From IMG/VR virus record IMGVR_UViG_3300031951_001099, positions 1 to 25,595 of that record: a DNA stretch of 25,595 bases. The stretch is one strand, 5' to 3'. Below are positions 1-25,595 of this stretch, piece after piece. Within the stretch, counting starts at the first letter, position 1, and every line of letters begins with the position of its first letter. Both the position numbers and the translations under genes were made by a program. The DNA is from a virus. The notes beneath the pieces are model-generated. The model saw only the letters and a program-made list of their open reading frames with translations. It ran no database searches and was not told where the DNA came from.

Positions 1-1409
1 TCCTCTTCTTTTATCTTAGATGGATCTAGAATACCTGATAGTGCTGTCCAGTATCTATAGCGGCCAGTCTTTTCTCCTTTTAGTTTTTCACTTGTACTTT
101 TAAACCTTACTTGAATTCTAACTTGATCTCCTACTTTGTCAGAATAGCTATTGTCTATTTTATGTAATTGAGGATTTGTAAAGTTTGAACTTGTAGATAA
201 AACATATTCTGCGCATGCTGGGGAATTAGCTCCAAACTTCTCACGACCAGACATAGCTTCTTTTGTGAAAGCTATTTTAAAAGCTTTGTTTGAAGCAAAT
301 AGTTTCTTTAAAAGATCCATTGCTTTTTTATGAAGTGCTTCTGCCTTGTTAATATCTGCGTCACTGCCTTTTTTAAGAGCTCCACCAACTGTTCCTTTTT
401 TAGTATATCCAACTTGAACAAATTGACTGATAGTATCTTTTAATTCTTGATACAAAGGAGACTTTTCAATGCCAGATACATTTTTTATGGCTGCCGCTAA
501 AGTAGCTTCAGATTCATTTTTACCTGCTGATAATAATTGTGCATTACCTGCTTTAACAGATACCCTAGCAGATCCTAGCATAACATCTGTTTTAGGAGTA
601 TTATCTATAGCTCCAAAGCTTTTCCAGAAGTTAGTAGTATTATAATCTCTTTGAAGTTTATATGCAGAATTTCCTTTAAAGTTACTCTTATATTGGTTTA
701 TAGTTTTAAGTGCGCCTTCATACATTTGCTTGTCAGCTTTAACAGTCTTCACAATTTCAGGAGTTAATTCTCCTTCAACGTATTTATCCTCATCATCTTG
801 AGGTTTAAATACATCATACCAAGCTACAACTAAAGCAAGTTCAAAATTAGATGCTCTTTTAGTATCAGCCTCTTTTACAATAGTACTATTAAGAATACTT
901 TCTAATATTCTAGTTTCTGTCAATTCCTCTTCTCCACCTGCTGCTGGTGTTTCTGCTGGTGGTGTTGGCCCTGCTTCTGTATCTGGTCCTTCTTTATCAC
1001 GAGTTGATTTTTCTGCGCCTTCTGGACCTTGTGTTTTAAGTGGGTTACCGAATCTAAGTAGTCTAGAGATAGCAACCATGCAACGTTCTTTTTCACCTAT
1101 TGCCATCAAATAGTATTTCTTGCCTTGTACAGTTGCTTCATAAGCTTTTCCCATGAACTGTAAAAAGAAGAATTGTCCATTATGAAGAACAATTTTAAAT
1201 GTTGTTGGCTTAGGTGCTACTACATATATACCAGTGATATACTCTTCAAATGAAGGAGTCATCAAGTACTCTAAGGTCTTCTTGAGTCCAGCATACTTTC
1301 TCAATATAAACTGCATAGGATCGTCCTCAAACGTAGAAGTTTCAGGCTCCATTCTATCTAGCTCTTGTAGTAGTATCGTCTTTAATATGTCGTGCTTAGA
1401 CACAGGCAT
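1..1409 (-). CDS. Conserved phage protein of unknown function, two modules, C-terminus cut by window edge
   Basis: An open frame runs from the ATG at 1409-1407 leftward to the edge with no stop (469 codons seen). It starts 2 bases after the stop of the upstream gene. Residues about 30-125 form a module I recognise only as a conserved marine T4-like phage domain (around T-P-S-F-E-E-Y and A-P-K-P-T-T-F). A low-complexity Pro/Gly/Glu linker follows (about 126-180), then a second module from about 180. The second module holds T-D-V-M-L-G-S-A-R-V-S-V-K (274-286) and E-A-M-S-G-x-x-K-F (384-392); the spaced D...S-x-K is weakly reminiscent of nuclease cores. The N-terminus (D-I-L-K-T-I-L-L-Q-E, 7-16) ends in LxE, the prohead-protease-like motif shared with its neighbours. 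More LxE/IxE sites (163-165, 168-170) lie in the linker. The function is unknown; that the gene is real is near certain. Confidence 0.85.
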   Translation of the reverse strand, partial: MPVSKHDILKTILLQELDRMEPETSTFEDDPMQFILRKYAGLKKTLEYLMTPSFEEYITGIYVVAPKPTTFKIVLHNGQFFFLQFMGKAYEATVQGKKYYLMAIGEKERCMVAISRLLRFGNPLKTQGPEGAEKSTRDKEGPDTEAGPTPPAETPAAGGEEELTETRILESILNSTIVKEADTKRASNFELALVVAWYDVFKPQDDEDKYVEGELTPEIVKTVKADKQMYEGALKTINQYKSNFKGNSAYKLQRDYNTTNFWKSFGAIDNTPKTDVMLGSARVSVKAGNAQLLSAGKNESEATLAAAIKNVSGIEKSPLYQELKDTISQFVQVGYTKKGTVGGALKKGSDADINKAEALHKKAMDLLKKLFASNKAFKIAFTKEAMSGREKFGANSPACAEYVLSTSSNFTNPQLHKIDNSYSDKVGDQVRIQVRFKSTSEKLKGEKTGRYRYWTALSGILDPSKIKEE

Positions 1410-1411
1410 TC

Positions 1412-2059
1412 TTATTTTGCTTTTTTAGCAGCGCTTTTCCACATTGCGGCGGCGGCTACTTTTTGTCCTCTTTCTTTTGAACCATATTTTTCAGCAGCGG
1501 CTTTAGCAATCTTCTCAAAGCCTTTGCCTTTCTTTCCAATATCTTTTCCAGCTTTTGCTTTCTTTGAAATAGCTGACTTTTGCTTTTTAGTTAGACCTGC
1601 TGATGGCTTCTTTTTCTCGTCAATCATATCTTCCATAAGACCTGCTAAACTCATATTGTGCATATCATCTACTGGCTCTTCTTCAGTACCATTTGGAAGC
1701 TCATCATAATCAGCTTCACCTTGATCTTCTGGAGATAGTTCATGAAAACCTTGAGCTGCTTGATCGATATAATTCTCAGCATTAGTAATATGATCTTGAA
1801 TCCAGCCTGGGATATTACGCTCATCACTTCCTAACTTAGCTTTAAGCTCCATAGCACTCTTGATGATTGATTCAAGGCTATTATGTGCCATTGATACTTC
1901 ATGGTCTTCTTTCATGCCTTTTTTAGCACGAAGTGCTGCAAAGTCTGCACCAGTGATTTTGTCTTTTGGCTCAGCAGCTCCAGCAATCTTTTTTTGCTTT
2001 GGGCTTAATTCTTGTGCTTCAGAAAGTAGTCTCTTCTTAAGTTCAGTGATGTTTATCAT
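1412..2059 (-). CDS. Basic conserved phage protein, unknown function, with LSE leader
   Basis: 215 residues. The start is fixed by an ATGA overlap with the stop of the upstream gene (2056-2059). The leader ends L-L-S-E|A (residues 11-15), matching the [LI]xE prohead-protease consensus. Residues about 54-106 (E-V-S-M-A-H-N-S-L...W-I-Q-D-H-I-T-N-A) resemble a helical module common in T4-like marine phages. An acidic stretch follows (about 110-150). The C-terminal 60 residues are rich in Lys and Ala and contain F-E-K-I-A-K-A-A-A-E-K-Y-G, ending K-S-A-A-K-K-A-K. The mixed acidic/basic composition and the leader suggest a packaged, possibly DNA-contacting protein. That is inference; no enzymatic motif is visible. 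Confidence 0.85.
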   Translation of the reverse strand: MINITELKKRLLSEAQELSPKQKKIAGAAEPKDKITGADFAALRAKKGMKEDHEVSMAHNSLESIIKSAMELKAKLGSDERNIPGWIQDHITNAENYIDQAAQGFHELSPEDQGEADYDELPNGTEEEPVDDMHNMSLAGLMEDMIDEKKKPSAGLTKKQKSAISKKAKAGKDIGKKGKGFEKIAKAAAEKYGSKERGQKVAAAAMWKSAAKKAK

Positions 2060-2331
2060 TTCTTTTTCTTTTTGTCTAGTTTTCTTTTTACTATTTCTCT
2101 AGTCCTATCCATTTTTCTAGCGTAGGCTGGATCATCTTTACGATTGAAGTTAGCTTGCTGGTTTAATGAGCCTGTTATTTTACTCATGTTACCTTTTCTA
2201 GTTCTGATCAACCAATTGGCTAACTTTTCTACCGACAACTTTTTGAACTTGCCTTTTGCATCAGGCGCATTCGAGTGGTGAAACTTTAGCCTCTCTTCAG
2301 CTATTTCAACTAGTATATCGATTAGTCTCAT
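2056..2331 (-). CDS. Small basic conserved phage protein with MRLIDILVE leader
   Basis: 91 residues. The frame stays open upstream to 2472, but that extension lies over the neighbouring gene in another frame. The ATG at 2331 makes a standard 4-base ATGA overlap with the upstream stop and gives a leader (M-R-L-I-D-I-L-V-E) matching other genes here, so I chose it. The body contains W-L-I-R-T-R-K-G-N and G-S-L-N-Q-Q-A-N-F-N-R, a pattern I recognise from small proteins of other T4-like phages but cannot name. The C-terminus is K-R-K-L-D-K-K-K-K-K. The basic charge suggests nucleic-acid contact (inference). The stop overlaps the next start by 4 bases. Confidence 0.85.
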   Translation of the reverse strand: MRLIDILVEIAEERLKFHHSNAPDAKGKFKKLSVEKLANWLIRTRKGNMSKITGSLNQQANFNRKDDPAYARKMDRTREIVKRKLDKKKKK

Positions 2332-2615
2332 TTTTTCTTCTTTGACTTTTTTGCTCTCTTCCATAACTTCTTGTCTACTTTTCTTGCTCCACCTTTTCCA
2401 GTCACAAACGAGTTTACTCGGCCCATACCCCATTGATGTTGACCAACTCCAGGGCGGTGACCGGTTTTCCAAGCAGCTAAACCTTTAGCATAAACACTTT
2501 TGAGTACAGACTTAGATATACCAGTTGCTTTTGCCTTATTAGACAATGCCTTTTCAACCTCTGAACTATACTCTAATATAAGTATCTGTTTTAATATCTC
2601 TAGATCTAAGTTCAT
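2328..2615 (-). CDS. Small basic DUF5824-like phage protein with LLE-type leader
   Basis: 95 residues starting at an ATG 3 bases after the upstream stop. The leader contains E-I-L-K-Q-I-L-I-L-E|Y (6-16), ending in an IxE site. The central part, K-G-L-A-A-W-K-T-G-H-R-P-G followed by Q-W-G-M-G-R-V-N-S-F (about 45-73), matches my memory of the DUF5824 family found in phages, whose function is not known. The tail is K-R-A-K-K-S-K-K-K-K. It lies in a run of four small basic genes with ATGA overlaps. I am sure of the gene, fairly sure of the family and make no functional claim. Confidence 0.85.
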   Translation of the reverse strand: MNLDLEILKQILILEYSSEVEKALSNKAKATGISKSVLKSVYAKGLAAWKTGHRPGVGQHQWGMGRVNSFVTGKGGARKVDKKLWKRAKKSKKKK

Positions 2616-2618
2616 AGT

Positions 2619-3206
2619 TTACACTTTTTTCTTTAATCCAAAAGCCTTTCTTCTGAGAAGGACAAGCGCTTTATAAACATCTTGATACTCAGGCTTACCT
2701 TTAGCTCTTTCTAAGAACTTAATTATGCTATCTAGTCTATTATGTAGCTCTTGAGGGGTTACATCGTAAGTAACATCCCAACTAACTTTTCCAGTTTCAG
2801 GGTCTTGACCAGTCAATTTTGTTTGTGGTTCAGGAATAGAAGTAGGATCAATATCCTCATTCTTCTTACCAAACCTCTTTTCGTAGGCAGAAGTAGCAGC
2901 GCTTTTCTTAGTCTTGTACTTCTTAGTCTTTCCTTTATCAGCATAATCAGCATCCCACTTGCCATAAGCAGATGGATCGTCTGACTTCAATTTCTTTACT
3001 CTGTCAATCTCACGCTTCATCGCTGCAGCGTCCTTGGTCAAATATGCAGGGTTGATTTTACCTTTTTTCTTCTTGGCTTCACTGACTCTAACACAGTTAG
3101 GAACCATTTTGTCGCCTTTTTTCTTCATTCCTTGCTGCTCGTAACCGTCCCAACAAGCCTCTTGAAGATTAACAGACTCTTTTAATATGTCTATAAGTTT
3201 GATCAA
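2619..3206 (-). CDS. Basic conserved phage protein with MIKLIDILKE leader and TTG start
   Basis: 195 residues. The start codon is TTG, 7 bases after the upstream stop; no ATG lies between. The first ten residues (M-I-K-L-I-D-I-L-K-E) almost repeat those of the kinase gene at 9794-10579, which supports the TTG start. The leader holds two candidate sites, L-K-E|S (8-11) and L-Q-E|A (14-17). A small Cys module follows (C-W-D-G-Y-E...V-P-N-C-V), then a Lys-rich region (about 45-115) with a pattern common in marine phages. A C-terminal helical segment of about 50 residues ends L-K-K-K-V. Function unknown; probably a head-internal or DNA-associated protein (inference). Confidence 0.85.
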   Translation of the reverse strand: MIKLIDILKESVNLQEACWDGYEQQGMKKKGDKMVPNCVRVSEAKKKKGKINPAYLTKDAAAMKREIDRVKKLKSDDPSAYGKWDADYADKGKTKKYKTKKSAATSAYEKRFGKKNEDIDPTSIPEPQTKLTGQDPETGKVSWDVTYDVTPQELHNRLDSIIKFLERAKGKPEYQDVYKALVLLRRKAFGLKKKV

Positions 3207-3213
3207 AGTTTGG

Positions 3214-3777
3214 TTATTTTGATAATCCAGCTAATTCTTGCATTCTTTTAGTTTCTTTATCTTTTATCTTCGTTCTTATTGCCAAACCTTTTTTTGTACG
3301 CACAAGTGGCGATACTATTTGTTTAGACTGAGTTTTTCTAGCAACTACTATAGAAAGTAAAGAAATTACAAAGAATACAAAAAATGCATATAATCCAATT
3401 TTACCCCAAATAGATCCTTCATCAGCTTGTGCTCCATAAAAATTTTGCATTACATTCATAACCTCTTCTTTTGATTTTTGTAAAACAACACTATAATACC
3501 ACTGATTAAATTTAGCATCTAGATACTGAAGATATCCAGCTATTGATGTCGCACCGCTTAAAATAGTTCCAAATACAGATGGTCCTACAATTTTTTGAGC
3601 TATAGAGAATATTTGATCTTTTAATCCTTCTTGTAAAGGCATTTCTGGTCCCTTCACTCCTTTTTCTCCTCCTGATAAATTAACATATTTTTCCCCTTCG
3701 TCAGCATATCTTTTAGCTGCATTCAAAGCAAGACTTTTGATATCTTTTAGTGCAGTCATTAACTTTTTAGTGTCCAT
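3214..3777 (-). CDS. Single-pass membrane protein with LQE site and C-terminal KRMQELAGL tag
   Basis: 187 residues. Residues 1-50 are hydrophilic and end in P-L-Q-E|G (47-51), a match to the prohead-protease consensus. A moderately hydrophobic region follows (53-90). One clear membrane segment lies at about 125-147 (I-G-L-Y-A-F-F-V-F-F-V-I-S-L-L), then a positively charged tail. The tail ends K-R-M-Q-E-L-A-G-L-S-K, an element also found near the N-termini of the proteins at 5450-5782 and 5782-6300. No family recognised. The charge around the membrane segment (basic after it) favours a cytoplasmic C-terminus. It could be a packaged membrane-active protein or an infection-stage membrane protein; the sequence does not decide. 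Confidence 0.8.
   Translation of the reverse strand: MDTKKLMTALKDIKSLALNAAKRYADEGEKYVNLSGGEKGVKGPEMPLQEGLKDQIFSIAQKIVGPSVFGTILSGATSIAGYLQYLDAKFNQWYYSVVLQKSKEEVMNVMQNFYGAQADEGSIWGKIGLYAFFVFFVISLLSIVVARKTQSKQIVSPLVRTKKGLAIRTKIKDKETKRMQELAGLSK
3226..3249 (-). repeat. KRMQELAG element, copy 1 (C-terminal in its gene)
   Basis: A 24-base segment that differs at about 3 positions from each of the segments at 5735-5758 and 6253-6276, all in the same coding frame. Here it encodes the last residues of the membrane protein; in the other two genes it encodes residues about 9-16. Confidence 0.6.
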
Positions 3778-3780
3778 CTT

Positions 3781-4050
3781 TCAATATTTAGTTATTTTAA
3801 CTGTTAAAGTGCCAGTTCCTTTAATGACACGATGCCAATTATATCTAGGAATAAATATCGGCTTGTCGATTAAAGTAGGTAGCTCATTGTCTAGTTGCAT
3901 CATCCAGTCAGTAGGCTCAATAGCCTCAACAAGACGGTCTTCTTGGTCACGATGCCACATTAATTCAATAGGATCAATTGACTCATCAAACACTCTTGTA
4001 ACAGTGTTATGCTCAGCTTTTATTTCCTGGTAAGGTTTCATTGATATCAT
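3781..4050 (-). CDS. Conserved small phage protein, unknown function
   Basis: 89 residues. It overlaps the preceding gene by 38 bases if the first ATG (4050) is used, or by 29 if the ATG at 4041 (M-K-P-Y-Q-E-I-K-A-E) is used; the choice is open. The body reads like a conserved companion of the preceding gene in T4-like phages: E-L-M-W-H-R-D-Q-E-D-R, then T-D-W-M-M-Q-L-D-N-E-L-P, then F-I-P-R-Y-N-W-H-R-V-I-K-G-T-G. The last pattern looks like a short beta-barrel (cupin-like) edge, but this is a guess. No catalytic motif is clear. Confidence 0.75.
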   Translation of the reverse strand: MISMKPYQEIKAEHNTVTRVFDESIDPIELMWHRDQEDRLVEAIEPTDWMMQLDNELPTLIDKPIFIPRYNWHRVIKGTGTLTVKITKY

Positions 4051-4645
4051 AGTAGTATGAATCAGAGTCTTCTGTTACCCACCTATCAGAGATAGATTCA
4101 ACATTTAACAGCTCTGTGTCCACTTTAATCTTTTTTACGTCGATAGGAAAGTCCTTTGTTACCCAGTTGGAATCTTTCCAGAATAGTCTATTATTAGGCT
4201 GACATAATAAATAGCCGTCGTCTGCTACTAAAACATGACCACATTTATAATCAGAAGGCTCATTAGAATAAGTGTTGTTTTGCCAGTCAATTGTAAACAT
4301 ATAAGTAGCCCAAACAAAAGTCTTATCTCTTAAGGCCACTTTGCACTTCTTATCTTTCAAGAAGTCGTATTTGATAATAGCGGCATCTGGCCCAAAACAA
4401 TCCCAAAGCTGTTTGAAATGGTATGGTAGGTCTTTTACAGGAGGTTTGATATATATCTCAGACAGAGGAACCCTCGACCTTAACATGCCATAATCGGTCA
4501 TGATATGAAAGGTCAATATCTTAGAGTCAACAGACTGTACTCCAAATGCATAGCAGTTGTGGAAGATCTTGTCGTCTTTTTGGTCTTTTGTAAAGTAAGA
4601 CTGCTTTACTAGACACTTAAACCCTTCTATATTGTAGTTGAGCAT
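4013..4645 (-). CDS. Conserved T4-like phage protein, unknown function
   Basis: 210 residues, soluble, acidic to neutral, with many aromatics. Recognisable conserved stretches are D-Y-G-M-L-R-S-R-V-P (about 71-80), L-W-D-C-F-G (about 100-105), W-A-T-Y-M-F-T-I-D-W (about 132-141), E-P-S-D-Y-K-C-G-H (about 149-157) and Q-P-N-N-R-L-F-W-K-D. I know this as a widespread hypothetical protein in marine T4-like phages without an assigned role. It overlaps the next gene, and the pair appears to be conserved together. It has no LxE leader, unlike many neighbours. Confidence 0.8.
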   Translation of the reverse strand: MLNYNIEGFKCLVKQSYFTKDQKDDKIFHNCYAFGVQSVDSKILTFHIMTDYGMLRSRVPLSEIYIKPPVKDLPYHFKQLWDCFGPDAAIIKYDFLKDKKCKVALRDKTFVWATYMFTIDWQNNTYSNEPSDYKCGHVLVADDGYLLCQPNNRLFWKDSNWVTKDFPIDVKKIKVDTELLNVESISDRWVTEDSDSYYYDINETLPGNKS

Positions 4646-4649
4646 ACTA

Positions 4650-5453
4650 TTACCAGAATCCTGAGAAGTTAGATTTTAAACCTAACAACTTGGCGTATCT
4701 TGGTAAGCGGCAAGACCAGTATTTTGGAGTTGTCTTGTCTTTAGCTTGAGAACATTTATGTCTAGCTGCAAAACTTCTCCTAGCTTCTGGGTTGTTGATC
4801 TTGGCAGAAAGGCCAGATGTATCACCAAAAGATACCTTCTTGATGCCACCACCAGGTTTACGTACATAAACGTAAAACTTCTTAGAACCACCGCGCTTAG
4901 GTTTATTTAATGCTGGCTGCTTCTTCTTTGCCTTTGATTTAACTTCTAGTAAGAAGTCAACAGTCATAGGAAAGTCTAGAGGTACTTTCACACCATTGTA
5001 GATACCAGTAGTACCTAGGTCAGTGTTCTGAAAATACCACTCATCTTGTTCAGATAGTTGAAGCTTGCCTGATTCGTATAATGATCTTGCCTCTTCAAAT
5101 AAGGCTAGAAAATTTGTAGATTGTGGTCGATAAATAGACTCGTTAAGATCAATCTTATTGTCTAAATGATAAGCTAATCCTTCAGAGATTAGAAGTTTGT
5201 TAGCTGTCTCATGGAGTTGCAGTTTATTTTCTGTTCTGTAGCAATCACATCCATCATCATAGCCTTCTGGCCCTTTATACGCTGGGCTATTTGGCTCTTT
5301 CTCTTCTAAACCAGCTTTAGTTAGTTTATCGTAGTATTTAGGATCTTCTTTAAGGTGATCTAAAGCTATCTTTAAAGCGACACGTTTGTCGTCAGTATGC
5401 TCCATCTCAACTTCAATACCCTTTTTAATTTGGTCAATTGAAGGTTGTTTCAT
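4650..5453 (-). CDS. Multi-module phage protein: DUF5661-like N-terminus plus conserved Cys-containing C-terminal domain
   Basis: 267 residues; the ATG overlaps the upstream stop as ATGA. Residues about 5-50 (K-K-G-I-E-V-E-M-E-H, then A-L-K-I-A-L-D-H-L-K-E, then Y-Y-D-K-L) resemble DUF5661. Residues 65-72 hold D-D-G-C-D-C. The C-terminal domain (about 185-260) reads G-G-S-K-K-F-Y-V-Y-V, L-S-A-K-I-N-N-P-E-A-R, A-A-R-H-K-C-S and Y-W-S-C-R-L-P-R-Y-A-K-L-L-G-L; it is a common T4-like phage module of unknown function with two conserved Cys (234, 248). The linker carries several [LI]xE sites (L-H-E 80-82, I-S-E 89-91, L-N-E 103-105, L-S-E 133-135, L-L-E 168-170), as if the modules could be separated by a head protease (inference). 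Confidence 0.8.
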   Translation of the reverse strand: MKQPSIDQIKKGIEVEMEHTDDKRVALKIALDHLKEDPKYYDKLTKAGLEEKEPNSPAYKGPEGYDDGCDCYRTENKLQLHETANKLLISEGLAYHLDNKIDLNESIYRPQSTNFLALFEEARSLYESGKLQLSEQDEWYFQNTDLGTTGIYNGVKVPLDFPMTVDFLLEVKSKAKKKQPALNKPKRGGSKKFYVYVRKPGGGIKKVSFGDTSGLSAKINNPEARRSFAARHKCSQAKDKTTPKYWSCRLPRYAKLLGLKSNFSGFW

Positions 5454-5782
5454 CGTCTATCTTTTATAGCTTGTACTTCTTCTCTAGATAATGAGGTTGT
5501 AAATTCACATTGTATGTCTAATCCATCTATTCCTACAACATTAACATCACCTCCTACTATCTCACCATCAGGAAGTTGAGCTACAAAGCTTTTTATTAAA
5601 TTTCCAGCTTTAACAACTTCATAAAAAGGTAGCTCATTTGTTTCTTCATTATAGAAAATATCGTATTTCCCTGTTTTAGGGCTGATGTATATACCTAATT
5701 CACTAGGAAGTGTTATTTCAGCTTCTGTTTTAATTCCAGCTAGTTCCTGAATTCTTTTTACTTCTGTCAATTGTTGTTTCAT
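5450..5782 (-). CDS. Small phage protein with MKQQLTEVKRIQELAGI leader
   Basis: 110 residues. The start shares one base with the upstream stop (TAATG) and the stop overlaps the next start (ATGA). The N-terminal 17 residues nearly match those of the neighbouring 172-residue protein although the rest differs. The leader contains L-T-E|V (5-8) and I-Q-E|L (11-14). The body (about 25-110) is predicted mostly beta, with G-I-Y-I-S-P-K-T-G-K-Y-D-I-F-Y and a C-terminal helix. No family recognised. Confidence 0.8.
   Translation of the reverse strand: MKQQLTEVKRIQELAGIKTEAEITLPSELGIYISPKTGKYDIFYNEETNELPFYEVVKAGNLIKSFVAQLPDGEIVGGDVNVVGIDGLDIQCEFTTSLSREEVQAIKDRR
5736..5782 (-). repeat. Leader repeat, copy 2 (47-base imperfect direct repeat)
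   Basis: The first 47 bases of this gene align with 6254-6300 with 6 mismatches and no gap, in the same reading frame. The coding sequences beyond the repeat are unrelated. The inner 24 bases also match copy 1 in the membrane-protein gene. Confidence 0.75.
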
Positions 5783-6300
5783 TACTTAGTTTTTTTATTA
5801 GCTATGCTATCGCCTTTCTTAACAAAGTCAGTTATTGTACTAACTGCATCTTTATTATTGTATTTGGTCAAATCTAATTTAACTCTATCAAATACTTTTT
5901 CCATTTCATAGTCTTTCACTTTTGCTTTTCTTAACCCAAACAATTTTTTTTCTTCTCTTTCAGTATCTATTCTAATATACATTTCAATAAAAATAGAAGA
6001 AAAATCCGCTTGACGAGAATTAGGTGGGGTTGTTCTTGAATTTTCAGCTGGGTAAACAAATACTCTAGTTGATCTTTCTTCACCTATTGGTTTATCAAAT
6101 TCAAAAAGTGAATGAGCGCTAGCCCAATCAGATTGGTATTCACCTTCAGGCAACATTACATGTTCATATCCCATATTTTCCATAGCTGAGATTAAGTCTT
6201 TACCTATGGAACGATAAGTAGCAGAGTTTCCGTCTACTTCATTAATTTGAATACCAGCTAATTGCTGCATTCTTTTTACTTCGTTCAATTGTTGCTTCAT
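5782..6300 (-). CDS. Phage protein with MKQQLNEVKRMQQLAGI leader, unknown function
   Basis: 172 residues. The start overlaps the upstream stop by one base. The leader repeats that of the downstream gene (13 of 17 residues identical) and carries L-N-E|V (5-8) and I-N-E|V (19-22). After about residue 25 the sequence is a mixed alpha/beta domain with Y-E-H-V-M-L-P-E-G-E-Y and F-I-E-M-Y-I-R-I-D, ending in a Lys-rich tail (S-I-A-N-K-K-T-K). No known family is apparent. The shared leader on unrelated bodies suggests the leader is a functional tag rather than part of the fold. Confidence 0.8.
   Translation of the reverse strand: MKQQLNEVKRMQQLAGIQINEVDGNSATYRSIGKDLISAMENMGYEHVMLPEGEYQSDWASAHSLFEFDKPIGEERSTRVFVYPAENSRTTPPNSRQADFSSIFIEMYIRIDTEREEKKLFGLRKAKVKDYEMEKVFDRVKLDLTKYNNKDAVSTITDFVKKGDSIANKKTK
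6254..6300 (-). repeat. Leader repeat, copy 3 (47-base imperfect direct repeat)
   Basis: Partner of 5736-5782 (41 of 47 bases identical). It encodes the first 15 to 16 residues of this gene. Confidence 0.75.
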
Positions 6301-6671
6301 TATTGTAGGAATTTAAGCTTATACTTAGTTGATTCAATTAGCTCAACTACAGTATCAACTTGGTTCTGTATATAAGAATCTTGTGGGATTTGCTTTCTGA
6401 TAGTCTCAACAAACTTAGCTAAACCATCAAAGTACATTCTAGCATTGTTGTCTTCACGAATAGTATCAGCCATCTTGTAGCCTGTTATGATACCATAACG
6501 GCCTTGAATACCTTCAGCAATTGTATCTAATAGAGGAACAATTCCTTCATAATACTCTTGAAGTGCTTTATGCGCAGCAAATGCACCAGAACCTTGTACC
6601 TGTAAATGGTAGATGTGAGCTTGGTTACGAGACTGCATTAACGTGCCTATGAATAGTCCTACTTGATCCAT
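6300..6671 (-). CDS. Helical ferritin/Dps-like phage protein (DUF5856-like), tentative
   Basis: 123 residues, almost all helical. It starts M-D-Q-V-G-L-F-I-G-T-L, with conserved Q-A-H-I-Y-H-L-Q (17-24), A-A-H-K-A-L-Q-E-Y-Y-E-G-I (32-44) and D-T-I-A-E-G-I-Q-G (49-57). The spaced His/Glu residues on predicted helices (H19, H22, H34, E42, E53) resemble the small ferritin-like proteins of T4-like phages that I associate with DUF5856. Metal binding is plausible but not shown. TAATG junctions on both sides place it firmly in the operon. It has no LxE leader. Confidence 0.7.
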   Translation of the reverse strand: MDQVGLFIGTLMQSRNQAHIYHLQVQGSGAFAAHKALQEYYEGIVPLLDTIAEGIQGRYGIITGYKMADTIREDNNARMYFDGLAKFVETIRKQIPQDSYIQNQVDTVVELIESTKYKLKFLQ

Positions 6672-7303
6672 TATTTATCTTTTTTGTCTTCAGCTTTCTT
6701 AATCTCTTTCTTACTCTTCTCGATTCTCTCTAATTTAGTCATTAGATCATCGATCTGTGTAGCGATCTTAGCGATATGCTCTTTATGTTTAGAAGCACTC
6801 TTAGGATCATCTTTAGCTAGAGTTAAATGCTCTTTACGCTTCTTTTCAAGCTGATCGATTGCCTTCTTGATTTTACCAGAAGTAGCGTCTTTCTTCTCTT
6901 CTAGAGCAATTGCTTCATCACAATACTTTTGATATGCTTCAGCCGCAATTTGTTGAGCATCTTCTGCACTAGCGTGTACAGTATGAACATCGTTCATGTC
7001 AATATTAAGAGGCTGGATTCCTTCTAAAGGATTGATCTCATATACCATCTTATCAGCAGTAAGACCTTCCATTGGCTTACGTACCATATACATTTTAGGA
7101 ACCTCTAGCGTCATTTCTTCTTTCTTAACCTTCTTAGGAAGACCTTTATGTTTAGTTGCAGCAAACTTTTCTACATCTGATGGCTTCATTGACTTTGCCA
7201 TTGCTTGAGCTTGTTTAGAAGCTTTACCTGGCTTCATAGCCCCGGTTTGTAAAGCACGAACAATACCCATTAACTTTTGCTGCTGTTTAGATACGGCTGG
7301 CAT
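6671..7303 (-). CDS. DUF3008-like N-terminus fused to a coiled-coil C-terminus
   Basis: 210 residues. Residues 1-56 (M-P-A-V-S-K-Q-Q-Q-K-L-M-G, then A-A-T-K-H-K-G-L-P) match the small DUF3008 family known from phages and bacteria, function unknown. A middle segment (about 60-135) contains M-V-Y-E-I-N-P-L-E-G. The C-terminal 75 residues are a highly charged helix with heptad-like spacing (coiled coil), ending K-K-A-E-D-K-K-D-K. A motif resembling AATATTTAT lies about 17 bases upstream, inside the end of the previous gene. It is probably structural or scaffold-like, but this is inference only. Confidence 0.8.
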   Translation of the reverse strand: MPAVSKQQQKLMGIVRALQTGAMKPGKASKQAQAMAKSMKPSDVEKFAATKHKGLPKKVKKEEMTLEVPKMYMVRKPMEGLTADKMVYEINPLEGIQPLNIDMNDVHTVHASAEDAQQIAAEAYQKYCDEAIALEEKKDATSGKIKKAIDQLEKKRKEHLTLAKDDPKSASKHKEHIAKIATQIDDLMTKLERIEKSKKEIKKAEDKKDK

Positions 7304-7319
7304 ATACTTTTAAGATTTA

Positions 7320-7898
7320 CTAATAAATATCTTGCTTCTTCCATTCTTGGATCCTCTTCTTGAGCTCTTCATGTATGGCCTGTTTGTCTCCACCAGACCA
7401 AGATTCAATATCACCTTGCTCAGAAACAAAGGTATCTTTTTCTTCAAGCCATGAGTCCAAAGCCCTTTCAAAGTCTTCTAGGCTAGCATTCTTATTAGAA
7501 TTGAGAATGTTTTTCTGGTAGTCTTCAAACTTACCTTCAGCTTTTAACTTGTCCTCCATTTTAACCACACAGTCAAAACACATTTGGTGAATAGAAAACA
7601 TCTTCTTGTTAAGATCGTCTACCTTCATAGGTTTACTACAACAAGGGCAAGAAATAGGTAGTATTGCTAAATGCTTAAGTTTGTCTAGCTTAGTAATAGA
7701 CTGCTTGATGCCATTCTTGATGGTCCACTTCTTTCCATCTTCTTCCCAAACATCACCTTCTTTATGATCTTGTGTTTGTTTTTCCCAGCCTGCTTGGACT
7801 TGGGTTCTATCACCAGATTTACCAGTGATTAGGTTTCGCATTCTTTGAACATCGCGTTTCGAAAACTCTTTCTTGAGTGTTGACTCATTAGGTACCAT
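7320..7898 (-). CDS. Zinc-ribbon protein, unknown function
   Basis: 192 residues. The N-terminus M-V-P-N-E-S-T-L-K-K-E-F-S-K-R-D-V-Q-R-M is one I recognise from a conserved T4-like phage protein. A four-Cys zinc-binding unit is visible as C84-P-C86-C87 and H104-x-x-C107-x-x-C110. W-E-x-D-G-x-K-W-T-I (51-60) forms a short beta unit. The C-terminus is helical and charged. A 19-base gap separates it from the upstream gene. It may bind nucleic acid or protein; the sequence does not decide. Confidence 0.8.
   Translation of the reverse strand: MVPNESTLKKEFSKRDVQRMRNLITGKSGDRTQVQAGWEKQTQDHKEGDVWEEDGKKWTIKNGIKQSITKLDKLKHLAILPISCPCCSKPMKVDDLNKKMFSIHQMCFDCVVKMEDKLKAEGKFEDYQKNILNSNKNASLEDFERALDSWLEEKDTFVSEQGDIESWSGGDKQAIHEELKKRIQEWKKQDIY
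7321..7330 (-). promoter_or_regulatory. AATATTTAT-like motif upstream of the DUF3008-like gene
   Basis: Minus-strand ATATTTATTA, 17 bases before the ATG at 7303. It overlaps the last codons of the upstream gene, so it may simply be coding. Listed because similar motifs sit before other starts in the same orientation. Confidence 0.25.
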
Positions 7899-7917
7899 AT
7901 AACTTAACTTTTTGCTA

Positions 7918-9210
7918 CTATATTATTTCAGTTTTTGCTAATACCTCTGGATTAAGGTATTTAGGAATGAACTGCTTATATACTCTGCTACGTTTTTCGT
8001 CTGTTCCTTTAATTATAATATTATCTATTTCTTCTTCATATTGGTAATAGAACTCATTAATTATCTTAGCTATTGTCTGAAGGATATTTCTAGCGTCACC
8101 TTCACCTGTCATCTGAAATGTATCTATCTTGTTAAAGTCTCCTGCATCTATTCCAAATGATACTTCGAACTCTCTAGCTCTTTCTTTTGAGCTGAATATA
8201 ACTTTATACGTATTTTTTTCATTTTTAAAAGTATATTCAACGTCTATTAAACTATTATCCTCTTCATCATATGTAGTATCGTACTCAGAAAAAGGATAAG
8301 CTATCTCTTGTAGTCTAAACTTATCTAATATCGCGCTTACTTGATCATAAGACCTGTACGTGATAGCAATACCACCAATCTCTTTCCATGGAGCAAGATT
8401 TGGATAGTAGTCGTCTATCAACATAGACCTTCTAATCTCTTCTGGCGTTTTGTCTTTGATTGCTTCAAACTTCTTACCAGTATTAGCGAACATAATATCT
8501 TTTGGCTGAGGTGACAAGTTCTCTTTAATCCACTCTAACTTACCTTCTCTAGCGTGAATAAATTTACCTGGGCTTGTCAATATGATTGGGTTATACTTAG
8601 ATATCTTGGTCCACAATTCACGACCTCCTTTTAACCAAGGCATCTTTGACCAATAAACTACACCTACTCTATCTACAGCTTCTTCCATAGCCTTTTGGCC
8701 TTTTTCTTTAGCGTACTCTCTAGGTGGTACACCGTAGTAGTGTTCAAACCTACTGTCGAAGTCGCATAGCACACCGTCCATATCACAATAGATCTGAATA
8801 CGTCCAGACTTTTCTGCCTCATATATTTCTTTTAGTGAAGGAATAACTGTCTCATAAATAAGATCATTGACGCGGCCATAATCACGCATCATAACACCAG
8901 CTAAAGAATTAGCTTGGTTTTCGATCTCAGAGCCAGTGTCTCCAGAACCTGGTTTGATCATGCCTAGTTCGTTTTGTCTATGGTGAACTAGTTCATGGCC
9001 TAGTGTTCTAAGCACATCAGCAAGGTTTCTATTACCTATATAAACTTGTAACGCTTTATCTTGACTATTGTATTGACCAAAACTATGGCGTTTAACAGCC
9101 CATTTTCTGTCATTTACAAACTGAATTTTAGGGAGCTGTTTAATGTCAAGCTTATTTTTGGCAAACTCAACAAAGTCTAATACTATTTCTTGTCTTTGCT
9201 GGTTTGTCAT
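7918..9210 (-). CDS. Zinc metallopeptidase-like domain fused to HAD nucleotidase-like domain and a third phage domain
   Basis: 430 residues; the ATG overlaps the upstream stop (ATGA). Domain 1 (1-120) carries H72-E-L-V-H76 (HExxH zincin signature) and a downstream E95/E97...A-N segment, as in SprT/ImmA-like peptidases. Domain 2 (about 138-298) is a HAD phosphatase close to the NT5C 5'(3')-nucleotidase type: D143-M-D145-G-V (motif I), L-T-S-P (211-214, motif II) and L-I-D-D (264-267, motif IV). Domain 3 (about 303-420) resembles a beta-rich domain found alone in many marine phages, ending S-R-V-Y-K-Q-F. The tripeptides L-K-E (126-128) and L-Q-E (300-302) sit exactly at the two junctions, each followed by Ile. 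It probably acts on nucleotides; the peptidase target is unknown. Confidence 0.8.
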   Translation of the reverse strand: MTNQQRQEIVLDFVEFAKNKLDIKQLPKIQFVNDRKWAVKRHSFGQYNSQDKALQVYIGNRNLADVLRTLGHELVHHRQNELGMIKPGSGDTGSEIENQANSLAGVMMRDYGRVNDLIYETVIPSLKEIYEAEKSGRIQIYCDMDGVLCDFDSRFEHYYGVPPREYAKEKGQKAMEEAVDRVGVVYWSKMPWLKGGRELWTKISKYNPIILTSPGKFIHAREGKLEWIKENLSPQPKDIMFANTGKKFEAIKDKTPEEIRRSMLIDDYYPNLAPWKEIGGIAITYRSYDQVSAILDKFRLQEIAYPFSEYDTTYDEEDNSLIDVEYTFKNEKNTYKVIFSSKERAREFEVSFGIDAGDFNKIDTFQMTGEGDARNILQTIAKIINEFYYQYEEEIDNIIIKGTDEKRSRVYKQFIPKYLNPEVLAKTEII

Positions 9211-9797
9211 TTCATTATCTTTAATAACCTTCCAAATACATCTTTGGTAACTCCTTTGTTATAAGCTGCATCTGGAATAAACTTCTCGAACTCTTTTATG
9301 TTGCCTTGCTTAACAGCCGCACGCATCTGAGTTGCAGATATTCTACCGAACTGGTCAGGTATTACTTCTTTTCTTACACGATCAGGGAATCTTTTCTGTA
9401 TTGCATCAAAATAGCCTAGGCCTTCTACTTCTTCAGCCCCTCCTGCTACATAGACAGGATCAACTTCACGGTTAGCGTCTAGAAAAGAGAAAATGTCTTT
9501 GATAGGTGTAGACTCTTTTGAAATAGTTACCTTGATCTTAGGGTTAGGTTCTGCTTTCAAATACTCTGTCCATATATAAAGAGAGTCTTGTGGTGTTATA
9601 CCAAATTTAGTTACATTTGAAATAACAACATAGACTCTGTTGATATAAGGTTTAGATGCTAAGTATTTGGCAGCTTCGAAGTGACCTTTATGTGGTGGTT
9701 TGAATTTGCCAGGATAAAAGCATGGTCCAACATCTGAAGACGCTTCTCTTAAAATGTCTTCTGCTATTTGTCTACCGATATGGTCTATATTGATCAT
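9207..9797 (-). CDS. Nucleotidyltransferase (NMNAT/cytidylyltransferase-like) with N-terminal LRE leader
   Basis: 196 residues. The class I nucleotidyltransferase signature is clear: Y-P-G-K-F-K-P-P-H36-K-G-H39 (28-39) and I-S-A-T-Q-M-R (153-159, the ISSTxxR motif). Such enzymes transfer a nucleotidyl group (NMN, FMN, pantetheine phosphate or CTP substrates); the exact substrate cannot be read here. Residues 1-18 precede the domain and end I-L-R-E|A (15-19), matching the LxE leader of neighbouring proteins, and could be cleaved without touching the active site. It overlaps the kinase gene upstream and the HAD fusion downstream by 4 bases each, so the three are made together. An NAD-related role is possible, not shown. 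Confidence 0.85.
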   Translation of the reverse strand: MINIDHIGRQIAEDILREASSDVGPCFYPGKFKPPHKGHFEAAKYLASKPYINRVYVVISNVTKFGITPQDSLYIWTEYLKAEPNPKIKVTISKESTPIKDIFSFLDANREVDPVYVAGGAEEVEGLGYFDAIQKRFPDRVRKEVIPDQFGRISATQMRAAVKQGNIKEFEKFIPDAAYNKGVTKDVFGRLLKIMK

Positions 9798-10579
9798 TTG
9801 GAAATAAACGATTTTGCTTTTGAAACAGCTTGGCTCATGTCTTGTACTTTTAAGCTCTCAACCTGCTTCTCAATTTTATCAAACTGCCCAGAAAGTATGT
9901 CTATCTGCTTGTCTACTAGTGCTTTAGACTTTGCTATCTCTTCAGGGCTTTTCTGTTTAGTAGGATCTTTTCTGAATGTTGATTTGAACTCACCAGATGA
10001 TAACAGACTCTCAAAGAACTCTTTCAGCTTGTCTTGCTTGAAAGCCTTTTCAAACTCACCAACCATCTTCTTCTCTTCATCAGACATTGTAGTCTGTACT
10101 AGAAAGAACTTGTCACCAAACGCTTTCTTATACGTCTCAATGTTCTTGTAGATATTGTTCCAGCTACTTAGAACACCGACAGTTGGTACTTTCCTCTCTC
10201 TTTTAAAGTTACGAAGAAAACTAACGATCGGGTTAGAATATACCATGACCATCATGATATCGTAGCCACTATCTTTAATCGACAAGATTCTATCTACATT
10301 TGAAGCAGTAGTGTCGTACAAGAAGTTCTTGCCACTTTTTACCGTCTCAGGAAGGTCTATTTTGTCAATCTTACTAGAAGCTTTGGCAAGATTATTAAAC
10401 ATGTCAGACTCTGGGTCTTCTACATATTTATCTGCATTTAACTCTACCCAGCCATTTTTTACTAGGTCTGGTCTAATCTGTTTAACAAAAGTAGATTTAC
10501 CAACTCCAGCCCCACCAGCCATAATAATTGCCTTCTTCTGGCCTTTCACCTCATTTAATAAGTCTAGTAGCTTAATCAT
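9794..10579 (-). CDS. P-loop kinase, zeta-toxin/polynucleotide-kinase-like, with MIKLLDLLNE leader
   Basis: 261 residues. The Walker A motif is G22-G-A-G-V-G-K28-S-T30. N48-A-D50, D89-T-T91 and an Arg-rich lid (R123, R127, R129) fit the zeta-toxin/kinase group that phosphorylates small molecules or polynucleotide ends. Residues about 165-261 are helical and charged and not typical of the family. The leader M-I-K-L-L-D-L-L-N-E|V nearly repeats the start of the 2619-3206 protein and ends in LxE only about 10 residues before the first strand. No antitoxin-like partner is adjacent, so a toxin-antitoxin role is unlikely. The substrate is unknown. Confidence 0.75.
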   Translation of the reverse strand: MIKLLDLLNEVKGQKKAIIMAGGAGVGKSTFVKQIRPDLVKNGWVELNADKYVEDPESDMFNNLAKASSKIDKIDLPETVKSGKNFLYDTTASNVDRILSIKDSGYDIMMVMVYSNPIVSFLRNFKRERKVPTVGVLSSWNNIYKNIETYKKAFGDKFFLVQTTMSDEEKKMVGEFEKAFKQDKLKEFFESLLSSGEFKSTFRKDPTKQKSPEEIAKSKALVDKQIDILSGQFDKIEKQVESLKVQDMSQAVSKAKSFISK

Positions 10580-10584
10580 ACTAC

Positions 10585-10594
10585 TATAAATATT
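10585..10594 (-). promoter_or_regulatory. AATATTTATA motif upstream of the kinase gene
   Basis: The minus strand reads AATATTTATA 5 bases before the ATG at 10579, one of the few true gaps in the left block. The complement reads TATAAATATT, which contains the T4 late -10 sequence TATAAATA in the opposite direction. Whether this is a promoter, a translation leader or chance cannot be decided. Confidence 0.35.
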
Positions 10595-11388
10595 TACGAC
10601 CCTAACTTAACCGTATTAGGAAGGGTTAAGAGTTCAATGTCAGTCTCTGGGTGCATAATCTTGTAAGTTTCGTAAGTGTGCAAGAACATTTGGAAGTATT
10701 CGTCTAAGGTCTTTTTACCTTCCATGATCTCCCAGCCTGCACCTTGCATTTTCTTCCCAGTCTTATCAGGCCCTCTTTTGCTAGACTTAAGCCAGATAAT
10801 ACCATTACGGTCTACTGTCTGAAGGTATCTCTCTTCATAAGCCTTTGTGTAAGCAGACATCTGTAGATAGTAGCTCTCGTGAATATTGTTAGACGTTTTA
10901 ATATCTAAGATCCACTTCTGACCGTTTAACTCTACAAGTAGATCTAATGTTCCAGAGTACTTATGAGTATCACTATACATAAACTCTTCAGATAGTAGTA
11001 GTGTTGGTTTATAGGTGGTCCAGAAGTCAACAAAAGACAAGATCATCTTCCATACATGTGTATGATAGTTAACTCTACCATCAGACTCAATCCAACGAAT
11101 CTCTTCACCACGAAGAAACTTTTCTACGGCTTCATGTACTTGTGTTCCTTCATCACCAGCACGCCTCATAACAATATCAGCATTATGTCCCATGTCTTTC
11201 AACCATGTTTCAAAGAAAGAACCTTTAGGGAAATAGCCTAAGATTGTAGTGACAGAAGGATAAAAAACACCAGGAGACCTTTGATAGTATCTAGAGTCGT
11301 GAAGTGTGATTTGTCTAAGATCAGGATCAGTTTCAACAATACGTTTCAAGAATTTATCCTTGTAAACGTTCTTTGACTGTTCAATCAT
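10594..11388 (-). CDS. PD-(D/E)XK nuclease, RecB/Cas4-like exonuclease family
   Basis: 264 residues. The RecB-family nuclease motif order is visible: G-T-Q-V-H85-E (81-86), E134/E135, G-T-L-D149-L-L, L-D162-I-K164-T, then Y-Y-L-Q176-M-S-A-Y (173-180). These residues bind metal and cleave DNA in the family. T4-like phages carry related nucleases near primase/helicase genes, which fits the adjacent primase (4-base overlap). Probable role: DNA processing during replication or recombination. It has no leader of the LxE type, as expected for a replication protein. Confidence 0.85.
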   Translation of the reverse strand: MIEQSKNVYKDKFLKRIVETDPDLRQITLHDSRYYQRSPGVFYPSVTTILGYFPKGSFFETWLKDMGHNADIVMRRAGDEGTQVHEAVEKFLRGEEIRWIESDGRVNYHTHVWKMILSFVDFWTTYKPTLLLSEEFMYSDTHKYSGTLDLLVELNGQKWILDIKTSNNIHESYYLQMSAYTKAYEERYLQTVDRNGIIWLKSSKRGPDKTGKKMQGAGWEIMEGKKTLDEYFQMFLHTYETYKIMHPETDIELLTLPNTVKLGS

Positions 11389-12314
11389 ATTAATTGAATT
11401 TTCTTGAGTAGAAGGTCTGCAAATGAAAGTGGCTTTGCTTTGTGTAGCAGTTTAGTCATGTATTCAAAGCCTAGATCCGATGGATCTTTTCCTTCTAACT
11501 CGATTAAATATACCTCTTTCCCATGATCGAGAAGAGTTTGTGAATAATTAAGAGCTTCTTTTAAAGCGTCTTTGTCTAATGCTAAATATACTGTTTTTAC
11601 TTCAGATTCTACTAATTTCATCATGAGTGACTTAGGAATAGTCTTTCCAAATAATGGGATTGCGTTACGTTTAATTGCAATCGCATCAAAGATTCCTTCA
11701 CATAGTATAACTGGAACAGACCAATTAACGAAGTACTCAAGCCCTATCAATTCTGTTTTATTACAACTTGGTGCGTCTATTTTCTGAAATGGATCTTTCT
11801 CAAATGATCTTGCTATGAAGTAGTTGATGTTCCCATCACTATTATAAGAAGGAACCACAATCTTATTTCTGTATCTTCCAGTCTTACAATAGCCGATGTT
11901 GTATTTTTGTATGTCTTGTAGACTGATCTGTCTTTTCTTCAAATAAGCTAAAGCGTGTCTTGCTTCTAGTGACTTATCTGGGTTAGATAAAGAGATAAAT
12001 TCTTCTGGTAGGGTTACTTTATTAGACTTCGTGGTATCAATCTTGGTATTGTCTCCTTGAAAATAGGTTTTCATCTCAAGTGTCTTCTCTGTTGGTGCAT
12101 CGATCTTTTTAAAGAGTGACACTGGTGTTTTACCTTTTGTAGCCGGGTGACAAGTCCAACAGTTATATTGGCCAGTCTTGATATTGATTATAAGTTTAGG
12201 GTTATGGTGTTTACATATAGGGCAATAGAAAGCGTAGTCCATAGTAGTCTTTGAACCCTTTCCTTTACCTAATACTGTCTCCAGAAGACCTAAAACGAGT
12301 AATTCTTTGTCCAT
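11385..12314 (-). CDS. DNA primase (zinc ribbon plus TOPRIM)
   Basis: 309 residues. The zinc ribbon is Y-C31-P-I-C34 and N-C52-W-T-C55 (with nearby His). The primase core follows from about 115 (A-Y-L-K-K-R-Q-I-S...Y-N-I-G-Y). The TOPRIM residues are E206-G (L-C-E-G-I-F-D) and D247-K-D249 (L-A-L-D-K-D-A). This matches a compact phage DnaG-type primase, the functional counterpart of T4 gp61, that makes RNA primers for lagging-strand synthesis. It is the first gene of the leftward block, beginning 354 bases from the first rightward gene. The upstream leader is A/T-rich without a Shine-Dalgarno sequence. Confidence 0.9.
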   Translation of the reverse strand: MDKELLVLGLLETVLGKGKGSKTTMDYAFYCPICKHHNPKLIINIKTGQYNCWTCHPATKGKTPVSLFKKIDAPTEKTLEMKTYFQGDNTKIDTTKSNKVTLPEEFISLSNPDKSLEARHALAYLKKRQISLQDIQKYNIGYCKTGRYRNKIVVPSYNSDGNINYFIARSFEKDPFQKIDAPSCNKTELIGLEYFVNWSVPVILCEGIFDAIAIKRNAIPLFGKTIPKSLMMKLVESEVKTVYLALDKDALKEALNYSQTLLDHGKEVYLIELEGKDPSDLGFEYMTKLLHKAKPLSFADLLLKKIQLI

Positions 12315-12348
12315 CTAGCTAATATAACACAAAAAAACGAGAAAAAAA

Positions 12349-12358
12349 AATATTTATA
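12349..12358. promoter_or_regulatory. AATATTTATA motif in the divergent junction
   Basis: The plus strand reads AATATTTATA; the minus strand reads TATAAATATT, containing TATAAATA. It lies about 50 bases upstream of the structured region (plus direction) and 35 bases upstream of the primase start (minus direction). It sits within long A and T runs, so the match could be compositional. Confidence 0.3.
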
Positions 12359-12407
12359 AAAAAATTTTTCCGTTTCAAATATTTGTTGTATATTGGTTGT
12401 AACTAAC

Positions 12408-12602
12408 GCCGGGTCTAGTTGACTCTACTCCATAGCTTGGTGAGATTCCATGAGTGAGAGTTAGATCAAATAGCCAAGAACGGCTACCAGGAGCTAAGAC
12501 TAAGATATGCTTCAGGTATAGAAAGATAGTCGAAAGTGAAAGTTTAAAAGAATATCGGTAAATCCGACGGTCATAGTCCGCTAGGGCTTTTAAATATAAA
12601 CT
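12408..12602 (+). ncRNA. Candidate structured non-coding RNA in the divergent junction
   Basis: This is the main content of the 354-base gene-free stretch (12315-12668); it has no plausible plus-strand ORF and looks richer in G+C than its flanks. Helices I can pair by eye: 12422-12430 with 12452-12461 (9 bp, one bulged G), TAGCC 12471-12475 with GGCTA 12482-12486, GACTA 12498-12502 with TAGTC 12527-12531 enclosing TATGC 12506-12510 with GTATA 12516-12520, TCGG 12555-12558 with CCGA 12564-12567, and CGG 12568-12570 with CCG 12578-12580. A long-range closure (12408-12410 and 12415-12418 with 12581-12587) would enclose all of these. AGTTTA 12541-12546 can pair with TAAACT 12597-12602 as an alternative or pseudoknot. 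A G-U wobble in the TATGC/GTATA stem favours plus-strand transcription. No known RNA family recognised. Confidence 0.5.
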
Positions 12603-12633
12603 AAGACAAAAAACGACGTCAAACTTCACTTTA

Positions 12634-12655
12634 TATATAGGCAATACCCTATATA
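12634..12655 (+). other. AT-rich hairpin before the first rightward gene
   Basis: An 8-bp stem, TATATAGG (12634-12641) with CCTATATA (12648-12655), and a 6-base loop. It ends 13 bases before the ATG at 12669. No T-tract follows, so it is not a typical terminator; it may shape the 5' end of the mRNA or end the upstream RNA. Confidence 0.45.
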
Positions 12656-12668
12656 ATAAAATCATTTT

Positions 12669-12827
12669 ATGATAGAAGAAAAAATAACAGAAGAACAACT
12701 AGAAGCATTATATATCTATTTATCTTTACACTTTGATACGTTTAAAGATGATGAAAAATTGTTTTGGATAGATTTAATGCAAGAACTAGATAACGAATTT
12801 TTAGAAGAAGTTACAAATTATGCCTAA
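12669..12827 (+). CDS. Small acidic protein, unknown function
   Basis: 52 residues from ATG 12669 to TAA 12825-12827, M-I-E-E-K-I-T-E-E-Q-L-E-A-L at the start and E-E-V-T-N-Y-A at the end. It is acidic and helical. It overlaps the next start by 8 bases, a sign of coupled translation. First gene of the rightward block; no family recognised. Confidence 0.65.
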   Translation: MIEEKITEEQLEALYIYLSLHFDTFKDDEKLFWIDLMQELDNEFLEEVTNYA

Positions 12828-13140
12828 AGTAAAATTGTTGGTTTTGGAAGGATGCATTAGATGTAATGCCCTCAAAAATAAGTTAAACTTTTACTGTAGC
12901 AAATTTGAGTATGTCTCTTGTGATGGAGACAATAAAATTTGTGACTATACTGAAGAATTATCTGGGTGTAATGAATATCCAATGGCGATTGTACTAGATA
13001 TCAATGGAAAGATAACAGAAATAGTGCATTTTACTCAAGACTATGAAATGGTTGGAAAAAAGTACAAATTGATGGATGGGGTAGCAGGCTATTCTGTGTA
13101 CTCGACAGATCAATTAGTAGATTACATAATTAAATTATAA
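12820..13140 (+). CDS. Glutaredoxin/thioredoxin-like CxxC protein
   Basis: 106 residues. C12-I-R-C15 follows a first beta strand (K-V-K-L-L-V-L-E-G), the usual position of the redox pair in glutaredoxin-like proteins. N-E-Y-P-M-A-I-V-L (about 51-59) supplies the expected cis-Pro and following strand. Phage glutaredoxins usually serve as reductants for ribonucleotide reductase; no reductase gene is in the window. The call rests on motif position rather than clear overall similarity. Confidence 0.65.
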   Translation: MPKVKLLVLEGCIRCNALKNKLNFYCSKFEYVSCDGDNKICDYTEELSGCNEYPMAIVLDINGKITEIVHFTQDYEMVGKKYKLMDGVAGYSVYSTDQLVDYIIKL

Positions 13141-13149
13141 ATTAACAAA

Positions 13150-13326
13150 ATGAAATACAAACAACTAATACAAAAGAAGATATTCGAACTGAATAATTTT
13201 CTTAACGGGCAAGATGCCCTTTTATCAACTGGGAGATCTATTGATGAACTTAGAGCTCACATTGAAAGAATGAAAGCTAAACTTTTAGAGATCGAAACAC
13301 TGATCAATAGTGAAAATGAAGGTTAA
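13150..13326 (+). CDS. Small helical protein, unknown function
   Basis: 58 residues, ATG 13150 to TAA 13324-13326. Two charged helices separated by a turn (N-G-Q-D-A-L-L-S-T-G-R), with a likely coiled coil from I-D-E-L-R-A-H to L-I-N-S. The start follows an A-rich leader (ATTAACAAA). Too short for a family call. Confidence 0.6.
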   Translation: MKYKQLIQKKIFELNNFLNGQDALLSTGRSIDELRAHIERMKAKLLEIETLINSENEG

Positions 13327-13343
13327 TCAAAAAAAAATAAGTT

Positions 13344-13967
13344 ATGAATAAGTTATCGCCTGAACAAATGATGGAGAATCTGAATAAGTTTTATAAACTA
13401 ATCAATACTCATATCACTGACCGTAAAGACCAGCTTACAGACTTCTACAAATCAATTGAAGATCTATTAGTAATGGCTCCAGCTTCTACTAAGTTAGATC
13501 ATCACAATTGTTTTCCTGGTGGATACTTAGACCATGCTATCCGTGTAGTTGAAGCTAGTTTAGTCTACCAGAAAGTATGGGATAAGTTTGGTCAGAAGAA
13601 AACATATACAGATGAAGAGTTAGTATTCTCAGCTATCAATCATGACCTTGGTAAATTAGGAACTGTTGATCAGCCTGTTTATATTCAGAACGATTCACAG
13701 TGGCATATTGAGAAACAAGGAGCACTTTACAAGTATAATCCTAAAGTTACTCACATGAGAATATCAGACCGTAGTTTGTTCTATTTACAAGAAAAAGGAA
13801 TACCAGTTACAGAAAATGAATACCTTGCTATCAAGCTTCATGATGGCCTATATGAAGAAGGAAACAAACCATATTTCATGTCGTATAATAAAGATACAGA
13901 ATTGAAATGTAATTTAGTCCATATTCTACACCATGCTGATATGATGGCAAGCCGTGTCGAATCATAA
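13344..13967 (+). CDS. HD-domain phosphohydrolase
   Basis: 207 residues. The HD-superfamily metal site is visible as H64 (Y-L-D-H), H100-D101 (I-N-H-D-L-G-K) and a later D199 (H-H-A-D), with K-L-H166-D nearby. Enzymes of this superfamily cleave phosphate esters, including nucleotides and signalling nucleotides. In T4-like phages similar genes are annotated only as HD-domain proteins; the substrate cannot be read here. The leader is A-rich (a run of nine A) with no Shine-Dalgarno sequence. It precedes the sigma-factor gene cluster. Confidence 0.8.
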   Translation: MNKLSPEQMMENLNKFYKLINTHITDRKDQLTDFYKSIEDLLVMAPASTKLDHHNCFPGGYLDHAIRVVEASLVYQKVWDKFGQKKTYTDEELVFSAINHDLGKLGTVDQPVYIQNDSQWHIEKQGALYKYNPKVTHMRISDRSLFYLQEKGIPVTENEYLAIKLHDGLYEEGNKPYFMSYNKDTELKCNLVHILHHADMMASRVES

Positions 13968-13978
13968 AATATTATAAT

Positions 13979-14251
13979 ATGTTTATTACCATTTTATCAA
14001 TCTCACTTTGGGTTCTAACCATACTAGGTTGGGTTATTTGGAACCTGTACAGCAAAAACAAAAAGCTAGAAGACCTAGTTGTCAAACAACAATTCTTTAT
14101 TCAAGGAGTTCAAGGGTGCATGAAAGAGATCAATAACTGTGCTAACTTGATCGATTCAAAACTATGGGTTCAATCAGACCCGGAATTTTTGAGCCTTATG
14201 GAGAATGTTAAACAAATGCAAGCCGCTATTAACGACTACATAGAAGAATAA
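13979..14251 (+). CDS. Small membrane-anchored coiled-coil protein
   Basis: 90 residues. One N-terminal membrane segment (about 2-24, I-T-I-L-S-I-S-L-W-V-L-T-I-L-G-W-V) is followed by a basic junction (S-K-N-K-K) and a helical tail facing the cytoplasm by the positive-inside rule. The next gene starts 1 base after its stop. No family recognised; the layout resembles small phage membrane proteins (spanin-like or exclusion-type), but nothing specific supports either. Confidence 0.7.
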   Translation: MFITILSISLWVLTILGWVIWNLYSKNKKLEDLVVKQQFFIQGVQGCMKEINNCANLIDSKLWVQSDPEFLSLMENVKQMQAAINDYIEE

Positions 14252-14252
14252 T

Positions 14253-15005
14253 ATGACAGACATTTTAGGCCAAGAAGAAGAAGTTCTTTTGACCAAGAAA
14301 GGTGAGCCAAGAAAGCGTAAACCTAAAACCAAGAATAACTACTTTACCATTGAAACTGAAGAGGCTATTCTTGAATATAGAAACACACCTAGTCAAGCCA
14401 AAAGAAATAAAATCTACAACGAAAGGATTCACTACGGCTTTTATAAGCTTGTAGAGAACATCATTCATACATTTAAGTTCTACTATACAGAAGTAGATAA
14501 TATAGAAGATCTAAAGTATGAAGTGATCTCTTTTCTCTTGCAGAAATTAGACCTTTATGATCAATCTAAAGGTAAGGCCTATTCGTACTTTGGAACTATT
14601 GCCAAAAGGTATTTGATCATCTATAACCAAAAGAATTACAAGAAGTTGGTATCAAAGGCTGATATTGGTGATCAAAGTGACGATGATTCATTAGTCAATT
14701 CCATCATAGTTAAAGAGCCAGAACCAGAGCTAGATAAGCTAGATATAGTCGAGCTTTTTATCAAACATGTAGACGACAACCTTCTAGACCTTTTCGAGAA
14801 AACTGAGGAGATGAAGGTCGCTGATGCAATCCTGGAGATCTTCAAGAAAAGAGAAAATATAGACATCTTTAACAAGAAAGCGGTGTTTATCTACGTAAAA
14901 GAGATGACCGACTGCCAATCCAATACGATCACCAAAGTAATCAAGAAGTTAAAAGTCATCTACAAGACTATCCTAGACAACTACCTAGAAAATCATGACT
15001 ATTAA
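14253..15005 (+). CDS. Late-transcription sigma factor (T4 gp55-like)
   Basis: 250 residues. The conserved part (about 48-132) is typical of the phage sigma-like family: A-K-R-N-K-I-Y-N-E-R-I-H, T-F-K-F-Y-Y-T-E, N-I-E-D-L-K-Y-E-V-I-S-F-L-L, Y-D-Q-S-K-G-K-A-Y-S-Y-F and I-A-K-R-Y-L-I. These correspond to sigma region 2, which binds RNA polymerase and the -10 element. In T4, gp55 recruits host polymerase to TATAAATA late promoters together with the clamp gp45 and gp33. The N-terminal 30 residues are basic (K-R-K-P-K-T-K). The gene directly precedes the baseplate block that it would transcribe. Confidence 0.85.
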   Translation: MTDILGQEEEVLLTKKGEPRKRKPKTKNNYFTIETEEAILEYRNTPSQAKRNKIYNERIHYGFYKLVENIIHTFKFYYTEVDNIEDLKYEVISFLLQKLDLYDQSKGKAYSYFGTIAKRYLIIYNQKNYKKLVSKADIGDQSDDDSLVNSIIVKEPEPELDKLDIVELFIKHVDDNLLDLFEKTEEMKVADAILEIFKKRENIDIFNKKAVFIYVKEMTDCQSNTITKVIKKLKVIYKTILDNYLENHDY

Positions 15006-15013
15006 TATTTATT
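15004..15013 (+). promoter_or_regulatory. AATATTTATT motif upstream of 15023
   Basis: It overlaps the stop codon of the sigma gene and lies 9 bases before the next ATG, one of the few non-overlapping gene junctions in the right block. It has the same sequence and orientation relative to the gene as the motif at 18745. Confidence 0.35.
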
Positions 15014-15022
15014 CTAAAAGTC

Positions 15023-15385
15023 ATGGAACTAGAAAAAGAGATATTCAAAGGCAAAACTATTGCTGATCTAGTCGAAGAAGTATACAACAAGCACAAGAAC
15101 CAGGACTCCACTATTAAGCAAGAGATCATGCGTCTTGCTGATATGATCGAGACTCCTGGTGATGCTATCGTCATCGTCCCACTACTTAAAGGGTTCATGG
15201 ATTCTAGCCTCAAGAACGATGAGGTTCTAATGAAACTATTGGCATTATTCCAAAAGGCTTCTGCCGAAGCTAAGAAAGATGGAGCAGAAGACAGTGGAAT
15301 TTTGACCGAAAAGGACATTGAGCAGCTATTCAGTGAGGTGTCTACTATAAAGATTAAAGATCCTAAACAACTACCTAGCGCGTAA
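15023..15385 (+). CDS. Small conserved helical phage protein between sigma factor and baseplate genes
   Basis: 120 residues, helical and acidic. M-E-L-E-K-E-I-F-K-G-K-T at the start and D-A-I-V-I-V-P-L-L-K-G-F-M-D in the middle (about 47-60) match a hypothetical protein conserved in T4-like marine phages. Its last base is shared with the next start (TAATG). The size and position after the gp55-like gene invite comparison with the T4 coactivator gp33, but no sequence evidence supports that. Confidence 0.75.
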   Translation: MELEKEIFKGKTIADLVEEVYNKHKNQDSTIKQEIMRLADMIETPGDAIVIVPLLKGFMDSSLKNDEVLMKLLALFQKASAEAKKDGAEDSGILTEKDIEQLFSEVSTIKIKDPKQLPSA

Positions 15386-16290
15386 TGGCTAACGGATATA
15401 TATTTGGTAATAGCTTTAATTCTGACATTGGTCAGTACGGAGGCCAATACTTCCAAATTGGTAGAGTTAAGTCTATCGTGCTAGGCCCATACAAAGGGAG
15501 TACTAGAGAGGTAGATCCAGACTATGGAAGTCCTTCTGACATAGGAAAGATAAGATACGAAATACTCTACTCAACTCTAGGTACATCAAAGTCTGAAGAA
15601 GTAAATGAACCGGCTTGGCCAATGTTTGGGTTTATCAGACAGTACCCTGTAGTTAATGAGATCGTACTTATAATGGCAGGTCCTACAGAAAAGTTAAACG
15701 ACCGTGCATCTAATCAACAGTTCTTCTACTTTCCTCCTTATAGTCTATGGAATAGAGCTAATCACAATGCTTTTCCAAACATGGAAGAGTATGCAAACTA
15801 TTTGAAACAGTTTGTAAATGTTCAAGGCTATTCTGGAACCTCTGTATCAGGATCACTTCCTTTAGGTTATACTTTCCAAGAAAATCAACTAGTCAGAAAT
15901 TTACAGCCTTTTGAAGGTGATATTATCTTACAAGGAAGATTTGGCCAATCAGTTAGATTCGGATCAACTGTTCCAGTTCTAAAAAGAGATAATACCTGGT
16001 CAAATTCAGGCAAAAATGGAGATCCTATTACCATCATATTAAACAGTCAAGCTCGAATCAAACCAGACTTAAAGTTTAATACTATGGTTGAGAATATAAA
16101 TAAAGATGGTTCTGCTATCTATATGACTAGTACACAAGAGATATTTTTAGAGGATATAAACAACTTTCCTCTAAACTCTTTTAATACTTCAATTACTCCG
16201 ATAGTTCAACCAACTTTAAGAGTTCAAGCGCCTCCTATTTCTAATGCTATTGTTTCACCATCCGCTCAAGATCAATCTAATATAGGGTAA
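15385..16290 (+). CDS. Baseplate hub/spike protein, gp5-like OB-type
   Basis: 301 residues. Beta-rich; the N-terminal part (22-100) has an OB-like pattern of strands including F-Q-I-G-R-V-K-S-I-V-L-G and V-V-N-E-I-V-L-I-M. Then comes the signature E-G-D-I-I-L-Q-G-R-F-G-Q-S-V-R-F-G-S-T (177-195), followed by N-G-D-P-I-T-I-I-L-N (211-220) and S-A-I-Y-M-T-S-T-Q (243-251). I know this pattern from hub/spike proteins of T4-like marine phages. No lysozyme-like insertion is present, unlike T4 gp5. The next gene (TAATG junction) seems to supply the spike part. Confidence 0.75.
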   Translation: MANGYIFGNSFNSDIGQYGGQYFQIGRVKSIVLGPYKGSTREVDPDYGSPSDIGKIRYEILYSTLGTSKSEEVNEPAWPMFGFIRQYPVVNEIVLIMAGPTEKLNDRASNQQFFYFPPYSLWNRANHNAFPNMEEYANYLKQFVNVQGYSGTSVSGSLPLGYTFQENQLVRNLQPFEGDIILQGRFGQSVRFGSTVPVLKRDNTWSNSGKNGDPITIILNSQARIKPDLKFNTMVENINKDGSAIYMTSTQEIFLEDINNFPLNSFNTSITPIVQPTLRVQAPPISNAIVSPSAQDQSNIG

Positions 16291-16727
16291 TGTTTAAACC
16301 AGTTTTTCCATATAAAGGTAATCAACTAATTCTAACTTCTGATAGAGTTATGCTTCATTCAAAAAGTGATGCTATCTTTTTATTTGGAAAACAGGCTGTA
16401 GGACTATCCTCTCCTGAAACAATTAATCTAGACGCTGGTAAAAAAATTATATTGGCAGGGCCTGTTATTGAATTAGGAAATAAAGCACAAGATCTAGGTC
16501 AGCCTACAGTACTAGGAAACACATTGAATCAAAAGTTATTATCCATAATAGAAGCACTAAACTCTGTTGCTATATTACTAGCACAAGTATCTACATCAGA
16601 ACAAGGTAAAAGTATGGAGTCTATAAGACAAGCAGGTCAGTTATTAAATGAAGAAATGCAGTCTTTAAAAACTCAGTTGATTCCTGGTGTTTCTGAAATA
16701 TTGTCTAAAAACACTTTTACTAGATAA
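16290..16727 (+). CDS. Baseplate spike-associated beta-helix protein
   Basis: 145 residues. Residues 10-75 are repeated short beta strands (L-I-L-T-S-D-R-V-M-L-H-S-K-S-D-A-I-F-L, then T-I-N-L-D-A-G-K-K-I-I-L-A-G-P), as in the C-terminal beta-helix of gp5/VgrG spikes. Residues 80-145 are helical. Fused to the preceding protein it would resemble the C-terminal part of a gp5 hub. It likely forms the membrane-piercing part or its connector (inference). Confidence 0.7.
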   Translation: MFKPVFPYKGNQLILTSDRVMLHSKSDAIFLFGKQAVGLSSPETINLDAGKKIILAGPVIELGNKAQDLGQPTVLGNTLNQKLLSIIEALNSVAILLAQVSTSEQGKSMESIRQAGQLLNEEMQSLKTQLIPGVSEILSKNTFTR

Positions 16728-16729
16728 TC

Positions 16730-18724
16730 ATGGCAACGGCAAAAGATTTACAGGCTAGGGTTAGAGTAACTAAAGATAGATTTAATAGTGGTCTTGCTAA
16801 ATTTGGCAATGATAAACTAAATATTAATACTACTTCTGCAAAAGGTTTAGAAAAGGCAATAGGTGTAATTAGTAAATTCATTATAAAAGTACAAGGTAAA
16901 GTAAATGAAATATTTTATGGTAAATTTACATCTGGAAAAGAACCTGAGAACTTCTTAAAAAGACTTTTAAATAAAGGAGTTATAAATCTATTAGAATTAA
17001 TCGCAACAGTAGACTTTTGTAATATATTAAATTATTCATTGAATAACCTTCCAGGAGGAGGGCAATTATTTGATCCAAATAAAGAGCCTGATAATACGGC
17101 CAGCTTTATAGATAGAAAAAAATTCTTCATTCAAAAAAAAGCATACGATACACAACAACTTATTGATAAGTACTATAGAGAGTATCTTGATACTAATAAT
17201 CCTCAAAGTAAAGTAGGTTTATTTGTATTAATACAAGAAATCAAACAGTCTTTAGGAGACACTTTATTGAGTCCGACTGAAGGAATAAATGATCCTTTAC
17301 TTAAACAAAACTTTCCTCAATTAGGAAACGCTAGTAATTTTCTTCAAAACGGTTTAGGTTTATTAGACAGATATACTGATGTTAGACAGATAACAAACGA
17401 AGATGTACAAAGATTAATATCTACTATAGATAAAATAAGACAATATTGTATTATAATTCAAGGATTAAATAATCCTAAAAATTTAATTGGTTTAATAGAC
17501 AGCTCACTAAATGGAGCTATTCAAAGAGAATTAGCAGACATATCTAACCTAATTATTAACCCAGATAAAGCTGTTAAAGTATTAAGTAATATACTAAAAG
17601 CAGTAAGCACAATAAATAATATTGCACAAAAAGTATTAGGTTATATAACTACTCTTCAATTTATAACTAGAACGTGCATATTCTTGATAAGAATATTTAA
17701 TATACTAATAGCATTCTTTTTAGCTTTACCTATCTGGGGTCTTCCAGAAGGAGCATCACAAAAGATAACAAGAGCTCTTAATAATATTAATGAATTTATA
17801 AAAAAGCTCATTCTAAGATTAGAACAAATATCCGCTGTTATTAATCTTATAGCAATCTTAGCTACTAGTATAGTTGCTGCGATTCAAAATATAATAAGTA
17901 AACTTAGAATTATTTTACTGAATCTTGAATCTTGTCAAACCAAAGAGGTTGGTCTTATAAATGAAATTAAAGATACAATAAATAATCTTACAAAAACTGC
18001 AGATAAGTTACAAGAGTTTCTTGATAGATACAATAACCAACAACAAGAATCTCAAAGCCGTTTTGGAAATTACACCATATCTATTGTAACTGAAGAAGTA
18101 GTTGATGAAGCGATCAATCTAAAAAGAAGATATGGTATAGCAAAAGATGCTAACCAATATGTTGTTGTTCAATCTACACCTACATTTGCATCACTTGACT
18201 TAATCATAATTAATGAAGTAAAAGTATTATTAGTATCTAAAGGGCTCGTTAATGTTGGACTATCTTCCTTGTCTCCAGAAAATCAAGTTTTAATTTCTGA
18301 TGTTTCTAAGTTTTTAGGAATAGATGATGTAAGTTTAGACAACGTATCTATAGACCTTGCAGAAATCCAATCTTATGATACTGAAACTGACGAATTAGGA
18401 ATTAATGATTTTATAAATAATCTTCCTGGCGGAAAGGCTATGAGAAGAAGGATTAGAAGAAAAATGATCGAAAATGCTAGAAAGTTAGGAACAGACCTAA
18501 AAGGAACGGACCCACAAGGCAAATATACATCCGGCATACAAGGTCAGCAACAGAAGCAGATAAACCAACTAGAAATAAAAGACTTAGAAGATAAAATAGC
18601 TGGGTGGAAACGAGAGATAACCGTAGCTACTACTCAAGGTTTTGTTGGTCTTGCTATCATACGAGATAGGACTCAAAAGATTAAAGAGGCTGAAAAAAAG
18701 ATCCAACAACTAAGACAAGGTTAA
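16730..18724 (+). CDS. Large helical tail/baseplate protein, tape-measure or hub candidate
   Basis: 664 residues, mostly helical. Two strongly hydrophobic helices lie near 313-335 (I-F-L-I-R-I-F-N-I-L-I-A-F-F-L-A) and 367-386 (I-S-A-V-I-N-L-I-A-I-L-A-T-S-I-V), typical of tape-measure proteins that enter the host membrane. The segment at 448-508 (Y-T-I-S-I-V-T-E-E-V-V-D and F-A-S-L-D-L-I-I-I-N-E-V) is shared with hub-region proteins in related phages, as far as I recall. The C-terminus is charged with a coiled coil (about 610-660). A length near 660 residues would suit a tail of roughly 100 nm if it is the tape measure. It lies between spike and gp25 genes, so a hub role is the alternative. 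Confidence 0.55.
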   Translation: MATAKDLQARVRVTKDRFNSGLAKFGNDKLNINTTSAKGLEKAIGVISKFIIKVQGKVNEIFYGKFTSGKEPENFLKRLLNKGVINLLELIATVDFCNILNYSLNNLPGGGQLFDPNKEPDNTASFIDRKKFFIQKKAYDTQQLIDKYYREYLDTNNPQSKVGLFVLIQEIKQSLGDTLLSPTEGINDPLLKQNFPQLGNASNFLQNGLGLLDRYTDVRQITNEDVQRLISTIDKIRQYCIIIQGLNNPKNLIGLIDSSLNGAIQRELADISNLIINPDKAVKVLSNILKAVSTINNIAQKVLGYITTLQFITRTCIFLIRIFNILIAFFLALPIWGLPEGASQKITRALNNINEFIKKLILRLEQISAVINLIAILATSIVAAIQNIISKLRIILLNLESCQTKEVGLINEIKDTINNLTKTADKLQEFLDRYNNQQQESQSRFGNYTISIVTEEVVDEAINLKRRYGIAKDANQYVVVQSTPTFASLDLIIINEVKVLLVSKGLVNVGLSSLSPENQVLISDVSKFLGIDDVSLDNVSIDLAEIQSYDTETDELGINDFINNLPGGKAMRRRIRRKMIENARKLGTDLKGTDPQGKYTSGIQGQQQKQINQLEIKDLEDKIAGWKREITVATTQGFVGLAIIRDRTQKIKEAEKKIQQLRQG

Positions 18725-18744
18725 AACCAAATATATTTACACAA

Positions 18745-18754
18745 AATATTTATA
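18745..18754 (+). promoter_or_regulatory. AATATTTATA motif upstream of 18759
   Basis: Lies in the largest gap of the right block (34 bases), 4 bases before the ATG. It is identical to the 10585 and 12349 motifs. If it were a -10 element, transcripts from it would be nearly leaderless. Confidence 0.4.
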
Positions 18755-18758
18755 ATAT

Positions 18759-19202
18759 ATGGCACAAATTGATGCACTAAAGAAGCTTATCCGTGAAGAA
18801 CTCAGAGCTGTTCTAAGAGAAGAACTACCTAAACTTCTCAAAGAAGTACAGGCTCCTGCGGTAAAATCTCCTCAGAAGAGCTTACAAGAACAGGTTAAGG
18901 CTAAGATCCCTGGTACTTTAAACACTCAGGCTTCTATGCCTCAGATCAAATTTGATACATCAAACCCTATGGCAGCCTTTTTGAATGATACGGCTAAGTC
19001 TATGCTTCAAGAAGACTTTTCTATGACGTCGGCAGATGTTCATCCGGCTTTAGCCTTCCAACCTAGTCAAGTTAAAGTAGGTAGTGTTGAAGGAATGTTA
19101 GGATCCGCTAAACCTAGCTCAAACATAAATGCTGTTCAGATCAATGAGGTTCCAGACTTCTCTGCTCTAATGGGTAAATTAAAAGAACAAGGTCAAATCT
19201 AA
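18759..19202 (+). CDS. Small protein upstream of gp25, probably structural
   Basis: 147 residues. The first 30 residues are a charged amphipathic helix (K-K-L-I-R-E-E-L-R-A-V-L-R-E-E-L). The rest is low in predicted structure, with many Ser, Pro and Gln and the motif A-D-V-H-P-A-L-A-F-Q-P-S. It shares one base with the gp25 start. I recall similar proteins beside gp25 in related phages, function not known. Confidence 0.7.
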   Translation: MAQIDALKKLIREELRAVLREELPKLLKEVQAPAVKSPQKSLQEQVKAKIPGTLNTQASMPQIKFDTSNPMAAFLNDTAKSMLQEDFSMTSADVHPALAFQPSQVKVGSVEGMLGSAKPSSNINAVQINEVPDFSALMGKLKEQGQI

Positions 19203-19615
19203 TGGCATACGGAGTAAAGAAAATATCAGTAGTAGATTTAAGGCCATCAACTGGAGTTGGTGTTAAAATTCCTTTTGATGCTGAAAACGTATTTTCTACC
19301 GTTTATACCACTAAAGACCAGACTAAATACAACCTGATCAACTTTTTGTTGACAGACCCAAGAGAAAGGCCTTTTAACCCAACTTTTGGAGCAGGTCTCA
19401 GAGCAAGATTATTTGAACCAATCGACCAGGTTACTTTTGAAGATATTAAAGAATCAATTAGAACACAGATAGAAGCTAACTTCCCAAATGTTCAGATTGT
19501 CAAATTAGAAATAATTGGAAACCCTGACTACAACTCAATAAACATACAATTTAGTTATAGGCTATTAAGATCAAACGAAAATGATTCAGTTACGATGACA
19601 ATTCAAAACGTATAA
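19202..19615 (+). CDS. 25: Baseplate wedge protein gp25
   Basis: 137 residues, the usual gp25 length. It carries the GPW/gp25 family signature D-P-R-E-R-P-F-N-P-T-F-G-A-G-L-R-A-R-L-F-E (about 56-76), followed by the helix I-K-E-S-I-R-T-Q-I and the final strands (I-N-I-Q-F-S-Y-R-L). gp25 links the wedge core to the inner tail sheath and starts sheath assembly. It is directly followed by gp6, the standard order in T4-like phages. Confidence 0.93.
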   Translation: MAYGVKKISVVDLRPSTGVGVKIPFDAENVFSTVYTTKDQTKYNLINFLLTDPRERPFNPTFGAGLRARLFEPIDQVTFEDIKESIRTQIEANFPNVQIVKLEIIGNPDYNSINIQFSYRLLRSNENDSVTMTIQNV

Positions 19616-19617
19616 AA

Positions 19618-21474
19618 ATGTTGAATCAAGTAGATATAAAATATCTTAACAAAGACTTTACCTCGTTTAGAGCAGATCTAATTGAGTATGCTAAAGCCTA
19701 TTACCCTACTGTCTATAATGACTTTACCCAGGCATCACCTGGTAGTATGTTTATTGAAATGGCTTCTTACGTAGGAGATGTGCTTTCTTTCTATCTAGAT
19801 AATCAGATACAAGAGACTTATCTACAGTATTCTAAGCAAAAAGGAAACTTGTACAGCATGGCCTATATGTTAGGCTACAGACCTAAAGTAACATCAGCTG
19901 CTACAGTTATGCTAGATGTTTATCAACAAGTTCCATCTATTACAGTAGGCCCAAACACTTTACCAGACTTTACGTATGCTATGACTATTGAACAAGGCAT
20001 GCAGGTTAAGTCAAATGTAAATAGCTCTGTATTATTTTATGCTCCACAAAAGATTGATTTTACAACATCATCATCATTGGACCCAACTACCGTTGAGGTT
20101 TATACAGTAAATGGTTCAAATGTACCTACGTCATATCTACTAAAGAAGTCTGTTCAAGCAATATCTGGTCAAGTTAAAACTCAAACTTTTAGCTTCGGCG
20201 CTGCTCAACGTTTTACTACCATCAATTTACAAGACAACTCTATCATAACAATTCTTGATGCTAAAGACTCTAATGGTAATACTTGGTATGAAGTACCTTA
20301 TCTAGCTCAAGACTATATATTAAAGCCGGTTCAAAATACTGCCGCTAACTACCCTAGCTTATATCAATATCAGAATCAGGTGCCTTACATGATCCAGAAA
20401 CTACAAGTTCCTAGACGTTATGTTTCTAGATTCCGTGTTGATGGATCATTAGATATAGAATTTGGTTCCGGTATTAATTCTGTAGCAGACACAGCTATTA
20501 TACCTAATCCAAATACTGTTAGTGTTGGTTTAACAGGAGGTGGTTTAAGTACACTATCAAGCTCATTTGACCCAACTAACTTTGTAACTACAGAGACTTA
20601 CGGTCTTGCTCCTAAAAATACATCAATAACATTCCAATACCTTGTAGGTGGTGGTGCTTCTGCAAATGTATTATCTAATCAACTAACTGAGCTAGTATCA
20701 TATACTGTATCAGGAAATACAACTTACCAAAATACGATAGTTGTAAACAACCCGGAACCTGCAGCAGGTGGAGGAGACGGTGATTCTGTTGAACAACTCA
20801 GATTAAATATAGCTTCTCAATTCCCATCTCAACTTCGTGCAGTTACTCAAGAAGATTATTTGGCAAGAACACTTTCTATGCCTTCTCAATATGGAGAAAT
20901 TGCTAAAGCATATCTTACTAAAGACGATGCTACTTTTAGAAACTACATGAATCAAGATCCAAGTCAGCGTGATGCTTTAGCAATCAGCTTATATATTCTT
21001 GGTCTAAATAGTAATGGTCAATTGGATGTACCTTCACCAGCAATGCTACAAAACATTCAAGAGTATTTGAAGGACTATAGAATGTTAACTGATGCTGTGA
21101 ACATTAAACCAGGCTATATTATCAATATAGGATGTAATTTTGATATAGTTATTAGACCAAACTATACTAGCCAAGATGTTATTGCTAGATGTATTCTAGC
21201 TCTACAAGACTTCTTCAATATAGACAATTGGCAGATTAATGAGCCAATCATATTAGGAGATGTTTATACAATACTAGATCAAGTTGAAGGTGTACAAACT
21301 GTAAAGACTGTACAAATTGTAAATAAGACTGGTGAAGCTAATGGATACTCTAAGTATGCTTATGATATTCAGGCTGGTACTTTGAATGGCGTAATATACC
21401 CTTCACTTGACCCATCTATTTTTGAAGTTAAATATTTGAATCAAGATATTCAAGGTCGTGTTGTAACAATGTAA
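19618..21474 (+). CDS. 6: Baseplate wedge protein gp6 (baseplate J family)
   Basis: 618 residues, near the T4 gp6 length. The N-terminal motifs A-S-P-G-S-M-F-I-E-M-A-S-Y-V-G-D and L-G-Y-R-P-K are typical; the central G-D-G-D-S-V-E-Q-L-R followed by S-Q-F-P-S-Q-L-R-A-V-T-Q-E-D-Y is the baseplate-J signature. The C-terminal part has I-D-N-W-Q-I-N-E-P-I-I-L-G-D-V. gp6 dimers form the iris-like ring of the baseplate. It starts 2 bases after gp25. Complete. Confidence 0.93.
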   Translation: MLNQVDIKYLNKDFTSFRADLIEYAKAYYPTVYNDFTQASPGSMFIEMASYVGDVLSFYLDNQIQETYLQYSKQKGNLYSMAYMLGYRPKVTSAATVMLDVYQQVPSITVGPNTLPDFTYAMTIEQGMQVKSNVNSSVLFYAPQKIDFTTSSSLDPTTVEVYTVNGSNVPTSYLLKKSVQAISGQVKTQTFSFGAAQRFTTINLQDNSIITILDAKDSNGNTWYEVPYLAQDYILKPVQNTAANYPSLYQYQNQVPYMIQKLQVPRRYVSRFRVDGSLDIEFGSGINSVADTAIIPNPNTVSVGLTGGGLSTLSSSFDPTNFVTTETYGLAPKNTSITFQYLVGGGASANVLSNQLTELVSYTVSGNTTYQNTIVVNNPEPAAGGGDGDSVEQLRLNIASQFPSQLRAVTQEDYLARTLSMPSQYGEIAKAYLTKDDATFRNYMNQDPSQRDALAISLYILGLNSNGQLDVPSPAMLQNIQEYLKDYRMLTDAVNIKPGYIINIGCNFDIVIRPNYTSQDVIARCILALQDFFNIDNWQINEPIILGDVYTILDQVEGVQTVKTVQIVNKTGEANGYSKYAYDIQAGTLNGVIYPSLDPSIFEVKYLNQDIQGRVVTM

Positions 21475-21484
21475 AAATAAAGAA

Positions 21485-22588
21485 ATGGCTGTATATAAAA
21501 TATTTGCTTCTGCTGATGCTTCACTCTACTCTAACCAACCTGCTAGAAATACAGGTCTTGATGAGATATTAGAGGTTAGTGTAAAAAATAGTGATCAACC
21601 TTTAAATTATTTTGTTGATCCAGTTCCATCAGAACCTCTTCTACAAGATGATCTAAGAAGATCTCTTATATTATTTAGTCAACAAGATCTAGATAAAATA
21701 AAGACATTTAGAACTGGTTCATGGAAGACTAATCTAAGACTATATTTGGCAAATGCTGAAAACCTAACAACATCTTATAGTTTAGAAATAAGAGAAGTTT
21801 CAGATAATTGGACAATGGGTACAGGTAAACTTTCTGATAATCCACAGACTCGTAATGGTGTTTGTTGGTATAGTACAGGATCATTTACAACTGCCGCAAA
21901 TAACTGGACTAATCCACAATATTATTTAACTCCTGGTGGAGGATCTTGGACACTTAACTACGCAACGCAATCTTTTGGTTATAAAGATAGTAAAGACGTT
22001 GATGTTGATATTACCAATATCGCAACGTCATGGTTCTTAGGAACAGGAAATTATGGCGTAATTGTTAAGCATCCACAATCTATAGAAAACAATTCTGGTA
22101 GTTATATTGGATTAAGCTTTTTCTCAGTTGATACTCATACTATTTATCCTCCTACTATTGAAATGAAGTGGGACGATAGTTCATATTCAACCGGAAGTTT
22201 ATCTGTGATCAATAATACAAATACTGTAGTTACACTTGCTAATAACACAAATGTATATAAGTATGGAACAGATAAGTTTAAGTTCAGAATTAATGCAAGA
22301 GATAAATACCCAACAAGAGTATTTACTACCTCATCTTTATATACTACTAATAAAGCTCTTCCTCAAACTTCATATTGGGCACTCCAAGATGTAAAGACAG
22401 AGGATATGGTAATAAATTTTGACACTTCGTATACAAAGATTAGTTGTGACTCAACAAGTAGTTATTTTAATATGTATATGAATGGTCTAGAACCAGAAAG
22501 ATATTACAAGGTTCTTATCAGAACAGATCTAGCTGATGGAGAATCTTGGGAAGTAGATAACAATCTTATCTTTAAAGTAGTTAGATAA
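21485..22588 (+). CDS. Beta-rich baseplate or tail-fibre structural protein
   Basis: 367 residues, beta-rich, with many Thr, Ser, Asn and Tyr. The N-terminus (A-D-A-S-L-Y-S-N-Q-P-A-R-N-T-G-L-D) resembles DNRLRE-like repeats of surface and tail proteins. A jelly-roll-like pattern continues (W-K-T-N-L-R-L-Y-L, S-L-E-I-R-E-V-S-D-N-W). The start follows an A-rich leader (TAAAAATAAAGAA). Its place between gp6 and the gp7-like gene suggests a wedge or fibre-attachment protein, perhaps the counterpart of gp8; the family was not recognised beyond that. Confidence 0.65.
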   Translation: MAVYKIFASADASLYSNQPARNTGLDEILEVSVKNSDQPLNYFVDPVPSEPLLQDDLRRSLILFSQQDLDKIKTFRTGSWKTNLRLYLANAENLTTSYSLEIREVSDNWTMGTGKLSDNPQTRNGVCWYSTGSFTTAANNWTNPQYYLTPGGGSWTLNYATQSFGYKDSKDVDVDITNIATSWFLGTGNYGVIVKHPQSIENNSGSYIGLSFFSVDTHTIYPPTIEMKWDDSSYSTGSLSVINNTNTVVTLANNTNVYKYGTDKFKFRINARDKYPTRVFTTSSLYTTNKALPQTSYWALQDVKTEDMVINFDTSYTKISCDSTSSYFNMYMNGLEPERYYKVLIRTDLADGESWEVDNNLIFKVVR

Positions 22589-22926
22589 TGGCAAACATAG
22601 ATCTAGTTAAAGAAATATACGGGATCAATACGTACACTAAAGCTGTTAGTACACAGTTTAATGAACTATTGACTCCTACTGTTGTAGATACAGAACCTAC
22701 TATAACAGTTGATCAATTCTTTGACTATTACCAACAACTATTTTTTGAAATACCAGTGTCTGGATCTATTAACTCACATACCTACCTTGTTGAACAAAGT
22801 CAGCAATATATAGGTGGTTCAGTTATTGATGCAGAAAAACAAGCATTGATTGAAGAGATCAATTCGCTTCGTCAACAACTTCTAGATCTAAACCAGTCAT
22901 TTACAGATATTAATAGTCTTATATAA
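22588..22926 (+). CDS. Small baseplate-region protein, unknown function
   Basis: 112 residues. Residues 1-45 begin A-N-I-D-L-V-K-E-I-Y-G-I-N. F-F-D-Y-Y-Q-Q-L-F-F-E-I-P (about 44-56) is aromatic; the C-terminal 35 residues form a coiled coil (L-I-E-E-I-N-S-L-R-Q-Q-L-L-D-L). It shares single bases with both neighbouring genes (TAATG), so it is made together with them. Likely structural or a chaperone-like adaptor for a neighbour. Confidence 0.7.
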   Translation: MANIDLVKEIYGINTYTKAVSTQFNELLTPTVVDTEPTITVDQFFDYYQQLFFEIPVSGSINSHTYLVEQSQQYIGGSVIDAEKQALIEEINSLRQQLLDLNQSFTDINSLI

Positions 22927-25595
22927 TGGAATTAGTTAACATAATATATTCTGGAGAAGGCGTACAACCTGTGGAATTAACTCCTCAAGATAGGCAGTTA
23001 GTTACAGCTAATTTCATTAACTCTAGTTTTGGTGCCGATGGTGACTATTTGGAATTGTACATTTATGATCAGTCTAATCAACTTTTAGATGTTGACTATG
23101 ATGCATTTGATTATTACCCTTTCTTACTAAATAACCCAAAGAACGATACATATTCTGCTTTAACTCTAGACCCAGAAAGAGATTTAAAGAGTCGTGGGTT
23201 TAACAGAGGAAACCTTACTGTACAATATAACTTCTATAAGAAGTTGTTTAATTCACAGTTTGGATCATTCTATTGGATTAAAGAAATTTCACAAACAAGA
23301 ACAGAGTTAAAATTAACATCTCAAGTATTATCAGATATCTCTATCAGAGATGGTTTTACTCAGTATCAAGGTTATATTGCTACAAAGAACTACTACCCTA
23401 TCTTTTATCTTAACTTTGGTAACAACCAAGTTATTACAGCAAATAATGTTGCTTATACAGAAGATGAAGAAGGGGCATATCTACTGATTAAGCTTTACGA
23501 ACCTCTACCTACAGAGTTTGATATTAAGACACAACTTTGGATTGTAGATAAAGTAGCGGAGTCTGTTAGCTTTAATGTTGATATCCAAGTTCAAGTAGAT
23601 ACTCAACAAGATATTAACGGTTTAAGAGGTCCTAATTATAATGTACTAATCAATAGTAAGAATGGACAAACTACACCTTATTATAACTACAACAATCTAC
23701 TAACAAGCCCAGTTACATCATCATTTCAAAAGTTATTAAGTTATTATCAAGATAGATCAGTTGACATTAATGTAGACTATTCTGACTTCTCTAACTTTAT
23801 ACATTTTTCTAATGCTACAGAACGAGTAAACAATTTTGTTTATAAATTACAACTAATTGAGTCTGCAAGTGCTGATTTAACTGCGCAGCAAGCAATCGTA
23901 GGTGGTGCTGGTTCTGCTTTAATTGCATCTTCAAGTATTGATGCTTTACAAGCTAGAATAGATAACGTCATAAAGAATTTTGATCTATACGAATACTTTC
24001 TATACTTTAACTCATCTAGTTGGGCATGGCCTAAGAGTAATAGTACGCAGCCATATGCTCTTTACTCAGTTAGTTCATCAATTGCAAGTAACTTTTTAGG
24101 TAGTTCAACAACTGTTCCAGCACCAGCAACTCAGTCTCTACTATTTAGTGCATCATATTATGATACTACTAATAAGGATACTTTAAGAAACTATATACCA
24201 CAATATCTACTAGACGATTCAAATAATGAGCCATATATCACTTTTATTGATATGATCGGCCAACACTTTGATAATATTTGGTTGTACTATAAAGATGTAT
24301 CTAATAGGTATAATGCTACAAATAATCCAGATACTGGTATATCATTGGACCTCGTGGCTGACGCATTACGCGGCTTTGGCATGCAGTTATATACAAACAC
24401 TAACGTATCAGATAACCTCTATTATACGTTGTTTGGAATTAACCAAGATGGATCACTGCTTCCTCCAACAGGATCAGAGATAATTACCAACTACGTTACT
24501 TCAAGTTTAACCACTCTAGCTGCAGCCACTATACAAGACGAATTGTATAAAAGGCTTTATCACAATTTACCTTACTTACTAAAAACAAAAGGTACGGAAA
24601 GAGGTGTTAAAGCTTTAGTTGCTACATTTGGTATTCCTGAGTCTATTCTAACAGTAAGAGAGTTTGGAGGAAATCCTATCGGATCAGTTGATGGCGTTAT
24701 AGACATAGATACATCAGACTATAAAGTGTTAATTGCTACTGGATCAACTGGAATTGTAACAGGTAGTTTAGAATTATCATCATCACTTCTATCACCTTAT
24801 ACAACACTACAGTACTATACAAATAATGATAGAATAAATAGTACAAATATTGAAGTAGGTTTTTCACCAGCAGATGTTATCAATACAAACATTACTGCAT
24901 CACAAGGCTACTTTGATATCAATCAATTAATCGGAGCTCCTGGTTATCAATATTCTGCATCTTACCAACCATTGGTTAGTGCTAGTAATGCTTACTTTGC
25001 AACGTACACCCAACCTAACAGTGTTTGGGAATATGTGCGTCTATTGAAGTTCTACAATAACTCTTTATTCAAACTAATTAAAGATTTTGTACCAGCAAGA
25101 GCGAACGTATCTACTGGTATTATAGTTAAGTCTCACTTATACGAGAGAAATAAATATCCTCGTAATGAACCTAGCATGAGTTTCAATGACTATTCTCAGT
25201 CTATTGACATGCTTTCAGTAACTGGTAGTGATGGAGGCGCAATATCAGGATCAACTTATTGGTCTAGCATGTTAGTAACTCCTGTAGGTCTTGCTTCGTA
25301 TACTAGTTCACAAGGTATAGAACTATTTAATGGACAATTTAGTGGATCTAAAATAGTAGCTACTAATGGACAGGCTTTTAATCAAGATGAAATGTCTAGT
25401 CTTCCTGGTACAGGATCAGGTTTTATAGAAGTGAATCTTGGAGCGCTTTATCAAAACGTAACTTCTTCTGTAAGATCTGTACAATTATTAGACTTAGATT
25501 ATAATTCAGATCAACTACTACCAGTAAATTATGGTATAGTTACTCAGTCTATTAATGATGCACAAACAAATAATTATGCTACGTATACAAACCCA
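22926..25595 (+). CDS. Large baseplate wedge protein, gp7-like, C-terminus cut by window edge
   Basis: An uninterrupted frame from ATG 22926 to the right edge (890 codons, no stop). The first base of the ATG is the last of the previous stop. The key signature lies at about 545-581: Y-H-N-L-P-Y-L-L-K-T-K-G-T-E-R-G, then F-G-I-P-E-S-I-L, then E-F-G-G-N, a strongly conserved stretch in the large wedge/tail proteins of T4-like marine phages. The region before (420-540) holds I-T-F-I-D-M-I-G-Q-H-F-D-N-I-W. After it the protein is Ser/Thr/Tyr-rich and beta-like, as in fibre-attachment or adhesin parts. Equivalence with gp7 rests on size and position after gp6, not on close similarity. Confidence 0.7.
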   Translation, partial: MELVNIIYSGEGVQPVELTPQDRQLVTANFINSSFGADGDYLELYIYDQSNQLLDVDYDAFDYYPFLLNNPKNDTYSALTLDPERDLKSRGFNRGNLTVQYNFYKKLFNSQFGSFYWIKEISQTRTELKLTSQVLSDISIRDGFTQYQGYIATKNYYPIFYLNFGNNQVITANNVAYTEDEEGAYLLIKLYEPLPTEFDIKTQLWIVDKVAESVSFNVDIQVQVDTQQDINGLRGPNYNVLINSKNGQTTPYYNYNNLLTSPVTSSFQKLLSYYQDRSVDINVDYSDFSNFIHFSNATERVNNFVYKLQLIESASADLTAQQAIVGGAGSALIASSSIDALQARIDNVIKNFDLYEYFLYFNSSSWAWPKSNSTQPYALYSVSSSIASNFLGSSTTVPAPATQSLLFSASYYDTTNKDTLRNYIPQYLLDDSNNEPYITFIDMIGQHFDNIWLYYKDVSNRYNATNNPDTGISLDLVADALRGFGMQLYTNTNVSDNLYYTLFGINQDGSLLPPTGSEIITNYVTSSLTTLAAATIQDELYKRLYHNLPYLLKTKGTERGVKALVATFGIPESILTVREFGGNPIGSVDGVIDIDTSDYKVLIATGSTGIVTGSLELSSSLLSPYTTLQYYTNNDRINSTNIEVGFSPADVINTNITASQGYFDINQLIGAPGYQYSASYQPLVSASNAYFATYTQPNSVWEYVRLLKFYNNSLFKLIKDFVPARANVSTGIIVKSHLYERNKYPRNEPSMSFNDYSQSIDMLSVTGSDGGAISGSTYWSSMLVTPVGLASYTSSQGIELFNGQFSGSKIVATNGQAFNQDEMSSLPGTGSGFIEVNLGALYQNVTSSVRSVQLLDLDYNSDQLLPVNYGIVTQSINDAQTNNYATYTNP

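Follow-up and report, generated by a model that had tools for sequence, protein, structure and literature searches.

Why should phage proteins with unrelated bodies begin with almost the same short peptide? The stretch of DNA analysed here (the window) is a 25.6 kb fragment of an uncultured marine T4-like phage, and nine of its genes start with a short N-terminal peptide (10-20 residues) ending in [LI]xE. An earlier note had proposed that the products of these genes are packaged in the prohead, trimmed and injected. Our results support this reading, in which cleavage, packaging and injection are inferred. Very probably, the leaders target proteins to the capsid in a head assembly pathway of the T4 type. 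Proteins injected with the phage DNA decide the first minutes of infection, and for uncultured marine phages they were previously unknown.

According to the mechanism that we propose, the N-terminal peptide would make the cargo join the scaffold core within the forming prohead, and the S77 (gp21-type) protease would cut after the terminal [LI]xE of this peptide, freeing the cargo. The freed cargo would remain in the head with the DNA, presumably to be injected at the next infection.

Leaders in the window

We distinguished three dialects of leader, MIKLxDILxE (dialect 1), MKQQLNExKRMQxLAGI[IL]xE (dialect 2) and xLKKFLxENKLT (dialect 3). Every [LI]xE leader quoted in the earlier note was found where it had been placed:

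1362..1409, minus strand: leader MPVSKHDILKTILLQE of gene 3-1409, kept in the relatives' homologues, with [LI]xE as ILLQE, ILLKE or ILLNE
2018..2059, minus strand: leader MINITELKKRLLSE, then A, of gene 1412-2059; the wording varies in relatives, with [LI]xE-like sites mostly retained
2305..2331, minus strand: leader MRLIDILVE of gene 2056-2331; in relatives MKLQELLQQLVEE and MRLIDILTE
2571..2615, minus strand: leader MNLDLEILKQILILE of gene 2328-2615 (DUF5824 body), kept by about 20 relatives as MINKLDILKQILILE
3177..3206, minus strand: dialect-1 leader MIKLIDILKE, then S, of gene 2619-3206 (start codon TTG); dialect-1 leader also in relatives and IMG/VR, identical in one relative (MIKLIDILKEAVNLQEACW)
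5717..5782, minus strand: dialect-2 leader MKQQLTEVKRIQELAGIKTEAE of gene 5450-5782, with an N-terminal LAGI motif and without a clean [LI]xE directly after it
6238..6300, minus strand: dialect-2 leader MKQQLNEVKRMQQLAGIQINE, then V, of gene 5782-6300, with the LAGI motif followed by INE
9744..9797, minus strand: leader MINIDHIGRQIAEDILRE, then A, of the nucleotidyltransferase-like gene 9207-9797, kept in 39 homologues as D[IL]LKE[AG]
10550..10579, minus strand: leader MIKLLDLLNE, then V, of the P-loop kinase gene 9794-10579 (Zeta_toxin PF06414 match), with a T4-register leader in homologues
10594..12314, minus strand: leaderless boundary genes, a PD-(D/E)XK nuclease and a DnaG-like primase (Pfam matches near the cut-off), in the same order in Flavobacterium phage immuto (host LMO8)

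About half of the left-block genes are without a leader (e.g. 4650, 6300, 6671, 7320 and 7918). For the kinase gene 42 homologues were found, and nearly all the full-length ones have a T4-register leader. Since the NMNAT of Melnitz and HTVC008M showed no blastp homology to that of the window, these proteins are similar at the motif level only. Note that MKKQILSEQFRRMQKLAGIITES is a candidate tag peptide, named beside MIKLIDILKE.

Shared wording, not the bare tripeptide, exceeds chance

The bare tripeptide proved uninformative. In the 35-gene set of the window, [LI]xE lies within the first 18 residues in 9/17 genes of the left block and 6/18 of the right, an insignificant difference, and shuffled N-termini would give 9.8/35 against the 15 observed; its count was rejected as evidence. 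The claim that the primase lacks it was wrong, as the primase contains LLE (MDKELLVLGLLE); several plus-strand genes (12669, 13150, 15023, 18759) contain [LI]xE too. What stood was the presence of the named leaders and their shared wording, considered the stronger argument in the earlier note: both the T4 register, written as M..[hydrophobic]..[hydrophobic][LI].E, and the motif scans below far exceed chance. This pattern was present in 2/35 proteins of the window (0.1 expected) and in 5/200 of the relative G001 (0.3 expected). The register itself (positions 4 and 7 hydrophobic, position 8 [IL], position 10 E) is fitted by MIKLIDILKE and MIKLLDLLNE, and belongs to dialect 1 only.

The computational checks suggested in the same note were run, and the proposal passed them. 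Leaders concentrate near the head genes of immuto (12/30, compared to 6/192 in the remaining genome; p=4e-8) and G001 (6/28 versus 6/172; p=0.002), whereas within the window alone the enrichment was not significant (p=0.076).

All three dialects recur at protein starts across IMG/VR. An unbiased DNA scan with KRMQ.LAGI recovered at least 120 stretches, compared to 2 for a control motif in scrambled order, and the LAGI motifs of 11 genomes were all (16/16) at protein termini, where shuffles give 0.1. The N-termini were stop-bounded for 145/150 dialect-1 and 133/144 dialect-3 matches in the IMG/VR scans; a tblastn search of phages with the 21-aa leader gave no match. Chance, by which [LI]xE would simply be common and the leaders ordinary amphipathic N-termini, would fit the tripeptide counts of the two blocks, which do not differ significantly. 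As an explanation of the shared leaders it is already refuted by the scrambled control, the terminal positions and the clustering in immuto, and we give it practically no weight.

Among the 128 LAGI matches listed from IMG/VR, 82 were N-terminal, 41 exactly C-terminal and 5 elsewhere, and scaffold homologues bear 34 of the 41 C-terminal tails among the matches listed. Directly after LAGI, [LI]xE follows in 74/82 of the leaders among the matches listed, compared to a background of 5.5%, and at offset +1 in 52/82 of these dialect-2 leaders. The 354 leader-bearing bodies sampled fall into 181 families, and in four of these families several dialects occur. Leaders are swapped, homologous bodies being preceded by different dialects.

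Could the leaders be a translation-initiation or recombination module, that is, a start region copied among genes as DNA or RNA, with no function for the peptide? Such a module would fit the swapping of leaders on the same body and the uniform codons at some positions (ATA in 122/129 at dialect-1 position 7, TTA in 58/66 at dialect-3 position 5); the uniform dialect-1 positions may reflect a contribution at the DNA level or by copying. At most positions, however, the synonymous diversity of the leader codons is about that of the bodies, and therefore selection acts mainly on the protein. Moreover, the identical peptide occurs at protein C-termini, where initiation is irrelevant, the spacing of [LI]xE is fixed, and homologous bodies carry different dialects. 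We consider this explanation very improbable.

The KRMQxLAGI leader matches the scaffold tail

The extreme C-terminus of the scaffold, RWQKLAGIK*, matches the KRMQxLAGI leader, and all scaffolds (9/9) on contigs holding head genes end in [SN]RWQxLAGI. The window has a corresponding feature, overlooked in the earlier note together with the internal site of gene 3-1409 described below:

3217..3249, minus strand: scaffold-tail-like C-terminal motif KRMQELAGLSK* of gene 3214-3777, a motif shared with the last residues of scaffold proteins

Because of this match, the KRMQxLAGI leader probably lets cargo dock in the way the scaffold itself docks, a proposal that is new here. This dialect would be a copy of the scaffold C-terminal tail, while MIKLxDILxE apparently resembles the starts of capsid proteins (MANLVQSLLTE|S of the relatives' MCP, MAKINELLRE|S of T4 gp24). 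For T4, we found no resolved account in the literature of the way in which the prohead core is bound by such targeting sequences, and the identity of tag and scaffold tail offers a testable answer.

Diverse bodies behind the leaders

The leader-bearing bodies include a kinase, an Acb1-like 2H phosphoesterase, a RimK ATP-grasp protein, a NUDIX protein, a restriction-like nuclease and lysozyme/M23 proteins. The Acb1-like body L166 is a borderline match to PF23474 (26.8 bits, cut-off 27; E 4.8e-6), and both L166 and its homologue L308 have the HxT/HxT tetrad (HCT/HMT and HTT/HLT) of Acb1 (PMC9117128). The anti-CBASS Acb1 of T4 is 57B, whose gene adjoins ipI, and the available text of that paper mentions no leader. 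Unlike 57B as described there, the Acb1-like body is found here on two different leaders, and we therefore predict that virions carry it as a preloaded protein. A PADLOC scan of the cargo gave scattered single matches. Read as an address tag, the leader allows many 'hypothetical proteins' to be predicted as cargo of the virion, among them this Acb1-like anti-CBASS enzyme.

These bodies also bear on another reading, in which the peptides target the head during its assembly, or the site on the membrane where assembly is initiated, and the proteins are scaffold-associated assembly factors, not delivered to the next host. The tail is the same as that of the scaffold, head genes are nearby, and in T4 the mature head retains little of core proteins such as gp67/68 (PMC9026906). 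However, enzyme bodies make little sense in assembly, and 181 families with turnover look like anti-defence cargo, not assembly parts. We regard assembly factors as unlikely, and prefer delivered cargo.

Gene 3-1409 is a carrier with exchanged cargo

Gene 3-1409 consists of a constant carrier, an internal site and an exchanged C-terminal cargo, an arrangement that is new here:

960..1361, minus strand: constant carrier domain and P/E-rich linker (residues 17-150), conserved in relatives
870..923, minus strand: internal leader-like predicted cleavage junction LTETRILESILNSTIVKE (residues 163-180), placed by the collapse of DNA identity and the Melnitz register
3..869, minus strand: exchanged C-terminal cargo, class a, a probable restriction-endonuclease-like nuclease from its AlphaFold model, cut off by the window edge

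Over residues 1-120, close relatives share 87-100% identity, and the most distant one (L038) still 55-60%, while the C-terminus is exchanged. DNA identity between relatives collapses at the internal junction, and near-identical DNA flanks unrelated cargo. In the cultured phage Melnitz, a stand-alone orthologue of the window's cargo starts with a T4-type leader, MQGFKTFLSE|A, whose E is in register, with no offset, with that of the internal site IVKE|A.

The class-a cargo is probably restriction-endonuclease-like, a putative DNA-cutting nuclease. The three best PDB folds for its model (pLDDT 69) were HinP1I, HinP1I and MspI (E 0.03-0.05; the next had E 2.7), and TD-x(8)-SVK, in which S replaces the canonical D/E, is invariant in 5 homologues if a conservative I/V is allowed at the middle position. 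That all cargo classes are unrelated was ruled out, since hhalign joined class b with class d (96%, E 2e-9); we therefore claim no more than that there are at least three classes without detectable similarity to one another. No relation was seen by hhalign for a with b, a with d, b with c or c with d. The model of class d (pLDDT 56, pTM 0.33) was of insufficient quality. We rejected the idea that 7-deazaguanine gives self-protection as it does in immuto, because QueC and TGT were absent from G001, G003 and G004.

In the preferred explanation, the leader is attached to the constant carrier, which is followed by the predicted internal cleavage site and the cargo domain swapped between close relatives. 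We lean towards a modular delivery system, in which the LAGI dialect would be a transplanted scaffold docking tail, usable at either protein end, and gene 3-1409 a dedicated carrier with its effector cassette between the internal protease site and the stop; near-identical carriers would then inject different, probably DNA-attacking effectors. Programmable protein delivery could naturally be modelled on a carrier whose cargo can be exchanged, and such a carrier also points to a focus of conflict between phage and host.

Protease and head proteins of the relatives

The S77 protease gene was not found within the 25.6 kb of the window. A gp21-like protease, which the earlier note had suggested looking for elsewhere in the genome, is encoded by relatives: by 8/13 close relatives, all 8 also with gp23, and by 18/22 long leader-bearing contigs, plus immuto, HTVC008M and Melnitz. 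The comparison with head substrates, also proposed there, was borne out, as the likely substrates, the relatives' MCP (MANLVQSLLTE|S and QLVVE|S) and their protease (start MSKQLLIE, like MNEPQLLIE of T4 gp21), carry matching sites. When 257 T4 N-termini were blind-scored with the dialect-1 profile, gp24 ranked first. T4 gp24 is a cleavage substrate of gp21. IPII and IPIII ranked just 27-28 of 257, and sequence therefore does not show family identity with the T4 internal proteins, the T4 leader compared being MKTYQEFIAE.

Comparison with known systems

Polymorphic toxins join a constant trafficking part, a protease-site junction and a swapped C-terminal effector. The constant part, junction and exchanged C-terminal domain of gene 3-1409 resemble this plan; however, polymorphic toxins use a secretion system, whereas the predicted trafficking of gene 3-1409 targets the phage prohead.

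The proteins described here resemble T4 IPI, IPII, IPIII and Alt in their short CTS ending in [LI]xE, the 10-residue register, the diverse bodies and the S77 protease (in relatives). In IPIII, residues 4 and 7 serve targeting and 8 and 10 processing (PMC9026906), the same register as in MIKLIDILKE, and the T-even internal proteins are highly diverse defence proteins in which only the CTS is conserved (PMC3012670). Unlike them, our leaders use the words MIKLxDILxE, KRMQxLAGI and LKKFLxENKLT, with several dialects per genome, one of them the scaffold C-terminus; they precede far more bodies (181 families sampled), and include a carrier gene with a predicted internal cut and exchanged cargo. The propeptides of T4 gp24 and gp23 are also similar, gp24 being the top dialect-1 match in T4 and the relatives' MCP starting with a comparable site, but these are shell proteins, whereas the bodies that follow our leaders are non-structural.

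In SPN3US and phiKZ, packaged proteins have N-terminal propeptides cut by the phage prohead protease, and the diverged gp53 and gp54 share identical 15-residue N-termini (PMC5694885). Our leader proteins, predicted from sequence, would follow the same principle. In those phages, however, the propeptides are mostly longer than 100 residues, cleavage is after other motifs, the counterpart of gp22 is not confirmed and identity with a scaffold tail is not reported; here, the tag is short and one of its dialects matches the scaffold tail.

Leaders cluster between primase and head genes

The window derives from a T4-like myophage (25.6 kb fragment) whose closest cultured relative is Flavobacterium phage immuto (by primase, 40% identity). 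G001, a near-complete close relative (162 kb; nuclease 89% identical, locus L034), shares its gene order and, beyond the window's left edge, carries terminase, portal, the gp21-type S77 prohead protease, scaffold and gp23, the major capsid protein (MCP). Therefore, the left block lies on the same strand as the head genes and adjoins them, on the evidence of metagenomic relatives' contigs with gene starts from a simple caller. The genes discussed here are:

3-1409, minus strand, leader, constant carrier, internal leader-like site (residues 163-180) and exchanged C-terminal cargo
3214-3777, minus strand, C-terminus KRMQELAGLSK, then stop
7918-9210, minus strand, leaderless, with NT5C-like and DUF6934 segments fused to a metallopeptidase-like start (HELVHH)
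9794-10579, minus strand, kinase with leader
18759-19202, plus strand, beside a gp25-like baseplate gene

Every [LI]xE leader quoted in the earlier note was present. As a signal the bare tripeptide proved weak (9/17 left-block versus 6/18 right-block genes), and it also occurs in the primase, previously said to lack it, and in some plus-strand genes; the shared wording of the leaders is the real signal. A strict T4-register pattern exceeds expectation in the window (2/35 versus 0.1) and in G001 (5/200 versus 0.3). Leaders concentrate between primase and MCP, in immuto (12/30 versus 6/192 elsewhere, p=4e-8) and in G001 (6/28 versus 6/172, p=0.0023). Annotated replication, nucleotide-metabolism, tail and lysis genes of immuto have no leader, the 5' nucleotidase gp184 excepted (MKKVMGNLADLLLEES), unlike NT5C-like 7918-9210. 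The 18759-19202 protein starts MAQIDALKKLIREELRAVLREELPKLLKE, conserved both in gp157 of immuto and in relatives; here an [LI]xE repeat resembling a leader stands in a tail operon, perhaps as a coiled coil.

Leader dialects and their cargo

Three dialects were searched in IMG/VR as degenerate DNA patterns, each giving at least 120 stretches; a scrambled-residue control of one gave 2. Among the matches listed, MIKLxDILxE stood at stop-bounded N-termini in 145/150, partly by construction since the pattern includes ATG, and LKKFLxENKLT, searched without ATG, in 133/144. KRMQxLAGI was N-terminal in 82, exactly C-terminal in 41 and elsewhere in 5 of those listed; [LI]xE followed LAGI in 74/82 leaders versus 5.5% in bodies, with the exact form LAGI-[IL]xE in 52/82. 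The 354 N-terminal bodies listed formed 181 families (blastp 1e-4), 4 with more than one dialect, counts that depend on the threshold and may hide homology between short bodies.

Leader codons are about as varied as body codons, with two clear exceptions. At position 7 of MIKLxDILxE (L205-L323), 122/129 of the distinct DNA sequences listed encode Ile by ATA, although ATT, ATA and ATC mix freely in bodies. In six loci (L333, L339, L341, L390, L392, L428) long in-frame fusions contain LKKFLxENKLT internally, behind a protein whose end is [LI]xE (e.g. VEALQENR-MENFDLKKFL). This sequence arrangement suggests a polyprotein-like cargo that would be cut at the leaders within it.

Among the bodies that follow a leader are P-loop/Zeta-like kinase, RimK ATP-grasp, NUDIX, HD, RNase T, lysozyme with M23 and, under two dialects, an Acb1-like 2H phosphoesterase with HxT/HxT (PMC9117128). 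Locus L207 (8531-9763) sets one MIKLFDILQE leader over fused kinase and NT5C-like domains, which are separate genes in the window (9794-10579 and 7918-9210).

The scaffold tail

In contigs holding head genes, the scaffold (gp22 position, adjoining gp23) ends [SN]RWQxLAGI, and scaffold homologues make up 34/41 of the C-terminal KRMQxLAGI matches listed from IMG/VR; gene 3214-3777 has a similar tail. Across 11 genomes (225,060 residues) the LAGI motif turned up 16 times, at a protein terminus in every case (shuffles, 0.1). The simplest reading is that cargo would borrow the scaffold's own docking peptide and afterwards be cut free; we infer that the scaffold tail binds shell or core. Two loci (L147, L198) are doubly tagged, with an amphipathic [LI]xE leader at the N-terminus and a KRMQxLAGI tail at the C-terminus. 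In immuto (MW353175), the public annotations of the scaffold gp204 (DNA polymerase phi-like) and of the small leader proteins gp189 and gp194 (TiaS and PduO) look wrong.

A constant carrier with exchanged cargo

The first 120 residues of gene 3-1409 are constant (87-100% identical among close relatives; 100% in contigs G004, G006, G008 and L023), and past residue 190 between-class identity is at noise level. Between these four contigs the DNA is about 83-100% identical over the stretch that begins at the start codon and reaches about +480 nt; identity falls at the internal EELTES[RK]ILE site and is back to 93-95% within 20 nt past the stop. The window's class-a cargo, with an invariant TD-x(8)-SVK, is a putative HinP1I/MspI-like nuclease, as judged from a medium-confidence model (pLDDT 69) whose sole PDB matches below E 1 are HinP1I, twice, and MspI; it also structurally matches uncharacterised cyanophage proteins (E about 1e-6). 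Melnitz has a stand-alone orthologue (37% identity, E 4e-55) starting MQGFKTFLSE/A (slash, predicted cut), whose E10 aligns with E180 of the internal site. Thus, the two architectures predict the same mature N-terminus.

Comparison with T4 and cultured phages

The gp21-like protease that the earlier note proposed seeking elsewhere was found in relatives (S77 on 8/13 close relatives and 18/22 long leader contigs; also in immuto, HTVC008M and Melnitz), where its likely substrates have matching sites. MCPs of eight relatives start MANLVQSLLTE/S and retain QLV[VI]E/S, which by inspection corresponds to FLTE/A of T4 gp23. The cultured Kyanoviridae HTVC008M and Melnitz (L449, L450) have a parallel cargo block after primase-helicase with T4-like leaders, MKKFSEIIE/A on a nucleotidyltransferase and MQGFKTFLSE/A on the nuclease.

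When the 257 called N-termini of T4 were all scored with a profile from 33 MIKLxDILxE leaders, gp24 (MAKINELLRE/S) came top, at 9.5 versus 4.4 for the next; IPII and IPIII ranked 27-28 and Alt 36. T4 IPIII is targeted by residues 4 and 7 and processed at 8 and 10 (PMC9026906). Since T4 IPI and IPIII act against host defences (PMC3012670, PMC9391042), we favour an injected, anti-defence role for the leader-bearing cargo.

Follow-up and report, generated by a model that had tools for sequence, protein, structure and literature searches.

What is encoded between the divergent primase gene and the gene block of opposite orientation in the window, that is, the whole stretch of DNA analyzed (25,595 nucleotides, IMG/VR record IMGVR_UViG_3300031951_001099)? 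Comparison with related sequences shows that a group of uncultured water phages carries an uncatalogued folded RNA of ∼250 bases at the start of an operon that encodes a probable sigma factor, and this RNA probably switches the downstream genes on and off. A first-pass annotation of the window had placed a compact structured plus-strand RNA at 12408–12602, and this proposal is strongly supported by covariation, by the recovery of further copies with a covariance model, and by negative results with Rfam.

With the divergent primase ORF (11385–12314, minus strand) as the query, we collected 59 IMG/VR loci; in ∼50 of them the region preceding the primase is conserved, and compensatory changes are visible in it. 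A structure of 45 pairs was drawn by hand on a set of 28 copies, and a covariance model was built from the same 28. In this set, 95.1% of the pairs are formed and 20 pairs have changed on both sides; none of 500 shuffles matches the pairing, the both-side change counts, or the covariation score (the number of pair types is matched by 74 of 500), and when the partners are slid along, pairing falls to about 41% at most. The model recovered complete held-out copies at 98–224 bits, with individual held-out scores of 129.6 (L056), 133.7 (L045), 155.1 (L109), 158.8 (L137), and 105.5 bits (L141), and it confirmed 32 of 33 newly scanned loci; the exception, L237, was the sole match in a bacterial genome and was rejected as a copy of the RNA. 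When the analysis is extended to 60 distinct copies, the 45 pairs are 95.8% paired, 32 pairs and 440 cells have changed on both sides, none of 500 shuffles equals these values by any measure, and pairing in slid controls is 42.7% at most. It should be noted that the 60-copy alignment leans toward the structure because it was fitted to the covariance model; the swap tests (each 5′ strand paired with its own versus other copies’ 3′ strands) and the loop-to-tail pairing described below do not depend on this alignment.

Of the checks that the annotation had named, the covariance search in related phages thus yields compensatory changes beyond both the shuffled and the slid controls, and the comparison of folding energies fails: the folding energy of segment 12408–12602 is −45.9 kcal/mol, compared with a mean of −41.75 for shuffled sequence, which is not above chance (z = −0.97), and the mean z across the 60 family copies is −0.95. 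Since 26 of 200 shuffles fold as well as the segment, energy is no proof here, and it is the covariation that establishes the RNA; energy-based screens miss RNAs such as this one.

The same RNA is present in ∼100 IMG/VR contigs (100 viral contigs matched a relaxed P3 pattern), with one copy per record, including a contig of 162 kb; a second weak match in G003 was judged to be due to chance. None of the 4227 families of Rfam 15 matches at the gathering cut-off in the window and five other loci, the matches at E ≤ 10 in the four copies tested are chance matches only, and ARAGORN finds no tRNA or tmRNA in segment 12408–12602, in agreement with the earlier view that the RNA lies outside known families. 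BLASTN of the RNA against 50,697 phage records gives short chance matches only, a pattern-level search of 84,980 bacterial and archaeal genomes gives no genuine copy, and a search of open-licence papers found no description of the RNA. The nearest isolate by primase (tBLASTn) is Flavobacterium phage immuto, at 40% identity, in which no copy was found; weak model matches in immuto and in L154, L163, and L238 were judged to be chance. As had been noted before, the segment is richer in G+C (41%) than its upstream (19%) and downstream (26%) surroundings and has no credible plus-strand ORF, no plus-strand frame staying open across the 60 copies. A mechanically called minus-strand ORF at 12375–12698 was rejected, one minus-strand frame being open in one copy among 60, and L056, L045, and L203 have lost a short upstream ORF that starts at an AUG within the P2 hairpin (reading MSES* in the window), which we do not regard as functional. 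We file the RNA as a new structured RNA family, leader-switch-like, for which membership among the riboswitches is not claimed.

The conserved RNA runs from ∼12400 to ∼12655 on the plus strand (Table 1). Its 3′ limit lies beyond the previously proposed 12602 because P4, a loop-to-tail pairing, and a pseudoknot, P8, bring in 12600–12655; the multiple local helices described within 12408–12602 are indeed present, and the long-range pairing said to close them corresponds to P1.

Table 1. Features of the RNA and its immediate surroundings, in window coordinates
Feature	Position	Strand	Remarks
Promoter-like element, TTTC...TGTATATT	12373–12394	+	Kept upstream of most copies
5′ domain	12408–12484	+	P1, P2, and irregular P2 hairpin up to 12459
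P1 closing helix	12408–12411/12481–12484	+	Six pairs with both-side changes (60 copies)
P2	12419–12422/12466–12469 and 12424–12427/12462–12465	+	Covariation (60 copies)
P2 end hairpin	12436–12452	+	7-nt T-loop-like loop UGAGAUU, 12441–12447
P3 hairpin	12485–12494/12509–12518, loop 12495–12508	+	9 bp, one A·A mismatch
GAC in P3 loop	12498–12500	+	Pairs with GUC 12618–12620
P4	12529–12531/12605–12607 and 12535–12537/12600–12602	+	Encloses 3′ domain P5, P6, P7
P5	12544–12550/12587–12593	+	Encloses P6 and P7; all seven pairs changed on both sides
P6	12555–12558/12564–12567	+	Three of four pairs changed on both sides
P7	12568–12570/12578–12580	+	Nearly invariant; GGG/CCC in L230
P8 5′ strand, UAGGG	12582–12586	+	After P7; swap test
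GUC, P3-loop partner	12618–12620	+	Downstream of P4; aligned by sequence without reference to pairing
P9 local hairpin, UAUAUAGG/CCUAUAUA	12634–12655	+	Would exclude P8; swap test
P8 3′ strand, CCCUA	12647–12651	+	17 nt before ORF52 start codon
ORF52	12669–12827	+	First operon gene; small, very acidic, predicted three helices

In the 5′ domain, both-side changes among the 60 copies affect five pairs of P2 (whose register in the window was set by hand), four of the UCUA/UAGA helix, and five of the inner stem. The loop at the end of P2 resembles U-K-N-R-A, which we take to be the T-loop motif; the A at loop position 5 is invariant in a 29-copy alignment, as are two G-C pairs of the hairpin stem in 60 copies. 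One copy (L205, ∼1050–1110) lacks the promoter-like element and the whole P1–P2 domain and keeps P3 to P8, either by natural deletion or as an assembly artefact.

P3 is 98.3% paired across the 60 copies, and its pair 113/138 is seen as A-U (41), C-G (12), G-C (5), U-A (1), and U-G (1). It is the best match to the helix of 9 bp with a single bulge that the annotation had reported, the length being correct and the irregularity being a mismatch rather than a bulge; the G-U pair said to fit plus-strand transcription only is G12491·U12512 of P3, which 56 of 60 copies keep as G-U and the other four have as G-C. The 3-bp pairing between the P3 loop and the tail is possible in 56 of 57 copies, and each of its three positions has changed on both sides; as tallied by eye, the forms are GAC/GUC (44), GAU/AUC (7), GAU/GUC (3), GGU/GCC (1, L056), and AAC/GUU (1, L230). 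Both sides of this pairing are lost in L212 (∼1583–1760) and L228.

Three pairings were subjected to swap tests, for which the p-values are too small because related copies are treated as independent, so that the direction of the difference is what counts. P4 strands pair better with their own partners than with swapped ones (−4.96 versus −2.68 kcal/mol, p = 3.4e-9), and so do those of P8 (−7.93 versus −6.00, p = 1.7e-9). All 57 copies allow a P8 helix of 5 bp or more, in forms that include UAGGG/CCCUA, AAAGG/CCUUU, CAGGG/CCCUG, UAAGGG/CCCUUA, UAGAG/CUCUA, and UAUAG/CUAUA; the automatic register was wrong in four copies (L222, L215, L206, and L203), where UAGAG/CUCUA was assigned by eye. The 3′ strand of P8 lies a median of 14 nt from the ORF52 start codon (9–19 nt in 47 of 57 copies, 23–69 nt in nine). 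P9, found in many copies, gives p = 2.4e-6 in the swap test, but several clades lack it or have only a weak form; P8 and P9 would be mutually exclusive because both use the CCCU strand.

Wherever the flanking genes are present, the RNA is found between the divergent primase and the same operon, in the order ORF52, a glutaredoxin-like gene, ORF58 (in part), an HD protein, ORF90, ORF250, and structural genes, and the one-strand gene block behind it runs at least to 25595. ORF52 follows nearly all copies of the RNA, is conserved in RNA-bearing and RNA-less relatives, and has no Pfam or PHROGs match. ORF250 is a probable sigma factor: by sequence it matches Sigma70_r2 at E = 0.044 only, besides a chance PDB match, and a structure model of moderate confidence (pTM 0.45) retrieves a phage sigma factor among the best BFVD matches (Bacillus phage Shanette, E = 1.4e-3) and frequent but weak matches to sigma-bearing complexes in the PDB. 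Judging from the promoter-like element, the transcript would start at ∼12400; as a phage-wide promoter class the element was rejected, since it is not enriched in the 162-kb relative (4 sites versus 6 in the control). We found no plus-strand terminator-like site between the RNA and ORF52, the sole one nearby being on the minus strand. Elsewhere in the window, 9794–10579 (minus strand) encodes a P-loop kinase with a Pfam match to Zeta_toxin (E = 7.5e-9).

The RNA has been passed on vertically as the primase diverged to ∼55% identity. Two related clades have the operon but, in place of the RNA, a short G-rich leader; such leaders, e.g., ACAGGGGGAAAAC or AAGGGGATG, precede the ORF52 homologue in L127–L130, L133–L135, L139, L151, L155, L157, L158, and L053–L055. 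The presence of the RNA on the primase tree requires three changes, and the simplest reading is that the RNA is old and was lost in two clades, the direction of gain or loss being an inference because the deep branches of the tree are poorly resolved. In L022 (1–336), unrelated sequence replaces the RNA just after the −10-like element, near the contig end, and the contig is possibly a chimera.

What does the RNA do? We see an even chance that it is a cis-acting structured 5′ leader that would control translation of the ORF52 operon, a reading that is favored because P8 abuts the start codon, no plus-strand terminator-like site intervenes, and the RNA never leaves the operon. Its site directly upstream of ORF52 is that of a 5′ UTR, a candidate expression platform lies close to the initiation region, and the RNA and ORF52 would presumably be co-transcribed. 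Transcription from ∼12400, as the promoter-like sequence suggests, would let P1 form at the 5′ end. The RNA folds into two domains, P1–P2–P3 and P4–P7, tied by the loop-to-tail contact, as covariation shows. The CCCUA in front of the ORF52 start codon could pair with the core, forming P8, or else with its neighbor, forming P9; swap tests support both pairings. P8, once formed, would hinder (or, less likely, help) the entry of ribosomes at ORF52 and the genes that follow. The balance may be set by a metabolite, ion, or protein that appears during infection and binds the highly conserved core. The wide P8-to-start spacing in nine copies, the patchiness of P9, and the two clades with an operon without the RNA count against this reading. 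Of the two roles that the annotation had offered, regulation is thus favored by two features, the RNA’s fixed site immediately before one operon and a pseudoknot close to the start codon, and no support was found for a packaged phage RNA.

The main rival, which we regard as rather unlikely, is an independent RNA acting in trans, with its 3′ end made by processing or termination ahead of ORF52, which would bind a phage or host protein (e.g., RNA polymerase or the ribosome) or act as a scaffold. The elaborate tertiary architecture, the single copy, and the RNA’s own promoter-like element would suit such an RNA, P8 and P9 could mark its 3′ end, and the fixed operon association is not decisive because it is also expected of a trans-acting RNA gene that is inherited vertically; however, the missing terminator-like site, the 9–19-nt distance between P8 and the start codon in most copies, and the fact that the RNA is never seen detached from the ORF52 operon all speak against it. 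The put RNAs of phage HK022 are processive antitermination elements, and by analogy the leader may act on RNA polymerase in the long operon; its position fits, at the head of a long one-strand block, but the proximity of P8 to the start codon is left unexplained and the operon occurs without the RNA in related phages, so that we consider antitermination improbable. A constitutive 5′ structure that shields the mRNA from exonucleases or aids ribosome binding without switching is slightly more improbable still, since the invariant loop and junction bases and the two competing pairings exceed the needs of a stability hairpin, even though P1 would be at the extreme 5′ end if the promoter-like element is used. 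That the region is an AT-rich spacer with chance helices, as the unremarkable folding energy would allow, is refuted by covariation, and also by held-out detection and the swap tests, and has next to no chance of being correct.

Beyond the cis-acting leader that we prefer, it is possible, if on the doubtful side, that the RNA represents a new phage-specific class of riboswitch or of non-coding RNA, which would sense an infection signal, gate the sigma-factor operon, and so time the late genes. To our knowledge, there are few well-supported structured RNAs exclusive to phages; the present one combines two domains and two long-range contacts ahead of an operon with a probable sigma factor, and if it switches, a reporter would allow a direct test of how these phages time the expression of late genes.

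T-loops recur in unrelated RNAs; cobalamin and TPP riboswitches contain T-loop-like hairpins, and cobalamin riboswitches also have long-range loop pairing. The present RNA shares the hairpin with both and the loop pairing with the cobalamin class, but has no Rfam match at E ≤ 10 in the four copies tested. Several described phage RNA switches are borrowed bacterial classes. Methylophage Melnitz, for example, carries a glutamine riboswitch of a known bacterial class (PMC9004378), likewise a riboswitch-type RNA in an aquatic phage, whereas the present RNA has no genuine copy, at the pattern level, in the 84,980 bacterial and archaeal genomes. The manA and wcaG motifs of T4-like cyanophages are, like the present RNA, candidate cis-regulatory structured RNAs of aquatic phages, those of wcaG preceding exopolysaccharide or high-light genes (PMC2864571), but the present RNA, without an Rfam match, is a separate family. 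The leader pseudoknot of T4 gene 32 is a small autogenous translational operator, 67 nt upstream, that nucleates gp32 binding (PMC3014915). We found no evidence of shared descent with it: the present RNA is ∼250 nt long with nested helices, its pseudoknot strand adjoins the start codon, and the gene downstream, instead of encoding a single-strand binding protein, is the very acidic ORF52 without a Pfam or PHROGs match. The two are nevertheless alike in that the leader of a phage mRNA has a pseudoknot ahead of a start codon, with translational control established there and proposed here.
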